Source: Desulfobacteraceae bacterium
GTDB lineage: Bacteria; Desulfobacterota; Desulfobacteria; Desulfobacterales; Desulfosalsimonadaceae
Length of the DNA stretch: 64,000 bases
Assembly (NCBI GenBank): GCA_014237465.1
Contig: JABZFM010000015.1
Location: forward strand, 1-64,000
Direction: 5' to 3'
The translations under genes were made by a program, and so were the position numbers. Below the pieces are notes generated by a model, which ran no database searches, was not told the origin of the DNA, and worked only from the letters and a program-made list of their open reading frames with translations. This document shows, piece after piece, positions 1 to 64,000 of the stretch; within the stretch, counting starts at the first letter, position 1, and every line of letters begins with the position of its first letter.

Positions 1-163
1 TTTAAGGATCAACATTACACATTAGAAATATATCAACGATATGGATATTCGTGAAAATCATTCACAATATCTAATTCCGCATTCGCGGCAGGATGCCGCT
101 CCCACAGTGTTCATTCAAACGAATTTCCAAATGCGGTTACCCTGATAATCCCAGCTGTTCAAC

Positions 164-192
164 TTGACATTGAGTTGGGATTGAACTTATAG
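164..192 (+). promoter_or_regulatory. Putative sigma-70 promoter for the DUF362/NapH-like operon
   Basis: A TTGACA box at 164-169 and TTATAG at 187-192 are separated by 17 bases, about 50 bases before the first gene. The -35 box is embedded in an interrupted inverted repeat (CAACT at 160-164, AGTTG at 173-177), so a repressor site is possible. The match is seen in the sequence; the function is inferred. Confidence 0.45.
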
Positions 193-242
193 TCGTATAT
201 ATCATTCATTCATTTTCCTTCAATATGATGTGGAGGTGCCCG

Positions 243-1184
243 ATGAAGAACCAGCCCATTACCCGAAGAGACTCCCTGAAAAAAATCATTCATTTATCCG
301 GCGGCATCCTGGTTGCCGGAAACCTGCCCTTATCAATCACTACAAAAATGGTAACCGCCGCGGAGACACTTGACAAATGGATCGTCGAAGGCATCGGACA
401 ACAATCGGGTTATTCAGTGAAGCAGTTAACTCGAAACGTCTTTGAAACAGCCGGCGGAATGAATCGCTTCATCTCCAGAGGAGACGTGGTGGTTATTAAA
501 CCCAATATCTCCTGGGCCCGTGCGCCTCAACTGGCAGCAACGACCAACCCGGAAGTACTGGAAGCTGTTATCGAACTCTGCCAGGAAGCGGGTGCAAAAA
601 AAGTCCGTATTGCGGACCACACCATTCATGACGCCCAGCGATGTTTTGCCGTTACCGGTGCCGGGCAGGTGGCGCAAAAAACCGGCGCAGAACTTATCCA
701 TCCCAGATCTTCGATGATGAAAAAAATGAATCTGCACGGTAATCGGCTGGATGTATGGCCGGTGTTTACCCCGCTGGTGGAAGCCGATAAAGTCATCAAT
801 CTGCCGGTGGCAAAAGTCCATGGTTTAAGCGGTCTTACCCTGGGCATGAAAAACTGGATCGGCGCGGTCGGCGGCAGACGCAGTGCCCTTCACCAGGATA
901 TCCACCTGACCATTGTTGACCTGGCTCAATTTTTCAAACCACACATTACCTTAATTGATGCCACCCGGATCATGATTTCAAATGGCCCGTCCGGGGGCAG
1001 TCCGTCAGATGTCAAGGTGGTGAACCGGTTGATCCTGAGCAATGACCCGGTGGCGGCCGATGCCAAGGGTGCTTTGCTGTTCGATAAAAAACCGGAAGAT
1101 ATCGGTTTTATTCACTTAGGGGATAAATGGGGACTGGGAACAATGGATCCGGCCCAATTAAAACAGTATTCGGTGGTCCTGTGA
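243..1184 (+). CDS. DUF362 domain-containing protein with Tat signal
   Basis: A 313-residue DUF362-family protein. The start at 243 is chosen because GGAGG lies 6 bases upstream, and because the new N-terminus reads MKNQPITRRDSLKK, a twin-arginine signal followed by a hydrophobic stretch; ATGs at 225 and 228 overlap the ribosome site. DUF362 proteins are often found with iron-sulfur redox proteins, but their reaction is not established. Its stop overlaps the GTG of the next gene by 4 bases, so the two are translationally coupled. An exported electron-transfer role together with the downstream membrane ferredoxin is inference. Confidence 0.8.
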   Translation: MKNQPITRRDSLKKIIHLSGGILVAGNLPLSITTKMVTAAETLDKWIVEGIGQQSGYSVKQLTRNVFETAGGMNRFISRGDVVVIKPNISWARAPQLAATTNPEVLEAVIELCQEAGAKKVRIADHTIHDAQRCFAVTGAGQVAQKTGAELIHPRSSMMKKMNLHGNRLDVWPVFTPLVEADKVINLPVAKVHGLSGLTLGMKNWIGAVGGRRSALHQDIHLTIVDLAQFFKPHITLIDATRIMISNGPSGGSPSDVKVVNRLILSNDPVAADAKGALLFDKKPEDIGFIHLGDKWGLGTMDPAQLKQYSVVL

Positions 1185-2803
1185 AACCCAGCCATCTGGT
1201 CTGGATCCGGCGTTTCTGTCAGGCTTTTTTCCTCTGCCTGTTCATCTATCTTCTGATCGGGACAAAACTCCCCCTGAATGTTTACATGGACTACTCCCTG
1301 TCCTTTGCCGAAGCTCAGGACATCCGGATTAAAAGCCCGGTAACCTTCTTTTTTCAGCTGGACCCCCTGGTCTGGCTGTCATCGGTTATTTCCTCTCGCC
1401 AATGGATCACGGGATTCGGATGGGCCATAGGTTTACTGGCTGCAACCATATTCTTCGGGCGTTTTTTCTGTTCATTTATCTGCCCGTTCGGAACATTGCA
1501 TCATATGGCCGGATCGATCAGGCCGTCCCTCAAAGGCAGCTCCATGATCGATGCAAACCAAAAAAACAACAGTCGCCGGATCAAATATTTCCTGCTGATT
1601 GCTTTTATCGGGGCCGCTGCTGTCGGCGTGAACTATGCCGGCCTGATGGATCCTATCTCATTTCTGTTCAGAAGCCTTGCGGTTTCCATTCTTCCAGCCA
1701 TTGGTATCGGTTTAACTGATTTTTTTGAAGCCCTGGCCTTCAGCGATATCAAGGTGTTCAATTATCTGGGATACGGCCTCGAAGCACTGGCAGCCCCTGT
1801 ATTTGGATATGAAAACAAGGCATTTCAGACCGGGTGGGTCATCGGCTTTTTATTTCTGGTGATCCTGTTTTTAAACCGCATCCGGCCCCGGTTCTGGTGC
1901 CGGGTCCTCTGCCCGTTGGGCGCGCTATTAGGCATTTGCTCGAAATTCAACATCTTGACCCTGGCAAAAGATGAAAATAAATGCACCCATTGCGGCGCGT
2001 GTGTCAAAAACTGCCAGGGCGCTGCCTCCCCGGAACCCGGTCAAATATGGCAGACCGCTGAATGTTTTTTATGCTTTAACTGCGCCAACTGCTGTCCGGA
2101 AAATGCGCTCACCTTTCGTTTCAGAAAATTGACCGAAAAAACCACGAAAACCGATATCGGCCGACGGGCGGTCATGGGCGGTCTGCTGGCCGGTGTTTCA
2201 CTGCCGCTTCTTGGCCGACTGGACGGGAATTTATCGAAAACTTCAGCCCCGAATTTGATTCGTCCGCCAGGATCGCTTTCGGAATCAAATTTTTTAGACC
2301 GTTGCCAGCGTTGCGGTCTGTGCATGAAAGTATGTCCCACCAATGTGATCAACCCGGCACTGAGTGAAGCAGGTCTGGCCGGATTCTGGACCCCGAACCT
2401 GATTATGACCCTCGGCTACTGTGAATATACATGCACCCTGTGCACAAGCGTCTGCCCCACCGGCGCCATAAAAGAACTCACTGCAAAAGAAAAGATTAAA
2501 ACACCGATTCGTATCGGATCAGCTTATGTTGACCGGGGTCGCTGCCTGCCCTGGAACGGCAATACCCCCTGTATCGTCTGCGAGGAACACTGCCCCACAT
2601 CCCCCAAAGCCATTTATTTTAAAAAAGATGTGATTATCCGGCCGGACGGTCAAAAGATCGAGATTCAGCTTCCCTATGTAGACCTGAAACGATGCACCGG
2701 GTGCGGCATCTGTGAATTCAAATGCCCGGTTAAAGGAAAACCCGCCATCCGGACCATTTCAGCCGGTGAATCCCGGTCTTTGGAGAATCAGATTTTATTG
2801 TAG
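1181..2803 (+). CDS. NapH/RdxA-type membrane 4Fe-4S protein with C-terminal ferredoxin domain
   Basis: About 540 residues. The N-terminal half has several membrane segments and two cysteine-rich loops of the NapH/RdxA type (CSFICPFG and CRVLCPLG). It is followed by ferredoxin-like 4Fe-4S motifs (CTHCGACVKNC, CFLCFNCANCCP). A second segment near residue 330 begins with a hydrophobic stretch and carries further clusters (CQRCGLCMKVCP, CTLCTSVCP, CIVCEEHCP, CTGCGICEFKCP), resembling NapG/MauM. It therefore looks like a NapH-NapG fusion. The family moves electrons across or at the cytoplasmic membrane. GTG at 1181 is preferred because it overlaps the upstream stop; an ATG at 1127 lies inside the preceding gene. 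No terminal reductase is adjacent, so the partner is unknown. Confidence 0.8.
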   Translation: MKPSHLVWIRRFCQAFFLCLFIYLLIGTKLPLNVYMDYSLSFAEAQDIRIKSPVTFFFQLDPLVWLSSVISSRQWITGFGWAIGLLAATIFFGRFFCSFICPFGTLHHMAGSIRPSLKGSSMIDANQKNNSRRIKYFLLIAFIGAAAVGVNYAGLMDPISFLFRSLAVSILPAIGIGLTDFFEALAFSDIKVFNYLGYGLEALAAPVFGYENKAFQTGWVIGFLFLVILFLNRIRPRFWCRVLCPLGALLGICSKFNILTLAKDENKCTHCGACVKNCQGAASPEPGQIWQTAECFLCFNCANCCPENALTFRFRKLTEKTTKTDIGRRAVMGGLLAGVSLPLLGRLDGNLSKTSAPNLIRPPGSLSESNFLDRCQRCGLCMKVCPTNVINPALSEAGLAGFWTPNLIMTLGYCEYTCTLCTSVCPTGAIKELTAKEKIKTPIRIGSAYVDRGRCLPWNGNTPCIVCEEHCPTSPKAIYFKKDVIIRPDGQKIEIQLPYVDLKRCTGCGICEFKCPVKGKPAIRTISAGESRSLENQILL

Positions 2804-2940
2804 AAAAAAAAGTGTGAAGTGACTAAAGGGAATGAAAAATTTGAATGTGCTAACGGTGCTGTAGACCTTAGAAAAAGTTTCTACTTAAAAAATGTGATGA
2901 AAATCAGCACTTCTCTGAGGTTGGTACTAACCTCTATCAA

Positions 2941-3005
2941 GTAGGCCGGGTTTCTTACCCGGCAATCGATTTTATCCATTTGTCAGGATTGGAATCCCGA
3001 CCTAC
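2941..3005. repeat. Palindromic intergenic repeat, GTAGGCCGGG type
   Basis: Sixty-five bases start with GTAGGCCGGGTTTCTTACCC and end with GAATCCCGACCTAC. The inverted counterpart lies at 29949-30016 and shares both ends nearly exactly, with a different centre. It is therefore a dispersed stem-loop element. The rest of the 215-base gap before moeA shows nothing else. Confidence 0.75.
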
Positions 3006-3018
3006 AATTCTTTAGCGA

Positions 3019-4254
3019 TCAGACCTGATAGGCAAACAATTCCGTATGCAAACAAATAAACGGAACCGTGTCTCCGGCAGCAAATTTTTCCACACCTTCG
3101 GGAATAACAACAATCGCATGATTTGTCGCCATGGCAACCAGCCGGCTTTTCAATTTCCGGGGGCAGAGTAAAATGTCAGGCCCGTTTTTGACAATATCGC
3201 ATTGAACCAGATTGGTCCAGTCCGCCTGGCCGGTAATTTCTTTTTCAAGTTTTCCTTCAAAAGACAGATGCGGGCAACGGTCAGTCCCTGTTATTTTGAA
3301 TAATGCCGGAAGCACGATCATGACAAACCCGAACATATTTGACGAAGGCCCCCCGGGCAGGCAAAAAACCGGTTTATTATTTAAAAAACCCATTCCCGAT
3401 GCTTTCCCGGGTCCCATCCGCAAGCGATGAAACACCATTTTACCGCCCAGGGAATCAATAACCGTTGCTATCAGGTCCCGATCTCCTTTCCATGCACCGC
3501 CGGAAGTAAGGACCACATCGCATGTTTTATTTAGATCCAGCATGGATTCCGCGATCCGGTCGACGGAATCGACTGCGGAAAGGACACGCACTTCAAACCC
3601 CAGCATGGTCAGCCAGGCCTGCTGTAGCCCGACATTACTCGCATAAACTTTGCCCGGGGTCATTGGCTGTCCGGGCATGATGACTTCGCTGCCGGTTGCC
3701 AACAATCCGATTATGGGTTTTTTATATACCCTGACGTCAGATACGCCCCCGGCAATCATCAGGCTGATTTGTTGCGGAATCAGTGTTTCCCCTGTTTGCA
3801 CCAGTGTCTGCCCACACTTTACATCCACTCCCTTTTCCAAAACATTTCTGCCGGGCGCTGCGTCAGCGTGTGCATAGATGAACTCGCCGTTATTTGAAGT
3901 GAATTCTTCTATCAGAACCGCCTGTGCCCCTTTCGGCAGGGGCGCTCCGGTTAAAATCCGGATCGTCTCGCCCGAACACAGACGATGACCGGATTGATCT
4001 CCTGCAGCCACACTGTCAATCACCATCAATTTGACCGGGTTGTCTTTCGATGCATCCACAATATCGCCTGATACCACGGCATACCCGTCCTTGAGCGATG
4101 CGTCGACAGACGGCGAATCGACCACGGCCAAAACATCCTGTGCGACAACCCTTCCGGCTGCCTTTAGAACAGAAATAGTCTCTGCTCCAATGGTTCCTGA
4201 ATGGGTCATTGACAGCCGCATGGCTTCATGAAAACCGATATCGTATAGCGTCAC
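3019..4254 (-). CDS. moeA: Molybdopterin molybdotransferase MoeA-like
   Basis: A 411-residue protein of normal MoeA length. It shows the family layout: an N-terminal segment with LKDGYAV, the TGAPLP region, GLLATGSE starting the molybdopterin-binding domain, then LTSGGAWKGDRD and LPGGPSSN. MoeA inserts molybdate into adenylylated molybdopterin in the cytoplasm. The GGVSVG-like loop and the usual LPGNPVS are both altered (SGGAWKGD, LPGGPSSN), which suggests a diverged paralogue, for instance one serving a tungsten or special enzyme. It starts with GTG at 4254, with AGGA 6-7 bases upstream. No other cofactor gene is adjacent. Confidence 0.8.
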   Translation of the reverse strand: MTLYDIGFHEAMRLSMTHSGTIGAETISVLKAAGRVVAQDVLAVVDSPSVDASLKDGYAVVSGDIVDASKDNPVKLMVIDSVAAGDQSGHRLCSGETIRILTGAPLPKGAQAVLIEEFTSNNGEFIYAHADAAPGRNVLEKGVDVKCGQTLVQTGETLIPQQISLMIAGGVSDVRVYKKPIIGLLATGSEVIMPGQPMTPGKVYASNVGLQQAWLTMLGFEVRVLSAVDSVDRIAESMLDLNKTCDVVLTSGGAWKGDRDLIATVIDSLGGKMVFHRLRMGPGKASGMGFLNNKPVFCLPGGPSSNMFGFVMIVLPALFKITGTDRCPHLSFEGKLEKEITGQADWTNLVQCDIVKNGPDILLCPRKLKSRLVAMATNHAIVVIPEGVEKFAAGDTVPFICLHTELFAYQV

Positions 4255-4512
4255 TTTGATTCCTGAAATAATTATCTTGATTAAAATTTACGGTGATTAT
4301 TTCACAGTGTGTACTTTTCGTCAATGTTCATCAAACACCATAGATGGGCCAAACATTGAACTTCAAGCTGAGATTTTCCAGGCGGGCATAAAGCCCCCCC
4401 CCCTACCGGGTTTAATAAGAATTTTTACAACTCGTTCCCACTCCTTTTGCGGGAATGACATAAAATATGGTTGGGCATCTTGGAAAGTCACTTTTGCCAT
4501 GATCAACCGCCT

Positions 4513-6063
4513 TTATTTTTCCGGATAACCTGTGATATCCCTGATTTTTTCATAATAAGGCTTTAACGATTTATACATATTTTTGTAAATCCCGTTATAA
4601 ATCTCCTGGTAAACCTCAACATTTTGGGGATTGGGTTCAAATACGGTATCATATTTTACCATTGTGTTTATTGCGGCTTCAAATGAAGAATGAATACCCA
4701 GCCCGGCAGATGTAACAATTGCCGCCCCCAGTCCTGATGTTTCATGGGTCTTTCCTCTAACCAGGGGAAGATTGAAAATATCCGCGTTGATTTGGCAAAT
4801 TTCATCACTCTGGGAAGCACCGCCGGCAACCGTCACCTTTTCAACTTTTTCTTTCCCGGCTCTTTCTAATTGTTTCAACCCATCCAATAATGCATAGCCA
4901 AGCCCTTCGATCACGGCCCGATAAACATGGGATTTTTTATGGATCGATCCAAACCCGATCATTGCGCCTTTGGCCTCAAGCGTTTTTAAGCCGGGACCCC
5001 AGTAGGGCTGAACCACCAACCCCATTGAACCTGCCGGCGCCTGGCCCAAGAGATTATTTAACACCTCTTCGGGTATAATCCCTTTTTCTTCTGCCTCAAG
5101 TATTTCCTTGTATGCAAACTCTTCCTTGAACCAGGTCACCATCCAGTAACCCCTGTAAACATCGATTTCGAAATTATAATGATCCGGGATTGGTGCCGGA
5201 TAAGGGGGTAAAAAGCGACGCGGTTCAAAAAACTTTTTTGATGTGGTTTGAACGGTAGCGATCGTTCCAAAACCCAGATTCGCCATTTTTTGATTAACCA
5301 CGCCCATCCCGATCGTCTCGCATCCTCTATCTGAACCACAGGCAATGACCGGAATGCCCTCAGAAATTCCGGTTAGTTCCGATGCTTTTTTTGTTATTTT
5401 ACCTAACAGCTCCCCGGGAGTTACGATATCAAGCAGTTTTTCCTTTTCTATCGGACACAACGAATAGTTCAACTCTCCTTTTGAGCTCCATTTCATTTTT
5501 TTGTAATCAAAGGGAACATGCCCGATTTGTGAAGCCACTGAATCTGCAAATTGTCCCGTTAATTTAAAGTTTAAAAACCCTGAAATCTGCATATACTTGT
5601 AGGTTTTTTCCCATATTTCCGGTTGATTCTGCCGAATCCAGTTGCATTTTGAATCTTTCTGAATTTTATCCAGTACTTCAGCCATTCCAACTGCCTTAAG
5701 ACCTAGCTTGATCAGCACATTGGGGAAATATACCTTTTTTGCTTTTCTCTGATCCAGCCAATGTATGACGGTGCGAAGCGGATTCCCATCCTGATCGACA
5801 TTCACCCAGGTATCCCTGATGGTAGTCACCCCAACACCCTCAATTTTTCCAAAGGCGTCGGGATTTTTTTCCTTTAACGATTTACACGCATTGCACAGGC
5901 TTTGCCAGTAAATTTCAGAATCCTGTTCCGCCCATCCGGGTTTGGGACTGAAATAAGGATCATATTTTATTTGGACCCTTTCAATAAGATCCCCATTCTG
6001 ACTGTATAGAAGAGCCCTTAAGCTCTGCGTACCGCAATCGATTGAAAGAATAACTTTTTCCAT
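4513..6063 (-). CDS. FGGY-family carbohydrate kinase
   Basis: A 516-residue sugar/polyol kinase. The N-terminus has the phosphate-loop motif SIDCGTQSLRA, and a WLDQR motif follows. The C-terminal FGGY domain has GLGYALLDGLKQLERAG, VAGGASQSDEICQINAD and the ETSGLGAAI ending. The family phosphorylates glycerol, xylulose, ribulose and similar substrates with ATP; the substrate here cannot be read from the sequence. A strong ribosome site (AGGAGGT) lies 5 bases before the ATG. It stands alone, but a glycerol-3-phosphate dehydrogenase homologue at 54.6 kb could in principle use the product of a glycerol-type kinase. Confidence 0.85.
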   Translation of the reverse strand: MEKVILSIDCGTQSLRALLYSQNGDLIERVQIKYDPYFSPKPGWAEQDSEIYWQSLCNACKSLKEKNPDAFGKIEGVGVTTIRDTWVNVDQDGNPLRTVIHWLDQRKAKKVYFPNVLIKLGLKAVGMAEVLDKIQKDSKCNWIRQNQPEIWEKTYKYMQISGFLNFKLTGQFADSVASQIGHVPFDYKKMKWSSKGELNYSLCPIEKEKLLDIVTPGELLGKITKKASELTGISEGIPVIACGSDRGCETIGMGVVNQKMANLGFGTIATVQTTSKKFFEPRRFLPPYPAPIPDHYNFEIDVYRGYWMVTWFKEEFAYKEILEAEEKGIIPEEVLNNLLGQAPAGSMGLVVQPYWGPGLKTLEAKGAMIGFGSIHKKSHVYRAVIEGLGYALLDGLKQLERAGKEKVEKVTVAGGASQSDEICQINADIFNLPLVRGKTHETSGLGAAIVTSAGLGIHSSFEAAINTMVKYDTVFEPNPQNVEVYQEIYNGIYKNMYKSLKPYYEKIRDITGYPEK

Positions 6064-6200
6064 TGGACACCTCCTAACCCGAACAAGTTAAAAGTGATCT
6101 AAAGTTGTGGTTAATGCATTCGGTCACGCGGAACGCGTGATCAAATTTCAATAAACAGCAACCCTCTTAGCATCTATTTTATTAATTTTCAATAAGTTAA

Positions 6201-6357
6201 TACAGACCGACGTAACTTTTCAATAAGTCCGGGCGATAAATGTGCGTTCATATATAATCCATGTAGCGGAAGGCTTTAGCCTTCCATAAGCCAATTATAG
6301 ATGGAGGCCTAAAGGCCTCCGCTACAACGCCCTGATTTATTGAGAACATACAGACCG
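6201..6357. mobile_element. MITE-like element with terminal inverted repeats and 9-bp flanking duplication
   Basis: The left end reads GTAACTTTTCAATAAG (6212-6227) and the right end contains TTATTGAGAACA (6337-6348), in inverted orientation. TACAGACCG occurs directly outside both ends (6201-6209 and 6349-6357), as expected of a target-site duplication. The interior holds an inverted repeat rich in GCGGAAGGCTTTAGCC and GGCCTAAAGGCCTCCGC. No coding capacity is present. A second member lies at 15980-16146. It fills most of the gap between the kinase and the SDR gene. Confidence 0.65.
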
Positions 6358-6391
6358 GCAAGAGCGGCGGACACAGTTAATCGATTCCTGG

Positions 6392-7195
6392 TTACTTTTT
6401 CCGGTTTAAATAACAGACGATTTCGGCAGGAAGCCATCGCGGTGAGAGCCGCACCGAAAAGGCCAGCAGTTTGTTGAAGAAACCGGGGATGACGATGCAT
6501 TTCTTTTTTATTAAACCGGCATAACCGGCTGCTGCCACATCTGCAGCGCTCATGAGCCACGGGCTCTTTGCCACGTTGGTGCCGATCATGTCATTTCGTT
6601 CAAAAAATTCGGTCTGCGTGGGACCGGGGCACAGCGCCGTGACCGTGACGCCGTCTTTTCGTAGTTCACTGTTCATAGCTTCTGAGAGCATCAACACGTA
6701 AGCTTTGGATGCATAGTAAGAGCCCAGCAGGGGGCCGGCCTGAAAAGCGGCGGTTGATGCCACATTGAGTATGCTGCCGGCGCCTTTCTTCACCATGTCC
6801 GCGCCAAACAGTTTACACAGCACGGTCAATGCGGTGATATTGACCTGTATCATGCCCATGTGCCGCCGAACACTGAAATCGGTAAATCGGCCGTAAAGTC
6901 CAAAGGCGGCGTTGTTGACCAGCACATCGATGACGATGCCCATAGCGGCAATTTCATCATAGAGGGCCTGTGGCGCAGTGGGCTCGCAAAGATCCTTGGG
7001 TATCACTGTTGCCTGAAGATAATGTTTGTTTTCCAACTCTCTTGCGACCTGTTCAAGCTTTTGCCTGTTTCTGGAAACCAGCACGATATTATAACCGTTT
7101 CCGGCAAAAACCTTGCACAGTTCAAGCCCGATACCCGCCGAAGCGCCGGTGATCAACGCTGTTTTACGCATCATCAACGCTGTTTTACGCATCAT
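6392..7195 (-). CDS. Short-chain dehydrogenase/reductase (SDR) family protein
   Basis: About 267 residues. It has the cofactor loop TGASAGIG near residue 18, the NNAAFG motif, and the catalytic set Ser (NVASTAAFQAG) followed by Tyr-x-x-x-Lys (YYASKAYVL). It resembles the DltE/YqjQ-like classical SDRs and is cytoplasmic and NAD(P)-dependent; the substrate is unknown. The N-terminus carries an exact 7-residue duplication (MMRKTAL twice) caused by a 21-base tandem repeat. An AAAGGGG ribosome site precedes several possible starts (7198 TTG, 7195 and 7192 ATG, and the second copy at 7174/7171). The C-terminus is hydrophobic. Confidence 0.85.
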   Translation of the reverse strand: MMRKTALMMRKTALITGASAGIGLELCKVFAGNGYNIVLVSRNRQKLEQVARELENKHYLQATVIPKDLCEPTAPQALYDEIAAMGIVIDVLVNNAAFGLYGRFTDFSVRRHMGMIQVNITALTVLCKLFGADMVKKGAGSILNVASTAAFQAGPLLGSYYASKAYVLMLSEAMNSELRKDGVTVTALCPGPTQTEFFERNDMIGTNVAKSPWLMSAADVAAAGYAGLIKKKCIVIPGFFNKLLAFSVRLSPRWLPAEIVCYLNRKK

Positions 7196-7198
7196 CAA
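7154..7198 (-). repeat. 21-base tandem duplication at the SDR start
   Basis: Two identical 21-base units (minus strand TTGATGATGCGTAAAACAGC + G) lie in tandem and are followed by a partial third. The unit is a multiple of three, so the frame is kept and the start region is doubled. Both copies offer ATG ATG starts. Confidence 0.9.
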
Positions 7199-7274
7199 CC
7201 CCTTTCGTTAGGGGGCCAAGCCTGCTCTTGACTCATTTAAAATTTTAGCAAGAGCCAATTTGACCTCAATTGTA

Positions 7275-7324
7275 GTTAATTGGACTATTTGACTTGTGAA
7301 AAACGCGATTTTACTTTCGACCAA
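7275..7324 (-). repeat. 50-nt segment shared with the 3' end of the DUF169 gene (copy A)
   Basis: It covers the last codons of the PLP-enzyme gene (tail WSKVKSRFSQVK), its TAG stop and about 12 bases beyond. It matches 57019-57068 at 46 of 50 positions by hand alignment. The two host genes are otherwise unrelated. Confidence 0.85.
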
Positions 7325-8421
7325 TGGTGCTTATCCAACGGCTGTACGTCTTCTTCAAAGTACCGATGGAAACACCCTGGCAACTGGTGATAATCAACGT
7401 CCTTTATGGTATCAGAGAAGTCTCTGGCATTATAAGTATTCCAAAATAGGATCACTTCATTTATTAAGCCGTGGTTTCTAACGCGATCTATAAGTGCTGC
7501 CATTGCTTTACCTGTATAGGTGCCGTCTAATCTGATTTTCTCGGATTTTGCAACAAGGTTCACCGCTGCCATCCCCTGGTCAGTGAAACGTGCATATTGC
7601 TCTCCAAAGAAATTATGTATAATATCAACTTCGTCATCGGCAATCTTCACATGTGGAAAAGAAGGGTCAAGCGAACGAATCAACGCCAGGGTTTTTCTGA
7701 AAAGCTTAATAAACTTTTCTTTATTTCCAAATTTGTCGTCAACCACCCGCACAGAAACAACGTGAGTTTTGAGCCCGGCAGCCCTAAGCCCGATCAGCAG
7801 GCCGACTGCAGTCCCCATGGTACCTAAGGGCACAAAAACCTGATCAGGTTCAGGGAGTAATCCCCTTTCAATCTGCTCTTTGAGTTCAAAACCGGCGTTC
7901 ACATAGCCGACTGCTCCTATAGGCGATGATCCGCCGGGCAATATGATATACGGAAATTTTCCGTGTCTTAAAAAACGCCCAAACAGCCGGACTAAGGTCG
8001 GCATATACATTGCCAATTCATTTTTATAATGGTGAAGTTCGGCACCGCAAACATGGCTATATTGAAGATTACGACGAACATATTGGGCATTGGGCTGCGC
8101 TAAAAGCATGGATAAGCATTTGAGTTTCATTTTATATGCATAGACTGCTGTGGCAAGGGCATGATTGGACCCTGCAAAGCCAAAAGTAAGGACCTCTTTT
8201 GCCCTCTTTTGAAGGGCATCAGCTAAAATGAACTCAAGCTTACGTATTTTATTTCCACCATATAGAGAGCCGCTTAATCCATCGTGTTTTAAATACAGAT
8301 GGTCAACTCCGATTTCCATTCCTAATTTACTCAGATGCTCTATAGGGGTTGGCAACTCTCCCAATGAGACATAAGGGATTTTTTCCTTTAATGAAGGATA
8401 TTGTGCAAATAATGGGATCAT
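7285..8421 (-). CDS. PLP-dependent enzyme of the D-cysteine desulfhydrase / ACC deaminase family
   Basis: A 378-residue fold-type II PLP enzyme. Lys58 in YGGNKIRKLE is the expected Schiff-base lysine, and FGFAGSNHALA and LPGGSSPIGAVGY match the substrate- and phosphate-binding loops of the D-cysteine desulfhydrase/1-aminocyclopropane-1-carboxylate deaminase group. The reaction would be deamination or desulfhydration of a small amino acid in the cytoplasm; the substrate cannot be decided. The protein is longer than typical members (about 330 residues), and the extra C-terminus ends in a tail, WSKVKSRFSQVK, also found on an unrelated DUF169 protein at 57.0 kb. A weak AGGA ribosome site precedes the ATG. 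Confidence 0.8.
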   Translation of the reverse strand: MIPLFAQYPSLKEKIPYVSLGELPTPIEHLSKLGMEIGVDHLYLKHDGLSGSLYGGNKIRKLEFILADALQKRAKEVLTFGFAGSNHALATAVYAYKMKLKCLSMLLAQPNAQYVRRNLQYSHVCGAELHHYKNELAMYMPTLVRLFGRFLRHGKFPYIILPGGSSPIGAVGYVNAGFELKEQIERGLLPEPDQVFVPLGTMGTAVGLLIGLRAAGLKTHVVSVRVVDDKFGNKEKFIKLFRKTLALIRSLDPSFPHVKIADDEVDIIHNFFGEQYARFTDQGMAAVNLVAKSEKIRLDGTYTGKAMAALIDRVRNHGLINEVILFWNTYNARDFSDTIKDVDYHQLPGCFHRYFEEDVQPLDKHHWSKVKSRFSQVK

Positions 8422-8521
8422 ATTGCATCTTTCCTAATTCTTCATCGAAATTTACAGGATGTGCGGCATAATGTGGTGTTGTTTTGATACGCTTGTTAAA
8501 TGCAACGACAAAAGCCAAAAA

Positions 8522-9085
8522 TTAATTGTATTTTGGTTTGAGCTTTAAAAGCAATACGTAATATCCAACCGATGCTGCTGCCCAGACTATCTGCATAAGC
8601 CATGTAATATTATGCCCATTGAATTGAAATATGACGGGGTTCCACCAGTACTGTATAAAAGCCCATCCATCATTAAGAGTGCTGGAAAGTTCAACAAGCA
8701 ATTCGGAGGCTTGTCCCCAAATCAGGAGTACTAACATTTCTGACCATCGGAAATGTTGAAAAAAAGGCTTGCGACATATTCTATATACCAGCCAAACGCC
8801 TGTCACGAAAATTAATCCATCCCACAAGGAATGGGATATCATGAATACCAGATAATGAGCAATCAACGGGCGGGTCCATGTAACAATAGGTACAGAAGTA
8901 GATTCGCCGCTCAGAACGAATATTGGAATTTCCCATGTTAATCCGACCAGGACTCCAATCCAGAAAAAGTGCCATACGAATTTTTCGATACGTCCGGTTT
9001 TATATAAAAAACAAAACAGGAACGGAGAAGAAAAACCGATCAGCAAATCAAGGTAATAATAAGCTTCTTTGAAAATTTCGAGCAT
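8522..9085 (-). CDS. Hypothetical multi-pass membrane protein
   Basis: 187 residues with about five or six hydrophobic segments and many Trp residues. No motif of a known transporter or enzyme was recognised. An AGGA ribosome site lies 5 bases before the ATG. It is transcribed in the same direction as, and about 100 bases upstream of, the PLP enzyme gene. The function is unknown. Confidence 0.65.
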   Translation of the reverse strand: MLEIFKEAYYYLDLLIGFSSPFLFCFLYKTGRIEKFVWHFFWIGVLVGLTWEIPIFVLSGESTSVPIVTWTRPLIAHYLVFMISHSLWDGLIFVTGVWLVYRICRKPFFQHFRWSEMLVLLIWGQASELLVELSSTLNDGWAFIQYWWNPVIFQFNGHNITWLMQIVWAAASVGYYVLLLKLKPKYN

Positions 9086-9223
9086 GTAATTCCTACTTAA
9101 ATTGAAATTGGCTATTGGATCACATAACGGCGGCGGTCAGTGAGGAGGAATGGGGCCATTACATTGATTTGTGATTAAAACCATTTTGAGTTTTGAAAAA
9201 GCGTTTAAACCAATAGCGCCACT

Positions 9224-10123
9224 TTACTTGTCAAAGGACGATAGCGCTCTTCTTGCGATCTCTTCACCCCATTCCTGAACAAAATGCCCGGCTTCAGAAT
9301 GTTCATATGGTTCGGGACAACTCCGTATGTCATTACGAAGTGCCTGCATCACCAGAGGACCAAGCACCGGGTCCTTCATGCCGACAGCCATAAATACCGG
9401 TCCCGTCCATTTATCGCATAGCCATTCGCGGGCGTTACGCGACAGCGCCGCACCGGGCGCATCCGGTCGACCAGGAACTATTTCTGGAAAACGGCGCACA
9501 CCGGCCTTGTACCGAATATCTGGAAATGGCGCTTCGTAAGCAGCACATTCTTTTTCCGACAGATGCGGACACGTTAGCTTCAGCAGCTGCCCGGCGGACA
9601 TATCAGGATTCTTACTGACCCAAGCGCGCCAATCGAGAAACCCTTTAGAAAGTTTAACGTCTCCGGTGCCGAGGGTTGTGTTCATGACCAGCAGTCGGGA
9701 AAACCTATCTGCCATGTCCATGGGCAAAGTGAGCCCAAGAATTCCGCCCCAGTCCTGGCAAACAAGGGTAATGTTCTTGAGATCTAAATATTCAATAAAC
9801 GCAATCAGCGCGTTACGATGAAAGTCAAAAGTATACGCAGCTTCGTCCACTGGCTTGTCCGAACGCCCGAAACCGAAAAAATCAGGGGCTACCACCCGAT
9901 TACCCGCAGCCGTGAAAATCGGGATCATCTTCCGGTAAAGGTAGCTCCACGTTGGTTCGCCGTGTAGGCACAGGAAGATATGGTTAGCATGTTGAGGGCC
10001 TTCATCCACGTAATGCATCCGCAAACCTTCAAAGCCTTTCAAATCATCGATGTAAACTGGATCATAAGGAAAACCCGGAAGATCGACAAATCGTTCTTCC
10101 GGAGTTCTTAATACTTCTGCCAT
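9224..10123 (-). CDS. Haloalkane dehalogenase, DhlA-like (HLD-I)
   Basis: A 299-residue alpha/beta hydrolase that hydrolyses carbon-halogen bonds. The nucleophile elbow VCQDWGG puts Asp at position 124 and the halide-binding Trp at 125, the same numbering as Xanthobacter DhlA as recalled. HGEPTWSYLYRKMIP supplies the oxyanion hole, Asp251 in GMKDPVLG is the acid and His280 in EAGHFVQEWGE is the base. The cap region is shorter than in DhlA and has W165 and W168 as candidates for the second halide-stabilising Trp. No signal peptide, so cytoplasmic. A strong AAAGGAGG site precedes the ATG. Chlorinated or brominated marine alkanes are plausible substrates; this is not provable here. Confidence 0.88.
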   Translation of the reverse strand: MAEVLRTPEERFVDLPGFPYDPVYIDDLKGFEGLRMHYVDEGPQHANHIFLCLHGEPTWSYLYRKMIPIFTAAGNRVVAPDFFGFGRSDKPVDEAAYTFDFHRNALIAFIEYLDLKNITLVCQDWGGILGLTLPMDMADRFSRLLVMNTTLGTGDVKLSKGFLDWRAWVSKNPDMSAGQLLKLTCPHLSEKECAAYEAPFPDIRYKAGVRRFPEIVPGRPDAPGAALSRNAREWLCDKWTGPVFMAVGMKDPVLGPLVMQALRNDIRSCPEPYEHSEAGHFVQEWGEEIARRALSSFDK

Positions 10124-10329
10124 GGTAACGCCTCCTTTTAAGATGTGAACGTCCTGCGTGAGTCAGCTTGGTGGGTGAGACGAACTTACACAAAAATAAT
10201 AAACTTTCGGCTACCGAAAACGTAGGAAAAAGCGCTACCCATCAAGCCGGTCTCTACGCAATTGTTAAAAATTGTTTCTCCCATATCTGAAAAGGCAAAT
10301 AGACAACATCTGAAATAACTGTCTTATAT

Positions 10330-10608
10330 CTATTGTTCACTGGTTTTTAAAAATTCCAGGATTATGGGATTAACACGATCACTACATTCCTGATGGGAGT
10401 TGTGACCGCAATTTTGTAATGTAACTAAACGTGAATTGATAATTTTCTCGTGAAGTCCGGAAGCATTCTCAAGAGGAAGCCATTCGTCCTGTTCCCCCCA
10501 TATTATCAGCAAAGGCATTGAGGTCTGGTGATAGTTTTTTGACATGCGATCAAACTCAGAAGAAAAGCACTGATTTGATAATGAAGCCGGACTATTTGAA
10601 ATAACTAC
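10330..10608 (-). pseudogene. C-terminal relic of an alpha/beta hydrolase
   Basis: Only the last quarter of an alpha/beta hydrolase is present: MPLLIIWGEQDEWLPLENA (acid-residue region) and LQNCGHNSHQE (catalytic His region). The frame stays open upstream to a TAG at 10609-10611, giving a little cap-like sequence but no nucleophile elbow. A Met at 10545 could start a 71-residue peptide, but no ribosome site is evident. It is best read as the remnant of a deleted gene next to the dehalogenase. Confidence 0.7.
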
Positions 10609-10968
10609 CTATTTTCAGATAGATAACCAGAAAACAGACTTGAAATAGACGGCCGATTTTATATCATTGCACGCAGCCGAAGGCCAAGTTGAAGGGCGGG
10701 CTTTCTTTTGCTACGTTTCTTTACCCGCCCAAAAAAAGTAGAAAGTAAGTAGGCACCCATTAAAAAATATATCAGCTGGATAACGTTAATTACACAAACT
10801 GACTTCTCTTTAACCGCTATTTCGTTTTTGGTGGATTACGCTTCGCTAATCCACCCTACGGTCCGGCAGCAATAATAAAATCAGGTCTACATTCCTGACA
10901 GCATAAAATAAAAATTGAAAACCTGCCCCTCCTATGTCAACGCACAATTCAAGACACTATGCTTCCTC
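10609..10968. other. Non-coding stretch with dispersed repeats
   Basis: About 360 bases without a gene. It contains a segment with GGGCGGGCTTTC and TTACCCGCCC arms near 10695-10733, and a hairpin with arms GGTGGATTA (10830-10838) and TAATCCACC (10847-10855). Both resemble dispersed bacterial palindromic repeats. Nothing else was seen. Confidence 0.6.
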
Positions 10969-11808
10969 TCACCGACCCTTTTTACGCTGGCCAAATCCCA
11001 AAGCGAGCGCTCCGCCTGTTTTTCGGCAGGTATCCACACAATCGCCGCAATTGGTACACTCTGCTTCGATTCTGCTATTTAAGCGCCTGGGGTCCAGATC
11101 AAGGGAACAGGCTTTTTGGCATGGACATGGCGCCTTGCTTCCAACACACTTTTCTTTTTCGAAAACGACTTTAAGCCGAAAGGGGTTGAACTGCTTGGCA
11201 ACAATCAGAAGAACGGATTGCGGACAAATCCAGCGGCACCACAAACGGGTACGAAATAAAAATTCCACCAGCAAAATTGTCCCGATAAACCAGATTACAG
11301 CGGACAAATATTTTTGAATAAAAAAATACTGAAAAATATTCGAATACTGAAACGGCAGGGACATCAGGTTTAAAACCGGTGAACTGCAAAAACCGCATAC
11401 AAACAAAAAGCCTGCGCAAAAAACAACCGCTTTAACCGCAAACCCGTTTTTGAAAATTTTACAAAGGCTGGATTTCCAGGGCCAAACCCGGCAAGCGAGA
11501 CTATTGACCAGTTCCGACAACAATCCAAAGGGACAAATCCAGGAGCAGAAAACAGTCCCCAGACAAAATGCAATAACCAAAACCATACCGGCGCTGATCA
11601 AGAGCCCGACCGGTAGATACTGGTTCTTAACGATCACCTGTAAAACAGCGAGGGGGTCTGAAAATGTCAAACTGCCGACATGGATGTTTAAAAAATTCCC
11701 CCAGATAAAACTGAACCCTTCGGCGTTCAGTATGGGAAGCATAATAAAAAAAACAGCGACACCTGTTTGTATTGTTCGCCGCCAAATGCGAATATCAATT
11801 TTCTTCAT
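10969..11808 (-). CDS. NapH/CcoG-type 4Fe-4S membrane protein
   Basis: 279 residues with about four membrane segments, and the family signatures CSWICPFG and CRWICPQS in cytoplasm-facing loops. A C-terminal ferredoxin-like part (CVGSKAPCPCQKAC and CTNCGDCVDTCRKTGGAL) follows. Such proteins relay electrons between the membrane pool and other redox proteins. GGAGG lies 8 bases before the ATG. It follows the small SEC-C gene by 30 bases, in the same orientation. It is shorter than, and not a copy of, the fused protein at 1.2 kb. Confidence 0.78.
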   Translation of the reverse strand: MKKIDIRIWRRTIQTGVAVFFIMLPILNAEGFSFIWGNFLNIHVGSLTFSDPLAVLQVIVKNQYLPVGLLISAGMVLVIAFCLGTVFCSWICPFGLLSELVNSLACRVWPWKSSLCKIFKNGFAVKAVVFCAGFLFVCGFCSSPVLNLMSLPFQYSNIFQYFFIQKYLSAVIWFIGTILLVEFLFRTRLWCRWICPQSVLLIVAKQFNPFRLKVVFEKEKCVGSKAPCPCQKACSLDLDPRRLNSRIEAECTNCGDCVDTCRKTGGALALGFGQRKKGR

Positions 11809-11838
11809 CCAGTGCCTCCGGCACCGGTTTTATCGACG

Positions 11839-12012
11839 TCACGAACTGACACTGCAAGTTGATGCCCGCAAACGCGATTGTCTCTTCATATCCGATTCCA
11901 AATGACACTTTTTATATTTTTTCCCGCTTCCGCACCAGCATAGATCGTTACGTCCCAGCTTGGGAATGGTCTCGGGCTGCTTCACGCCGAATAATTTATT
12001 TAAAATTCCCAT
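11839..12012 (-). CDS. Small SEC-C motif protein
   Basis: A 57-residue protein, translated by hand: an N-terminal [10 protein letters not shown] segment and then the SEC-C metal-binding signature [17 protein letters not shown] (the C-x-C-x8-CH pattern that binds zinc in SecA and many small proteins). AAGGGAG lies 4-5 bases before the ATG. The stop is 30 bases before the NapH-type gene, so the two are likely co-transcribed. Its role is unknown; SEC-C tails serve as protein-binding or metal-binding modules. It is easily missed by length cut-offs. Confidence 0.8.
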
Positions 12013-12054
12013 AATCTCCCTTACAAATCAAATGCGAAATTTACGTGTCCGGGT

Positions 12055-12435
12055 TTATTCGCTTTGTTGAGCGTTACTATCCCATGTTCGATTACCAGTA
12101 GTTACAAATGGTATAAGACAGGGGATTACCCAAAAAAAAGATGTCCATTTCAATCCAATGCTGTCCAACCCACCATAAAGATAAATACACAAAAAAATAG
12201 AAATAAAAAACAATAAATAAATTGGTAACATTAATTTCCAGTATTTTGTATGTGGATGTCTCCAGGGAGCCGTCGCAACAATGGTTGTAATCGCGACAAT
12301 AAATACCATTATTCCTATCATTCCATTGCTAATTTTGTTTTGAAATACCCAGACGATAGATAGCAGCCCCAACCAAATAAAACCACCGGACCATCCACCG
12401 ATCCAACCCATTTTTTCGCCTTTGCGATTCATCAT
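12055..12435 (-). CDS. Small hypothetical membrane protein
   Basis: 126 residues with three to four hydrophobic segments (GGFIWLGLLSIVWVF, MIGIMVFIVAITTIV, LPIYLLFFISIFLCIYLY, SFFWVIPCLIPFV). No family was recognised. Its ATG is one base after the TAA of the flavin reductase/arsenate reductase fusion, so translation is coupled. A link with arsenate or oxidant stress would be guesswork. Confidence 0.65.
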   Translation of the reverse strand: MMNRKGEKMGWIGGWSGGFIWLGLLSIVWVFQNKISNGMIGIMVFIVAITTIVATAPWRHPHTKYWKLMLPIYLLFFISIFLCIYLYGGLDSIGLKWTSFFWVIPCLIPFVTTGNRTWDSNAQQSE

Positions 12436-12436
12436 T

Positions 12437-13408
12437 TTATCCTTGGCTGTCGATTAAATGCTTCACCCTTTTTTCAATTTCATCACGAACATCTCTTACA
12501 AATTCAATGGGCTTGCCGGACGGATCCGGCAAATCCCAGTCTTCATATTCTACTCCGGGAATAAACGGGCATTCTTCACCGCATCCCATGGTGATAATCA
12601 TATCCGGTTTTGTTACAGATACAACATCATCAATTGATCGTGGATTTCGAAACGCCACATCGATTCCGGATTCCCGCATAGTTTCTTCCATGACTGGATT
12701 AATTTTTTCCGCAGGACGGGTTCCTGCGCTTAACGCATCAATTTTTCCTCCGGCATGATACCGGGCAAAGGCCCTGGCCATCTGGCTCCGGCCGGCATTC
12801 TCCCGGCAGGCAAACAATATTTTTTTTCTGGTTAGAAATGGGACAAGGCGATCCACTTCCTTTTTTATATCTTCCATCACGGTTTCATGCTTTTCCATAT
12901 CGCCAAAATCTTCAATCCGACGATAGGTAAGTTTTCCGTGAAAGTCCGCACCAATTGCATCAAAAAAATATTTGGCTGTTAAAATCATCCCTTCAAACAG
13001 GTTCTTTCCACTGGTCGCCCCGACAGCCAGTAAAATCCCCTTTCGATCCGGACGACCGGGATCGGTCAGGCCCAGTTTGTATTTTCGTGACCAGAGGGTC
13101 TGGCTTCTGTCAATTAATGCTTTCAACTGGGCGGTGGCATTGTAAAAGTAGATGGGTGTTGCAGCTACAACCACATCTGCCCGACGGATCAGTCCAAAAA
13201 TTTCTTTGGTCATGTCATCATCTTTGATGGAGCAGAACCCTTTTCTTTCACAATTCGCGCACCCGATACAGGGTTTAATGTTTTTATCCGGCACATGAAT
13301 CGCAAGTGTTTCCGCACCTCTTTTTTGGGCCTCATCCAAAAAAGCAGACAGCAGATAATTAGTGTTTCCTTTTTTCCGCGGACTTCCCTGTAGGCCCAGT
13401 ACGAACAT
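12437..13408 (-). CDS. NAD(P)H-dependent FMN reductase fused to an arsenate reductase/LMW phosphatase domain
   Basis: 323 residues. Residues 1 to about 185 form a flavodoxin-fold reductase (LQGSPRKKGNTNYLL at the phosphate site, CIGCANCERKGFC, ATPIYFYNATAQLK). From about residue 190 a low-molecular-weight phosphatase/arsenate reductase domain follows with CRENAGRSQMA (the Cx5R loop), SAGTRP and the late DPSG acid loop (DWDLPDPSGK). The fusion suggests flavin-driven reduction coupled to arsenate or another oxyanion. The start at 13408 is set by AAAGGAG 7 bases upstream; longer frames run into the repeat element at 13420. Confidence 0.85.
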   Translation of the reverse strand: MFVLGLQGSPRKKGNTNYLLSAFLDEAQKRGAETLAIHVPDKNIKPCIGCANCERKGFCSIKDDDMTKEIFGLIRRADVVVAATPIYFYNATAQLKALIDRSQTLWSRKYKLGLTDPGRPDRKGILLAVGATSGKNLFEGMILTAKYFFDAIGADFHGKLTYRRIEDFGDMEKHETVMEDIKKEVDRLVPFLTRKKILFACRENAGRSQMARAFARYHAGGKIDALSAGTRPAEKINPVMEETMRESGIDVAFRNPRSIDDVVSVTKPDMIITMGCGEECPFIPGVEYEDWDLPDPSGKPIEFVRDVRDEIEKRVKHLIDSQG

Positions 13409-13419
13409 AATAAACTCCT

Positions 13420-13545
13420 TTGATGGCTTCGTAAAAAGTCCAACTTCTGCGTTGCGCTGCATCCTTCGTTTCTTCATAGTACGAAAAGTACGAATCATCA
13501 CTCAGGATTTGCGCGCCTTGAATTTGGAACTTTTTTCTTTGCCAT
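13420..13545. mobile_element. MITE-like element, TTGATGG/AAAAAGTC family
   Basis: About 125 bases with imperfect terminal inverted repeats (left TTGATGGCTTCGTAAAAAGT, right TTGGAACTTTTTTCTTTGCCAT read on the plus strand in two parts). It is roughly 90 percent identical by eye, in inverted orientation, to 30118-30241. It sits just 5' of the flavin reductase/arsenate reductase gene and probably overlaps its leader. Confidence 0.7.
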
Positions 13546-13620
13546 TACAAATCGACTTTTATGAAACTGTCAAAAATTAATTTAACTGGTTGTCCATTTT
13601 AGTTAAGTTGCACTCAAAAT

Positions 13621-13688
13621 CCCCCTAAATCCCCCTTCAAAAAGGGGGACTTTAAGCTCCTCTCTTTATCAAAGAGGGGTTGGGGGAG
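13621..13688. repeat. CCCCCTAAATCCCCC-type dispersed repeat
   Basis: CCCCCTAAATCCCCCTTC, AAAAAGGGGGA, then AAGAGGGGTTGGGGGAG: nested inverted repeats able to form one or two hairpins. The same motif type is widespread in bacterial intergenic DNA. It lies between the HEAT-like gene end and the element at 13420. Confidence 0.6.
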
Positions 13689-13752
13689 ATTTATTTATAA
13701 AAAATCGGCTGCATGTTACGAAAACTTAATCAAAGCAGATAACCATAATAAT

Positions 13753-14445
13753 TTACTTTTCTTTCCATATTTTGACCAACGCCTCTTTTGCCAGTAAACC
13801 GACTGTCACCGGTTTGAGCTGAAGGTCAGAGAAAAATAAAATCTGCGCCTTGTCTTGGGTCAGACACTCAAGGGCTGCTGCGGCCGTCAGGCTTTTTAAG
13901 TTACCCAGCGCCCAGGCGGCATACCCGCGATGAATCGCATCTCCTGATTCAAGAAAAGGAAGCAGAAATGAATCCGTTTCTGTTAATTTTTCCGGATACA
14001 CCTCTGCCAGCCGGCCGATACACCAGACAACACCCCGCTGGAGCATTTCGTATTCCAGAAAATTTTCATCCGGCCGGATATATGACCGGAGTATACTGGA
14101 AAATTCATCCGCCAGCCCGGGGTGAAGCGCCATGATTTCTCCCATGGCCTCGGCAGACCCCCAGCCGATACCGCCGGACTCATCGTTTAAATTCCACATT
14201 AAGCGGCGCATGATAACGCGGGCCGATTCCATGTTTTCATCGGCAAGCCTGGAGACAACACGCCCCATGGCGGCAATTGACCGCCATTTTATGATTTCCT
14301 CTTTGCTGTAAAAAAAGGAGAATAAAAAATTCACGCTCAGACGGGGCGGATATTGAAAGATGGCTTGAAGGGATGTTTCAAAATCTTCTGCCTGCAACAG
14401 CGCTTTGATGTGTTTCTTTACCCGTCTGCCTTTTAATTCCACCAC
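13753..14445 (-). CDS. HEAT-like repeat protein of the DVU0298 type
   Basis: A 230-residue all-helical protein with HEAT-like units (WRSIAAMGRVVSRLAD, GWGSAEAMGEIMALHP, RGVVWCIGRLAEVYPEKL, HRGYAAWALGNLK). It resembles a conserved protein of sulfate reducers known as the DVU0298 family, recalled and not searched. The start is one of two consecutive GTG codons (14445 or 14442), right behind CAGGAGT. It begins 13 bases after the stop of the octahaem cytochrome gene, so it is probably co-transcribed and perhaps a scaffold or sensor for that system. Confidence 0.7.
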   Translation of the reverse strand: MVELKGRRVKKHIKALLQAEDFETSLQAIFQYPPRLSVNFLFSFFYSKEEIIKWRSIAAMGRVVSRLADENMESARVIMRRLMWNLNDESGGIGWGSAEAMGEIMALHPGLADEFSSILRSYIRPDENFLEYEMLQRGVVWCIGRLAEVYPEKLTETDSFLLPFLESGDAIHRGYAAWALGNLKSLTAAAALECLTQDKAQILFFSDLQLKPVTVGLLAKEALVKIWKEK

Positions 14446-14458
14446 ACTCCTGCGCAGA

Positions 14459-15760
14459 TCATTTGGATTCTTTTTTTGCGTGCAGCTTTCGTAAAGTATC
14501 TGCCAGTTCTTCTATTTCACCCAGGTCCTTTGTCATCATGGCCCAGCCGTACCAGTACGCATAATCCGGGTTAACATGAAAGCATCCCTGGTAAGTACGC
14601 ATGCGATGCTTCATATACATCTGGAAAAGGACCTGGTCGATATGGGACATATGATCCAGGCTTTTTCCGTTGGTGCGCAAAAAATACATGAAATCCGGAT
14701 ATGCATATTCATATTCAGCCGGTTTTTTGATGATCCCGTCCGCATAAAGCGCGGCGACAATATTAATTGCTTTTGCCATCAGGCGGTCTGCCTTTTGCAA
14801 CAGGTCATCGCCCATTTTTAACTGGGTTGCTCCGTATGTTTTTGAATGGCACTGGCCGCAGGTTTTGATCATCTTATTGCGTTCATTCTGCCAGTCTTCT
14901 TCGGTCAGGCGGGCCATATCCAGCTCTTTGATCACTTCCAGGCGTTTGGTGGGTTCACCTGTTTTGGGATTCAGCACCCCGAGAGCCTTTAAAATGGTTG
15001 TGCGGTCTTCTGCCCATTGTTTGTCTTCCGGCATTGGCAGCCGGACGCCGAAAAACCCCCATGCGGTCCTGTTGGTATGGGTGCCGTTGGGGAGATGACA
15101 ATCCTGGCATGTCGGGGCAGTAGCATTTTCCGGCAGGCGGCCCTGCTCTTTCGCAAACCAGCGGGTGCCGTGCTTGGCACTGCTCCACATCTCCCACTGG
15201 GGATGGTCATATCCCATGTGGCACTGCTGGCAGGCCCTGGGGTCCTGGGCCTCGGATTTGGCAAACGTATGCCGGGTGTGGCACTCATCGCAGGAATTAT
15301 TTTGATACCGGTATCCCTTTTCACTAAGCGCCTGTTTCTCAGAATCGGTCTTTACGCCCATATTATGGCACCCGCCGCACCCGCGCCCGCCTTCCATGAG
15401 TTCATCCGGTTCCAGATGCGTCACCGGCATGGCGTTCATGGACTTCCAGCCATGATTGTGCTTGCCTTTTTGAAACTGTTCAAACTGATCATAGTGGCAG
15501 TCACCGCACACACTTTCATCCGGCATCACGGCAAGATTAGCGTTTTTTACGCTCTGGTGTTCCGTGCCGTGACAGACCGAGCAGTCAACCCCTATCTCCG
15601 CATGGGTGCTGGTTTCCCAGTCAGTCACATGGCCGGGGGTGACTCTTCGATGACATTTGATGCAGTTGATTTCTTCTTCAGCAGCAATGCAATTTTCCAC
15701 GGCAACAATCAGGGTCCCCAAAACAAGGATTATTGAAACGACAACCGGCATCAATTTCAT
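14459..15760 (-). CDS. Octahaem HAO-family multihaem cytochrome c
   Basis: 433 residues from ATG at 15760 (AAGGAAGG 7 bases upstream). An N-terminal hydrophobic signal is followed by eight CxxCH haem sites: CIKCH, CSVCH, CGDCH, CGGCH, CDECH, CQQCH, CQDCH and CGQCH. The C-terminal motif MRTYQGCFHVNPDYAYWYGWA is typical of the hydroxylamine-oxidoreductase superfamily, including the reductive forms in non-nitrifiers that act on nitrite or hydroxylamine. It should be periplasmic. The ferredoxin upstream and the HEAT-like gene downstream appear to be in the same operon. Whether it reduces nitrogen oxides or serves nitrosative defence cannot be told from sequence. Confidence 0.85.
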   Translation of the reverse strand: MKLMPVVVSIILVLGTLIVAVENCIAAEEEINCIKCHRRVTPGHVTDWETSTHAEIGVDCSVCHGTEHQSVKNANLAVMPDESVCGDCHYDQFEQFQKGKHNHGWKSMNAMPVTHLEPDELMEGGRGCGGCHNMGVKTDSEKQALSEKGYRYQNNSCDECHTRHTFAKSEAQDPRACQQCHMGYDHPQWEMWSSAKHGTRWFAKEQGRLPENATAPTCQDCHLPNGTHTNRTAWGFFGVRLPMPEDKQWAEDRTTILKALGVLNPKTGEPTKRLEVIKELDMARLTEEDWQNERNKMIKTCGQCHSKTYGATQLKMGDDLLQKADRLMAKAINIVAALYADGIIKKPAEYEYAYPDFMYFLRTNGKSLDHMSHIDQVLFQMYMKHRMRTYQGCFHVNPDYAYWYGWAMMTKDLGEIEELADTLRKLHAKKESK

Positions 15761-15774
15761 GAAATTTCCTTCCT

Positions 15775-15966
15775 TTAAATTTCTTCCCACATGATACAGT
15801 CAGCAGGACAGTTTCTGATGGCATCATCCACCTCTTCTTCAGGATATTCATCAAGATCTAATACCCGAACATACCCGAGATCGCTTATGTGGAATACGGA
15901 CGGGCTGACTTCCTCACAAATCCCGCATAAAATACAGTCACTGAGTTCCACAACCGGAATTTTCAT
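15775..15966 (-). CDS. Single-cluster ferredoxin
   Basis: A 63-residue acidic ferredoxin. Cysteines in C11-x2-C14-x2-C17, plus the later NCPADC pair, fit a single 4Fe-4S (or 3Fe-4S) cluster, with family-typical ASPSVF-like (here VSPSVF) and CP elements. It is cytoplasmic and a small electron carrier. It precedes the octahaem cytochrome gene by 14 bases; since that enzyme is exported, the ferredoxin is not its direct partner. The ribosome site is weak (GGGTAA). Confidence 0.82.
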   Translation of the reverse strand: MKIPVVELSDCILCGICEEVSPSVFHISDLGYVRVLDLDEYPEEEVDDAIRNCPADCIMWEEI

Positions 15967-15979
15967 TGATAGTTACCCG

Positions 15980-16146
15980 TCGTTCACGTAACTTCTCAAT
16001 AAGGCGTTTTTGTCGGGTTACGTCCGGCATTCAACCTTGTGTGTGCTGTACTGTTTTCTACTATGTTTCTCGGGGGGTTGAGTGCCGGACTAACCCGACC
16101 TACGAATGTTCCTCTGCCCAGACTTATTGAGAAGTTACTCGTTCAC
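15980..16146. mobile_element. MITE-like element with perfect 16-bp inverted ends and 8-bp duplication
   Basis: GTAACTTCTCAATAAG (15988-16003) and its exact reverse complement (16123-16138) bound the element. TCGTTCAC stands directly outside both ends (15980-15987, 16139-16146). The interior has a GTCGGGTTACGTCCGGCATTC arm paired with GAGTGCCGGACTAACCCGAC. The FprA stop codon TAA (16135-16137) is part of the right terminal repeat. No coding sequence is present. Insertion by a transposase acting in trans is inferred. Confidence 0.75.
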
Positions 16147-17319
16147 CGCCTGGCCGATTTTCCGGCCGAATTCAACGCAGGATTCTATTCCCTCATCATC
16201 CGGAACATACTGGATACGGAGATTGGGTTCAATGATGTCAAACTTCATGGCTTCAAGTTCCGCTTTTACCAGCTTAATCGATTCGCCACTCCAGCCATAT
16301 GAGCCAAATGCCGCCCCAATCTTGTTTTTGGGTTTTAATCCTTTCATATACGTCAATGTATCACTAACTGTGGGAAACATACCATTATTTAATGTCGGTG
16401 ACCCGACAACAACGGCTTTGGCATCGAGCACCTCAGTCATGATATCACTTCGATGGGAACTGCGGATATGAATGGGTTTTACGGAAACACCTTCTTTGGA
16501 AATGCCGTCGGCGATGGCTTCTGCCATCTTTTCCGTGCTATGCCACATGGTATCATACACAACAATGGCCTTTTTCTCCGGAATCTGCTGGCTCCATTTA
16601 ACATAGGCTTCAATTATTTTACCCGGATCTTTTCGCCAGATCACCCCGTGGTCCGGGCAAATCATTTTGATTTTAAGCCCTATTTCCTGAACATGCTCTA
16701 AAAGTTTAAGTGTCTTTGGAGAATATGGCATCAAAATATTGGCATAATATTTTTTTGCCTGTGCCATGATGGTATGGCCGACCACATCATCAAACATTTC
16801 ATAACCGGCATAGTGCTGACCAAATGCGTCACTCGAAAAAAGAATTTCATCTTCCTTGACATACGTAAACATGCTGTCCGGCCAGTGAAGCATCCTGGTT
16901 TCGAGAAATGTCAGGGTCCGGCTTCCGATGTTTAAATCTTCGCCGTTTTCAACAGCGTGATAATTCCACTGCTGCTTAAAATGCTGCGACAGATTTTTCA
17001 GTCCCATTTTCGAACAATAAAGCGGTTTTTGCTCTCCAATAAAATGCATAATTCGCGGCAGGCCCCCGGAGTGATCCATTTCCGTATGGTTACTGATTAC
17101 GATATCAATTTTCTTTGGATCAATAATTTGTGAAATATTATCGAGCAGCTGGTCTTCATATCCTTTTTTCACCGTATCAATGAGGACAACTTTTTCATCA
17201 ACAATCAAAAACGCATTGTAACTTGTACCCTTTTCTGTTGAGTACCCATGAAAATCTCTTATATTCCAGTCAATCACGCCAACGCTATAAATTCCTTTTG
17301 CAATTTCAACAGGCTTCAT
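16135..17319 (-). CDS. fprA: FprA-family flavodiiron protein (rubredoxin:oxygen oxidoreductase type)
   Basis: 394 residues in the usual order: an N-terminal metallo-beta-lactamase domain with diiron ligands (HTEMDHSGG, LHWPDSM, SSDAFG, CPDHGVIW) and a C-terminal flavodoxin domain (VVYDTMWHSTEKMA, SPTLNNGMFP, GSYGWSGES). The family reduces O2 or NO to water or N2O in the cytoplasm using rubredoxin. A flavodoxin and a rubredoxin gene follow upstream in the same direction. GAGGAGGT lies 4 bases before the ATG. The last codon and stop fall inside an inverted-repeat element, so the original C-terminus may have been slightly different. Confidence 0.93.
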   Translation of the reverse strand: MKPVEIAKGIYSVGVIDWNIRDFHGYSTEKGTSYNAFLIVDEKVVLIDTVKKGYEDQLLDNISQIIDPKKIDIVISNHTEMDHSGGLPRIMHFIGEQKPLYCSKMGLKNLSQHFKQQWNYHAVENGEDLNIGSRTLTFLETRMLHWPDSMFTYVKEDEILFSSDAFGQHYAGYEMFDDVVGHTIMAQAKKYYANILMPYSPKTLKLLEHVQEIGLKIKMICPDHGVIWRKDPGKIIEAYVKWSQQIPEKKAIVVYDTMWHSTEKMAEAIADGISKEGVSVKPIHIRSSHRSDIMTEVLDAKAVVVGSPTLNNGMFPTVSDTLTYMKGLKPKNKIGAAFGSYGWSGESIKLVKAELEAMKFDIIEPNLRIQYVPDDEGIESCVEFGRKIGQAVNE

Positions 17320-17338
17320 TCCACCTCCTCAGATTCAA

Positions 17339-17782
17339 CTATTTAAATTTCTGCCCTATAGCCTTTCCATAATCCTGACATGCCTTTAACCCTTCATCTG
17401 TTTCAAGAACGGCATCTTTTAAGCTCAGTGCCCCCATGTCCACCATATCCATCTTAAATACGTAATTCATAGTGTCAAAAAGCATTGGCGCTGATTCCCC
17501 GCTATGGGTATACGGCCCAAAAGCCCCTCCCATCTTCCCAAGCAAATTCGTCTTTTCCGCCAAAAAAAGGAATGTTTTCATGCCGCCGGTCATATCCCTG
17601 TGGTAAGTGGGGCAACCCAACACATACCCGTCAAAGCCTGATAAATCCTTAGTATTCTTCAGATCTGAAATTTTTTTAATGACTGCTTCGTTACCGGAGA
17701 AACGAATCCCTTCGGCAATATATTCCGCCATCTTTTCAGTATTTCCCGTCCTGCTTACAAAAGCAATCAGCACTTTCTTCAT
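17339..17782 (-). CDS. Flavodoxin family protein
   Basis: A 147-residue flavodoxin. The FMN phosphate loop SRTGNTEKMAEYIAEG is near residue 10, and GCPTYHRDMTG and FGPYTHSGESAP are the other FMN loops. It is close to the flavodoxin half of FprA and to the flavodoxin at 21.3 kb, which suggests duplication. AGAGGAGAG lies before the ATG, and FprA follows after 19 bases. It is an electron carrier or a small stand-alone flavodiiron partner. Confidence 0.88.
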   Translation of the reverse strand: MKKVLIAFVSRTGNTEKMAEYIAEGIRFSGNEAVIKKISDLKNTKDLSGFDGYVLGCPTYHRDMTGGMKTFLFLAEKTNLLGKMGGAFGPYTHSGESAPMLFDTMNYVFKMDMVDMGALSLKDAVLETDEGLKACQDYGKAIGQKFK

Positions 17783-17831
17783 CTTCTACTCTCCTCTTTT
17801 TATTTTAAAAAACCTTTAAACCAATAATATA

Positions 17832-17993
17832 TTATTCTTCTTTTATAAAATCGTCTTTCGCAGCGCCACATACCGGGCATTCCCAGTCATCGGGTATATC
17901 ATCAAACGATGTTCCGGGATCTATGCCATTGTCGGGATCTCCTGCTTCAGGATCATACACATAACCGCAAATCTCACATACATACTTATCCAT
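17832..17993 (-). CDS. rub: Rubredoxin
   Basis: A 53-residue rubredoxin, translated by hand. It begins [19 protein letters not shown], with [20 protein letters not shown] closing the site, giving the two CxxC pairs that bind one iron. This is the normal length and spacing for clostridial/desulfovibrio-type rubredoxin. GGAGGAG stands before the ATG. Its position just upstream of flavodoxin and FprA supports electron delivery to the flavodiiron oxygen reductase. Confidence 0.95.
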
Positions 17994-18045
17994 TATCTCC
18001 TCCTTTAAAATTTAATCATTATTGTTTTTAATCTGTAAATTTGTT

Positions 18046-18408
18046 TTATTTTGAGCGCACATGGCACTGGGTACACTTGACAGGTCCTGCTTTTTGGCCG
18101 GCCGCTTTTCTCTCTTTATGGCACTTGAGGCAATTTGAATTCATCACCTGCTGTTTTTTTAATTTTTCCTGGGTGATCATTTCCTTTATGATTCCGTGCT
18201 GCTTTGGAAATAAATCATGGCAGGCATTACAATTGTTTTCCAGAACCGTCTGATGCATTTGGTGGGGAAACGTAACCTGGGGCATCCTGCCCTTCTCCAA
18301 TATAATGATTTCATCACCAAAATCATCGTGATCTTCATGGGCGTATGAAAAAACTGCTAAAAAAACAAAAAATACAACAATGAGCAGACAGACTAATTTT
18401 TCCCTCAT
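18046..18408 (-). CDS. Small periplasmic trihaem cytochrome c (c3/c7-like)
   Basis: About 120 residues from ATG at 18408 (purine-rich GGGAGAAGAG upstream). The N-terminal signal (LVCLLIVVFFVFLAVFSYA) is followed by FPHQMHQT and three CxxCH sites (CNACH, CLKCH, CTQCH). His residues before the first site are likely distal ligands. It resembles the class III/c7 cytochromes that carry electrons in the periplasm of sulfate and metal reducers. It lies between the rubredoxin/FprA group and cytochrome bd and may feed quinol-linked oxygen reduction, which is inference. Confidence 0.82.
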   Translation of the reverse strand: MREKLVCLLIVVFFVFLAVFSYAHEDHDDFGDEIIILEKGRMPQVTFPHQMHQTVLENNCNACHDLFPKQHGIIKEMITQEKLKKQQVMNSNCLKCHKERKAAGQKAGPVKCTQCHVRSK

Positions 18409-18437
18409 GTTTATCTCTTCTCCCTTTCCCATCTATA

Positions 18438-18565
18438 ACCTGCGTTTTTCACGCGCCGAGTTTGCCGCAGATGCAAGGCGCAGGACATGAAGCCGTAATG
18501 AGCTACTGCGATTGTCCTGCAACACTGCAGATGCGGTAAAATCGGCTCTCGTGAAAAATGCAGGT
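18438..18565. mobile_element. MITE-like inverted-repeat element abutting the cydB stop
   Basis: The ends are ACCTGCGTTTTTCACG and CGTGAAAAATGCAGGT, inverted over about 16 bases. The 128-base interior is GC-richer with GCAAGGCGCAGGACA and TGTCCTGCAACA arms. The cydB TGA stop (18565-18567) begins at its edge. No coding sequence. It belongs to a different sequence family from the elements at 6.2 and 16.0 kb. Confidence 0.6.
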
Positions 18566-19596
18566 CAATATGCTTCTTCATAATCCAGATCGTCTACTGA
18601 AAGTTTGTCCTTAAACATATAAAAAGCCCAAGCCTGATACCCGATAACAATGGGGATAAATATAAGTACGACAATCAGCATGATTGTTAACGTCAATTGA
18701 CTTCCCGACGCATTATGCGCGGTTAAAGAATAGATTGAATCTATGTTTGAAGGGAACATGTTCGGGTACAGTCCGATAATACAAAAAAACGTCGCGCTGA
18801 CAATGGTCAGGGCCGAGGCAAACCAGGCTTTAAAATATGCCTCTTTTAGCAGAAAAAATTTAACGCCCAATAACGATAAAACCGTAATCAAGGGAACAAT
18901 AAAAAGTATCGGATGGGCCAGATAATTAGCATACAACGGCGTATAAAAATACGTTGCAATTAAAAACAAAACCGAAATCCCAAGAAGACCGAACCATATG
19001 CTGTTTGCTGCAGACACCGAACGGTCGTGTAACTGACCGGGTGTTTTAATTGATAACCACAATGCACCGTGTTCAAGAAACCAAAGCAGAAAAAGTACGC
19101 CCCCTAAAATGCCATATGGATTTAACAAATATATCAGATTGCCATGGTATCCGTTTTGATCCAAAGGGAGTCCCTGAAAAATATTGGCAAACGCCACGCC
19201 AAAAAGAATAGCCGGGACCACGCTGCCGATAAAAATACAGGTATCCCACAACTTTTTCCATGCCGCCGACTCGATCTTTCCACGAAATTCAAATGAAACT
19301 CCCCGGATAATCAGGGCAAACAAAATCAGCAGCAACGGCGTATAAAACGAAGAGAACATTACGGCGTAAACCTGTGGAAAAGCAGCAAAGGTCACACCCC
19401 CGGCAGTAAGCAGCCACACTTCATTACCATCCCATAAGGGCCCGATAGAATTGATCATCAGGCGTTTATCAGTATCATCTTTACCCAGGAAAGGCAATAA
19501 CGCCCCCACACCAAAATCATATCCATCTGTCATAAAAAATAAAGCCCATAACAGGCCCCACAGGAAAAACCATATAAATTGCAAAATGAATTCCAT
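18565..19596 (-). CDS. cydB: Cytochrome bd ubiquinol oxidase subunit II
   Basis: A 343-residue integral membrane protein with about eight to nine helices. The family start FILQFIWFFLWGLLWALFF runs into TDGYDFGVGALLPFLG, and GPLWDGNEVWLL follows. It pairs with CydA to reduce O2 to water at the cytoplasmic membrane with quinol electrons. In anaerobic sulfate reducers it removes traces of oxygen. CAGGGGG lies before the ATG, and the gene follows cydA after a 158-base gap holding a short tandem repeat. Confidence 0.95.
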   Translation of the reverse strand: MEFILQFIWFFLWGLLWALFFMTDGYDFGVGALLPFLGKDDTDKRLMINSIGPLWDGNEVWLLTAGGVTFAAFPQVYAVMFSSFYTPLLLILFALIIRGVSFEFRGKIESAAWKKLWDTCIFIGSVVPAILFGVAFANIFQGLPLDQNGYHGNLIYLLNPYGILGGVLFLLWFLEHGALWLSIKTPGQLHDRSVSAANSIWFGLLGISVLFLIATYFYTPLYANYLAHPILFIVPLITVLSLLGVKFFLLKEAYFKAWFASALTIVSATFFCIIGLYPNMFPSNIDSIYSLTAHNASGSQLTLTIMLIVVLIFIPIVIGYQAWAFYMFKDKLSVDDLDYEEAY

Positions 19597-19713
19597 TTTT
19601 AACCCCCTGTAAAAGCTCGGATCACTATTTTATGTAAGATAATTCGTAATAACTCTGCAGACAGGCTGAAGGTATAAAAACTGCGGCACAGCCCTTTATA
19701 TCTTTACCTTCTG

Positions 19714-19752
19714 CCCTGAACCCTGATCCCTGAACCCTGAACCCTGATCCCT
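19714..19752. repeat. 7-bp tandem repeat CCCTGAA/CCCTGAT
   Basis: Five and a half units of CCCTGAA or CCCTGAT lie in a row in the cydA-cydB gap, immediately after the cydA stop on the minus strand. The repeat is directly visible; slippage-prone, function unknown. Confidence 0.9.
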
Positions 19753-19754
19753 CT

Positions 19755-21059
19755 TTATTCCAAAACCGGTCCTTTTTTCGCATTTATAACGATCAAATAA
19801 AAACCAACGGCCCCCAGAAATGAATAGAGCAGTATAAAAGCGATCAAAGAAAATAATACTTGAGAACCGGCAATCGGAGACGCGGCATCCGAAGTTTTCA
19901 TCAATCCATATACAATCCAGGGCTGACGCCCGACTTCCGCCAGAACCCAGCCGACCTCTATTGCGATATAGGGCAATGGGATGGATAAAAGCATGATTTT
20001 AAGATAATTCGGACTTTCCAGAAGACGGTTACGCTTAAACCAGCCAATCAGTGTCAACAGAATAAACAAGGTGCCCAGTCCGACCATGATGCGAAATGAA
20101 AGAAATGTTAACAAGACCGGAGGGCGTTCATCTTTTGGGATATCTTTAAGTCCTGTTACTTCGGCATTAAAATCATGGTGACTCAGAAAGCTGAGAAGGC
20201 CCGGTATGGAACCGATCTCGATCAAGTTCTTTTCATTTTTTTCATCCGGAATTGCAATTAGATGTATGGGGGCACGGGTTGTGGTTTCCCAGTGAGATTC
20301 CATGGCCGCAAACTTTGCCGGTTGGACTTCAGCGACATGAACGCCGTGCATGTCCCCTATGACTGCTACAAAAAGAGAACTTACCAAACCAAATACAAGC
20401 GCAATCTTAAATGAACGGGTAAAAAATTCAATATGCTGTTTTTTCAACAGATGATATGCGCTGATGCCCATAACAAAAAAAGCGCCCAACACATAGGCGC
20501 TGCTCACCATATGAAAAAACTCAAGGATACCGAATTTGTTTGTAACAACTGCCGTAAAACTATCCAATTCCGCCCGACCGTTTCGTATGACATACCCGAC
20601 CGGATGCTGCATCCACCCGTTGGCCATCAGAATCCATATTGAGGACAGGGTACCTGCAAAAGCAATCAGCCACATGACCGTGGCATGGGCTTTTTTCGAG
20701 AGCTTTTGCCAACCGAAAACCCAGATCCCGATAAGCGTGGATTCAAGAAAAAAAGCGGCCGTCGCTTCAATGGCGAGAAGTGAACCAAAAACATCTCCGA
20801 CGTAGGCAGAGTATCTCGACCAGTTGGTGCCGAACTGGAACTCCAGTGTGATACCGGTCACCACGCCAAGGGCAAAGTTAATTAAAAACAGTTTGCCCCA
20901 GAATTTTGTCATGGACAGATAGGTTTCATCACCGGTACGGACATATTGAGTTTCCATGTACGCGATCAGGACGGAAATCCCTAACGTCAAGGGAACAAAC
21001 AGAAAATGAAACATGGTTGCTGCGGCAAACTGCAGCCGTGAAAGGAGCACAACATCCAT
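19755..21059 (-). CDS. cydA: Cytochrome bd ubiquinol oxidase subunit I
   Basis: 434 residues with nine or so membrane helices. The N-terminal FHFLFVPLTLG carries the haem b595-ligand His, GTNWSRYSAYVGDVFGSLLAIE is typical, and MLLSIPLPYIAIEVGWVLAEVGRQPW matches the late conserved block. The length is on the short side, consistent with a short Q-loop form. AGGAGGAG stands before the ATG. With cydB it forms the high-affinity oxygen reductase. Confidence 0.95.
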   Translation of the reverse strand: MDVVLLSRLQFAAATMFHFLFVPLTLGISVLIAYMETQYVRTGDETYLSMTKFWGKLFLINFALGVVTGITLEFQFGTNWSRYSAYVGDVFGSLLAIEATAAFFLESTLIGIWVFGWQKLSKKAHATVMWLIAFAGTLSSIWILMANGWMQHPVGYVIRNGRAELDSFTAVVTNKFGILEFFHMVSSAYVLGAFFVMGISAYHLLKKQHIEFFTRSFKIALVFGLVSSLFVAVIGDMHGVHVAEVQPAKFAAMESHWETTTRAPIHLIAIPDEKNEKNLIEIGSIPGLLSFLSHHDFNAEVTGLKDIPKDERPPVLLTFLSFRIMVGLGTLFILLTLIGWFKRNRLLESPNYLKIMLLSIPLPYIAIEVGWVLAEVGRQPWIVYGLMKTSDAASPIAGSQVLFSLIAFILLYSFLGAVGFYLIVINAKKGPVLE

Positions 21060-21111
21060 ATGACTCTCCTCCTATATAAATTTAAAATTCATAACATTGA
21101 AGTATCAGGAT

Positions 21112-21297
21112 CTATGCGCTGCCTTCCAGTGTACACTGGGTAAAATCGATCTCTTGTCCGCATTTGGCACATGTATGCTTTTTATCAAATTCATCGGAAA
21201 AGATCTCTTTTGCCTCTCCGCAGCTCGGGCATTTACAACTAAAAGATTTGAGATTTTTAAACTGCTCATATCCGGGACAATGTTGCGGTGTTGTCAT
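21112..21297 (-). CDS. Small zinc-ribbon protein
   Basis: 61 residues with two CxxC pairs (CKCPSCGEAKE and HTCAKCGQEID), consistent with one zinc or rubredoxin-like iron site. GAGGGGG stands before the ATG. It lies 24 bases from the next flavodoxin gene in the same direction. The role is unknown; the context is oxygen defence. Confidence 0.7.
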   Translation of the reverse strand: MTTPQHCPGYEQFKNLKSFSCKCPSCGEAKEIFSDEFDKKHTCAKCGQEIDFTQCTLEGSA

Positions 21298-21321
21298 GAT
21301 ATCCCCCTCAAAATTTAATGT

Positions 21322-21756
21322 TTATAACTTGCCGGCAATTTCACGTCCGTAATCCTGGGCCATATTAATGCCGCCACCGAGTTGACTTGATTTAAGCATT
21401 AACGGCCCGCCGACCATATCCATCTGAAAGATGTTCTTCATCGTATCATAAATTCGTTCAGGTGCTTCGCCGCTCCACCCGAAGGCACCAAAAGAACCAC
21501 CGATTTTATTTACAAGGTCTGCTTTTTCAGCCAAAAAAAGAAATGTTTTCATCCCCTGCATCATATCCCCGTGATAGGTGGCGGATCCGAAAACATATGC
21601 TTCATAACCACTTAAGTCTGCTTCGGATTTAATGTCCTTGACATTGGCAACTTGAACTTCATGACCGGAAAATCTTAACCCTTCAGCAACTATTTCACCA
21701 ATTTTCTGGGTGGATCCGGTCCTGGTCGCATATACAACAAGTGCTTTAGCCATCAC
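21322..21756 (-). CDS. Flavodoxin family protein
   Basis: 144 residues with the loops TRTGSTQKIGEIVAEGL, GSATYHGDMMQGMKTF and FGAFGWSGEAPERIY of FMN-binding flavodoxins. It is similar to the flavodoxin at 17.3 kb over its whole length (shared KTFLFLAEK and Y-x-x-MKN/N pattern), so the two probably arose by duplication. A rubredoxin-like gene and desulfoferrodoxin lie just upstream. Confidence 0.85.
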   Translation of the reverse strand: MMAKALVVYATRTGSTQKIGEIVAEGLRFSGHEVQVANVKDIKSEADLSGYEAYVFGSATYHGDMMQGMKTFLFLAEKADLVNKIGGSFGAFGWSGEAPERIYDTMKNIFQMDMVGGPLMLKSSQLGGGINMAQDYGREIAGKL

Positions 21757-21783
21757 TTATTCCTTTTTGAGTGTCACAAAGAT

Positions 21784-21936
21784 TCAAATTCTGTCATCCG
21801 TCCCTTTGTCCGCACAATCCGGCGTATAACAGGTATTGTCGACAAATTCACATTTCTGTTTGCAGGAAGGGCATTCATTGGGTGGTATATCCGCTTCAAG
21901 CGTGTACCCGCAGTTTGAACATTTCCAGCCAGGCAT
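21784..21936 (-). CDS. Rubredoxin-like small metalloprotein
   Basis: A 50-residue protein, translated by hand. MPGWKCSNCGYTLEADIPP and NECPSCKQKCEF give the two metal-binding CxxC pairs of a shortened rubredoxin, followed by an extra Cys pair (DNTCYTPDC). AAGGAGGA stands before the ATG. It lies directly downstream of the desulfoferrodoxin gene, matching the classical rbo-rub arrangement. It probably passes electrons to the superoxide reductase. Confidence 0.85.
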   Translation of the reverse strand: MPGWKCSNCGYTLEADIPPNECPSCKQKCEFVDNTCYTPDCADKGTDDRI

Positions 21937-21961
21937 TAAAATTCCTCCTTAACAGGTTGTG

Positions 21962-22339
21962 TTAACTTGCTTTCCAGTGTCCATGGAGATTGCAGTATTC
22001 ACGGGCGATAATCTGGTTCGCAGTCACTTTAAATTCCGCTTCCGGTGAATCACCGGGATTTAAATACTGCCTGTAAATCTTACCGTCAGCGATAATTTCA
22101 ATCCACTGGATAAAATGTTTTTCTTCCATGGGATGGGCTACTTCACCGACTTTGACTTTGACCCCGCCATCGATTTTTTCAATGACCGGAACATGCTTTT
22201 CTTTTGCCGCATCCACCGTATTTTCCACAAGCAGGGTCATGGGCTGGCCGCAGCAGACCAGTTGCCCGTCGCTGCCGAACAACACTTCAACAATATTGCC
22301 GCAAAGATCACATTTATAAACTTCAAGCCGTTGTGCCAT
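21962..22339 (-). CDS. dfx: Desulfoferrodoxin (superoxide reductase)
   Basis: 125 residues. The N-terminal desulforedoxin-type iron site is formed by Cys10, Cys13, Cys29 and Cys30 (YKCDLCG, LVCCGQ). The C-terminal catalytic site has the His set in KHVPVIE and [11 protein letters not shown] and the [11 protein letters not shown] ending that supplies the axial Cys and a His. It reduces superoxide to peroxide in the cytoplasm without releasing oxygen. AAGGAGG lies before the ATG. Confidence 0.96.
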
Positions 22340-22377
22340 TTTGGTTTCCTCCTTAATAATGGATTAAATTAATTTAA

Positions 22378-22851
22378 TTATTTATACGCCAGTAATTCTC
22401 TGCCAAGAATACGGATATGAGACATTTCCTCCTTGATAATATCATCAATTCTTGTACTGCCTAATTTACCGGGAACCAGATCCTTCATCCCTAAGTAAAA
22501 AACGATGGAGTCCTTTTCCGCGGTAATGGCTGACTTTAGAATTTCTTTCATAGATGATGTATCGATATCTTTTTCAAAAAACACCTTGGTGTCAACAAGC
22601 GCCTTAATGTATTTAGCGGTCTCATTTTCCGGATCAAAAGTTGTTTCCGCTGTCTCAGTGGCGGGCAATTGCGCCTCAATATCAGCAAAGGTCTGTTCAT
22701 GCGCCTCTTCCATTTTGGCAAGATGTAATAAAAATTTCTTTTCTTCTTCACTACTGACACCCTCGGCTGCAGATTGATAGAATTTAGCACCATTGCGTTC
22801 CATCTGCTTTGCCATTTCAAAAATATCTTTTGCGTTAAAATCAAAAGCCAT
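22378..22851 (-). CDS. Ferritin-like/rubrerythrin-type diiron protein
   Basis: A 157-residue four-helix protein. Diiron ligand candidates are in ERNGAKFYQ, MEEAHEQTF, AEKDSIVFY and EEMSHIRIL (Glu and ExxH pattern). It lacks a rubredoxin domain, unlike its neighbour. It is likely a peroxide-scavenging or iron-oxidising protein. GGAGG stands before the ATG. It lies in the minus-strand oxygen-defence run. Confidence 0.85.
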   Translation of the reverse strand: MAFDFNAKDIFEMAKQMERNGAKFYQSAAEGVSSEEEKKFLLHLAKMEEAHEQTFADIEAQLPATETAETTFDPENETAKYIKALVDTKVFFEKDIDTSSMKEILKSAITAEKDSIVFYLGMKDLVPGKLGSTRIDDIIKEEMSHIRILGRELLAYK

Positions 22852-22908
22852 TAAAAATCCTCCATGTAATTAAAATAGATATTTCCATTAAAAATGATGC
22901 AGGCACAG

Positions 22909-22940
22909 GCAGAGCAGTATCAATCATGAGGCTGCTCTGC
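22909..22940 (-). terminator. Possible hairpin between rubrerythrin and ferritin-like genes
   Basis: Arms GCAGAGC (22909-22915) and GCTCTGC (22934-22940) can pair over a loop of 18 bases on the minus strand, just after the rubrerythrin stop. A real U-run is lacking, so it may be an attenuator or mRNA-stabilising hairpin instead of a terminator. Confidence 0.35.
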
Positions 22941-22957
22941 TCAACCAAGAAATCCGT

Positions 22958-23533
22958 TTAGTAGTTCTCTCCGAGCAACTCATAATAAGATTGCGGATGT
23001 GCGCAGGCGGGACACATTTCAGGGGCCGCATCTCCTTCATGAAGATAACCGCAGTTCCGGCAGCGCCAGATCACTGAGCTGTCTTTTTTAAACACCTTGT
23101 CTGCATCTATGTTGGCCGCAAGATCAAGATACCTTTTTTCATGCTGTTTTTCGGCAACACCGACCGCTCCAAACACCATGGCAACGGCTTCAAAGCCCTC
23201 GTCCCTGGCTGCTTTTGCAAAACCGGGATAGAGATCGGTGTATTCGCAGTTTTCTCCTGCTGCTGCGGCCTTTAGATTTTCCAGGGTTGTTCCGACGACA
23301 CCGGCAGGGAAAGCGGCGGTGATTTCAACTTCGCCACCTTCCAGAAAACTGAAGAACCGCTTGGCGTGTTCTTTTTCCTGAGATGCTGTTTCTTCAAAAA
23401 TGGCGGCTATCTGGTCATAACCTTCTTTTTTGGCTTTACTTGCAAAATACGTATAACGATTCCGGGCCTGTGATTCTCCGGCAAATGCTTTTAACAGATT
23501 TTGTTCGGTCCGGGTTCCCTTAAGACTACTCAT
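22958..23533 (-). CDS. rbr: Rubrerythrin
   Basis: 191 residues. The N-terminal diiron ferritin-like domain carries [50 protein letters not shown], and a C-terminal rubredoxin domain has [10 protein letters not shown] and [12 protein letters not shown]. It reduces hydrogen peroxide in the cytoplasm with rubredoxin/NADH-derived electrons. AGAGGAGG lies before the ATG. It is probably the first or second gene of the defence transcript. Confidence 0.96.
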
Positions 23534-23618
23534 ATTTTTCCTCCTCTTGATTTCAACTAATTTTTAATTTTAAAATATTTAAACAAATCCTACCATACAA
23601 AAAACTGAAAGTCAGGAA

Positions 23619-23837
23619 CTAATCCCATTTTCCTTTTTCCATGTGAGTGTTTTTTTCTTCTTCAGCGATTTTTTTAATGCGGTATGCTGAATCTCGTAAA
23701 ATACCGTATAGAATTCCGCATCCCACGTCATCACGGTCTTCATCGCCCGAGTTTGCGAGTTCTATCATTTTTTCAACGAGTTTTAAAGTTTTTCTGATGT
23801 TTTGATTGCAGGCTTTCAATGGGTATTGAATCTCCAA
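23619..23837 (-). CDS. Small conserved-looking hypothetical protein
   Basis: 72 residues, helical and charged, beginning MEIQYPLKACNQNIRKTLK. The likely start is TTG at 23837, with no clean ribosome site, so the start is uncertain. No family was recognised. Its position at the head of the rubrerythrin run suggests a link to that operon. Confidence 0.55.
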   Translation of the reverse strand: MEIQYPLKACNQNIRKTLKLVEKMIELANSGDEDRDDVGCGILYGILRDSAYRIKKIAEEEKNTHMEKGKWD

Positions 23838-24324
23838 TTAAATTAAGGAATGAAATGTATATCTTCAAGTTACATGCCAAAAAATAAAAATTAAAATAAA
23901 AATCCGAATCAGTATTTAGTACTTTTCATCACCTGACAATCAGACATTGATTTATTACCTTCATATTATTACAAATTATTTCCGGCAAGCTATCGATTTA
24001 ATCATATGGATTTTCGATTTCCCGGTCTTGATCCCTCTCTATTAATGATGCACAAATAATTTTAAACAGTATGTTCTTAAAAGAGTTTGTGATACAGTGG
24101 TCCATTCTTTCAAGGGTGAAAGCAAGATTTAAAACAATATAACCTATTGAAATAAAAATCTAAACTATATAATTAATCGTTTCAAAATCTTTTATGAAAC
24201 ACAACTGTTTCATAAAACATAAAATGATACGCCCCGTCAATCTGACAGGGGGTACTTTTCATGATTTAAAAAGGGATAATCCAGCAAAAAATCAAATTCG
24301 GATGGCAAATAAAAAAGGGATGTT
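23838..24324. other. Divergent intergenic region between the defence run and sfsA
   Basis: About 490 AT-rich bases separating two divergently transcribed units. It holds a perfect long inverted repeat (listed separately) and a short GTCAATCTGACAGGGGGTAC segment near 24237. No small gene was found in either strand. Confidence 0.6.
24190..24217. promoter_or_regulatory. Perfect 12-bp inverted repeat, probable operator
   Basis: TTTTATGAAACA (24190-24201) and TGTTTCATAAAA (24206-24217) are exact reverse complements around CAAC. Such a symmetrical AT-rich site is typical of dimeric repressors. It sits about 108 bases before sfsA and about 350 bases from the divergent small gene. The binding protein is unknown; the pattern is not a canonical Fur or Fnr box. 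Confidence 0.6.
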
Positions 24325-25065
24325 ATGCAAGGGACCTATTCAAATGGCTTGATTTTACCGGACCTGATACCCGGCAAACTGATCAAACGGTATAAACGTT
24401 TTCTGGCGGATGTGGAACTTGAAAACGGCGAAGTGGTGACCGCTCACTGCCCGAACACAGGGACCATGAAAGCCTGTTCAGAACCGGGGAGAAAGGTATA
24501 TCTTTCATTTCATGATAATCCGAAGCGGAAATATAAATATACATGGGAAATCATCAAGATGCCCACATCACTGGTGGGCGTCAATACTTTGATTCCAAAT
24601 CGGCTGGTATATCATTCAATTAAAGCCGGGAGACTGGAGCCATTTGCCGAATATGATGAGGTCCGGTCGGAAGTAAAAGTCGGGGAAAAACACCGCCTGG
24701 ACCTGATGCTTTCGAAAAATGGCCCGAATCCGTATTATCCGGACCCGTGTTATATTGAAATTAAAAACTGTTCACTGGTGGAGGACGGGACTGCCTTTTT
24801 CCCGGACGCGGTAACTGTCCGCGGCCGAAACCACCTGATGGAACTCCAGCGGCTGGCATTTTCAGGTTTCCGGACGGTGATGTTCTTTCTTGTCAATCGC
24901 ATGGATGCGAAAATTTTCAAACCCGCAGATCACATAGACCCGGCTTACGGCAAAGAACTTCGGAAAGCGTATCAGAATGGTATTGAAATCATTGTGTACG
25001 ATGTTTCAATTGATCTTGACCAAAGAAAGGTTGTTCTGCGCAAGCCCGTTCCATTTCAGTTATGA
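24325..25065 (+). CDS. sfsA: SfsA family protein
   Basis: 246 residues with the SfsA layout: KRYKRFLADVELENGEVVTAHCPNTGTMKAC at the N-terminus (nucleic-acid-binding OB-like part), then VEIK-like CYIEIKNCSL, FFPDAVTVRGRNHLMEL and DHIDPAYGKEL, matching the nuclease-like C-terminal domain with Asp/Glu/Lys active-site residues. It was originally described as sugar-fermentation stimulation protein; DNA binding is the known property. AAAAAGGGATG lies before the ATG. It converges on the sigma-54 regulator gene with only 4 bases between stops. Confidence 0.93.
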   Translation: MQGTYSNGLILPDLIPGKLIKRYKRFLADVELENGEVVTAHCPNTGTMKACSEPGRKVYLSFHDNPKRKYKYTWEIIKMPTSLVGVNTLIPNRLVYHSIKAGRLEPFAEYDEVRSEVKVGEKHRLDLMLSKNGPNPYYPDPCYIEIKNCSLVEDGTAFFPDAVTVRGRNHLMELQRLAFSGFRTVMFFLVNRMDAKIFKPADHIDPAYGKELRKAYQNGIEIIVYDVSIDLDQRKVVLRKPVPFQL

Positions 25066-25069
25066 CGGA

Positions 25070-26431
25070 TCAGATTTTTTCAATGGATTCGGGAACCACA
25101 TCCGGATAATCATTTAGAAACCGGTAAAGAGTGGCACGCCCGACACCAAGCAGCCGAGCAGCCTTGGCCTTATTGTGACCGCTTTTTTCAAGGGCGGCCT
25201 GAACCGATTCAAAATCCAGTTTTTTCGACGGCCCCCGCCGGTGTTTATTTATCCGCAACTCAAACAATTCCATGGGAAGATCTTCCGGCCGGATAAAATT
25301 TCCGCTGCTTTTGACAATTGCATACTGAAGCGCATTCTGGAGTTGGCGAACATTTCCCGGCCAGGCGTAATCAATCATCAGGGAAATAGCTTCACTGCTG
25401 ATCACGATCTTTTTATCCCCACCGTCCCCGCTAAACTGCTTTAAAAAATATTCCACCAGAAGAGGGATATCATTATTCCTTTCCCGGAGGGGGGGAAGAT
25501 GGATAGGGATTACATTCAAGCGATAATAAAGATCTTCCCGAAAATTTTTATTTTTAACTTCTTTTTTCAAATCCGAATTCGTCGCACTGATGATCCGGAC
25601 ATTTACCGAAACAGTCTGTTCGCCGCCCACTTTTTCAAATTTGCCGGTCTGTAGAAACCGAAGCAACTTCACCTGCATTTCTTTTGAAAGCTCTGCCACT
25701 TCATCCAACAAAATGGTACCGCTGTCCGCCAGTTCAAATCGCCCTTTTTTATCTCTGATAGCCCCGGTAAAAGCACCCTTCACATGACCGAAAAGCTCAC
25801 TTTCAATCAACCCTTCAGGCAATGCGCCGCAATTGATGGGGACAAACGGCGCCCCTCCCCGCCGGCTAGCGGCATGAATCGCTTCTGCGACAAGTTCCTT
25901 GCCGGTTCCGGTTTCTCCGAAAATATGAACCGGATAGTCATATCCTGCTAAATCCCGAATCTGCTGATACACCTGAAGCATTTTCCGGTCACGACCGACG
26001 ATATTCGAATACCCGGTTAACTCACCGGTTCTCAAGCGAAACTGCACAATATCGGTGATATCCTTAATAAAGGCAATCACGCCGAAGACTTCACCACCTT
26101 CATCCCGCATCTTTGATACCGACATTTCGACATTTCGCGTTTCACCATCTTTTGTGACAAGCGTTACCGGGTACTCGGACTTATTCGGCACAAATGTGCT
26201 GCCGTCCCGGAATAAACACCTTTCCCCGCAAAAAGGCTCTCCAAATGCCTCATGACAATCGGTATTTAATACTTCGGACCGGCTGTAACCCGTAATCCTT
26301 TCCGCTTCCCGGTTAAAAAAGAAGATTCGGCGATTCAAATCATGGGCAATGATGCCCTCTTTTAAATTATCAAGAATCCGGACCAGGTTCTTTTCATTGG
26401 TCAATATTTGTTTAAATTTTTTTTCAGGCAT
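25070..26431 (-). CDS. Sigma-54-dependent PAS-domain transcriptional activator
   Basis: 453 residues. An N-terminal PAS domain (about 10-130) has a CxxxC pair (GEPFCGERCLF), possibly redox-active. The AAA+ domain has Walker A GETGTGKE, the sigma-54-contacting GAFTGA loop and Walker B ILLDEV. The C-terminal Fis-type helix-turn-helix reads AARLLGVGRATLYRFL. It activates sigma-54 promoters in response to a cytoplasmic signal. It lies next to a Crp/Fnr regulator gene in the same direction (55 bases). The target genes are not evident in this window. Confidence 0.93.
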   Translation of the reverse strand: MPEKKFKQILTNEKNLVRILDNLKEGIIAHDLNRRIFFFNREAERITGYSRSEVLNTDCHEAFGEPFCGERCLFRDGSTFVPNKSEYPVTLVTKDGETRNVEMSVSKMRDEGGEVFGVIAFIKDITDIVQFRLRTGELTGYSNIVGRDRKMLQVYQQIRDLAGYDYPVHIFGETGTGKELVAEAIHAASRRGGAPFVPINCGALPEGLIESELFGHVKGAFTGAIRDKKGRFELADSGTILLDEVAELSKEMQVKLLRFLQTGKFEKVGGEQTVSVNVRIISATNSDLKKEVKNKNFREDLYYRLNVIPIHLPPLRERNNDIPLLVEYFLKQFSGDGGDKKIVISSEAISLMIDYAWPGNVRQLQNALQYAIVKSSGNFIRPEDLPMELFELRINKHRRGPSKKLDFESVQAALEKSGHNKAKAARLLGVGRATLYRFLNDYPDVVPESIEKI

Positions 26432-26486
26432 AATTTTATAAATTTAGTCAACAATCATCAATTTGTCAAAATCTTCATCGAAAAAT

Positions 26487-27188
26487 TCATAATTTCTCAA
26501 TATCCGCGATCCGGCCGGTCTGGGCAAGCATCTCAAGGCCTTCGATATCCAGGAGTTTAATCTTTCTGCCCTGAACATCAATTAAATTCTGGCCTGCCAT
26601 TTTACTTAAAATTCTTGACAGCGTCTCGGGGATTGTCCCGAGCAGGCTGGCAAGCTGGGATTTTGAAATATTTAAATTGATGGTATCAGTTTTATCCTGT
26701 TCAATGGAAAGAATAAGCAAATGGGCGGCAAGTCTGCCGGGGACTTCTTTTAAGGACAGGTTTTCCACCTGAACGGTAAACTGGCGCAACCTTAAAGACA
26801 GGACAGCCAGCATGTTCAGGGCAATGGAGGGATTTTCAGTGATCAGGTTCACAATGGCTTTACGCGGAAAAAACAATGACCGGCACTTGCTGAGCGTTTC
26901 GGCATTGGCCGGAAACGTTTGCCCGGAAAACACCGGCACTTCTCCATACGGCTCACCCGGACCGAATATATGCAGTATTTGTTCTTTACCTTCCGGCGAG
27001 AGTTTAAAAATTTTGACCAGGCCCTCAACATTTATATAAAAGCCGTCTCCGTTATCCCCTTCGGTAAAAATCAACACATTTTTAACAAAATCTTTTTCAC
27101 GCGCAATTTTCAGCAATTCATCAATATGCTGATCCGGCAAACCTTTAAAGAGAATCGTTTGGGATATCAGTTCAAAATATTTTGTCAT
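26487..27188 (-). CDS. Crp/Fnr-family regulator, HcpR-like
   Basis: About 233 residues from ATG at 27188. An N-terminal cyclic-nucleotide-binding-type beta-barrel (EGDNGDGFYINVEGLVKIF, GPGEPYGEVPVFSG) is followed by a dimerisation helix and a C-terminal winged helix with SKSQLASLLGTIPETLSRILSKM. No N-terminal cysteine cluster of the classical Fnr type is present. In sulfate reducers, regulators of this subfamily (HcpR) control nitrosative-stress genes. It diverges from the HD/ferredoxin/reductase operon, and a palindrome, TTGAC-ATAA-GTCAA, lies 30 bases before its start, which fits autoregulation. Confidence 0.82.
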   Translation of the reverse strand: MTKYFELISQTILFKGLPDQHIDELLKIAREKDFVKNVLIFTEGDNGDGFYINVEGLVKIFKLSPEGKEQILHIFGPGEPYGEVPVFSGQTFPANAETLSKCRSLFFPRKAIVNLITENPSIALNMLAVLSLRLRQFTVQVENLSLKEVPGRLAAHLLILSIEQDKTDTINLNISKSQLASLLGTIPETLSRILSKMAGQNLIDVQGRKIKLLDIEGLEMLAQTGRIADIEKL

Positions 27189-27217
27189 TTTCAAAAAAAT
27201 TCACTTTTTTTATTTTT

Positions 27218-27231
27218 TTGACATAAGTCAA
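27218..27231. promoter_or_regulatory. Crp/Fnr-type palindrome TTGAC-N4-GTCAA
   Basis: TTGAC ATAA GTCAA is a perfect palindrome in the divergent region, closely resembling the FNR consensus TTGAT-N4-ATCAA. It is next to a Crp/Fnr-family gene, so binding by that protein is a natural guess. Confidence 0.5.
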
Positions 27232-27439
27232 TGCAGACCCGGCATTAAAACTGTAAGTTAGAAGTCAAAAATACGGATAAACCGATTCGATAATTAATGA
27301 TAACAAATAGATTTAATTTTAAAAAAAACGGAAATTCATATTATTATTTTAATTCATCGAATTGGTGATTATCTTAAAAACACAAAAGTTAAGTCTTCAT
27401 ACTATACAAATTGGTAAATATCAAACCCAGGACTTAACC

Positions 27440-27455
27440 ACTTAAATATTTAAGT
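27440..27455. promoter_or_regulatory. 16-bp perfect palindrome before the HD-domain gene
   Basis: ACTTAAATATTTAAGT is self-complementary and ends 20 bases before the ATG at 27476, just upstream of the ribosome site. A longer-range pair, GTTAAGTC (27388-27395) and GACTTAAC (27431-27438), lies on its left side. It could be an operator or a leader hairpin. Confidence 0.4.
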
Positions 27456-27475
27456 AACGTAATGGAGGGCTCACT

Positions 27476-28204
27476 ATGAAATGTCCCGGACAAGACAGCA
27501 GATACTGGAAACCCGATTCTATATTTGAGGCAAAATGCCCTGAATGCGGAAAAACAGTGGAATTTTTTAAAGATGATACCACCCGGAAATGCGGCCATTG
27601 CGGTCATCGTTTTGCCAACCCAAAACTGGATTTCGGATGTGCTGCCTATTGCAAATTCGCAGATCAGTGCATCGGCACCCTGCCGCCGGAAATTCTGGCG
27701 CAACGGGACGACCTGCTTAAAGACCGGATTGCCATTGAAATGAAAAAGTATTTTAAAACAGATTTTAAACGTATCGGCCATGCCTCCCGTGTTGCACGGT
27801 ATGCGCAAAAAATCGGTATGGCGGAAGGGGGAAATATGGCGGTCATCCTGGCGGCCGCTTATCTTCATGATATTGGAATCCATGAAGCGGAAAGGAAATT
27901 TAACTCCACCGCCGCTGTTTATCAGGAACAGGAAGGGCCTCCCATTGCCAGATCCATCATGGAGGGCCTAGGTGCAACCGAAGTTCTTATTGAAGAAGTA
28001 TGCGATATTATCGGTCACCACCATCATCCGAGAAAAAAAGAAACCCTTAACTTCAAAGTACTCTATGATGCGGACCTGATTGCCAATATTGAAGACAATC
28101 ATAAAGAAAAAACTGCTGAACCGGAAAAGATTAAAAAAATAATTGATTCTTCTTTTTTCACTAAAAACGGTAAAAAAATCGCAGCAGAACATTTACTTAA
28201 TTAA
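27476..28204 (+). CDS. Zinc-ribbon plus HD-domain phosphohydrolase
   Basis: 242 residues. The N-terminal part has CPECGKTVEFF and CGHCGHRF (zinc ribbon) and a further Cys group (GCAAYCKFADQC). The HD domain follows, with metal ligands in GHASRVARYAQK, AYLHDIGIHE, IIGHHHHP and DADLIAN. HD proteins hydrolyse nucleotides or other phosphoesters. GGAGGG stands before the ATG. It is first in a three-gene operon with iron-sulfur proteins, which suggests redox-controlled hydrolase activity, as an inference. Confidence 0.82.
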   Translation: MKCPGQDSRYWKPDSIFEAKCPECGKTVEFFKDDTTRKCGHCGHRFANPKLDFGCAAYCKFADQCIGTLPPEILAQRDDLLKDRIAIEMKKYFKTDFKRIGHASRVARYAQKIGMAEGGNMAVILAAAYLHDIGIHEAERKFNSTAAVYQEQEGPPIARSIMEGLGATEVLIEEVCDIIGHHHHPRKKETLNFKVLYDADLIANIEDNHKEKTAEPEKIKKIIDSSFFTKNGKKIAAEHLLN

Positions 28205-28228
28205 AAATAACAGGACAGGAGAAAAGAT

Positions 28229-29008
28229 ATGAAAACAATGCGTAAAATAATTGAAATAGACGATGAACTCTGCGACGGCTGCGGACAATGTGTCCCGTCA
28301 TGCGCGGAAGGGGCAATCCAGATTATTGACGGGAAAGCCCGGATAATTGCCGAAAATTTATGCGACGGGCTGGGGGCCTGCATGGGGGATTGTCCCAACG
28401 GCGCCCTGAAAATAATCGAACGGGAAGCACATGAATTTGATGAAGAAGCGGTTGAAAAACATCTGGCGGAAACATCTAAAAAAGAGGACGAAAAACCGGT
28501 CATGGCCTGCGGTTGTGCGTCACAGCACATACAGACATTATCCCCGGCCAACACCATTAAATGCAATGATGAAGAAGTGAGAATTACATCAAATCAGTCG
28601 TCAGCACTATCCAACTGGCCGGTCCAGATCCGTCTGATCCCGCCGCAAGCGCCTTTTCTGAAAAATGCGGACCTGCTAATTACTGCGGACTGTGCCGCCG
28701 TGGCATACCCCAGCCTGCACAGCAGCCTGCTTGCCGGAAAAATTATCATGATGGGGTGCCCGAAGTTTGATGATACGGAAGAATATATTGAAAAATTTAA
28801 AGCAATCTTTTCAACGGCAAATATTAAAAGTTTGACCATTGTATTAATGGAAGTGCCCTGCTGTTCCGGACTCCCCTGGATTGTTAAAAAAGGTCTGGAA
28901 GCGGCAAAAGCCGACATCCCGACCACAGAAATCATTATTGGCGCACGGGGAAATATGATATCTAAAACAGATAGTGCAGATGACAACCGCAACCTTCACA
29001 TTGCATAA
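28229..29008 (+). CDS. 4Fe-4S ferredoxin-domain protein
   Basis: 259 residues. Residues 10-70 hold a ferredoxin-like pair. CDGCGQCVPSCAEGAIQI is complete. In the second cluster motif (CDGLGACMGDCPNGAL) the second Cys position is Leu, so that cluster may be 3Fe-4S or bound differently. A long C-terminal part with MACGCASQ, LITADCAAVAYPS, MMGCPKFDD and PCCSGLPW resembles a domain found in hybrid-cluster-protein neighbourhoods (recalled, not searched). CAGGAGA lies before the ATG. It is second in the operon, 24 bases after the HD gene. Confidence 0.75.
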   Translation: MKTMRKIIEIDDELCDGCGQCVPSCAEGAIQIIDGKARIIAENLCDGLGACMGDCPNGALKIIEREAHEFDEEAVEKHLAETSKKEDEKPVMACGCASQHIQTLSPANTIKCNDEEVRITSNQSSALSNWPVQIRLIPPQAPFLKNADLLITADCAAVAYPSLHSSLLAGKIIMMGCPKFDDTEEYIEKFKAIFSTANIKSLTIVLMEVPCCSGLPWIVKKGLEAAKADIPTTEIIIGARGNMISKTDSADDNRNLHIA

Positions 29009-29023
29009 ACCGGATAATCTACC

Positions 29024-29830
29024 ATGAAATGGGAAAAAGACGCTGAAAAAGCAATCCAAAAGGTCCCTTTTTTTGTCCGGAAAAAGGTAAAAGCGCGTGT
29101 TGAAAAAGAAGCAGGAGACACAGGAAAAATCATTGTGTCTCTTGCTGATGTGAAGGCCACCCAAAAGCGATTTCTGAAAAAAATGGACGCTGAAATCAGG
29201 GGATTTCAGTTAGACGCCTGTTTTGGTTCCAGCGGATGTCCGAATCAAATTTTTAATACCGGAATACAAAGCAAAATTGAAGATTTGTTAAAAAAAGAAG
29301 ATTTGCTGGGTTTTCTACGAAACCAAGTGAAAGGCGATCTCAAATTTCACCATGAATTCAGGATGACCGTTTCTGACTGCCCCAATGCATGCTCCCAACC
29401 CCAGATCAAGGACATCGGGATCATTGGCGCCCAAACCCCTTATGTCACAGAAAATGAATGTATCGGATGCATGGAATGTGTCAGTATCTGTAAGGAAAAG
29501 GCCATCATCATCGATGAGACGCAAAATATACCCATCATCGATGATGAATTGTGCGTTGCCTGCGGACAATGCATTGATGTGTGCCCTACCCGTACTATTG
29601 AAACACATCAGCAGGGGTACCGGATTCAGATAGGCGGCAAGCTCGGCAGGCATCCGCGGCTTGCCGAAGAATTACCTGGAATATATTCCGATCCGGAAGT
29701 GTTTGATATTCTCCGCCGCTGCATAAAATACTACAAGGCCAACAGTGAGAATGGTGAACGGTTTGCCGAACTTGTTGCCCGAGATAATACTTTTGTTCCG
29801 AAATTAATCCGAGGAATTAAGGATTTATAA
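29024..29830 (+). CDS. Small sulfite/nitrite-reductase-like protein with two 4Fe-4S clusters
   Basis: 268 residues. An N-terminal helical segment (PFFVRKKVKARVEKEA) is of the type found at the end of protochlorophyllide reductases. A half siroheme-reductase-type domain follows, with the Cys pattern ACFGSSGCPN and DCPNACSQPQIKDIG. A bacterial ferredoxin insert (CIGCMECVSICKEKA, CVACGQCIDVCP) comes next. It looks like a reduced dissimilatory-sulfite-reductase relative; siroheme binding is uncertain because only one half is present. It is third in the operon controlled from the Crp/Fnr divergent region. The substrate could be sulfite, nitrite or none. Confidence 0.75.
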   Translation: MKWEKDAEKAIQKVPFFVRKKVKARVEKEAGDTGKIIVSLADVKATQKRFLKKMDAEIRGFQLDACFGSSGCPNQIFNTGIQSKIEDLLKKEDLLGFLRNQVKGDLKFHHEFRMTVSDCPNACSQPQIKDIGIIGAQTPYVTENECIGCMECVSICKEKAIIIDETQNIPIIDDELCVACGQCIDVCPTRTIETHQQGYRIQIGGKLGRHPRLAEELPGIYSDPEVFDILRRCIKYYKANSENGERFAELVARDNTFVPKLIRGIKDL

Positions 29831-30117
29831 AAACCTGTAATTTCTCAATAAATCCATGCGACAGATACTGGATTCCAGCCTTCGCAGGGGTGACGATTCA
29901 TGAGAAGTGCCTGTCGCTCATCACTCCTGTGAAAGCAGGGATCCAGCTGTAGGTCGGGATTCTTTCCCGACAAATGAGCATGCCATATCAATCACCGGGT
30001 AAGAAACCCGGCCTACTTTGAAAAAATCTGGGAACTGAATTAATAGCCCTTCAGTCTTCAGCCTTCTACTTTATATAAAAAATAATTTAATTTCTATAAT
30101 TTCGAAAATCTGCTTCG
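29831..30117. repeat. Composite of two dispersed inverted repeats
   Basis: A TCTCAATAAAT segment like the MITE ends at 6.2/16.0 kb appears at 29842. Then an inverted repeat at 29868-29946 (CTGGATTCCAGCCTTCGCAG paired with AAGCAGGGATCCAG) and the GTAGGTCGGG element (29949-30016, counterpart of 2941-3005) follow. No gene is present. Confidence 0.65.
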
Positions 30118-30241
30118 ATGGCAAAAAAAAAGCTCCAAGTTCAAGGCGCGCAAATCCTAAGTAATGATTCGTACTTTTCGTACAATGAAGAAACGAAGGA
30201 TGTAGCGCAACGCAGAAATTGGACTTTTTACGCAGCCATCA
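30118..30241. mobile_element. MITE-like element, second copy of the 13.4-kb family
   Basis: It is near-identical, inverted, to 13420-13545, with the common core GTACTTTTCGTAC and the end GGACTTTTTACGCAGCCATC. The USP gene stop TGA (30239-30241) is formed by the element end. Confidence 0.7.
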
Positions 30242-31141
30242 TTTCTGACAGATCGACAATACCGGACACGGCGCTCTTCGAATCACCCGGTCGGTTGTGG
30301 ATCCCACGAGAAGATCCTCAACCATTCCATGTCCCCGGATACCCAAAGCAATCAGGTCAATATCATTGATTTCCGCATAGCGAATGATTTCCGCATAGGG
30401 CTTGCCCACCAGCAGATGAGTTTGAAGGGTCAGCCAATTCAGGGCCTCATCCGGAACCATTGACTTAAGCCGCCCTTTGATCATATCAAATAAATCCTGC
30501 TTGAATTTATCTCCCTGTTCGGCGGGTATTTTAAAAAGGTCTTTGTAGCCGGACGGCTCCACCACATGGACCATGTGCAGTTCGCTTTCAAATTCCTGGG
30601 CCATACTGAGGCTGTTTTTAAAGGCAAGATCCGAATCAGATGAAAAATCGCACCCCACCAGAATCCGCTTAAACGGAAACCTCTGAAGTTTTGGTTCGGA
30701 TCCATCTTCGGTACCACGCAAAACCAGCAACGGACAAGGCAGCGTACGCATCAGGCGTTCCGTAACAGATCCGAGAAAAAACCGTTTTAAACCGGATCGG
30801 CCATGGGTTGCGGTTATCACAAGATCCGCATTAAACTCTACTACCAGGCGGAAAATTTCTTCAGTGGTGTTTCCCAGTGTGACAAGGGCCTGAGAATCTA
30901 TGGACTCATTGCCGACCAGACGACTGATTTCACTCCGCGCGTAGTCCATAAACCGATTCTGGTGTTCAATCGGGCCGCTAACAGCTTCTCCGTACATCGA
31001 AACAGTCGGAAAATCAACAACATGGCAGACGATCAACTTAGCATTAAATTCCTTGGCCAAGGTGATGCCGTATGCCACGACCTCTTCCGCTAACTTTGAA
31101 AAATCAGTGGCACAAAATATAGTATTAATCTGTCTTCTCAT
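30239..31141 (-). CDS. Double universal stress protein (USP) domain protein
   Basis: 300 residues, two tandem USP domains (about 1-145 and 155-300). Each has a TATHGRSGL...LGSVTERL or GIRGHGMVEDLLVGSTTDRV nucleotide-binding motif (GxxG near a later GS/T), so both halves may bind ATP. It is cytoplasmic with a general stress role, target unknown. CAAGGAGG lies before the ATG. Its stop codon lies in the end of the inverted-repeat element at 30118-30241. Confidence 0.9.
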   Translation of the reverse strand: MRRQINTIFCATDFSKLAEEVVAYGITLAKEFNAKLIVCHVVDFPTVSMYGEAVSGPIEHQNRFMDYARSEISRLVGNESIDSQALVTLGNTTEEIFRLVVEFNADLVITATHGRSGLKRFFLGSVTERLMRTLPCPLLVLRGTEDGSEPKLQRFPFKRILVGCDFSSDSDLAFKNSLSMAQEFESELHMVHVVEPSGYKDLFKIPAEQGDKFKQDLFDMIKGRLKSMVPDEALNWLTLQTHLLVGKPYAEIIRYAEINDIDLIALGIRGHGMVEDLLVGSTTDRVIRRAPCPVLSICQK

Positions 31142-31741
31142 GATGTCGGTCCTCCTTGTTTAAATTTTTTGTTTGACCGTCACCTGCTTGGTATTTTTTA
31201 TTTTAACACAGTCCAAGCCCTTAAACAATATTTAGATCATATTTAGATCAATTCGGTCCAATTTAATAAAAAATCTTCTGTGAGCCGCGATTATCTTGAC
31301 TTTTCATAAGATATTAGCTGAATTTTTTAACCGTTACTCTCCAAACCTTATTTCAATTTCATTGACCTGTTTCATTGCTATTTCACTTGAAAAGAAAAAA
31401 AGTATTGACTTAGAAAGGTTAAAACAAGTATTGTACTGAACGGTCAGATTATTTACTTTTCCATAAAAATGATAGCGATAAAACAGCACTGGCGGAAAGC
31501 TGGCTATAAATTCGATAGTGCCAAACGAAAACCGCCAATCTTCCCAATTTCCGGCTTTAATTTAGGGTTGGGCTCAAATTTTAATCCTCAAAATACTCCA
31601 TGCTATAAATTGAGATATAATTCAAACAAAGGACCAAACATTGATGGATTCGTAAAAAGTCATAAAATGGCTGTTTATTGACTTTTGCCATTTATAAATT
31701 CAATATGTTAAAAGACCGCCGCCCTCAAAATCCGACTTTTT
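31142..31741. other. Long non-coding region upstream of TetR/acylase genes
   Basis: 600 AT-rich bases. It contains a candidate promoter (31405-31434), a CTGA-N4-TCAG symmetry and an inverted-repeat element. A 70-codon open frame at 31469-31681 has no ribosome site or recognisable sequence and was not called. Confidence 0.55.
31405..31447 (+). promoter_or_regulatory. Candidate promoter with operator-like symmetry
   Basis: TTGACT (31405-31410), an 18-base spacer and TATTGT (31429-31434), followed at once by CTGA-ACGG-TCAG (31436-31447). The TetR gene downstream could act here. The start codon is about 300 bases away, so a long leader would result. Confidence 0.35.
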
Positions 31742-31754
31742 ATGGAGACATCAA
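31641..31754. mobile_element. MITE-like element overlapping the TetR start
   Basis: The left end TTGATGGATTCGTAAAAAGT and right end ACTTTTTATGGAGACATCAA are imperfect inverted copies and belong to the TTGATGG/AAAAAGTC family. The TetR ATG (31742) lies within the right end. Confidence 0.5.
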
Positions 31755-32335
31755 CATTGAAAAATCATAATATTGTTAAAACCGCGCGAGGTGAAAGCAG
31801 CCGAAAAAAAATTTTGGAAACAACGCGTATTCTTATAGGAAAATCTGACAGCAACAGTGTCACACTAGATCAAATCGCCGATAAGTGCAAAATTTCAAAG
31901 AGCAGTATCCTCTGGCACTTTGGAAGTAAGGAAGCACTTTTTATAAAAGTGATTGACACTGTATTTCACAGATTGGAAGAGGCATTCTTAGCTAAATATC
32001 CAGCAGATTTAACTCCTTTTGAAAAATTCAAACATTTTTTACACGATTATGAAAGCTTACTTGATGAACAGCCGGAGATCCCAATCATATTTTTCTCTTT
32101 TGTTTTTAATAATAAGACCCGGGAAAAAATTGAATACAGGATTCGTGATATATATATACAAAATAGAGCGGCTTTCATTCAACAACTGGATATATCTGAA
32201 AATATGGCAGCTATCATAGTCGGTATGCTAAACGGGATTGTTATACAAGCGAATGTTGACCCGAAACGTATTAACATCAAGGAAGTTTTTAATGAATTGA
32301 TCTCGTTTCTGAGGTCTCTTGTGGAAAAAAACTAA
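31742..32335 (+). CDS. TetR/AcrR-family transcriptional regulator
   Basis: 197 residues. The N-terminal helix-turn-helix has SRKKILETTRILIGK, VTLDQIADKCKISKSSILWHFGSKEALFIKVI, the classic TetR pattern. The C-terminal ligand domain is diverse. The start codon falls in the end of an inverted-repeat element, with no clear ribosome site, so the start is uncertain. It is 14 bases upstream of the acylase gene and probably controls it. Confidence 0.87.
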   Translation: METSTLKNHNIVKTARGESSRKKILETTRILIGKSDSNSVTLDQIADKCKISKSSILWHFGSKEALFIKVIDTVFHRLEEAFLAKYPADLTPFEKFKHFLHDYESLLDEQPEIPIIFFSFVFNNKTREKIEYRIRDIYIQNRAAFIQQLDISENMAAIIVGMLNGIVIQANVDPKRINIKEVFNELISFLRSLVEKN

Positions 32336-32349
32336 AACCAGGAGGGAAT

Positions 32350-34509
32350 ATGAATACCAGCGATAAAATCTGGAGAGACAAACACGGTGTCTGCCATGTT
32401 GAGGGAAAAGACAAGACAGAAGTCTTCGGACTGATGGGATATGCCCATGGAAAAGACAGGGGAATGCAAATTCTTTTAATGCGTATTCTGGGACAGGGCC
32501 GGGCATCTGAAATCCTCGATTCGAGCGATGAAGTGCTTGAAATCGACAAATTCTTCAGGCGTATGAACTGGACCGGTTCAACTTCTTCGGAAATTGAAAA
32601 ATTCTCTCCTGAGGCAAAAGAAGTAACTGATGCATACTGCGAAGGAATAAACAGGGCGCTTGCAGAAAAAATTCCCTGGGAATTCAAACTTTTCGGTTAT
32701 AAACCAGAGCCCTGGTGCGCGGAAGACGTGATTCTTATCTCACGGATGATCGGCTACCTCACCCTTGCACAGTCCCAGGGTGAAATGGAAAGACTGCTGA
32801 TTGAGTTTGTCCAGGCAGGCATGGATGAAGAAAGATTAAACGAGCTTTTCCCGGGAATCCTTGGAGGGCTCGATATTGACCTTGTAAAAAAAATAGAACT
32901 TGCCGAACGACTCGTCGCCCCGACAGCTCTCTGGAATATCGCCGCACCATTGATGATGGCATCCAATAACTGGGCTGTTTCAGGAAAAAAGACCACTTCA
33001 GGAAAGCCGATTCTATCAAACGATCCCCACCTGGAAGTAAACAGACTTCCGAATGTCTGGTATGAAATGGTACTAAAAACCAAAGACACCTATGCAATGG
33101 GCGGGACTATGCCTGGCGCCCCGGCCCTTTTAGTGGGTCGAAATCCGGACCTTGCATGGAGTGCGACGTATACGTTCATGGACGGTACGGATTCCTGGAT
33201 TGAAAAATGCAAAGGCGGCGAATATTTGCGTGAGCCTGACCAGTGGATACAATTTACCGAAAGGGAGGAAATAATAAAAAGAAAGAAAAAAGATCCCGTA
33301 AAAATAGTCTTTTATGAAAACACCCACGGTGTCCTTGAAGGAGACCCGAACAGGCAAGGATATTACATAAGCACTGCATGGGCACCTGCATTTTCTGGTG
33401 CTGTCACATTGGACAGTATTATTAAAGTGTTTGACGCAAAGACGGTTACAGAAGGAATGGACCTTCTCGGCCGTGTAGAGACTTCCTGGAATTTGCTCCT
33501 TGCAGACAAGGATGGAAATATCGGCTATCAGATGTCCGGCCTGATGCCGAGAAGACGGGAAGGGGTCAGTGGATTTGTCCCCCTGCCCGGCTGGGAAGAA
33601 AAAAATGACTGGCAGGGGTTTGAAAAACCGGAAGACCTGCCGCGATGCTATAACCCCGAATGCGGCTATTTTGTTACAACCAACCAGGACCTTAATGAAT
33701 ACGGAAAGGTTAATCCTATTAATGTTGGCATGGGACCCTACCGTTCAGACCGGATCGGCAAACTTCTTTCTGAAAATAATGAAATCACACGTGAATACAT
33801 GTACAAATTACATTATGATGTATATTCAACACAGGCTGAATTATACATGAAGATTCTTGGCCCCCTCCTTCCTGATACAAAGCAGGGAGAAATACTCAAG
33901 ACCTGGGATTTTGAATATTCTGCTGATTCAGAAGGGGCATATCTTTTTGACAGGTTTTACAAAGAACTTTACCTGGAAGTTTTCGGCAAGCACGGTTTCG
34001 GCACAGAGGCTGTTGAACATATTGATAAACACACCGGCATGTTCAACGATTTTTATATAAACTTCGACCGGATACTCCTTTCTGAAAATTCATCATGGTT
34101 TGGCAACCGGAAAAGAGAGGACCTCTATTTGCGGGCTGCTGAAAAAGCGCTGAAGGAACCGCCTGAAAAATGGGGGAATGCCAGAAAAGTAATTATGAAA
34201 AATATCCTTTTTGACGGCAAGCTCCCAAAATTTCTCGGGTTTGACCGCGGACCAATCACCATCATCGGAAGCCTCGCCACACCGCACCAGGGACAGGTTT
34301 TCGAAAGTGCCGGCAGGCAAACCACTTTTGCGCCGAGTTTCAGAATGGTCACAGATCTTTCAACAGACGATATCTATACTAATCTGGCAGGAGGACCGTC
34401 TGACCGGAGATTCTCAAAATGGTATAGCTCGGATCTGGAAAACTGGATATCAGGTAAATATAAAAAATTAAATATAAATTCTGATCAGGAAAAACTTCCG
34501 TTTAAATAA
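32350..34509 (+). CDS. Penicillin acylase family Ntn-hydrolase, apparently cytoplasmic
   Basis: 719 residues. The family nucleophile motif ASNNWAVSG puts Ser205 at the expected autocatalytic cut between alpha and beta chains. HGVLEGD, the NDPHLEVNRLPNVWYEM region and LLADKDGNIGYQ match the acylase fold, which covers penicillin, cephalosporin and N-acyl-homoserine-lactone acylases. No N-terminal signal peptide is present, whereas most relatives are periplasmic. AGGAGGG lies before the ATG. It follows a TetR gene by 14 bases. The substrate (AHL, beta-lactam or other amide) is open. Its 3' end overlaps a relic of another gene on the opposite strand. Confidence 0.87.
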   Translation: MNTSDKIWRDKHGVCHVEGKDKTEVFGLMGYAHGKDRGMQILLMRILGQGRASEILDSSDEVLEIDKFFRRMNWTGSTSSEIEKFSPEAKEVTDAYCEGINRALAEKIPWEFKLFGYKPEPWCAEDVILISRMIGYLTLAQSQGEMERLLIEFVQAGMDEERLNELFPGILGGLDIDLVKKIELAERLVAPTALWNIAAPLMMASNNWAVSGKKTTSGKPILSNDPHLEVNRLPNVWYEMVLKTKDTYAMGGTMPGAPALLVGRNPDLAWSATYTFMDGTDSWIEKCKGGEYLREPDQWIQFTEREEIIKRKKKDPVKIVFYENTHGVLEGDPNRQGYYISTAWAPAFSGAVTLDSIIKVFDAKTVTEGMDLLGRVETSWNLLLADKDGNIGYQMSGLMPRRREGVSGFVPLPGWEEKNDWQGFEKPEDLPRCYNPECGYFVTTNQDLNEYGKVNPINVGMGPYRSDRIGKLLSENNEITREYMYKLHYDVYSTQAELYMKILGPLLPDTKQGEILKTWDFEYSADSEGAYLFDRFYKELYLEVFGKHGFGTEAVEHIDKHTGMFNDFYINFDRILLSENSSWFGNRKREDLYLRAAEKALKEPPEKWGNARKVIMKNILFDGKLPKFLGFDRGPITIIGSLATPHQGQVFESAGRQTTFAPSFRMVTDLSTDDIYTNLAGGPSDRRFSKWYSSDLENWISGKYKKLNINSDQEKLPFK

Positions 34510-34637
34510 CCGGGACTGAAACGGCGGGTGGTTGATAGTCCAATATCCGTGAAGTGATCAACGATAAAAGCTTCGGCCTGATCGGCATAATATTCCACCA
34601 GGATAGAACAAAGAGAATCCCAGACAAAGGCTAACAT
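34485..34637 (-). pseudogene. Relic of a corrinoid-protein reactivation (MetH activation-domain-like) gene
   Basis: A short minus-strand frame, translated by hand, reads MLAFVWDSLCSILVEYYADQ and later LSTTRRFSPGY. The TxRFSPGY motif is characteristic of the C-terminal activation domain of B12-dependent methionine synthase and its stand-alone relatives. The rest of the domain is missing; the frame then runs into the end of the acylase gene. It is probably the remainder of a gene once tied to the nearby corrinoid methyltransferase module. Confidence 0.6.
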
Positions 34638-34740
34638 GTTTGAAAAAAATTATTGTAGAATTAAATAAATCTACACCCATCGGTTTCGCTATCATCGATT
34701 TTCATTCTCAGTTTCGATCCGTGCATGCATAGAAAAAAAA

Positions 34741-35838
34741 TTAATAGAGAAGCTTGATATCATTACAATCCATTGTTTCAACCAGAAGATCCAAAGGAAA
34801 AACTTCCAGCGGGAAGCAAACACCCTTGCAAGTAACGCGCTTTTGAAGAAGCAATTTGGTCATAGCAACTGCACTCATTGCCGTTGCCCCATAGTCAGAT
34901 GGCCCAATAATACTTATTTGGCTATCATGCGGCGTTCCCTCTTTGCGCCCGGATACTTCAACTGTCACAGCGATCGTTTCGGATTTCGGTTTGGCGGCAC
35001 TTTTAATAAAATTGAGCATTTTTCCCAATTTCATACGTGTTGTTTGAAAATGAAAAAGCTTTAAAAAGCCGGTCTTTTTTAAAAAGGAAAGCAACAGGTT
35101 AAAACTTGCCTGGTCGAAGCTCGTCCAATAATTGACATCGGAAACTGCCAATTTTTCGGATACCACAGAGGCTTCATGGAAACTGACGAGCCGCTGTTTC
35201 TGTTCTCCGAAAATGTCAGGGTAAATAAAACTTCGCTTCATCGAAAATCCCGGCATGAAATGCTGCTTCCCTTCTTTTCTAAAAATCACCGGCTGCGAAA
35301 ACCAATCCAGCATATCCGCTAAACCGGTTGCACCTACAGAGCCTTGAGTGCTTTGCATTAATCCGACATCAATTGAAGAAACTTGATCCAGCCTTTGGGC
35401 TGCCTCTTTTGCCATAATCCCGGACAGGCCCGGAAATAAGCCGGCCATCATGATTAAAGGTGTTTGTGAAGAAAGTGCTTGAGAATTTAAGGCTTGAACT
35501 TTTGCAACGAATTCAGGGTAGGCCGTTATATCGAGACAGGGAACCTGATGTTCCATGCATATTGACTGGACAATGGGGTCTTTTTGACGGGCAGCAACAA
35601 TAACGGCATGGATTTCTTTAAGTGCCTTAGATATGCTTTCCCTGTCATGGACATCTACATAACGGGAAACAACTTGCCCTTCTAAGGATCCGGCGAATTT
35701 TTCGGCACGCTCCATTTTATAATCCCCAACGATAAGGGAACCAGGGCCAAACAAACGAATTATTTCCCGACTGATCAATTTTCCGACGCCGCCTGTTCCA
35801 CCAACGACTAAAATAAGTTTCATATCTGATGACAACAT
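34741..35838 (-). CDS. Saccharopine dehydrogenase-like NAD(P)-binding protein
   Basis: 365 residues from ATG at 35838 (GGAG 7 bases upstream). The N-terminal Rossmann loop is VVGGTGGVGKLISREI, followed by DVHDRESISKAL and ITAYPEF, as in saccharopine dehydrogenase-like reductases. The substrate is unknown; these proteins reduce imines or act on amino-acid-like substrates. It lies between the acylase/relic and the methyltransferase module. A truncated flavodoxin reading frame precedes it by 21 bases. Confidence 0.78.
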   Translation of the reverse strand: MLSSDMKLILVVGGTGGVGKLISREIIRLFGPGSLIVGDYKMERAEKFAGSLEGQVVSRYVDVHDRESISKALKEIHAVIVAARQKDPIVQSICMEHQVPCLDITAYPEFVAKVQALNSQALSSQTPLIMMAGLFPGLSGIMAKEAAQRLDQVSSIDVGLMQSTQGSVGATGLADMLDWFSQPVIFRKEGKQHFMPGFSMKRSFIYPDIFGEQKQRLVSFHEASVVSEKLAVSDVNYWTSFDQASFNLLLSFLKKTGFLKLFHFQTTRMKLGKMLNFIKSAAKPKSETIAVTVEVSGRKEGTPHDSQISIIGPSDYGATAMSAVAMTKLLLQKRVTCKGVCFPLEVFPLDLLVETMDCNDIKLLY

Positions 35839-35859
35839 AATTTTGCTCCAATAATTCAA

Positions 35860-35973
35860 TTACACGTAAATCATACAATCTGCTGGAAAAGACACGAGGA
35901 ATGATTTTGCAATCTTTTTTGCGATAAATTTTGTATTCCCCGCACCAGAGTAATAGTATATTAATATTTTCAT
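35860..35973 (-). pseudogene. Truncated flavodoxin/EFR1-type 5' fragment, copy 1
   Basis: Hand translation gives MKILIYYYSGAGNTKFIAK then KIAKSF before an unrelated tail and stop (37 codons). The SGAGNT loop is the FMN-phosphate site of flavodoxin-like and EFR1-type ferredoxin-flavodoxin proteins. The AAAAGGAGGA ribosome site is intact. The rest of the gene is gone. The first ~75 bases are almost identical to 39413-39502. Confidence 0.75.
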
Positions 35974-36047
35974 TTCTTCCTCCTTTTAAACATAACTTTC
36001 CAATATTCCGGTACACCAATTGCGAAGAGAAGCAAAGAAAATCTGTC

Positions 36048-37310
36048 TTATTGGTAAACACCATACTCTCTAACAGCCTCAGTCATAGCCTCCACGTTTT
36101 CAGGTTTAGATTCGGGGGGCACACCTTCGACGGCGCCATCGATGATCAACCCACCCGTGTCGGCAAACATATCGATTAATGCTTTAACATAGTCTTTAAT
36201 CTGTTGAGGTTTGCCGGTGACAAGCAATGACCCTGGTACGTCGCCCCAGAAGACCATTTTATCGCCAAGAATCTCTTTAAATTTCTTTTTATCAACTATG
36301 TCAAAATGACCTGCTACCTTACCGGGAGGCAATTGGGCGAGATATTTAAGACGGGGAGTCATGTCCCCCTCGAAAAACGGTATTGGCGTTAATCCGGCAT
36401 CTATAAGATCTAATAACAGCCTCTTTAATCCCGGCCAGTAGAATTCGGCAAATTGCTCGTCAGACATAAAGGCTCCTGAGCCACGGTGAAGCGGAATTAC
36501 CACCCTCGGGTTACCGGTCATGGCCGCATAATTTATCGCAAACTGAGTGACATGTGGAGCCACGTAGTCGACAGCAGCTTTCAGCTTATCCGGCCGACGG
36601 TAAATATCCAGCATGGTGCCATTCAGACCCCGAAAAAAATCCGAAATAGAATCAAACGGTGCTACGGAATACGAACCGGCAGTCATGGGGTAACCCATTT
36701 CCTTTGCGTCTTGAACCAGTTGCGCCTGATGGATATTATATGCGGTCATCTCTTTTCCGGCTTCTATTAGTTTTTCCATCATCTCAGCATAATGCGGCAA
36801 TCCAGCCAGAGTCGCCCCCAGTACAGGAGCCGTGTAACCGCTTGCCAACCAGGGAATGGGCAGAAGCTCTCCGAGTGGTTTGAATATCCCGCACACTCGA
36901 GGCAGGAACTTGGTAACAACAAACCCGTTGGGATCGTCTAAAAATTCATCATATTCATCGGCCAGCATATATTCTTTATCAATATACTGGTATAAAATAT
37001 TCTCCCCCAGGCCGTGTCCCGCCCATTTAAGCGCCTTGCTGTCCATTATTTCCAGTACCTTGCCGGGAAAAAAAGTAAAAATTCCGGGTACAAAATCCCA
37101 GTCAAGTTTTTTTATCGAGGCCAACCAGGCTTCTCTCATCTTACTGTAATCGTACATTGCTTCCTTATCCGTAATTCCCCCATATCTGGTGAGAAAAAAG
37201 TTGGTTAGGCTCACGATGGGAACACGGTCAGGTTTCTTCAGGCTGACGGCATCGTTAAACCGTTTCTCGCGTGCTTCGTATAATAATTCTGTTTCGGTTT
37301 TATCCGACAT
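36048..37310 (-). CDS. Uroporphyrinogen decarboxylase (URO-D)-fold methyltransferase
   Basis: 420 residues from ATG at 37310 (GGAGG 8 bases upstream). It has the URO-D fold of MtaA/MtbA-type corrinoid methyltransferases (KKPDRVPIVSLTNFF at the start, IPLHRGSGAFMSDEQFAEFYWP, PIPFFEGDMTPRL, VAGHFDIVDKKKF). Such proteins move methyl groups between a substrate, a corrinoid protein and an acceptor. It overlaps the corrinoid protein gene by 11 bases, so it is tightly coupled. The methyl donor (methoxy compound, methylamine, thiol) is not readable. Confidence 0.85.
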   Translation of the reverse strand: MSDKTETELLYEAREKRFNDAVSLKKPDRVPIVSLTNFFLTRYGGITDKEAMYDYSKMREAWLASIKKLDWDFVPGIFTFFPGKVLEIMDSKALKWAGHGLGENILYQYIDKEYMLADEYDEFLDDPNGFVVTKFLPRVCGIFKPLGELLPIPWLASGYTAPVLGATLAGLPHYAEMMEKLIEAGKEMTAYNIHQAQLVQDAKEMGYPMTAGSYSVAPFDSISDFFRGLNGTMLDIYRRPDKLKAAVDYVAPHVTQFAINYAAMTGNPRVVIPLHRGSGAFMSDEQFAEFYWPGLKRLLLDLIDAGLTPIPFFEGDMTPRLKYLAQLPPGKVAGHFDIVDKKKFKEILGDKMVFWGDVPGSLLVTGKPQQIKDYVKALIDMFADTGGLIIDGAVEGVPPESKPENVEAMTEAVREYGVYQ

Positions 37311-37944
37311 TTTGTTTTCCTCCTGTCCATTTTTTAGCAAAAATTACAGCATCCATGGCATTGGCCCCAAAAGTATCAGCTCCGGTATACTGGCGCACCT
37401 GTTCGTCAATCATACCACCACCGATCATCACTTTTATGTTTTTACGCAACCCTTCTTCTTCAAGCGCTGCAACAACTGCCTTCATGGGATCGAATGCCAG
37501 TGTCAATAATCCGCTCAACCCAACAACTGAAGGTTTAAATTCTTTGGCCGTCTCGACAATCTTGGCTACAGGAACATCAACACCTAAATCCAGCACATCA
37601 AACCCGTTGGCATCGAGCATAGAAACGACGATGTTTTTACCGATGTCGTGAATATCACCTTCCACCGTGGCGATAATGACCCTGCCGTGTTTTTTGACTG
37701 CCACATCTTGCTTAAGATGTGGCTCAGCTTTTTCAGAAATTTGTTTCATCATATCACCGGCAAGAATTAATTCAGGGATAAAACATTCACCTGCTGAAAA
37801 CCGCCGGCCAATCACTTCCATGGCTTTTTGACAGGCTTCAATCACCTCTAGCGGTTCTGTGCCGTTATTTAACAGCTTTTCAGCAATAGCAACCGCTTCT
37901 TTTTCATTCATTTCAGTTATGGCTGTTGTCAATTTTTGTAACAT
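37300..37944 (-). CDS. Corrinoid (B12-binding) methyl carrier protein
   Basis: 214 residues. An N-terminal helical cap (LLNNGTEPLEVIEACQKAM) is followed by the B12-binding Rossmann domain, with base-off ligand motif GDIHDIGKNIV and GLSGLLTLAF and GGGMIDE. It carries the methyl group between the URO-D-fold and DHPS-type methyltransferases encoded on either side. AAGGAT lies before the ATG. An activation protein is missing nearby except as the relic at 34.5 kb. Confidence 0.93.
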   Translation of the reverse strand: MLQKLTTAITEMNEKEAVAIAEKLLNNGTEPLEVIEACQKAMEVIGRRFSAGECFIPELILAGDMMKQISEKAEPHLKQDVAVKKHGRVIIATVEGDIHDIGKNIVVSMLDANGFDVLDLGVDVPVAKIVETAKEFKPSVVGLSGLLTLAFDPMKAVVAALEEEGLRKNIKVMIGGGMIDEQVRQYTGADTFGANAMDAVIFAKKWTGGKQNVG

Positions 37945-37988
37945 AATAATATCCTTTTTAAATAAGACGTTATTGAATATTTCCCCTT

Positions 37989-38801
37989 TTAGTTTATAGG
38001 GTCGGATCTGCCAAACAATCCGGACCGATACGCCTGTGTGTAATTTAAACAGTGGCGGTCTCGCCCGAGCAGCAATTCTGATGCTAATAGAGCTTTCCGT
38101 AGATAACGATCAAGGGGATCAAGGATTGCACTATCCAGACCGGCTGCTATTGCAAGGGTTAAAAAGGTGCTGTTAATGAGTGACCGGGAAGGAAGCCCAA
38201 ATGAAATATTACTGATCGCACAGGTCAAATGGACGTTGGGATATTCGGCTTTTACCATCCGCATAGTTTGAAGTGAAATCATACCGCTGTCGATATTTGT
38301 GGCGATCGTCAAAATCAAGGGATCAATATAGATCATTTCATCACTAATACCACAACGGCGGGTTTCTGTGATAATGTTACGAATAACGTCCATGCGTCCT
38401 AATACCGATGAAGGAATGCCACGCCCATCCATGGCCAGAGCGATTACCTGGCAGCCATGCTCAGCTGCAAGTGACAAAATATGTTCCAGCCGTTCGACTT
38501 CACCGCTGATCGAATTAATCAATGGTGGCTGATGTATAACCTTTAAAGCGGCTGCCAGTACTTCCGGGTTTGTGCTGTCCAGGCATAACGGAACTTTGGT
38601 CATCTCCTGGACCGTCTCAACCAGCCAGACGAGATCCTTGATCTCTTTATCCGCTTGTGTGCCTGCGTGTATATCAAGCCAACCGACCCCTGCATCTATC
38701 TGCTGTTGAGCCAGAAACCGGATAAAGTTCGCATCCCGTTCCGCAATGGCTTTCTTAACTGGCCCCAAAGTTCCGTTGATTTTTTCACCGATGATTTTCA
38801 T
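37989..38801 (-). CDS. Methyltetrahydrofolate:corrinoid methyltransferase (DHPS fold)
   Basis: 270 residues from ATG at 38801. The pterin-binding fold shows IIGEKINGTLGPVKKAI, VGWLDIHAGT, PLCLDSTNPE, KPLINS-like PPLINSISGE and SNISFGLPSR, typical of MtrH/AcsE/MtgA-type enzymes. It passes methyl from the corrinoid protein to tetrahydrofolate. A longer frame to 38858 would overlap the upstream gene. The ribosome site is weak. Confidence 0.9.
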   Translation of the reverse strand: MKIIGEKINGTLGPVKKAIAERDANFIRFLAQQQIDAGVGWLDIHAGTQADKEIKDLVWLVETVQEMTKVPLCLDSTNPEVLAAALKVIHQPPLINSISGEVERLEHILSLAAEHGCQVIALAMDGRGIPSSVLGRMDVIRNIITETRRCGISDEMIYIDPLILTIATNIDSGMISLQTMRMVKAEYPNVHLTCAISNISFGLPSRSLINSTFLTLAIAAGLDSAILDPLDRYLRKALLASELLLGRDRHCLNYTQAYRSGLFGRSDPIN

Positions 38802-38830
38802 ATGCAATCTTATAGGTAAATTCAAATCGT

Positions 38831-39397
38831 CTAATTGTAGCGTTGATCGCCAATCCATGTCTTTAACTCACAATAGTCACACCCCTGAGATCTGGTTTTG
38901 TCCAGATTGTTCGCTTTTGCTTTAGGATTAATTGAGAAAAGTACACCTTTATATATTTCCTGATATAAATGACAATAGTAATGTCCATTCTTATTCGAAT
39001 AAAGTTGTTTATACAAAGAACATTTTGTCCAATGAGAAATGGCTTCTTTTTCGGAATTAATAATTACTTTTTTCCCTTTGATATTCAATAAGTCATGGAG
39101 AAAATCAATAATTCTAGATAAGTCCGTAGCACTTTTCGGATTCACCGACAGAAAATCATTTACTTGATTTCCAAGTTCTTTACCTAGTTCATAATGAATC
39201 TGTAATGCTCTATCAAGGGTCAAACTTCCTTCATTAATAGTGGAATCCATTAATCTAACAATCATCTCTGTATGAATCTCGTTTGCCAATTGTCGTTTCA
39301 TGATCCCTGGAATTGGAAGGTTTAATTTTACCCATACCTTGATTAGCTTGAATTGAAGCGGATGTTTTTTGAGATATTTGTATATTGAAAATTCCAT
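38831..39397 (-). CDS. Hypothetical protein, Cys-rich C-terminus
   Basis: 188 residues. The C-terminal half has a pattern of conserved-looking Cys and His (HWTKCSLYKQLY, YYCHLYQEIYKG, RSQGCDYCELK) reminiscent of ATC-hydrolase-like or V4R-type ligand domains, though I cannot assign a family. AAAAGGAAA lies before the ATG. It is first in the methyltransferase module; similar genes accompany corrinoid methyltransferases, so a role in cofactor or substrate handling is possible. Confidence 0.6.
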   Translation of the reverse strand: MEFSIYKYLKKHPLQFKLIKVWVKLNLPIPGIMKRQLANEIHTEMIVRLMDSTINEGSLTLDRALQIHYELGKELGNQVNDFLSVNPKSATDLSRIIDFLHDLLNIKGKKVIINSEKEAISHWTKCSLYKQLYSNKNGHYYCHLYQEIYKGVLFSINPKAKANNLDKTRSQGCDYCELKTWIGDQRYN

Positions 39398-39412
39398 ATT
39401 GTTTCCTTTTGA

Positions 39413-39502
39413 CTAAGATTTGTCCTCAAACGATTTTGTAATCTTTTTTGCGATAAATTTTGTATTTCCCGCACCAGAGTAATAATGTATTAATATTTTC
39501 AT
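39413..39502 (-). pseudogene. Truncated flavodoxin/EFR1-type 5' fragment, copy 2
   Basis: Hand translation gives MKILIHYYSGAGNTKFIAK then KITKSF, EDKS and stop (29 codons). It is about 93 percent identical by eye to the first ~75 bases of copy 1 and in the same orientation. The two copies flank the four-gene methyltransferase module as direct repeats. Confidence 0.75.
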
Positions 39503-39521
39503 TTTGGTGCTTCCCTTGTCC

Positions 39522-40637
39522 TCATGCTTCTACAAACCATGATACCGGCTTTCTTAAACTAACCGGATCCGGATAGGAATCTATATATCCAACTCTCATA
39601 ATAAAATGAACGTCATCCTCAATGCCCTTTATTCCAACAGTCGCGCCAGGAGCTTCTTCCAACAACTGTGAAAATGGCTGTATAGCAATATTTTTTGCCC
39701 TTGCCTTAAGCCATAGTCTTTCAAATCTTCTTCCTGAGTCAATCATCGATGACACAGAAGAATCTTTGCCCGTGAATACAATCCACCCGCCGTGGTTTTC
39801 AAGCAATTCTTCGACCATATCCAAATACATCTCTCGATTCATTTTATTAAAAAGGGATTCGCGGGTAAAGAAATGTCGTGCCACCCATCCGGTTACGCCG
39901 TGAATCGACATGGCCTCGGGCGTCAACCCATCTCTGTATTTTTTTGCATCTTCATCAGACCAGCGTATCCACTTCGCCGTCTCCTCTAATACATCCTGTC
40001 TGGCATCTTGAATTCGATTGCATTCAAGCGTGCCTTCCTCAATATATGTTGACTGCGGCGATCCTTTAGGAAAATAACAGATGTGTTCTGGAGAGTGATG
40101 CGTCAGATACTCGATATCTTTTGCCAGTATTTCTTTTTTCCGGTAGGGTATCTTTGTCATCCGCCTGTTTTTGATTCTTTTTACCAGCTCGCCATTTCGC
40201 CTTTGTCTGCTGAAGTGGATGATCGCAATTTCTGTATCAAATGGATCTTTGGCGGTAATTTGAACGTCCGCTTTATAGCCGTTGCTTCCTGCGGCAATCA
40301 CAAGATTCTCAATAAAAGCGCCAATTGAAAGCAAACAATTGAAATTATCTGAATCAGCTGCAGGCAGCCAGCATGTTTTATCCGAGCCGATAATCCATTT
40401 TTCCGGTGAAACAATTTTAACTGTCCATGGCTGTGCATTATGTCCGCTTGGCGCAAGAGATGCCATGTAAAGAATGTCCAATTCAGTTTTTGTAAGACCG
40501 TGAACATAATTTTCCTGTTCCAATAATCCTGTAAGGTCTTTCCGCCTTAATCCGCTGCAACCTATAGCCGGAAGTGCTCCTGCCGCGATCATACCCGAGG
40601 CGGCATATTTTAAAAAACAACGACGGTTTAAATCCAT
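39522..40637 (-). CDS. Tat-exported nitroreductase family protein (Acg-like)
   Basis: 371 residues. The signal MDLNRRCFLKYAASG is a twin-arginine type with a lipobox-like PAIGC at about residue 27. The nitroreductase core has YMASLAPSGHNAQPW for FMN binding and the GATVGIKGIEDD ending. It matches the longer Acg-type oxidoreductases. It is likely attached on the outer face of the membrane, reducing an unknown compound. The cytochrome gene upstream (9 bases away) may supply electrons. Confidence 0.83.
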   Translation of the reverse strand: MDLNRRCFLKYAASGMIAAGALPAIGCSGLRRKDLTGLLEQENYVHGLTKTELDILYMASLAPSGHNAQPWTVKIVSPEKWIIGSDKTCWLPAADSDNFNCLLSIGAFIENLVIAAGSNGYKADVQITAKDPFDTEIAIIHFSRQRRNGELVKRIKNRRMTKIPYRKKEILAKDIEYLTHHSPEHICYFPKGSPQSTYIEEGTLECNRIQDARQDVLEETAKWIRWSDEDAKKYRDGLTPEAMSIHGVTGWVARHFFTRESLFNKMNREMYLDMVEELLENHGGWIVFTGKDSSVSSMIDSGRRFERLWLKARAKNIAIQPFSQLLEEAPGATVGIKGIEDDVHFIMRVGYIDSYPDPVSLRKPVSWFVEA

Positions 40638-40646
40638 TTTTCCCCC

Positions 40647-40973
40647 TTATTTGATCTTGTGGCATCCAACACACTCAATCGGAGCCTTTTCAAAACGTGT
40701 TTTATGACACCCTAAACACATTTTATGAAAAGTTATGGTACCGTTTCTTCCTGCATGACACCCCGTTGATGAACATGAGGTGTCCGGGTCGCCGCTATGA
40801 TGACACACCTCGCAGCCGGAATCTTTGTCACTGCTGTGGCTGTTGTGATTAAATGCCACCCGCCCATATGGCTTGTCTTCTGTTCTCTTAACCATAACGG
40901 TTTCAGCCGCACTGATAATGCTCGAAAACGCGACCAATGTAATCAGAACGATAAGTAAGGTTGTGTTTTTCAC
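40647..40973 (-). CDS. Tetrahaem cytochrome c3-like protein
   Basis: 108 residues. After the signal (LLIVLITLVAFSSIISA), haem sites follow: CEVCHH, CSSTGCH (a CX4CH variant typical of class III cytochromes), CLGCH and CVGCH. The FNHNSHSS segment gives distal His ligands. It starts with GTG, with AAGGAAAA upstream. It is a periplasmic electron carrier, probably co-transcribed with the Tat nitroreductase, its likely partner. Confidence 0.85.
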   Translation of the reverse strand: MKNTTLLIVLITLVAFSSIISAAETVMVKRTEDKPYGRVAFNHNSHSSDKDSGCEVCHHSGDPDTSCSSTGCHAGRNGTITFHKMCLGCHKTRFEKAPIECVGCHKIK

Positions 40974-41049
40974 CTGATTTTCCTTTTCTCAAGTTTATGT
41001 TATTGATGGTATTTTTATTTTGGGGTTGATTGAACGCTAAGTTATACTG

Positions 41050-41844
41050 TTAAAAACCAAAAAATTTCACTTTGGTATCAACGGGTTCTTTTGGTATTCG
41101 CTCCATCGTAAAATCAGTTTCCGATATATTATCGTCTACCGCTTCTTTAATTTTGTCTGATACATCTGTTACTGATATTCCCGGGCGCCCGATAGCAATA
41201 CCGGCAACAACCTCTTTCATTTCACTGATAGCAAAATGAGTGTTTAATTTTTTCCCAAATCGAAGTATGTCTCCAATCCAGCAACTGCCATACCCTAAAG
41301 CATGCGAGACAAGCAGGATATTTTGAATGGCCGCCGCTAACGCCTGATGTACTTCTAAGCCATGACGATCTCTTTTCACACTATCGCTGATCACCAGGAT
41401 AACCGCAGGGGCATAGTGACAATAGAACGTGTTTTTATAAACATCCTTCAGTTTAACCCCAAACTTTTCAAGTTGTTCAGACACTTTCTGTAAAAAATGC
41501 TTCTGTCTTTTCAGAAGCTCTCTCGGTAAAGTTGTATAATACTCCCCATCAGGTAATAATTTTTTAAGTTCATCTTTTTGGGATTTGATATCTTCCTTTT
41601 CCTTGATCCATTGGTCTATCGATTCATGAAATTGGTGAAGTGGCTCACCACTGAGAACTATAAACTCCCATGGCTGACAATTTTTTGGAGAAGGCGCATA
41701 ATTCGCTGCGTCTATTAAAACTTCAATGACTTGCTTTGGCACGGGTTCGTCTTTGAAGATACGGCAACTCCATCTTGACTTAATGTTGCTAATCACCTTT
41801 GCTGCATCTTCTGAAATTCCATCAAAAGCCTTTCTTTGAATCAT
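41050..41844 (-). CDS. Nitroreductase family protein
   Basis: 264 residues with SRWSCRIFKDEPVPKQVIE and NYAPSPKNCQPWEF at the FMN site, and SHALGYGSCWIGDILRF and IAIGRPGI in the C-terminal half. No signal peptide; cytoplasmic FMN reductase. GGGAGGA lies before the ATG. It carries a longer middle insert than the basic NfsB type. Substrate unknown. Confidence 0.87.
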   Translation of the reverse strand: MIQRKAFDGISEDAAKVISNIKSRWSCRIFKDEPVPKQVIEVLIDAANYAPSPKNCQPWEFIVLSGEPLHQFHESIDQWIKEKEDIKSQKDELKKLLPDGEYYTTLPRELLKRQKHFLQKVSEQLEKFGVKLKDVYKNTFYCHYAPAVILVISDSVKRDRHGLEVHQALAAAIQNILLVSHALGYGSCWIGDILRFGKKLNTHFAISEMKEVVAGIAIGRPGISVTDVSDKIKEAVDDNISETDFTMERIPKEPVDTKVKFFGF

Positions 41845-42077
41845 ATTACTGGTCCTCCCATATAAAAAAATATTAATGTGGATTTAATCACTAAACTGAT
41901 TTTCACTGAAATTCTTATTCCGGTTATTTTAGAACCTGATTGTTCATCATGGCCAAAAACTTTTTACCCTTTCTTTTTCTTACGGGCTCAGAGGATATAT
42001 CTGTCATTGTCATAAATCATTTTAGTAGTGCGTCGCTCTTCACTTAATATCAGGGAGAACAAACCTCCTGATTAATT

Positions 42078-43193
42078 TTAATTCGGCAAGGAAGAAATCT
42101 GATCATGTTTAAGCTGAAAGGCATCAGCGACCGCCTGGTTCGTTAATTTGCCCTTGTATGTATTAATGCTGCTTCTGATTGAATTGTCTGCCAAAAGCAA
42201 TTCATTCAGTTTAGATCCCGCGACTTTTTTAATATGAGGCAATGTAACATTGGCAAGCGCAATAGACGATGTACGGGGAACTGCGCCCGGCATGTTTGTA
42301 ACGCAGTAATGAACAATCTTTTCTTCGATGTATGTCGGGTTCTCATGAGTTGTCGGGCGGCTGGTCTCAAAACATCCGCCCTGATCAATGGCAATATCGA
42401 CCAGGACACTACCCGGTGACATGATTTTGAGCATCTCCCGGGTTATCAGTTTAGGGGCTTTTGCTCCGGGTATAAGGACACATCCAATTATCACATCTGA
42501 GTCTGCAATAGACTTTTGGACATTGTGCGCGCTGGCATAGCATGTCACGCATTTTCCATCAAATATATCATCAATTTCCCGCAGGCGGCTCACATTGATA
42601 TCAAATATTGTAACATGCGCTCCCATTCCCAGGCAGACACGCGCAGCCGCACACCCTGATATTCCGCCACCGAGAACAGCCACCTTTGCCGGAGGAACGC
42701 CAGCGGAACCGCCGATCAAAAGCCCTTTCCCGCCGCTGTGTTTTTTCAAATGACATGCTGCCTCCTGTGCGCCGATTCGTCCGGCGATTTCACTCATGGG
42801 GACAAGCAGGGGGAGGCTGCCGTCATCGAGTTGAAACGTTTCATAGGCCAGGCCGGTTACCTTTTTTTCCAGTAAGTTATCTGTCAACTCCCGGTCGGCG
42901 GCAAGGTGGAGGAAAGTAAAAAGGATCAAATCCTCACGAAAAAAAACGTATTCTGAATGAACCGGCTCCTTCACCTTAACAATCATTTCGCTGTTGCCCC
43001 ATACACCTGAAGCGGAATGCATCATTTGGGCACCGGCGGATGTATAATCAACATTTTCAAAACCGCTGTTGATCCCGGCATTTGTTTCAACCAAAACCTT
43101 GTGACCGTTTTGGACCAATTCGCCTACCGCCCATGGCGGCAAGGAGACCCTGTTCTCATTTGATTTAATTTCTTTTGGAATTCCTATAATCAT
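42078..43193 (-). CDS. ald: Alanine dehydrogenase
   Basis: 371 residues from ATG at 43193 (AGAGGC upstream). It begins MIIGIPKEIKSNENRVSLPP with the substrate Arg, and has YETFQLDDGSLPLLVPMSEIAGR, the NAD loop AVLGGGISGCAAARV and TNMPGAVPRTSSIAL. It catalyses reversible NAD-linked alanine to pyruvate deamination. The length is normal. Stand-alone gene. Confidence 0.94.
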   Translation of the reverse strand: MIIGIPKEIKSNENRVSLPPWAVGELVQNGHKVLVETNAGINSGFENVDYTSAGAQMMHSASGVWGNSEMIVKVKEPVHSEYVFFREDLILFTFLHLAADRELTDNLLEKKVTGLAYETFQLDDGSLPLLVPMSEIAGRIGAQEAACHLKKHSGGKGLLIGGSAGVPPAKVAVLGGGISGCAAARVCLGMGAHVTIFDINVSRLREIDDIFDGKCVTCYASAHNVQKSIADSDVIIGCVLIPGAKAPKLITREMLKIMSPGSVLVDIAIDQGGCFETSRPTTHENPTYIEEKIVHYCVTNMPGAVPRTSSIALANVTLPHIKKVAGSKLNELLLADNSIRSSINTYKGKLTNQAVADAFQLKHDQISSLPN

Positions 43194-43396
43194 TTTAGTG
43201 CCTCTGTAATGATATAATGAAAGTCTCACATTGTGGATCAATCTGGTTTACGATCAAAGAAACAACAAAAAAGTATCGGCAAGCTTGCCTCCATCTTCTA
43301 ATTATGAAGGGAAACGGAAATTAGCAAAACCGCAAAATCTGAGATTTTGACAAGCTTGCCTTTTTTGAAATCATGTCTGTATTTCAAAATAGCCTG

Positions 43397-43723
43397 TCAA
43401 ACACGAAAAATCGCCGGCACACGTTGGGCGAGCGCTCTATCGCCTGTTACTCTGAGCCGTCCGGTCGTAAACGCCACCATGGGATTGACCGTTTTGTTGA
43501 CAAGTCCCAGCCATGTTTTTCCGGTCATCTTCAGTGTCACGTTTGGAGAATCGTGAATTCCCTCCTCAATCTTGAATGTGCCGTCATTAATGGTGATATT
43601 CCAATCCCCGCCATCATCTCCGGATATGTGGTACTGAATTACCCCTTTGACTCCCTTTGCGGCCTCCGGATCAAAATCGCGGTTAAATTTTTCGATAATC
43701 TGTCTTACTTCTGTCAGCGCCAT
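43397..43723 (-). CDS. SCP2 sterol-binding domain protein
   Basis: 108 residues from ATG at 43723 (GGAGG 5 bases upstream). A single SCP2-fold domain: KGVIQYHISGDDGGDWNITINDG then VTLKMTGKTWLGLVNK. Such domains bind lipids or fatty acyl chains in a hydrophobic pocket. It is followed on the minus strand by nothing recognisable. Role unknown. Confidence 0.82.
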   Translation of the reverse strand: MALTEVRQIIEKFNRDFDPEAAKGVKGVIQYHISGDDGGDWNITINDGTFKIEEGIHDSPNVTLKMTGKTWLGLVNKTVNPMVAFTTGRLRVTGDRALAQRVPAIFRV

Positions 43724-43776
43724 GATTGCCTCCATTTCATTTAATATGTTTCCTGACAATTTCGTTTTTTAAAATG

Positions 43777-45072
43777 TTAACCGCAGAGCCATACATCTCG
43801 AGGCAGGTCGCAGCCGATAAGTTCCAAACCGTCATCCGTTACCAGCCAGATGTCCTCGGGCATATTGCCCATAAAAACAAGTTCTTCGTCATAGCAGCCT
43901 ACCTCAACGCATAAAGTCATTCCCGGTTCCAATTCGGTAAGGTCATCTTCAGCCAGCCATGGCGGCTCATGATTCAGTGTCCCGATACCGTGGCCCACGA
44001 ACTCGATGGGCACAAACTGATTCCAGTCCTGGCGGTACGACTCTTTTTCACCCAGCTTGAACACATCGCATCCTCTCATGCCGGGAAAAATATTGTTGAC
44101 GGTATTCATGTAGGCCTCTTCACCCCACTTGGAAAGGTCGGCATACTTGGGCGGAAGCTTGTCCCCCACGTAGAAGCATCGTTGAATATCGGTCCAGTAA
44201 CCCTTGTACGACGGTCCACAGTCTGAAAAACCCTGATCGCCTTTTTTAATCACACGGTCGAAAAAAGGTGTCGTAACAATCCGATACTTGTTCGGGCCAT
44301 CGGTTCCGCAAATGAAAAGTACAGGGTTGCTCATGCAGGGGGTTTCAAACATATCCTCCTTGACCCACTCTTCCCAAATAATGCGGTGAACGTCCCTTTC
44401 GGTAACTCCAGGCTTGATCGCCTTCCAGCCTTTTTCAAGCACCCGTCCGGCCTTGTCGCACATCTCACGCATCAGAGCGATTTCCCAATCGGTCTTGATC
44501 ATTTTCTGCTCCCAGAGAACTTTTTCGGCGGTGACAAACCGGGCATTCGGCAGGGCAGCTTCAATCTGACGAACCTCATCAATTCCTATTTGAGAAATGT
44601 GGTGAGCGCCGTATTCCATTCCGATCACTTTATTGTCCAGTTTCAGGTCGATCATTGTATCAACCAGCACTTCAATGAACTTGAGGGGAAGTCTCCATGG
44701 CTTTATGCCGGCCCAGTATCGTGTATCTTTGACCCATGTTGTTTTTCTGACATTACTGTCAAGTATGGATTCACCGACAAATACAGTGTCGTGCTCCTGC
44801 GAGACGATGAAGCAGTGCCGCCATCGGTCGGTGAACATCAGTGCTGCGTCCCGATATCCGCCATAATAATACTTGTTTTCCTCTGCAAACAAAATCATGG
44901 CATCAAGCCCGTGTTTGGCGAGAATCTTTTTGGCCTTATCAATCCGCAAATTGAACTCTTTTTCCGGAATGTGGGGAGAAAAGTCTTCTGTGGCGACCTG
45001 TTCTTCCCATCCGATTCCCTCCTGGGTGATCCAGTGGTCTTTTGAAAGATGTACTTTTTCTTTTTCTGTCAT
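43777..45072 (-). CDS. M24-family metallopeptidase (Xaa-Pro/creatinase type)
   Basis: 431 residues. An N-terminal creatinase-like domain is followed by the pita-bread domain with metal ligands in SDCGPSYKGYWTDIQRC (two Asp), FVGHGIGTLNHEPP (His), CVEVGCYDEE (Glu) and the final DDGLELIG (Glu). It could be a prolidase/aminopeptidase or a DMSP-type lyase, since M24 proteins include DddP; no proof for either. AAGGAGGG lies before the ATG. The SCP2 gene follows after 53 bases. Confidence 0.85.
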   Translation of the reverse strand: MTEKEKVHLSKDHWITQEGIGWEEQVATEDFSPHIPEKEFNLRIDKAKKILAKHGLDAMILFAEENKYYYGGYRDAALMFTDRWRHCFIVSQEHDTVFVGESILDSNVRKTTWVKDTRYWAGIKPWRLPLKFIEVLVDTMIDLKLDNKVIGMEYGAHHISQIGIDEVRQIEAALPNARFVTAEKVLWEQKMIKTDWEIALMREMCDKAGRVLEKGWKAIKPGVTERDVHRIIWEEWVKEDMFETPCMSNPVLFICGTDGPNKYRIVTTPFFDRVIKKGDQGFSDCGPSYKGYWTDIQRCFYVGDKLPPKYADLSKWGEEAYMNTVNNIFPGMRGCDVFKLGEKESYRQDWNQFVPIEFVGHGIGTLNHEPPWLAEDDLTELEPGMTLCVEVGCYDEELVFMGNMPEDIWLVTDDGLELIGCDLPRDVWLCG

Positions 45073-45206
45073 GTTGAGTCCCTCCTTTTATGTTATGGTT
45101 GTTGTGTATTGGCGCAGATAACGCCTAAGTTTTACTTCCTCTTTATTTGTGCATTTAAGTACTTAAAATTATATTTGAAAATTCGTTATTTTTCTCACGA
45201 CTGTTT

Positions 45207-46253
45207 TTAATCGATCAACGCTCCTTTGAGGTTTGCTTTTTCAAAATTTGCACCTCTGAGATCCGCCCCTCTTAAATCCGCTTTTTCCAGATCCGCTCCT
45301 GCCAAATTAACTTCCCTGAGATCGGCCGATTTGAGATTCGCCCTTCTTAAATCCGCATTAGTGAGATTTAGTTGGCGAAGGTCCAGCTTGCAGGATCGAA
45401 TTTTTGACAATTGTTTCAGCAATGTTGTCCAGTCGTTCACATCCTTCATATCCAGATGTATTGCATCAGCCACTTTGGCAAGAGCAGCTTTATCAAACCG
45501 CGTATGTTTCAACTTTTCAAAAAAACGTCCGAAATAGAGATGTTTCGGAAAAGCGGCGTTAAAATTTCTGAAAAAATACCTGCACAGGTCACCCTGATGG
45601 GTTTTGGGATAAAGCCCTTCTAATTGGGAGATGAATGATTCCTCCTCTATGTTGATTTTGTGGGTGTAATCGGCCAGAAGATTCAATAGAAACTCGCGGT
45701 TTTCGACAATTGATTGGTCGCTTATCCCCAGTTCGAACGTGTAAAAGGGTGGGAAATAAGGGGAATAAAAGGACATGCCGAGATCATAGGAGATGGCCAC
45801 TCCCCCGGCAAGGGCATGCCGGTTCAGAGACGCTTTATGATCAATGTCTGCTGTGAGGCAGTCATGGACCCAGAGGGCGATTTTCGACTGATCTGCTTCC
45901 TGATGCGGCAGATCACACAAGTTGTAACTTCCGCAAAAGCGTGAGTACAACCCATCAAATAGTTCTCTTATTTCGGCAAGATTGCAAAGCCCCTTGCCCA
46001 GATAATAACTGGTCATTTGTGCTTCCGGTCGTTCGTTGATTAGAAAGTACGGAATAACTTTTAATGAATCGCCATTGTTGCTCCCAACAGCCTGAATGAT
46101 CCTTGGGCTTCTCTTGTCCTCTGTTTTAATCCATAAAAAACAATCATCAGCAACGTTCCTGATCGCCTCAATATCAAAAGAAGGCAGGAAAATGCCCGGC
46201 TTTTCAAAGCACAAGCTTTTGATTCGATGAATATTTTCTTCGGTTAAGTTCAT
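45207..46253 (-). CDS. Pentapeptide-repeat protein with an N-terminal domain of unknown family
   Basis: 348 residues. The last ~60 residues form pentapeptide repeats (ADLRRANLKSADLREVNLAG and onward), a right-handed beta-helix. The N-terminal ~280 residues resemble kinase-fold relatives: the block DIDHKASLNRHALAGGVAISYD-LG looks like an H-x-N / ID-x-G pair as in phosphatidylinositol-kinase-like proteins, but the catalytic Asp-His-Asn order is not clear. The downstream stop is near the phosphoesterase gene start. Function unknown. Confidence 0.65.
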   Translation of the reverse strand: MNLTEENIHRIKSLCFEKPGIFLPSFDIEAIRNVADDCFLWIKTEDKRSPRIIQAVGSNNGDSLKVIPYFLINERPEAQMTSYYLGKGLCNLAEIRELFDGLYSRFCGSYNLCDLPHQEADQSKIALWVHDCLTADIDHKASLNRHALAGGVAISYDLGMSFYSPYFPPFYTFELGISDQSIVENREFLLNLLADYTHKINIEEESFISQLEGLYPKTHQGDLCRYFFRNFNAAFPKHLYFGRFFEKLKHTRFDKAALAKVADAIHLDMKDVNDWTTLLKQLSKIRSCKLDLRQLNLTNADLRRANLKSADLREVNLAGADLEKADLRGADLRGANFEKANLKGALID

Positions 46254-46260
46254 GTTAACT

Positions 46261-47013
46261 TCATCTACCCACTTTCAGCCGCTCTCCAAGCTCTTTTGGT
46301 AAACCGGCTTTTATGATTCTATCTGATGCTTTTTCAACATCATAAGATATCCGATGAAGAGTATAGGTTTGCGCATCCGAATCATAAACCCCGTAAGCAG
46401 CCCTGGGATCTCCATCCCTGGGTTGGCCGACGCTGCCCACATTGATAATATATCTATATTTGTCCGATATCGGCATTGTCTCTGCCTTGATTGTTTTGAC
46501 TCGGCGCATTTCTCCTGCAAAAAATTTTCTATGCTCAATCTCGGCGAAGACAACCGGTATATGTGAATGTCCCACGAAAATAATTTTTTCATTACTTGCA
46601 GCAAAACCCTTTTTCGCATCGTCTGCTGCCATCATGTAATGCCATTGCCGGGGGTTATGTGGTGATCCGTGAACACAATGAATGCCATCACCTGAGTATT
46701 CGAGCGGAAGGTTGGCAAGCTTTTCTATCTCCTGGTTGCTCAGCATACCTTTTGTCCATCGAATGGATGATACGACACCAATGCTTGTATCTTCCATATC
46801 CGTGAGCGTTCCAATAATGTGGTCGTGGTTACCGGCAACAACTTCGTCGGATATTTCTTCGATAAGCCGCAGGGCATCAACCGGATCAGCGCCATATCCC
46901 ACTGCATCCCCTAAAAAAAATACCTTCCGGACTGACCGACCCTCTATATCTTCCAGCACCGCAGTGAGAGCTTCAAGATTTGCATGGACATCTGACAAAA
47001 CAGCATATCTCAC
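46261..47013 (-). CDS. Calcineurin-like metallophosphoesterase
   Basis: About 250 residues. Metal motifs in order: SDVHANLEAL, GDAVGYGADP, AGNHDHI, HGSPHNP and GHSHIPV. Such proteins hydrolyse phosphomonoesters or diesters in the cytoplasm. GTG at 47013 is preferred since it gives the family start VRYAVLSDVHANLE and has AGGGG 8 bases upstream; an in-frame start further out is possible at 47046. It is followed by the pentapeptide gene after 7 bases, so the two are co-transcribed. Confidence 0.88.
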   Translation of the reverse strand: MRYAVLSDVHANLEALTAVLEDIEGRSVRKVFFLGDAVGYGADPVDALRLIEEISDEVVAGNHDHIIGTLTDMEDTSIGVVSSIRWTKGMLSNQEIEKLANLPLEYSGDGIHCVHGSPHNPRQWHYMMAADDAKKGFAASNEKIIFVGHSHIPVVFAEIEHRKFFAGEMRRVKTIKAETMPISDKYRYIINVGSVGQPRDGDPRAAYGVYDSDAQTYTLHRISYDVEKASDRIIKAGLPKELGERLKVGR

Positions 47014-47076
47014 GGAATAAACCCCTATTAAACAGTCGTTAATCATTGAACGCTGTTTAACGCTTGAGAAAAAAAA

Positions 47077-47721
47077 TTATTTCCGACCAGTGCCTTCTTT
47101 AATGATTTGAAGCTGTAACTCAATAACATCTTTCAGGTTTAAATCAAAAATATCGAAATAGCCCCGCTTATGAATAAACAACGAACCCTCAATGAAACCC
47201 CATAAGGCAAAAGTCAATTTCCAACTGTCAGCGTCAGTTTGGATATTTCGTTCTTTGATCAAGTCAGTTACGCTATCATTAAAAATAGATAGTGTATCGA
47301 ATGACAGGTTATCAAGTTCCTTTTGAAGCTTCTCAGAAACACCAACCTTTTTAAATCCCATATCTTTGAAAGAGATAATATCGAAATAATTGTTGTGGCT
47401 AGTATAAAAATCAATATAGGCATATGCTATGGCTTCCGCCCTTTCAAAAGCATCCCCAGCGGTTTTTGCAGCCTCTTTGAGATATCCTAAAAGGATGTGA
47501 AACGCTTCTTTACATATGCGTCCATAAATTTCATCTTTTCCTTTAAAATAAAAATAAATCAGACCAGGGGATAACTCTGCCTCAAGGGCAATGTCCCGTA
47601 TCGTAGAACTTAAATACCCCTTTTTTAGAAATACTTTTCTGCCGGCATTCATGATTCTTTCAATGCGTTCTTGCTTTTCTGCTTGCTGCCGCTGGGATAG
47701 TGCTTTGCTCAGTGCTTTCAT
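47077..47721 (-). CDS. TetR/AcrR-family transcriptional regulator
   Basis: 214 residues. The helix-turn-helix has RIMNAGRKVFLKKGYLSSTIRDIALEAELSPGLIYFYFKGKDEIY. The C-terminal ligand domain is varied. AAGGAATA lies before the ATG. A well-formed promoter lies upstream. The direction fits autoregulation; targets are not visible. Confidence 0.88.
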   Translation of the reverse strand: MKALSKALSQRQQAEKQERIERIMNAGRKVFLKKGYLSSTIRDIALEAELSPGLIYFYFKGKDEIYGRICKEAFHILLGYLKEAAKTAGDAFERAEAIAYAYIDFYTSHNNYFDIISFKDMGFKKVGVSEKLQKELDNLSFDTLSIFNDSVTDLIKERNIQTDADSWKLTFALWGFIEGSLFIHKRGYFDIFDLNLKDVIELQLQIIKEGTGRK

Positions 47722-47789
47722 ATGTTATTCCTTATGCATTTCAAATCGAATTTCTGCTGTTTTGCCACCCCGAGTTATTGAATGTTGTT

Positions 47790-47818
47790 TTTATATTAAA
47801 CAATGTTCAATATGTCAA
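47790..47818 (-). promoter_or_regulatory. Sigma-70-like promoter of the TetR gene with symmetry
   Basis: On the minus strand TTGACA (47818-47813), a 17-base spacer and TATAAA (47795-47790). The spacer contains ATTGAAC-ATT-GTTTAAT, an imperfect inverted repeat that could be the repressor's own operator. Confidence 0.5.
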
Positions 47819-47969
47819 GTAAAATGTTTTATGATTAATACTGCAGTCTGGCTGCCGGCATGCTGAGGCAAATCAACCCGGAATTAAACGAAGATATTAG
47901 CCCGACTTATGTTGTCCTCCAGGAGGCCTTTTTGTAAATAGTGTGGGGCACCCATTAAAGGGCTGAAAT

Positions 47970-49076
47970 TCAGGCCACGGCTGATGCAGACTTAAAACCT
48001 TCAAGCCCAACATAGAACAATTCAGGTTCAAGGCATAGAAGACGATGGATGCGCGCCCAATAATTAGCACTGGCCACCGCGATGGCCAAGTCGAGGATAC
48101 CGACATCATCATAGTTCATCCGCCTCAGATCATCGATCATATCCTTTGTTGTGCGAAAGGCATAACGTGTTCCCACAAATGCGAAGGCCTCGACCGGATT
48201 CTCCGGACACTTATGAAATCCTTTGGCGTCCTCAACGCCTGCCGGTAACGCATCTTCCACTGTGCGGTGGATTTTGGCAAGCGTTTCACGACTGAGGCTG
48301 GTGTGGATGACTTGCTCCTCAAGGATAAACCGGAAGACTTCTATCAGCCTGGGGCGCGACTTAACAGACGCGAACGCATCCCCTGGTTTCCTTCCCAGGG
48401 CTTGTTCAAAGAGTGGCGTAATATTTTCAAGTGTTTCTTCATAGGAGGAATTGAATTCTCGATTCTGAAGATCCATCTTTGACATGATTAAGCTTGCAAT
48501 ACGGACAGTGAAGCGTCTTAAAAATTCAAATCGACGAAGGGGTTCAGGAAGAGCCTCGGGAGAAACATTCAGAAGGTCCGCCATCCGGTTGATAAAATGG
48601 AATGCGCCGATCGCTAACGTGTAGTCGATGGCGCCATCTCCAACGATCTCCCGGAGCGGATCAAGATCAGACGGGACAAGTCGCGCAGGCTGCTCAAAGT
48701 TTTTCCTGACCAGTGCAATAAGCTCATGCTCAAGCGGAGTTTCATCTGCTGCTGAACCATCAATTAACTTAGCGACTCTGGCGGCTTTTCCTCCTGCAGC
48801 CTGCAGGAATGCCTCGTGGCCGTCGGTTCAATAATGGCATTCATTAAAACGTGAGACCGCTGCCGCCACCATCTCCCGGTTATAACGCGGCTCGTCTCCC
48901 ATCCACATGGACATCTCCCATATCTGAATCATCATTTTCATTGAAGCGGGTTTGAGGCTGAATATTTGCACAATCTTTGGGATCATGCCATGCCCTTCAA
49001 CCTGTGCGAGTGACTTGTAAACCTCGGCGGTCTCGCCGGTTGCTTTGCCCGGGGGGATCGTGTTGATAAACGCCAT
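47970..49076 (-). CDS. AhpD-like (carboxymuconolactone decarboxylase fold) probable selenoprotein, UGA at codon 83
   Basis: Read as one 368-residue frame with a single internal TGA (48828-48830). MAFINTIPPGKATGETAEVY starts the N-terminal part, the AhpD motif region reads RFNECHY-U-TDGHEAFLQAAG, and the frame then stays open through the second half to the stop at 47970. In peroxidase-related AhpD proteins the motif is C-x-x-C-x-x-x-H. Here the second Cys is replaced by UGA, giving C80-H-Y-U83-T-D-G-H87. A hairpin of the bacterial SECIS type follows. AAAGGAG stands before the ATG. Likely a thiol/selenol peroxidase. Alternatively a nonsense mutation, but the exact position of the codon argues against that. 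Confidence 0.82.
48792..48830 (-). promoter_or_regulatory. SECIS-like hairpin after the in-frame UGA
   Basis: In the mRNA, 19 bases after UGA, TCCTGCA (48808-48802) pairs perfectly with TGCAGGA (48798-48792) over the loop GGC. A short loop beginning with G, 16-37 bases from UGA, matches the rules known for bacterial SECIS elements. The arm and loop resemble the GC-AGGUCU-GC tip of the E. coli formate dehydrogenase SECIS. Confidence 0.65.
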
Positions 49077-49115
49077 CAGAATTCTCCTTTACTGGTTTTT
49101 TAGGGAGCCGTAATA

Positions 49116-49295
49116 TTGATGAATTCATAAAAAGTACCGGTTTTGATAAAAAATGGCTAAGTTAAAAGTTCCACCAATCCCATAAAATTTGGCAAGGCGT
49201 AGCGTTTTTTTAGGCACGAAGGCATACATAGAGTATGTCGAGTGTCTGAAAAAAGGCTGCAACGCAGTAAATGGGACTTTTAACGACGCCATCAA
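49116..49295. mobile_element. MITE-like element of the TTGATGG family
   Basis: About 180 bases bounded by TTGATGAATTCATAAAAAGT and ACTTTTAACGACGCCATCAA, inverted. The stop of the iron-sulfur gene (TGA, 49292-49294) lies in its end. Interior with AGGCACGAAGG, no coding sequence. Confidence 0.6.
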
Positions 49296-50614
49296 AGTTC
49301 CAAAATATAGCCTTTTCCCTGAACTTTAACTCCGGTGGCCATGGTTTTAAGAAATGTAGACCGTAGTGCATCGCTCATAAGGGCCTTTTTTACCAAAAAA
49401 AGTTTGAAGAATCCGCCCACGATGCCGCGCATAACCGTCTGGGTCATGCTCCCGGGATTGTCAAAAATCTGGTTCTGAAGGGTTCCCCTGTCTAGGGACT
49501 GGAGGATGACCCGGTGAAACGTGGTCTCCGGATGAATGACATTTTTTTCCCGCTTTACCAGTTTGAGCGCACCTGTTTTACAATCCAAAGCACATACACC
49601 GCAGCCCACACAGATGGACTGGTCTACCAGAGGCTTAAATTTTTTCTTCTTTTTGCCCTTCGCATCAACAGAGGGATTTTTTATGGGAATCATCTCAATG
49701 GCATTAATGTGGCAAGCCTTTGAACACTTTTTGCACCCGATGCATTTTTCTTCATCAATCTCGGGAATCAGGGTGGATGTGACCAGGGTCGCCGGCAGTC
49801 CGTGGGTGGTGATGCCGTTTAAAATCTGGCAGCAGCATCCGCAGCAGTGGCAGATGAACATGAGTCTTTTTTGAACATTGTCCGCGGAAAATACCAGCCC
49901 CAGTTCCTTTGATCGGGCGAATATTTCCAGCATTTCCGATTTTGAGACCTCTTTTGCCATTTTATGCCGGATCAGGTATTCGGCGCCGATGCCAAAAGAA
50001 GTGCATGTGCTCAGCGGCACAAAGCACTCTTTACCTTCAGCATGCAATTTCTTATGGCGGCATGAACAATTGCCCACGGAAAATTTTTCAGCCTCTTCGA
50101 TAATGCTCGTTGCCCGTTCGTAATCCAGAATTTCAACATGGTCGCCCACAGCTTCTTCATGGGGGAGCGCCCGGGCAATGGAGGTCTGTTCCCCGCCGTT
50201 AAAATTTGCCCTGAAGGGAGCCCCATCATGCATGTAATTGTTAAACAGGTTTCCCCATTTTTTCATATTCAGGCCGTCGCCGGTCCTCATCATGGTAAAT
50301 TCAAACACGCCGACAAACAGCGGGGACAGCATATACTTGTATTCGCCTCTCAACCAGATATCCATGACCAGACCCTTTGCACTCAGGCCTTCTAAAATAT
50401 GCTGCAATTTTGTCTTATCAATTTTAGTGATTTTGCTGATACGGTCCAGGCCGGAGGAAACATATGGCATCCTCACGATCACCTCGGCCTCCTCAACCGA
50501 ATAAAATTCTTTTAAAATTTCATAGAAGGCGTCATTCATGGGCGCCCTCACATGCTGGTTATCGATTTTTTTTCCCAGTCTTTTATAAATATCTTTGGTA
50601 GCGAGGTGTCCCGT
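49292..50614 (-). CDS. Winged-helix-like 4Fe-4S protein with a CxCCGCCC cluster
   Basis: 440 residues if begun at ACG (50614), which follows AAGGAG by 6 bases and restores the N-terminus KDIYKRLGKKIDNQ expected from the paralogue at 59.1 kb; GTG at 50551 or ATG at 50539 would cut it short. The N-terminal part resembles a helix-turn-helix, the middle has CSCRHKK and the dense motif FICHCCGCCCQIL, and two ferredoxin-type clusters follow (CIGCKKCSKACH, CVGCGVCALDC). It likely transfers electrons or senses redox in a pathway controlled by the GntR gene 17 bases upstream. The reaction is unknown. Confidence 0.75.
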   Translation of the reverse strand, partial: TGHLATKDIYKRLGKKIDNQHVRAPMNDAFYEILKEFYSVEEAEVIVRMPYVSSGLDRISKITKIDKTKLQHILEGLSAKGLVMDIWLRGEYKYMLSPLFVGVFEFTMMRTGDGLNMKKWGNLFNNYMHDGAPFRANFNGGEQTSIARALPHEEAVGDHVEILDYERATSIIEEAEKFSVGNCSCRHKKLHAEGKECFVPLSTCTSFGIGAEYLIRHKMAKEVSKSEMLEIFARSKELGLVFSADNVQKRLMFICHCCGCCCQILNGITTHGLPATLVTSTLIPEIDEEKCIGCKKCSKACHINAIEMIPIKNPSVDAKGKKKKKFKPLVDQSICVGCGVCALDCKTGALKLVKREKNVIHPETTFHRVILQSLDRGTLQNQIFDNPGSMTQTVMRGIVGGFFKLFLVKKALMSDALRSTFLKTMATGVKVQGKGYILEL

Positions 50615-50631
50615 ACTGATCTCCTTATAAA

Positions 50632-51339
50632 TTAATATGTTTTGACCACTGCAGCCCTGGTTGAATCCGTACTCCCTTTTACAGATTTTTTGTTCAGGAT
50701 TTTTAAGGCAAACGCTTTCTCATTTTCTGCGTAGTCACGGATGGCCTGGGAGGCCATCTTCGCTTTCCCCTCTTCTATATACCGGGTAGCAAGCTGAAAA
50801 AACCGAACATTTTTAATCAAATCTTCAGCGCGAAAGGAAAGCGATGCAAATTGAACACGGCGATTGCTTGGCCACAGATCAAGCAGCATTTGTTCGAGCA
50901 AAGGGTTTTTAGCACCCGCCAGGCCGACGGATGCATATTCGAAGATGCCGTTGAAGTATCCCATGGTATCACCCTTTCCAACACTTTCTTTAATCTTCTT
51001 CAATGCATCATGCAGCATGCGAAGATCTTCTTTACTGCAATTTTCTACAAATTTTCGAGTGGTAAGGGCATACAATTCCTCCAGAATATCGTAAAGCCAT
51101 TCGATATAAGATGGCGTCATTTCAGTTACTTTAGCACCGCGACGCGGAATCAGCTCCACCAGCCTGTTTTTTTCAAGGATGCGCAACGCCTCACGGACCG
51201 GACTCCTGCTGACGCCCAACTCTTCTGATATTCTGGCCTCAAGGACCCTTTCACCGGGTTTTAATTCCAATTGAATAATTTTTTCACCCACATAATGGGC
51301 AATCTGCTCGGCCAGATTTTCCGATGCTTTAAAAGCCAT
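50632..51339 (-). CDS. GntR-family transcriptional regulator with FCD-type domain
   Basis: 235 residues. The N-terminal winged helix has LKPGERVLEARISEELGVSRSPVREALRILEKNRLVELIPRRGA, and the C-terminal helical ligand-binding domain of the FCD type follows (ILEELYALTTRKFVENC, LHDALKKIKES). It senses small acids or similar compounds. AAAAGGAA lies before the ATG. It is cotranscribed with the iron-sulfur gene, the probable target. Confidence 0.9.
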   Translation of the reverse strand: MAFKASENLAEQIAHYVGEKIIQLELKPGERVLEARISEELGVSRSPVREALRILEKNRLVELIPRRGAKVTEMTPSYIEWLYDILEELYALTTRKFVENCSKEDLRMLHDALKKIKESVGKGDTMGYFNGIFEYASVGLAGAKNPLLEQMLLDLWPSNRRVQFASLSFRAEDLIKNVRFFQLATRYIEEGKAKMASQAIRDYAENEKAFALKILNKKSVKGSTDSTRAAVVKTY

Positions 51340-51414
51340 TTACATTCCTTTTCATTTGCACGCCCAATTGACCGAAGGTCACCGCCACGTAAATTTTCAA
51401 GTATATCTGTCATT

Positions 51415-51813
51415 TCATTTAGGCCTGGTTTTGTATGCAACAACAAGCCCAACGGACAATGCTAACGTCGCTACGGCTGAAAACCACATGTAGAGTTGGC
51501 CAAGAATCCCCCAGTTACTCCAGTTTCCCAGGATGCCATTATAGAATAAGATGATCGTTGCAAGCCCGTTACTAACGACACCGGCTCGAACCGCAACAAT
51601 CCCGCTCCCTCCCGATCCGACTTCTCGGTACCCGCACCAGTATACAATGATGAGAGCGACGTAGGCGGCACCCAACAGACGAATAAACTGAGATGGATCG
51701 GGAAATGGGATATTTAAAAAAGAGAACAGGACCGGAGGTCCAACCAGCAGAGGACCGGCCCAAAGAAAAGTTGTGAGAACGATTTTTACAAGAAGGACTT
51801 TCTCCAGTTTCAT
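51415..51813 (-). CDS. Small hypothetical membrane protein
   Basis: About 132 residues with four hydrophobic segments. The second ATG (51813) is preferred because AGGAGGC lies 7 bases before it, while the first ATG (51819) touches the ribosome site. No family was recognised. It lies upstream of GntR, in the same direction, with 75 bases between. Confidence 0.65.
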   Translation of the reverse strand: MKLEKVLLVKIVLTTFLWAGPLLVGPPVLFSFLNIPFPDPSQFIRLLGAAYVALIIVYWCGYREVGSGGSGIVAVRAGVVSNGLATIILFYNGILGNWSNWGILGQLYMWFSAVATLALSVGLVVAYKTRPK

Positions 51814-52022
51814 CTTCATGCCTCCTGTTTCAGGTTAGCTGCTTTTTGGGGCCAGTTCAAAACCAAATAATTGTATATTGTCGACAATCTACAATATGGC
51901 CTTTGGCCTGTCAAGAAAAAATTAAAAAAATAGAGTTAGATACCGGTTTTTGCTCCTGATCAGAGGATTGATGTTTTCTGAGGATTAAAATTTGAGTCCA
52001 ACGCAAAAATTGGGGAAATTGT

Positions 52023-52076
52023 GTGAACTTCGGAAATGCTGTCAGGAAATGGCATCAGATAATTGTGCGCCCTGAC
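52023..52076 (+). pseudogene. Short relic of a DUF3795-type gene
   Basis: Hand translation reads CELRKCCQEMASDNCAP then TGA, nearly the same as CELRKCCQEMELDNCA in the DUF3795 gene at 57825. The DNA is near-identical over about 45 bases. Only this fragment remains. Confidence 0.8.
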
Positions 52077-52103
52077 CGGATGATTATTTTTTAAAATAGT
52101 GCT

Positions 52104-52146
52104 TGACAAAATCAGAAATGACATTCATTGTATGAACGAATGTCAT
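52104..52146 (+). promoter_or_regulatory. Promoter plus operator upstream of TetR/AGPS operon
   Basis: TTGACA (52104-52109) and TTGTAT (52128-52133) are separated by 18 bases. ATGACATTC (52118-52126) and its exact complement GAATGTCAT (52138-52146) flank the -10 box, and a nested TTCAT-TGT-ATGAA lies inside. This fits autorepression by the TetR protein encoded 56 bases downstream. Confidence 0.55.
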
Positions 52147-52201
52147 AATATGAACAGATGATATTTTATGCATTGCCATTACAAGAAAACAGGAAAAAAT
52201 C

Positions 52202-52825
52202 ATGGGAGTAAAGGAACGAAAAGCACGGGAGTTTAAACGCAGGGAAAAAGAAATTCTTGCCACGGCCTACAATCTATTAACCCGAATGGAGCCGGTCCAG
52301 ATGACCATGGAGATGATCGCCGAGCAAACGGAGATCGGCCGTGGAACGATTTATAAGCATTTTAAAAGCAAAGATGAAATATACGCTCATCTCATTTTGC
52401 GCCACCGGGACGCGTTAAACCAACGTTTAAAGGAGATCGAAGTGACTGGGAACATTGGTGGCGTGCCCCAAATGATCCGTGCATACATGGATTATTGCTT
52501 AAGTGATCCGGTTGCCTTTACCATCCACAAAAGATGTGTCAACCAATACTTGAAATCAAATCTGAGTGAAGAACTCCTGGGAATCCTAAACACCCAGAAG
52601 GACGAACTCGTCCGAAGGGTTGAAAAACTTTTGCAACAGATCCTGGGTGATTTTTCCTCAACCTCTCCTTCAGCCCGCTATTTTCTCTATGCCGGATGGG
52701 GGATGCTGCGAGGTGCTATGGAGTCAATATTGGAAGACCTGTTTAATGGAAAACCCCTGGATGAGAAGGCGTATTGCCAGGCGGTCGAAAAAATTCTGCT
52801 TGGCGGCATTTCTGATCTTGATTAA
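52202..52825 (+). CDS. TetR/AcrR-family transcriptional regulator
   Basis: 207 residues. The helix-turn-helix reads ILATAYNLLTRMEPVQMTMEMIAEQTEIGRGTIYKHFKSKDEIYAHLI. The remainder is a TetR ligand domain. AGGA lies before the ATG. It heads an operon with the AGPS-like flavoenzyme and glycerol-3-phosphate dehydrogenase. Confidence 0.9.
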   Translation: MGVKERKAREFKRREKEILATAYNLLTRMEPVQMTMEMIAEQTEIGRGTIYKHFKSKDEIYAHLILRHRDALNQRLKEIEVTGNIGGVPQMIRAYMDYCLSDPVAFTIHKRCVNQYLKSNLSEELLGILNTQKDELVRRVEKLLQQILGDFSSTSPSARYFLYAGWGMLRGAMESILEDLFNGKPLDEKAYCQAVEKILLGGISDLD

Positions 52826-52866
52826 TGCCGAATAAGGAAAATAAATATATTAAGGAGATTCAATAG

Positions 52867-54567
52867 ATGCATGGTTATAACAAAAGTGCGTTCATCCCTG
52901 ACTGGATAGATGAACCGCCCAAAGAAGGCAGTTATCGTTCAATTTTCAAATGGGGTGACCCAAAAGGATTTAAACATCCCAATAAACGTCTCTATGATCA
53001 TATGAAAGAAGCATTGGAATTAACCGACAATGATTTCAAAAAAAGAGAGAACGAAGGACATGAAAAGGTGGTGTGTGACAATCCCATAGGGCTTGATCAC
53101 GTTCATATTCAGGCCATCCAGTCAATCGTCGGCTCTGACAATGTGACACAGGATGGGTATTCAAGAGTTAAGTATTCCAGTGGCATGACAATGATTGAAG
53201 TGAATACGCTCAGAAAAAAGGGCAATGAATCTGTGGCCGACATTGTGGTTCACCCGCGTGATAAAGAAGATGTACAAAAAATTGTCTCATATTGTCATAA
53301 TGAGAAGATTCCCATCTATGCTTATGGCGGCGGTTCTTCTGTGAATTTCGGTCATATGCCGGTTAAGGGCGGCATCTCTCTTGTGATGAAAACACACATG
53401 AACAAGATTATTGCGTTCAACGAAACGGATCAGACCGTTCGGGTTCAGTCCGGTATGATGGGGCCGGCTTATGAAGATGCGCTCAACAGGGCGCCGGAAA
53501 ATTTTTCAGCCAAAAATAAGTATACCGGCGGACACTTCCCCCAGTCTTTTGAATATTCCTCGGTTGGGGGCTGGGTGGTGACGTTGGGTTCGGGGCAGCA
53601 GTCTTCCTATTATGGTGATGCTTACGATCTTGTACTGAGCCAGGAGTTTGTAACGCCTGCGGGGCAGATAAAAACCCTTGATTATGCGGCAACTGCAACG
53701 GGTCCTAAAATTAATGATATCATGAAAGGAAGTGAAGGCAGTTTTGGGATTTTAACGGAATTAACCATGAAGGTCTTCCGTTATATGCCGGAAAATCAAA
53801 AGGATTTTGCATTTATATTTCCGGATTGGGAGGCGACTGTGAGTGCAACCCGTGAGATCAGCCAGGGAGAGTTTGGCATGCCATCTGTGTTTCGGATCTC
53901 CGACCCTGAAGAAACCGCCATGGGGCTTAAGCTGTATGGCGTAGAAGGAACAATGCTGGACAAATTAATTCAAATGAGAGGTTATAAGTCCGGAAAACGT
54001 TGTTTGTATATCGGCCATACGGAAGGGGAAAAGGGCTTTTCCAGGCATGTTGAAAAGATGGTCAAACAGATTTGCAAAAAACATGGCGCCATGTACCTCA
54101 CCGGCTACCCGATCAAAAAATGGCGGAAAGGACGCTATTCAGATCCTTACATGAGAGAGGATTTACAGGACTATGGTATTATTTCGGATACCGTTGAATC
54201 GTCTGTGACCTGGTCGAATCTGCATAATCTTCACCAGGGCGTGAGAGCGTTTATCAAAAGTCGACCCAATACCATGTGCCTGACGCATGCCTCTCATTTT
54301 TATCCCCAGGGAACCAATTTGTATTTTATTTTTATCGCAAAATATAAAAATATTGATGAGTACAAAAAGTTTTTGGATGGGATCATGGATGTCATACAAC
54401 AACATGGGGGATCGATCAGTCACCATCACGGGATTGGAAAAATGTTTGGCCCCTTTATGGAAAAGCATCTCGGAAAAGAGCAGATGGAAGTTTTGCGTGC
54501 ATTAAAGCATCACTTTGATCCCAATAACATTATGAATCCCGGCGGACAATTGGGATTAGATGTTTAA
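52867..54567 (+). CDS. FAD-binding oxidase of the alkyldihydroxyacetone-phosphate synthase (AGPS) type
   Basis: 566 residues. The FAD-binding domain (PCMH type) has PIYAYGGGSSVNFGHMP, the block GGHFPQSFEYSSVGGWVVT, the YGDAYDLV and MKGSEGSFGILTE motifs. The C-terminal domain has SISHHHGIGKMFGP, matching the conserved HHH-G of alkyl-DHAP synthase. In animals and some bacteria AGPS swaps the acyl group of acyl-DHAP for a fatty alcohol to make ether lipids. D-lactate or glycolate dehydrogenases also share the fold, so the substrate remains open. AAGGAG lies before the ATG. It sits with the glycerol-3-phosphate dehydrogenase gene. Confidence 0.8.
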   Translation: MHGYNKSAFIPDWIDEPPKEGSYRSIFKWGDPKGFKHPNKRLYDHMKEALELTDNDFKKRENEGHEKVVCDNPIGLDHVHIQAIQSIVGSDNVTQDGYSRVKYSSGMTMIEVNTLRKKGNESVADIVVHPRDKEDVQKIVSYCHNEKIPIYAYGGGSSVNFGHMPVKGGISLVMKTHMNKIIAFNETDQTVRVQSGMMGPAYEDALNRAPENFSAKNKYTGGHFPQSFEYSSVGGWVVTLGSGQQSSYYGDAYDLVLSQEFVTPAGQIKTLDYAATATGPKINDIMKGSEGSFGILTELTMKVFRYMPENQKDFAFIFPDWEATVSATREISQGEFGMPSVFRISDPEETAMGLKLYGVEGTMLDKLIQMRGYKSGKRCLYIGHTEGEKGFSRHVEKMVKQICKKHGAMYLTGYPIKKWRKGRYSDPYMREDLQDYGIISDTVESSVTWSNLHNLHQGVRAFIKSRPNTMCLTHASHFYPQGTNLYFIFIAKYKNIDEYKKFLDGIMDVIQQHGGSISHHHGIGKMFGPFMEKHLGKEQMEVLRALKHHFDPNNIMNPGGQLGLDV

Positions 54568-54599
54568 TCGTAAACAAAATTACAAGAGGCTATAAAATT

Positions 54600-56192
54600 A
54601 TGGATATGACCATTCAGGAACCACGAAAAGAAATATTTCAAAAAATAAAACGCGAAAGCTGGGATATCGTGATTGTCGGCGGAGGCATCACCGGCGCGGG
54701 AATATTGCGAGAGGCAGCCCACTTGAATCTCAAAGCACTCCTTGTTGAGCAGCGGGATTTTGCCTGGGGAACCTCCAGCCGCTCGACAAAAATGATACAC
54801 GGGGGTCTGCGCTATCTCAAAGAAGGCAATTTTATTCTGACCTATAAATCCGTTCGAGAACGACAAAATCTACTCCAGGAAATCCCCGGCCTGGCCAATG
54901 ACAAAGCCTTTATTCTTCCGGTTTATAAAGGCAAACTGTTTCAGCGTTTCTTAATTCACGTCGGCCTGATTGTATACAACCTGCTGGCCGGGCGATGGAA
55001 GCGGAATCTGTCCTCTTTGAAGGAACTATCCAAACTCGTACCGTCTATTAAGCAAAAGGATTTACAGGCGGGCTTTTTAATTAACGATGCAATCACCGAT
55101 GATGCCAGACTGGTACTCAGAGTAATAGCCGAAGCAACCCGTGAAGACACAACCGCAATAAATTATTGCCGGGCAACCCGCCTGTTAAAGCAGGGGGGGC
55201 ATGTAAGCGGTGTTGTTTTACAGGATACGGAAACCGGCGAGACCATTGATGTGAAGTCGCGCCTGGTTATCAACGCCACCGGTGCCTGGGTAGATAAACT
55301 TCGGGCTGAAGTCGAAAAATCGAATTCTCAGAAGATCCGCCCATTGCGGGGAAGCCATCTGATTTTTTCTAAAGAAAAAATTCCGCTTCAGCATAATTTT
55401 TTAACCATGCACCCGAAAGATGGTCGTCCGGTGACCATACTTTCCTGGGAAGGCCGTATTTTAGTCGGCACCACCGATATTGACCATCCATATGATTTGA
55501 ACCAGGAACCCACCATTAGCCCAGAAGAGGTTGTTTACCTTTTGGAAACAGTCAACTATCTATTTCCAGGATTAAAAGTTAAAAAAGAGGATATTATTGC
55601 CACCGTTGCCGGTATTCGGCCGGTGGTGGACTCGGGCAAAAAAGACCCGTCAAAAGAATCGAGAGATTATGCCATCTGGAAAGAGGGAGGGCTGCTGACG
55701 GTAACCGGTGGGAAATTGACGACTTTCCGAATCACTGCCTTAGATGTTTTAGCAGAAGCCCAGGAATATATCGGCGCTTTACCGGATGTACAAAAAAAGC
55801 GAAAAATCTTTTCACGCCATAACCAAACCGTTCCGAAGTCATGCAGTCTAAAAAAAGAACAAGTCAAGCGGCTCCAGGGCAGATACGGAGAGAACTTTAA
55901 ACAACTGATAGAAAACGCTACAGACGCCGAACTGGAGACGATTCCCGGCACCCTCACCGTATGGGCGGAACTTCGTTGGGCCGCCCAAAACGAAAGTGTC
56001 ATTCACTTAGAGGATCTGATGCTGAGACGAACCCGCTTGGGATTGCTGCTCTGTAACGGGGGGGATGAGATTCTTCCGCGAATTCGTAAAATCTGTCAGC
56101 CGATTCTCGGATGGACTGACGAAAAATGGCAAAATGAAGCCCTGGCCTATCTGAATCTCTGGAAACAGTGCTATAGCGTTCCGAAATTTTAA
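54600..56192 (+). CDS. FAD-dependent glycerol-3-phosphate dehydrogenase, GlpA/GlpD type
   Basis: 530 residues. The dinucleotide loop VIVGGGITGAGILREAAH begins near residue 25. RDFAWGTSSRSTKMIHGGLRYL is a typical GlpA/GlpD signature, and GSHLIFSKEK and VGTTDIDHPYD and RPVVDSGKKDPS are also present. It oxidises sn-glycerol 3-phosphate to dihydroxyacetone phosphate and passes electrons to quinone or an iron-sulfur partner. The gene is 32 bases after the AGPS-like gene, so its product DHAP could feed that enzyme. Confidence 0.88.
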   Translation: MDMTIQEPRKEIFQKIKRESWDIVIVGGGITGAGILREAAHLNLKALLVEQRDFAWGTSSRSTKMIHGGLRYLKEGNFILTYKSVRERQNLLQEIPGLANDKAFILPVYKGKLFQRFLIHVGLIVYNLLAGRWKRNLSSLKELSKLVPSIKQKDLQAGFLINDAITDDARLVLRVIAEATREDTTAINYCRATRLLKQGGHVSGVVLQDTETGETIDVKSRLVINATGAWVDKLRAEVEKSNSQKIRPLRGSHLIFSKEKIPLQHNFLTMHPKDGRPVTILSWEGRILVGTTDIDHPYDLNQEPTISPEEVVYLLETVNYLFPGLKVKKEDIIATVAGIRPVVDSGKKDPSKESRDYAIWKEGGLLTVTGGKLTTFRITALDVLAEAQEYIGALPDVQKKRKIFSRHNQTVPKSCSLKKEQVKRLQGRYGENFKQLIENATDAELETIPGTLTVWAELRWAAQNESVIHLEDLMLRRTRLGLLLCNGGDEILPRIRKICQPILGWTDEKWQNEALAYLNLWKQCYSVPKF

Positions 56193-56311
56193 CCCTGAAC
56201 GATTGCAAAATATGTATAAATCGTTAAAGCCTTAAAAATATGGAGAATAATATTTTAGCCATAAATTGTTTGCTTGAACAAGCAAAAATTCATCGTACAC
56301 AGGAGAATACC

Positions 56312-57058
56312 ATGAACATCGAAATCAAGGAACGCTTTATGGAAGCATGGGAAAAACACTTCCCCGGCAGCGAACTACCCATCGCCTGTTTTTACTCCAA
56401 TGAGCTGAATAACGTGGAGTTTCCGAAGGCTCCCAAGCCTAATCGCAAAGGGTATACATGTATTTTCGCCCAGATAACTCCGGTAAGGAAAGGGTGCGCC
56501 CGTGCCTTTAACAAGGAGAACCTGGGGTGTTTCGGGAGTTTTTTGCCTTTTGGTTTTGACTTTGAACTCACCGAGGATGTTAAGAACTATGTCTGCAATG
56601 TGGAACGTGTTAAAAAGAGCTATGACCATCTTGAGAGCATGTATGAACACCGCCCACCTAAACAGGCTCCAGGGAAATACCTTGTGTTCAAGCGCTGGGA
56701 CACACTTGAGAAACAGGATGATCCGCAGGTGGTTTTTTTCTTCGGCAACCCGGACGTTATCTCCGGCCTCCATGGGATTGCAAATTTCGACACCATGACA
56801 CCATACGACGTGATTGCACCGTTTGGTACTGCTTGTGATTCAATTGTTGGTTTCCCAATGTACGAACTGAAATCTGACCAGCCCAAGGCGGTCCTGGGAG
56901 CTTTAGATCCTTCAGTAAGAACCCGCTTTAAGCCGCACCTTCTCACTTTCTCCGCCCCCTGGCCCAAATTTTTGAGCATGCTGGAAAATATGGATAAAAG
57001 TTTTCTGGCGACAGATAGTTGGTCGAAAGTAAAATCACGATTTTCACGAGTCAAATAG
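56312..57058 (+). CDS. DUF169 domain-containing protein
   Basis: 248 residues from ATG at 56312 (AGGAG upstream). It has GCARAFNKENLGCFGSFLPFG, the DUF169 style Cys/Gly block, then PQVVFFFGNPDVISGLHG and FGTACDSIVGFP. The function of the family is not established. The protein ends in a tail, WSKVKSRFSRVK, almost the same as in the unrelated PLP enzyme at 7.3 kb. Confidence 0.8.
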   Translation: MNIEIKERFMEAWEKHFPGSELPIACFYSNELNNVEFPKAPKPNRKGYTCIFAQITPVRKGCARAFNKENLGCFGSFLPFGFDFELTEDVKNYVCNVERVKKSYDHLESMYEHRPPKQAPGKYLVFKRWDTLEKQDDPQVVFFFGNPDVISGLHGIANFDTMTPYDVIAPFGTACDSIVGFPMYELKSDQPKAVLGALDPSVRTRFKPHLLTFSAPWPKFLSMLENMDKSFLATDSWSKVKSRFSRVK

Positions 57059-57068
57059 TTCAATTAAT
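57019..57068 (+). repeat. 50-nt segment shared with the PLP-enzyme 3' end (copy B)
   Basis: It starts at TTGGTCGAAAGTAAAATC and runs over the TAG stop to CAATTAA. It matches 7275-7324 (inverted) at 46 of 50 positions, with only four substitutions, and encodes the same 12-residue tail. Confidence 0.85.
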
Positions 57069-57097
57069 GAAAGAAATTTATGGAAAGAAGTAACAAG

Positions 57098-57740
57098 ATG
57101 AAGATAGTCCTCTGGGGTGCAACGGGCCTGACGGGCCGGGAGGTACTCAACCAGGCGCTGGAGGGTGGACTCGAAGTGAAGGCAGTTGCTCGTAATCCAG
57201 GGCTGATCGAAGTAGAACACGCCAACTTGTCTGTCGTTTGGGGTGATGCGCTCGACCCCCAATCGGTTGAGGATGCCGTCGCCAGGGGGGAGGTTGTCAT
57301 CAGTGCGTTGGGAAGCGGTGCCACTCTCATGCAGGCACGCAAGCCGACGACCCTCTACTCCGAAGGCTTTGCCAACATTGTTGCTGCCCATGCGCAAACA
57401 CGACATCCGCCGCTTTATTGCACTCGTAGCGGTCGGGACGGTGCCCGATCCAAGCGAGCCGCTCATCCACAAGCAGATCATCAGGCGTATCCTCAAAGCT
57501 AATTACGACGATATAAGAAAGGCCGAGAAAAACGTCCTGGCCAATTGCGATGACCTGGACTGGATAGGCATTCGTCCTATGCGGCTGATGAATACCCCTC
57601 GAACCGGCAAGTACCGCACTGCCGTCAATTTTCTGCCTCCTAATGGAGTCGAAATCAGTCGAGCGGACGTGGCGGAATTTATGCTGAAGCAAATGAGCAC
57701 CGACGAGCATCTACGGAGCTATGTGACAATTGCCTATTAA
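57098..57740 (+). pseudogene. Frameshifted NAD(P)-binding oxidoreductase (NmrA/SDR-like)
   Basis: The N-terminal half reads MKIVLWGATGLTGREVLN and VWGDALDPQSVEDAV in one frame; the C-terminal half (MRKHDIRRFIALVAVG, LDWIGIRPMRLM, ISRADVAEFML) is in the next. The switch lies at 57386-57392, where one C too many (GCC C ATG) moves the frame. It resembles atypical SDRs of the NAD(P)H-binding type. A sequencing error is possible. Confidence 0.75.
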
Positions 57741-57824
57741 ATTCGAGATGTGGCGCCTATTGCTGTTAGACTTTACACGGGGTATCAGATATATTTATTT
57801 TCAAAATAAAAAGGAGAGACAACA

Positions 57825-58157
57825 ATGATTGCTTGTTGCGGATTGGATTGTTCCAAGTGCGAGTGTTTCCTTGCCACTCAAACCGATGATGACAATATGC
57901 GGGCTGATATAGCAAAAAAATGGTCAGCAAGGTATAGAGCTGACATCAAACCAGAGCATATCAATTGTGAAGGATGTCGTTCTGACGGCAGAAAGTTTTT
58001 TTATTGTGCCGATATGTGTGAACTTCGGAAATGCTGTCAGGAAATGGAATTAGATAATTGTGCAGCTTGTGATATGTATAGCACGTGCGATAAACTTAAA
58101 CATTTCTGTAAAATCGCTCCTGAAGCACGTGAAGCTTTGGACAAGTTGCGTTCTTAG
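57825..58157 (+). CDS. DUF3795 domain-containing protein
   Basis: 110 residues rich in Cys: MIACCGLDCSKCECFLAT, NCEGCRSDG, FFYCADMCELRKCCQE and NCAACDMYSTC, the DUF3795 pattern, probably metal-binding. AAAAGGAGA lies before the ATG. A relic of a close relative lies at 52.0 kb. Role unknown. Confidence 0.83.
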   Translation: MIACCGLDCSKCECFLATQTDDDNMRADIAKKWSARYRADIKPEHINCEGCRSDGRKFFYCADMCELRKCCQEMELDNCAACDMYSTCDKLKHFCKIAPEAREALDKLRS

Positions 58158-58472
58158 ATGATGCTAACAAGGATCAAGTCGTAATTCAGATAATTAATAA
58201 CTTTGTTATCTGGGAGAATTGAACAAGCAATCATGACTGGTAAACAGTCTGGATTTTAATAAAACTTCCCCCTCATACGCTGCTATCATTACTATAAAAC
58301 GCCACGCATGCTTCTCAACCCGCCGATATAAAATATAAAACATTTAGCTCATCATCACCCGGAGGATAACTGTAAAAAATTTACTTGACAAAGCAATATA
58401 TAACTTTTTATACTATAAATAATTATATATAAATATTTTTATAAGCACCATCTTAACTGAAAGATTTTTTAC
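58158..58472. other. AT-rich gap with promoter of the PadR gene
   Basis: About 315 bases. A hairpin-forming CAGATAA/TTATCTG pair lies at about 58187-58217. A promoter (58385-58413) precedes the PadR gene. Nothing else was found. Confidence 0.5.
58385..58413 (+). promoter_or_regulatory. Promoter of the PadR/iron-sulfur operon
   Basis: TTGACA (58385-58390), 17 bases and TTATAC (58408-58413), followed by an AT-rich stretch with TATATAAATA, in which PadR-type repressors commonly bind. Confidence 0.5.
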
Positions 58473-59024
58473 ATGCTTAAATACGCCCTGCTTGGTTTCC
58501 TGAAATATAACGCAAAAACAGGCTATGAACTCAAACAGACAATGGATACATCCACCAGTCATTTCTGGCATGCCAAACAGAGCCAGATTTATACCACGCT
58601 TAAAAAACTGGAAGAAGCCGGACAGGTCTCCTCTCTCCTTGAACACCAGGAAAGTCGTCCTGACCGGCGGGTTTATACTATTACGGAATCCGGAATAAAG
58701 GCTTTGCAGGAATGGCTGGCAAAACCTGTGACCGACCCTGAAACAGTCAAGCACACGCTACTCTTAAAACTATTTTTCTCAGCCAACCAGGAAAAACAAT
58801 TCCTCTTGGCACAGTTGGGCCTGCAGCGTACCCTTCACGAACAACAGATGGAACACTATCAATCTGAAACAAAAGATATCATTAAAGAGGTCGCAGCCAG
58901 TGTGCCGGCGTTAAAGCAAGATGCCCATATGTGGGAGGCAACCCGGCGGTTCGGGGAACTTTATGAAGAGATGAACCTTAAGTGGATCAATGAAACTATT
59001 TCCATGCTGCAAAAAAAATTTTAA
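58473..59024 (+). CDS. PadR-family transcriptional regulator
   Basis: 183 residues. The PadR winged helix has LKYALLGFLKYNAKTGYELKQTMD, FWHAKQSQIYTTLKKLEEAGQVSS and RRVYTITESGIKALQEWL; a C-terminal coiled helix (Vir-C type) follows. It is a repressor responding to small compounds. It stands 40 bases before the 4Fe-4S gene, its probable target. Confidence 0.92.
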   Translation: MLKYALLGFLKYNAKTGYELKQTMDTSTSHFWHAKQSQIYTTLKKLEEAGQVSSLLEHQESRPDRRVYTITESGIKALQEWLAKPVTDPETVKHTLLLKLFFSANQEKQFLLAQLGLQRTLHEQQMEHYQSETKDIIKEVAASVPALKQDAHMWEATRRFGELYEEMNLKWINETISMLQKKF

Positions 59025-59064
59025 CGTCTGCCATAAAAAACTTTAATACAAGAAAGGACAAATC

Positions 59065-60147
59065 ATGAGCGATGAAATTTATCACAAGCTGGCAAAGCTG
59101 CTTGACACCCTGCCAAACGGATTTCCCGCCACACCCAACGGTGTTGAAATCAAATTGCTGAAAAAAATTTTTACCCCTGAAGAGGCGGACCTTTTTATGG
59201 ATTTACGGCTTACCGCTGAAACACCGAAACAGATCGCGGAACGGACCGGAAGACCTTTAAAAGGCTTAGATGAACAACTTGTCTCCATGTGGAAAAGAGG
59301 TGAATTGTTTGGTGTGGACTTAAATGGATTTAAAATGTTTAAGATGATTCCCTGGGTCCTCGGTATCTATGAATTTCAACTAAAACGCATGGACCGTGAA
59401 TTTGCGGAACTGTGTGAAGAATATGCACCTTTTATGGCCAAACAATTTTTTACCGAAAAGCCCCAGTTTATGCAGACCATTCCCATTGAGCAGGAAATAT
59501 CTGAAAAACATGAAACCCTGTCCTATGAAAAAGTCTCCACGATCATTGAAAATGGGCTGTCTTTTGCGGTTGCGGATTGCATCTGCAAAAAGGAAAAAAG
59601 CCTTTTAGATGAGCGTTGTGACAAGCCCATGGAAGTATGCCTTGCTATTGCGCCGATTCCCGGGGCATTTGATAATTTTGCCCATTGGGGCAGACCCATA
59701 TCAAAACAGGAAGCCTATGATGTGCTGAAAACATCAGAGGAAGCCGGCCTTGTTCATTTAACCCAGAACATTGAAAGCGAGCATTTCTTTATCTGTAATT
59801 GCTGCGGATGCTGCTGCGGAATCCTTCGAGGCATGAATGAGTATGGCTTCACAGATGCCATTAACTCAAATTTTTGCGCTAAAATCGACCCGGACACCTG
59901 TATCTCATGTGGTGTATGTGAGGAAGAACGATGCCAGGTCAAAGCCATTGAAGAGGTGGATGAAGTTTTTCGTGTAATCGAGGAGCGGTGCATCGGGTGC
60001 GGGCTTTGTATCTCCACATGCCCGTCGGAATCTATCCAACTGGTTAGAAAAGATGCCCAAGACATCACAAAACCGCCAAAGAATGAAATGGACTGGTTGA
60101 AAGTAAGAGGGGGGAACCGCGGTGTGGATTTCAGCGACTATATTTAA
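59065..60147 (+). CDS. Paralogous winged-helix-like 4Fe-4S protein with CxCCGCCC cluster
   Basis: 360 residues. The N-terminal part has a helix-turn-helix-like segment (TAETPKQIAERTGRPLKGLDEQL), residues 244-251 form CNCCGCCC, and two ferredoxin clusters follow (CISCGVCEEERC, CIGCGLCISTCP). It is a paralogue of the protein at 49.3 kb, with the same order of parts. AAGGACAA lies before the ATG. Whether the Cys cluster binds an extra iron-sulfur centre or a metal is unknown. Confidence 0.8.
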   Translation: MSDEIYHKLAKLLDTLPNGFPATPNGVEIKLLKKIFTPEEADLFMDLRLTAETPKQIAERTGRPLKGLDEQLVSMWKRGELFGVDLNGFKMFKMIPWVLGIYEFQLKRMDREFAELCEEYAPFMAKQFFTEKPQFMQTIPIEQEISEKHETLSYEKVSTIIENGLSFAVADCICKKEKSLLDERCDKPMEVCLAIAPIPGAFDNFAHWGRPISKQEAYDVLKTSEEAGLVHLTQNIESEHFFICNCCGCCCGILRGMNEYGFTDAINSNFCAKIDPDTCISCGVCEEERCQVKAIEEVDEVFRVIEERCIGCGLCISTCPSESIQLVRKDAQDITKPPKNEMDWLKVRGGNRGVDFSDYI

Positions 60148-60262
60148 GCTGAAATAGTTCAGGCTTGATCTGACAATCCTATTGCAAAAAAGAGGATTAC
60201 AGGTTTTGATATAGGTGGCTAAACCTTAAAAAATATCAAAACACAAAAGGAGGAATTAGACA

Positions 60263-61024
60263 ATGGAGCAATCAGTTCGAATTATGCCGTGCCTTGACAT
60301 GCAGAACGGACGCGTCGTCAAAGGCGTTCATTTCGTGGATATTCGGGATGCCGGTGATCCGGTCGAATGTGCAAGGGCGTATTGCGACGCCGGTGCAGAT
60401 GAACTGGCCCTTTTGGATATCACGGCCACGGTGGAAGGCAGAGCCACCATGCTTGATATTGTTACGCGTGTCGCAGAGGTCACCACGGTTCCATTGACCG
60501 TTGGCGGCGGAATTTCCGACGTGAAATCGGCCGAAGCAGTATTAAACGCAGGCGCAAACAAAGTCTCGACCAGCAGTGCCGCCTTCCGGAATCCCGAACT
60601 GATCCCGGAAATGGTGAATGTGCTGGGCGCTGATAACGTGACAGTGGCCATTGATGTGGACCGGAACAAAGCCCTCCCCTCAGGCTATGAAGTTTATATT
60701 GACGGCGGACGAACGGCCACCGGTGCTGATGCAGTGGAATGGGCCAAACGTGTGGATGGTTTCGGGGTGCCGGTCATTCTTCCTACAAGTAAGGCGGGCG
60801 ACGGTGCGCAAACCGGATTTGATCTGCCGGTAATCCATGCTATCAAGGAAGCGGTTTCAGCCGAGGTTGTGGCGTCCGGCGGCGCGGGGAAACTGGAACA
60901 CTTCTATGGGGCCGCACAGGCTGGGGCGACCATCCTGCTTGCCGCGTCCGTGTTCCATTTCGGGCTCATCGGCATCGATGACTTAAAGGACTACCTCCGG
61001 GGCCGGGGGATGAATATCCGCTAA
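60263..61024 (+). CDS. hisF: HisF-like cyclase protein
   Basis: 253 residues, the length of HisF. The beta-alpha barrel has MPCLDMQNGRVVKG with the first catalytic Asp, VTVAIDVDRN with the second, GGRTATGADAVEW and VASGGAGKLEHF. In HisF the loop after strand 6 usually reads LTSMDRDG, here LPTSKAGDG, so substrate binding may differ. It would close the imidazole ring in histidine synthesis, but no other his gene is near. AAAGGAGG lies before the ATG. Confidence 0.85.
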   Translation: MEQSVRIMPCLDMQNGRVVKGVHFVDIRDAGDPVECARAYCDAGADELALLDITATVEGRATMLDIVTRVAEVTTVPLTVGGGISDVKSAEAVLNAGANKVSTSSAAFRNPELIPEMVNVLGADNVTVAIDVDRNKALPSGYEVYIDGGRTATGADAVEWAKRVDGFGVPVILPTSKAGDGAQTGFDLPVIHAIKEAVSAEVVASGGAGKLEHFYGAAQAGATILLAASVFHFGLIGIDDLKDYLRGRGMNIR

Positions 61025-61492
61025 AAAAACCATTAAGTGATCTGGTTGTGATCTGGGGTCAGACCCCAATTCCGGCTCTTTGCAAACAATGCCGGCCAAC
61101 AATGCCCCAGTTCATAGCCGTTCATAAAAACTGCCACGAAAATTCAAAATTAAAGATGCGACCCTGTTCTGCTGCCTCTCCACTGCCTCTTTACGTTTAT
61201 CAGATCCCTTGATACCATCCCAAAAGAAAAAACAAGTGCCGGTCCACAATCTTTTTACAGAATATGATAATCAAGGGCTGATACCATTTACACCCCCTTT
61301 CAACCGAATACGACGATTGTTGCTGATAATTAAGTAAGGTGTTCCCGGAATTCTCGTTATTATTAAAGTTTACCGATGGACAATACGTAAAAAGAATGAC
61401 AATATGAACAAAAAATGAGAAATCCAACTCATGGAATTTAAACTGTATCGACATATGCGCCTTTATTTTTTTTGCAATTGGAGGATTTTCTA
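61025..61492. other. Intergenic region with a short palindrome
   Basis: About 470 bases. TGGGGTC-A-GACCCCA (61054-61068) is a perfect palindrome close after the hisF stop and may work as a terminator hairpin. It resembles a dispersed bacterial motif. No small gene was seen. The last part carries the histidine kinase leader. Confidence 0.5.
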
Positions 61493-63685
61493 ATGGATGT
61501 CAAGCCAACTTATGAGGAATTAGAAAAAGCGCTTCAAAAGAGTGAAAAAAAATTCAGGGATTTTTATGAAAATTCTGTAATGGGTCTTTTCCAGACTGAA
61601 ATAGACGGCAGGCTCCTGATGCTGAACCGGAAATGCGCTGAAATTTTCGGGTATGACTCGCCTGCCCTGGCGCTTGAAGCGGTAAAAAATGTTAATGATA
61701 TTTATGTTTATCCCGAAAAACGATTACAGCTCATTTCGGATATTAAAAAAAATGGGTTTATCCGGGATGTGGAAATTGAGTGTAAAAAATCAAATGGTGA
61801 TTTGTTCTGGATAAATCTTAATACCATTAAATCCGTTGAAGAAGACGGCAGTATTTTTTTTAACGGCATTCTGTCAGATATAACGGAGCGCAAATTCGCT
61901 GAAGCGGAATTGAAAAAATTTAAAACAATTTCCGACCAGGCAAATTACGGCACGACGATAGTGGATCTTGACGGCAATTTTATTTATATAAATGAAAATT
62001 TTGCGCTGATGCACGGATTTTATCCTGATGAACTGGCAGAAAAAAATCTTGAAATCTTTCACACCAAAGAGCAAATGGGTCACGTCGACAGGCTGAATGA
62101 AAAACTGGTAAATGAAGGCGGTTATTCGGCCGAAGAAGTCTGGCATGTTAGAAAAGATGGTTCTGTTTTTCCAACGATCATGAACGGATACATTATCAAA
62201 AAAGATGATGGCAGCCCCTATTTAATGGCTGCAACCGCCATTGACATCACCGACCGTAAGCTGGCCGAAGAAGCGCTGAAAAAGAGTGAAGCAAAATATC
62301 GTCTTATTTGTAATAAAATCCCCATCGGCATTTTCCATTATGACAAACAGGGCGTTATTACCGTGTGCAATGAACAATCAGCGGAAATAGCCGGAACATC
62401 AATTGAAAATCTCATCGATTTTAACCTGCTGGAAAACCTGAAAAATGAACATATGTTAACCGCAGTGAAAGATTCTCTGGATGGAAAAACGCGTCATTTG
62501 GAAGGAAAATATTCGTCTGTAACCGGTGACAAGACAACCTATACCAAATCAGATTTTATTCCGCTTATTTCAGACGGTGATTTTGTGGAAGGCGGCATCG
62601 GCGTGGTAGAGGATGTCACAGAAAAAATAATGGCGGCAAAAGCCCTGCGGGAGAGCCAGCATCAACTGAAATCCATTATTAATAACGCGTCGGCGGTTAT
62701 CTATCTTAAGGATAAACAGGGGAAATTTATTCTCATCAACAGGCAGTTTGAAACCCTGTTTCATATCACTCAAGAAGAGATCTTCGCTAAAACCGATTAT
62801 GATATATTTCCCAGGGAAATTTCCGATCGTTTAAAGGAAAACGATTTAAAGGTTATTGAAGCGGGCATGCCCCTTGAATTTGAGGAGAACGTTCTTCATG
62901 ATGATGGGATACATACGTATATTTCCATTAAATTTCCCATTCAGGATGCTTCAGGGACGACTTATGGTGTGTGTGGCATTTCAAGCGATATCAGCGATCG
63001 AAAGCAGGCGGAGGAGGAACTGACAAAATCTCATGAAAAGTTGCGCAATCTCTCAGTATATCTCCAATCTGCAAGGGAACAGGAACGGACACACATTGCC
63101 CGTGAGGTTCATGATGATCTGGGACAGGCATTAACCGCGATAAAACTGGACCTTTCCTGGTTAAAAGAAAAAATTCCCAAAAAGGAAAAAACGGTTGTTA
63201 AAAAGGCTGAAAAAACCATTGCGCTTGTGCATAATGCCATCAAGTCGGTCCAGCGAATCATTTCAGAATTAAGACCCGGATTGTTAAATGATCTGGGACT
63301 TGCAGCAGCAATGGAATGGCAGATAAAAGAATTTGAGGAACGGACGGGCATCAAAACAGATATGACGATCGATCCTGAAGAGCCTGAGTTAGATAACGCG
63401 CTTTCCACAACAATTTTTCGGATTTTTCAGGAAACCCTCACAAATATCACCCGCCATTCACAGGCGACATGTATTAAAGTGCGCTTAAAAGAAAGAGACG
63501 GCATTATAGAACTTATTGTAAGAGATAACGGGGTCGGGATAACCGAGGATCAGATTGCCCACCGCGATTCATTCGGGTTGATGGGGATGATGGAACGGGC
63601 CCATGCGGCTGGGGGGGAGATAAAAATTTCAGGGAATCCGGGCAGGGGGACCATGATGGCGGTGCATGTTCCGGTTAAAAAATAA
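61493..63685 (+). CDS. Multi-PAS sensor histidine kinase (NarX/DesK-type catalytic part)
   Basis: 730 residues from ATG at 61493 (GGAGG 8 bases upstream). Four PAS domains lie roughly at 15-140, 145-265, 270-390 and 395-525 (each with a D-x-T/S-E/D-R-K linker, as in LSDITERKFAEAE). Then HisKA_3 follows with the phosphorylated His in REVHDDLGQALTAIK, and the HATPase domain with FRIFQETLTNITRHSQ, VRDNGVGI and GLMGMMERA. No membrane segment was found, so it is cytoplasmic. No response regulator is visible within the window. Confidence 0.92.
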   Translation: MDVKPTYEELEKALQKSEKKFRDFYENSVMGLFQTEIDGRLLMLNRKCAEIFGYDSPALALEAVKNVNDIYVYPEKRLQLISDIKKNGFIRDVEIECKKSNGDLFWINLNTIKSVEEDGSIFFNGILSDITERKFAEAELKKFKTISDQANYGTTIVDLDGNFIYINENFALMHGFYPDELAEKNLEIFHTKEQMGHVDRLNEKLVNEGGYSAEEVWHVRKDGSVFPTIMNGYIIKKDDGSPYLMAATAIDITDRKLAEEALKKSEAKYRLICNKIPIGIFHYDKQGVITVCNEQSAEIAGTSIENLIDFNLLENLKNEHMLTAVKDSLDGKTRHLEGKYSSVTGDKTTYTKSDFIPLISDGDFVEGGIGVVEDVTEKIMAAKALRESQHQLKSIINNASAVIYLKDKQGKFILINRQFETLFHITQEEIFAKTDYDIFPREISDRLKENDLKVIEAGMPLEFEENVLHDDGIHTYISIKFPIQDASGTTYGVCGISSDISDRKQAEEELTKSHEKLRNLSVYLQSAREQERTHIAREVHDDLGQALTAIKLDLSWLKEKIPKKEKTVVKKAEKTIALVHNAIKSVQRIISELRPGLLNDLGLAAAMEWQIKEFEERTGIKTDMTIDPEEPELDNALSTTIFRIFQETLTNITRHSQATCIKVRLKERDGIIELIVRDNGVGITEDQIAHRDSFGLMGMMERAHAAGGEIKISGNPGRGTMMAVHVPVKK

Positions 63686-63831
63686 CAGGTTTTTTTAAAG
63701 ATGTGTAAAGTCCAAGCTCGAAAACCAAGACGAAGAATGGAGTCACCCACCCCTCGGTGGCTCTCGGAATTATGAATTAAAAGTGACTCTGATCACCTGA
63801 GCTCCTAATATAAAAAGAGCTTGAATCAGCC

Positions 63832-64000
63832 CTATTCTTCCACATAACTCGGGCATTCTCTTTTGTCCTCTATGTACGGCTTAATGTCTAAAATGGGGGT
63901 GCCGTCAATCATATCCGCATGATTCACCGTGATGATATTTGCCTCAACATTTAATACCGTTAACACAGACAAACCGATGGGATTGGGGCGATACGGTGAA
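63832..64000 (-). CDS. trmO: TrmO-like (tRNA t6A37 methyltransferase), 3' end only
   Basis: The hand-translated minus-strand frame reads SPYRPNPIGLSVLTVLN and then DMIDGTPILDIKPYIEDK, before stop TAG at 63834-63832. YRPNPIG and DGTPxLDIKPY are hallmarks of the TrmO/YaeB (UPF0066) family, which methylates N6-threonylcarbamoyladenosine in tRNA. The start lies beyond the window end. Confidence 0.88.
   Translation of the reverse strand, partial: SPYRPNPIGLSVLTVLNVEANIITVNHADMIDGTPILDIKPYIEDKRECPSYVEE

What the first reader, a model, noticed from the sequence alone, without database searches (positions are those of the whole stretch)
47970..49076. Probable new-type selenoprotein: long AhpD-like protein with a CxxU motif and SECIS hairpin
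A single in-frame TGA lies exactly where AhpD-family proteins carry the second Cys of C-x-x-C-x-x-x-H (here CHY-TGA-TDGH). The frame is open on both sides to a total of 368 residues. A hairpin with arms TCCTGCA/TGCAGGA and loop GGC begins 19 bases after the TGA, in the range known for bacterial SECIS elements. AhpD-like selenoproteins are known in principle; this double-length member with a second, Cys-free half may be a new architecture.
Basis: partly seen in the sequence, partly recalled or inferred. Interest (0 to 1): 0.9.

Follow-up and report, generated by a model that had tools for sequence, protein, structure and literature searches.

The report
Sestrin-shaped bacterial selenoprotein with two AhpD-like halves
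This bacterial gene reads an internal UGA stop codon as selenocysteine to build a two-part antioxidant-type protein whose first half carries the selenium and whose second half has lost its active site, a layout so far best known from the sestrins of animals.

Summary
Of 12 full-length matches (window included), 11 carry UGA at the same codon; the twelfth, a paralogue, has Ser. Among ten of the UGA genes (47-64% identical; one near-copy dropped), only 5 of 80 conserved degenerate-residue columns keep one codon, and four of these are the adjacent codons of the hairpin: selection on RNA. The own genome has tRNA-Sec, SelA and SelB. CxxU AhpD-like selenoproteins are known since 2005, so the motif is not new. 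The layout is: a Sec-bearing AhpD/CMD domain first, then a degenerate CMD domain whose redox helix pair is replaced, in the model, by an acidic loop (net -3 to -6 in 11 of 11). NF041238, a known double-length selenoprotein family, has the Sec domain second. The AlphaFold model (pLDDT 93) matches human Sestrin2 best over full length; a survey of sestrin ancestry gives loss of a helix at this place as what separates sestrins from bacterial analogues. Homology to sestrins is not shown by sequence. Most likely function: Sec-dependent hydroperoxide or thiol oxidoreductase with a binding or scaffolding second domain.

The parts
47973..49076 (-). Coding region of the 368-residue selenoprotein (TGA at codon 83 read as Sec; terminal TGA at 47970-47972)
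   Evidence: Translation; full-length homologues; purifying selection after the UGA against the 89% identical relative (dN 0.08, dS 0.26)
48828..48830 (-). In-frame UGA = selenocysteine 83
   Evidence: TGA in 11 of 11 genes of the alignment, 11 of 12 full-length matches; Cys in the double-domain and Actinobacterial relatives read
48792..48808 (-). SECIS hairpin, 7-bp stem, loop GGC, loop 26 nt after the UGA
   Evidence: CTG CAG GCT GCA kept in all 11 genes; the window hairpin fits the published bSECIS model
49084..49090 (-). Shine-Dalgarno AAAGGAG, 7 bases before ATG
   Evidence: Sequence
48552..49076 (-). N-terminal AhpD/CMD domain, residues 1-175, with Glu68, Cys80, Tyr82, Sec83, His87 (all invariant in 11)
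   Evidence: PF02627 31.5 bits, cut-off 23; invariant columns; the same set of residues is named for YP_296737.1
47973..48551 (-). Linker and second, degenerate CMD-like domain, residues 176-368
   Evidence: Second-half profile of 18 proteins against first-half profile of 26: prob 94.8, E 5.5e-8; against the same 18: 48.9; with the Sec clade and Ser paralogue only: 2.7-5.3; reversed controls 0.1-0.4; model helices
48198..48248 (-). Acidic loop (residues 277-293) where a CMD domain has its redox helix pair; conserved GFHxxP
   Evidence: Secondary structure of the model; net charge of residues 272-296 is -3 to -6 in 11 of 11

Best explanation
It is a real selenoprotein gene. Shown by comparison: UGA 83 is kept as UGA and the protein is conserved beyond it, and the hairpin just after it is under selection as nucleic acid, as a SECIS should be. 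Inferred from established biology: SelB with Sec-tRNA reads the hairpin and inserts Sec. The first half is an AhpD/CMD redox domain; Sec83, helped by the Glu68/His87 proton relay, attacks an organic hydroperoxide (or a disulfide), Cys80 resolves the selenenic acid as a Cys-Sec bond, and a dithiol partner (lipoyl or thioredoxin type) restores it. The second half is a CMD-fold domain that lost its redox helix pair and carries an acidic conserved loop instead; it most likely packs on the first half as a partner subunit would, and binds a ligand or partner.
For: UGA in 11 of 11 aligned genes. Single-codon columns: 5 of 80, at codons +2, +8, +9, +10, +11 after the UGA; 3 of 52 among four- and six-fold residues, all in the hairpin, even in genes with third-position GC of 0.87 (G413) and 0.91 (G824). 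None of the six double-domain Cys relatives has these four codons (only one, G848, has the same four residues and it writes CTA CAG GCT GCC); the Ser paralogue has all four, as a fossil. Own genome: tRNA-Sec, SelB, SelA (the same cut-offs are passed in 5, 2 and 1 of 14 control genomes). SelA over cut-off in 10 of 10 other carriers, tRNA-Sec in 8 of 10. CMD domain at E up to 0.1 in 26 of 26 members of A5. Model pLDDT 93.4, pTM 0.92. Second half conserved as strongly as the first: 42 of 185 against 45 of 170 positions invariant.
Against: No experiment shows Sec. In G006 and G007 the stem is weaker (-7.1 and -6.2 kcal/mol by my stem-only measure, missing the published -7.5 limit; the other nine reach -9.6 or lower), and of six genes folded as 60-mers, G006, G007 and G413 prefer other pairings. 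One full-length relative (G852:C18) has Ser and Gln in place of Sec and His. No conserved neighbour gene points to a substrate or partner. With the Sec clade and Ser paralogue alone the second half is barely alignable to a CMD domain (prob 2.7-5.3); the link runs through the Cys relatives and the model.
Confidence: 0.85

Rival explanations
1. The TGA is an ordinary nonsense mutation or sequencing error in a Cys protein.
For: A single TGA in one draft assembly could be that; decayed copies exist (own genome C34 remnant, G154).
Against: UGA at the same codon in 11 genes, ten of them 47-64% identical, and the conserved silent codons after it.
Confidence: 0.01
2. The organism reads TGA as another amino acid everywhere (altered code).
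For: The frame is open.
Against: The gene itself ends at TGA; tRNA-Sec, SelB and SelA are present; the other ten carriers have SelA.
Confidence: 0.01
3. A real selenoprotein, but not a peroxidase: a thiol-disulfide or dehalogenase-type enzyme, or a redox sensor whose Sec domain only switches the second domain.
For: CMD-fold relatives include the debrominase Bmp8; the second domain is as conserved as the first; no conserved neighbour such as a peroxiredoxin gene was found.
Against: Glu, Tyr and His of the alkylhydroperoxidase relay are invariant; the best-scoring solved chains are AhpD or peroxidase-related proteins.
Confidence: 0.35
4. Two separate proteins: an 82-residue product and a product restarted after the UGA.
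For: An internal ATG ORF of 204 residues exists.
Against: Conservation runs across the UGA, the codons just after it are conserved as DNA, and the first half of the modelled fold needs residues on both sides.
Confidence: 0.02

Closest known systems
AhpD-like CxxU selenoproteins (TIGR01926 in the table of PMC13188914; COG2128 and PF02627 families in PMC1088965, PMC2398784; passages seen)
   Same: AhpD core, Cys-x-x-Sec-x-x-x-His, UGA plus hairpin; the first half scores 65.7 (window) to 86.9 bits (G849) against TIGR01926
   Different: The single-domain Sec relatives read here are mostly about 190 residues, most with another hairpin (CGCCAT...ATGGCG) that starts about 13 nt after the UGA; the window protein is below the TIGR01926 cut-off of 81.8
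NF041238, AhpD-related CFYUT selenoprotein ('hypothetical protein 1' of the Sargasso Sea in PMC13188914)
   Same: About 360 residues with one Sec-bearing CMD half (L148, L150 over cut-off); its other half is CMD-like by profile (prob 86.6, E 4.5e-6 against Cys first halves)
   Different: Opposite order: the Sec domain is the second half; the tree places it apart; the window scores 52.6 against a cut-off of 175
Double-CMD Cys proteins of the same phylum (L084, L085, L086, G848, G850, G852:C16)
   Same: Two CMD halves, active site in the first; next to the Sec clade in the tree
   Different: Cys at the Sec site in six of six (the first Cys is Ser in G850); the second half still has the helix stretch with a remnant such as CDYFxxNC
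Sestrins (human Sestrin2: 5t0n, 5dj4, 5cuf)
   Same: Best full-length structural match (Foldseek E 3.0e-5 to 1.1e-4, TM 0.56-0.58); active first domain, second domain without the catalytic residues and with an acidic stretch in place of a redox helix
   Different: 11% identity, rmsd about 15 A over the whole chain; no sequence match to a sestrin chain or to PF04636; no DDYDY motif; Sec-Cys pair instead of a single Cys; the helix pair rather than one helix is gone
R. eutropha YP_296737.1 (2prr) and D. radiodurans AhpD (6k40)
   Same: Fold and active-site residues of the first half
   Different: Single domain, Cys-x-x-Cys

Membership tests
Bacterial selenoprotein genes | In-frame UGA conserved in homologues, with Cys or Sec at the site | tested here: met
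   UGA in 11 of 12 full-length matches; Cys in the more distant relatives read; the one exception has Ser
Bacterial selenoprotein genes | Sec machinery in the genome | tested here: met
   tRNA-Sec, SelB, SelA over cut-off; SelD not searched
Bacterial selenoprotein genes | Sec present in the protein | not testable with these tools
   Needs 75Se or mass spectrometry
[quoted passage not shown]
   Loop GGC, 7 bp, 26 nt
bSECIS model of PMC13188914, Fig 2 legend | Free energy at most -7.5 kcal/mol | tested here: met
   Window: -10.2 for a 30-mer, -9.6 stem alone; stem alone reaches the limit in 9 of 11 genes (not G006, G007)
PF02627 CMD | Gathering score 23 | tested here: met
   31.5 bits
TIGR01926 peroxidase-related enzyme | Curated cut-off 81.8 | tested here: not met
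   Window 65.7; of seven long-Sec members scanned, three pass (G007, G849, G824), four do not (window, G006, G741, G413)
NF041238 AhpD_rel_CFYUT | Curated cut-off 175, whole model | tested here: not met
   52.6 bits, positions 151-329 of 357 only
Sestrins | Sequence family PF04636 | tested here: not met
   No match for the window at E up to 5; no sestrin chain among 19 matches at E up to 10
Sestrins | Two AhpD-like domains, active one first, second with helix replaced by an acidic hinge | tested here: met
   On a predicted model only: helices, Foldseek ranks 1-4; charge of the loop. A helix pair, not one helix, is missing
Sestrins | DDYDY motif and GATOR2 binding | tested here: not met
   Motif absent from the loop in 11 of 11; binding not testable

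The most novel reading that the evidence does not exclude
A bacterial family with the sestrin plan, in selenium form: an N-terminal Sec hydroperoxidase domain fused to a CMD-fold domain that lost its redox helix pair, put an acidic conserved loop there, and took on a binding or sensing role. It would be a closer prokaryotic counterpart of sestrins than those named in the 2024 survey (of four named there, two have the Cys-free domain first, and none was said to lack the second-domain helix), either as kin or as a parallel solution.
Probability: 0.35. Interest if true: 0.8.

Novelty: new variant of a known kind. Interest (0 to 1): 0.62.

Why it matters
It adds a well-supported clade of selenoproteins without an NCBIfam family of its own, which reads as two ORFs when the UGA is taken as a stop. 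[quoted passage not shown] In the model this family has such a loss. A selenium enzyme with a strictly conserved pseudo-domain also offers a clean system to ask what such pseudo-domains do.

Tried and rejected
Hairpin by folding energy alone: not significant. First structure model from three sequences: pLDDT 37, not used. My first guess that TRYA (residues 303-306) stands for the lost CxxC was dropped after profile alignment and the second model placed the gap at about residues 277-293. Homology of the second half to the Actinobacterial double-length Cys proteins: hhalign covers only residues 3-198, so not claimed. Conserved gene neighbourhood: one protein cluster (kinase-like by eye) in four of 11 loci at scattered distances, no other cluster shared by two loci at E 1e-8 (flanks from 0.5 to about 7 kb). 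Nonsense mutation, altered code and split product were considered and rejected (see rivals). Rows left out of the 11-gene alignment: the Ser paralogue G852:C18 (full length, told separately), the 46-codon remnant in G000:C34, the decayed G154 copy (second half only, TAG and frame change), single-domain hits, and the partial hits G194 and G430:C7, which I did not examine. G006 was dropped from the codon test as a near-copy. One search covered the same 148 genomes as and added nothing. The match lists were cut at the weak end.

Full report
What is there. The gene runs on the minus strand from 49076 to 47970. Codon 83 is TGA; the frame is otherwise open for 368 residues and ends at another TGA. 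With TGA as a stop it falls into an 82-residue ORF and a 204-residue ORF. A ribosome site AAAGGAG lies 7 bases before the ATG. After the UGA come 19 bases, then TCCTGCA-GGC-TGCAGGA. By folding alone this is unremarkable.

Is it a selenoprotein? The own genome (5.09 Mb, 70 contigs) has tRNA-Sec at 75.1 bits (cut-off 47), SelB at 369 (242.25) and SelA at 614.6 (267.9); of 14 control genomes 5, 2 and 1 pass these cut-offs. Full-length relatives with UGA: 3 of 11 genomes of the genus, own included; G392 in the order; G741 and G413 in another class of the phylum; and 7 of the 148 genomes of that class, these two included (G741, G413, G849, G851, G852, G824, G846). That makes 11 genes, window included. 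A twelfth full-length match, G852:C18, has Ser at the site. Several carriers are fragmentary drafts (G392 and G851 with 9%, G849 with 7% contamination). The same protein as in G006 is in a named contig, JAJRPH010000010.1, a deltaproteobacterial MAG. SelA is over its cut-off in 10 of 10 of the other carriers, tRNA-Sec in 8 of 10; the misses are G007 (76% complete) and G741 (46.6 bits against 47), and G852 passes only just (48.5).

The decisive test uses silent sites. Leaving out the near-copy G006, ten genes of 47-64% pairwise identity share 80 columns where all have the same residue and that residue has more than one codon. Of 52 columns with four- or six-fold residues only 3 are single-codon, all in the hairpin (simple hypergeometric values 3e-6 and 5e-5, which ignore relatedness). 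Elsewhere in the same genes GCT is 2 of 57 Ala codons in G741 and 2 of 51 in G413, GCA 11 of 57 and 3 of 51. None of the six double-domain Cys relatives has the four codons, though only G848 has the same four residues; the Ser paralogue (TCA at the Sec site, Gln at the His site) has CTG CAG GCT GCA, which looks like a Sec gene that lost Sec and kept a fossil SECIS. Against this, the stem-only energy in G006 and G007 misses the -7.5 limit of the published model, and of six genes folded as 60-mers G006, G007 and G413 fold otherwise. The window hairpin meets that model (loop 3-9 nt, G early in the loop, 16-37 nt, -7.5 kcal/mol; passages of PMC13188914).

What is the protein? The first half is a CMD/AhpD domain (PF02627, 31.5 bits) with Glu68, Cys80, Tyr82, Sec83, His87 invariant in 11 of 11; the corresponding residues are named as proton relay and Cys pair in YP_296737.1 (passages of PMC4674687). 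In the tree of 43 first-domain (for NF041238, Sec-domain) sequences the 11 Sec proteins form one group (93/92; 92% of 200 bootstrap trees), next to the Ser paralogue (a long branch) and then the six double-domain Cys proteins, apart from the short Sec proteins and from NF041238; the root is at the midpoint only. Second-half profiles of 18 proteins (11 Sec, Ser paralogue, 6 Cys) align along the first-half profile of 26 proteins (prob 94.8, E 5.5e-8) and less surely with the first halves of the same 18 (48.9); with the Sec clade and Ser paralogue alone only 2.7-5.3; reversed controls gave 0.1-0.4. In the AlphaFold model (26 sequences, pLDDT 93.4, pTM 0.92) the first half has helices 81-93 (with the Cys-x-x-Sec turn at its start) and 98-106 between helices 64-77 and 114-128; the second half has only a loop with a short helix 281-285 between helices 263-276 and 294-304. 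The stretch 272-296 is net negative in 11 of 11. The second half is as conserved as the first (42 of 185 and 45 of 170 positions invariant), so it is in use.

Comparison. CxxU AhpD-like, CMD-like and NF041238 selenoproteins are in print (passages of PMC1088965, PMC2398784, PMC1794560, PMC13188914). NF041238 members found here (L148 301.8 bits, L150 455.7 bits, cut-off 175) are of the same length, but with the Sec domain second. The window protein passes no NCBIfam cut-off except that of the generic AhpD core domain (TIGR00778, 33.4 against 27.8). Foldseek ranks human Sestrin2 first to fourth over the whole chain (E 3.0e-5 to 1.1e-4, TM 0.56-0.58, 11% identity, rmsd about 15 A, so not one rigid superposition), then single-domain AhpD proteins (2prr and 6k40, TM by target 0.76-0.78). 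In Sestrin2 the first domain is the peroxidase and the second has lost the helix-turn-helix motif. A 2024 survey of sestrin ancestry (PMC11429811, passages) names four bacterial double-AhpD analogues, two of them with the Cys-free domain first, and gives the deletion of a helix in the second domain with an acidic hinge in its place as what sets sestrins apart. The present family has, in the model, a loss at that place (of the helix pair) and an acidic loop, without the DDYDY motif. Sequence searches give no link to sestrins (PF04636 matched 2 of the 26 members of A5 at best E 0.006, but none of the ten scanned). So 'built like a sestrin' is supported by the model; 'is a sestrin' is not. No paper that I found describes a selenoprotein of this layout (searches; listings and passages only, no supplements).

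How it works. Shown: conserved UGA and hairpin; machinery; make-up of the first domain by profile. Predicted: the fold and the second domain's loss. Inferred: Sec83 as attacking residue, Cys80 as resolving residue, a dithiol partner as reductant (AhpD is reduced by a lipoamide-bearing protein; passage of PMC8945050), and a binding role of the second domain. No conserved neighbours narrow the substrate.

Noticed in passing
window 49153-49300: A dispersed repeat of about 148 bases with inverted ends (21 nt, 81% complementary) lies just upstream of the gene; 40 copies were reported in the own genome, itself included (the others 73-87% identical; 40 of 125 candidates were scored), MITE-like.
   Followed up: partly
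G000:C34:56989-57126 (L012): Remnant of a second copy in the own genome: the first 46 codons or so, then stops.
   Followed up: partly
L136:1868-2974 (G852:C18): Full-length paralogue with Ser for Sec and Gln for His that keeps the SECIS codons: a likely Sec-to-Ser change with a fossil SECIS.
   Followed up: partly
G824:C22:60929-61020: The tRNA-Sec gene lies about 490 bases from the long selenoprotein gene (59403-60440); in the other carriers the best tRNA-Sec match is on another contig.
   Followed up: no
L018-L027, L038: Many roughly 190-residue AhpD selenoproteins (CAYU; CEYU in L038) in the same class, most with a different hairpin CGCCAT...ATGGCG about 13 nt after the UGA; one nested member (L030) has Cys.
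   Followed up: partly
G154:C131:1724-2124 (L017, L071): Decayed copy of the second half, with TAG and a frame change.
   Followed up: partly
G741:C190:6219-6581: Another TGA-bearing AhpD gene about 2.6 kb from the long selenoprotein gene.
   Followed up: no
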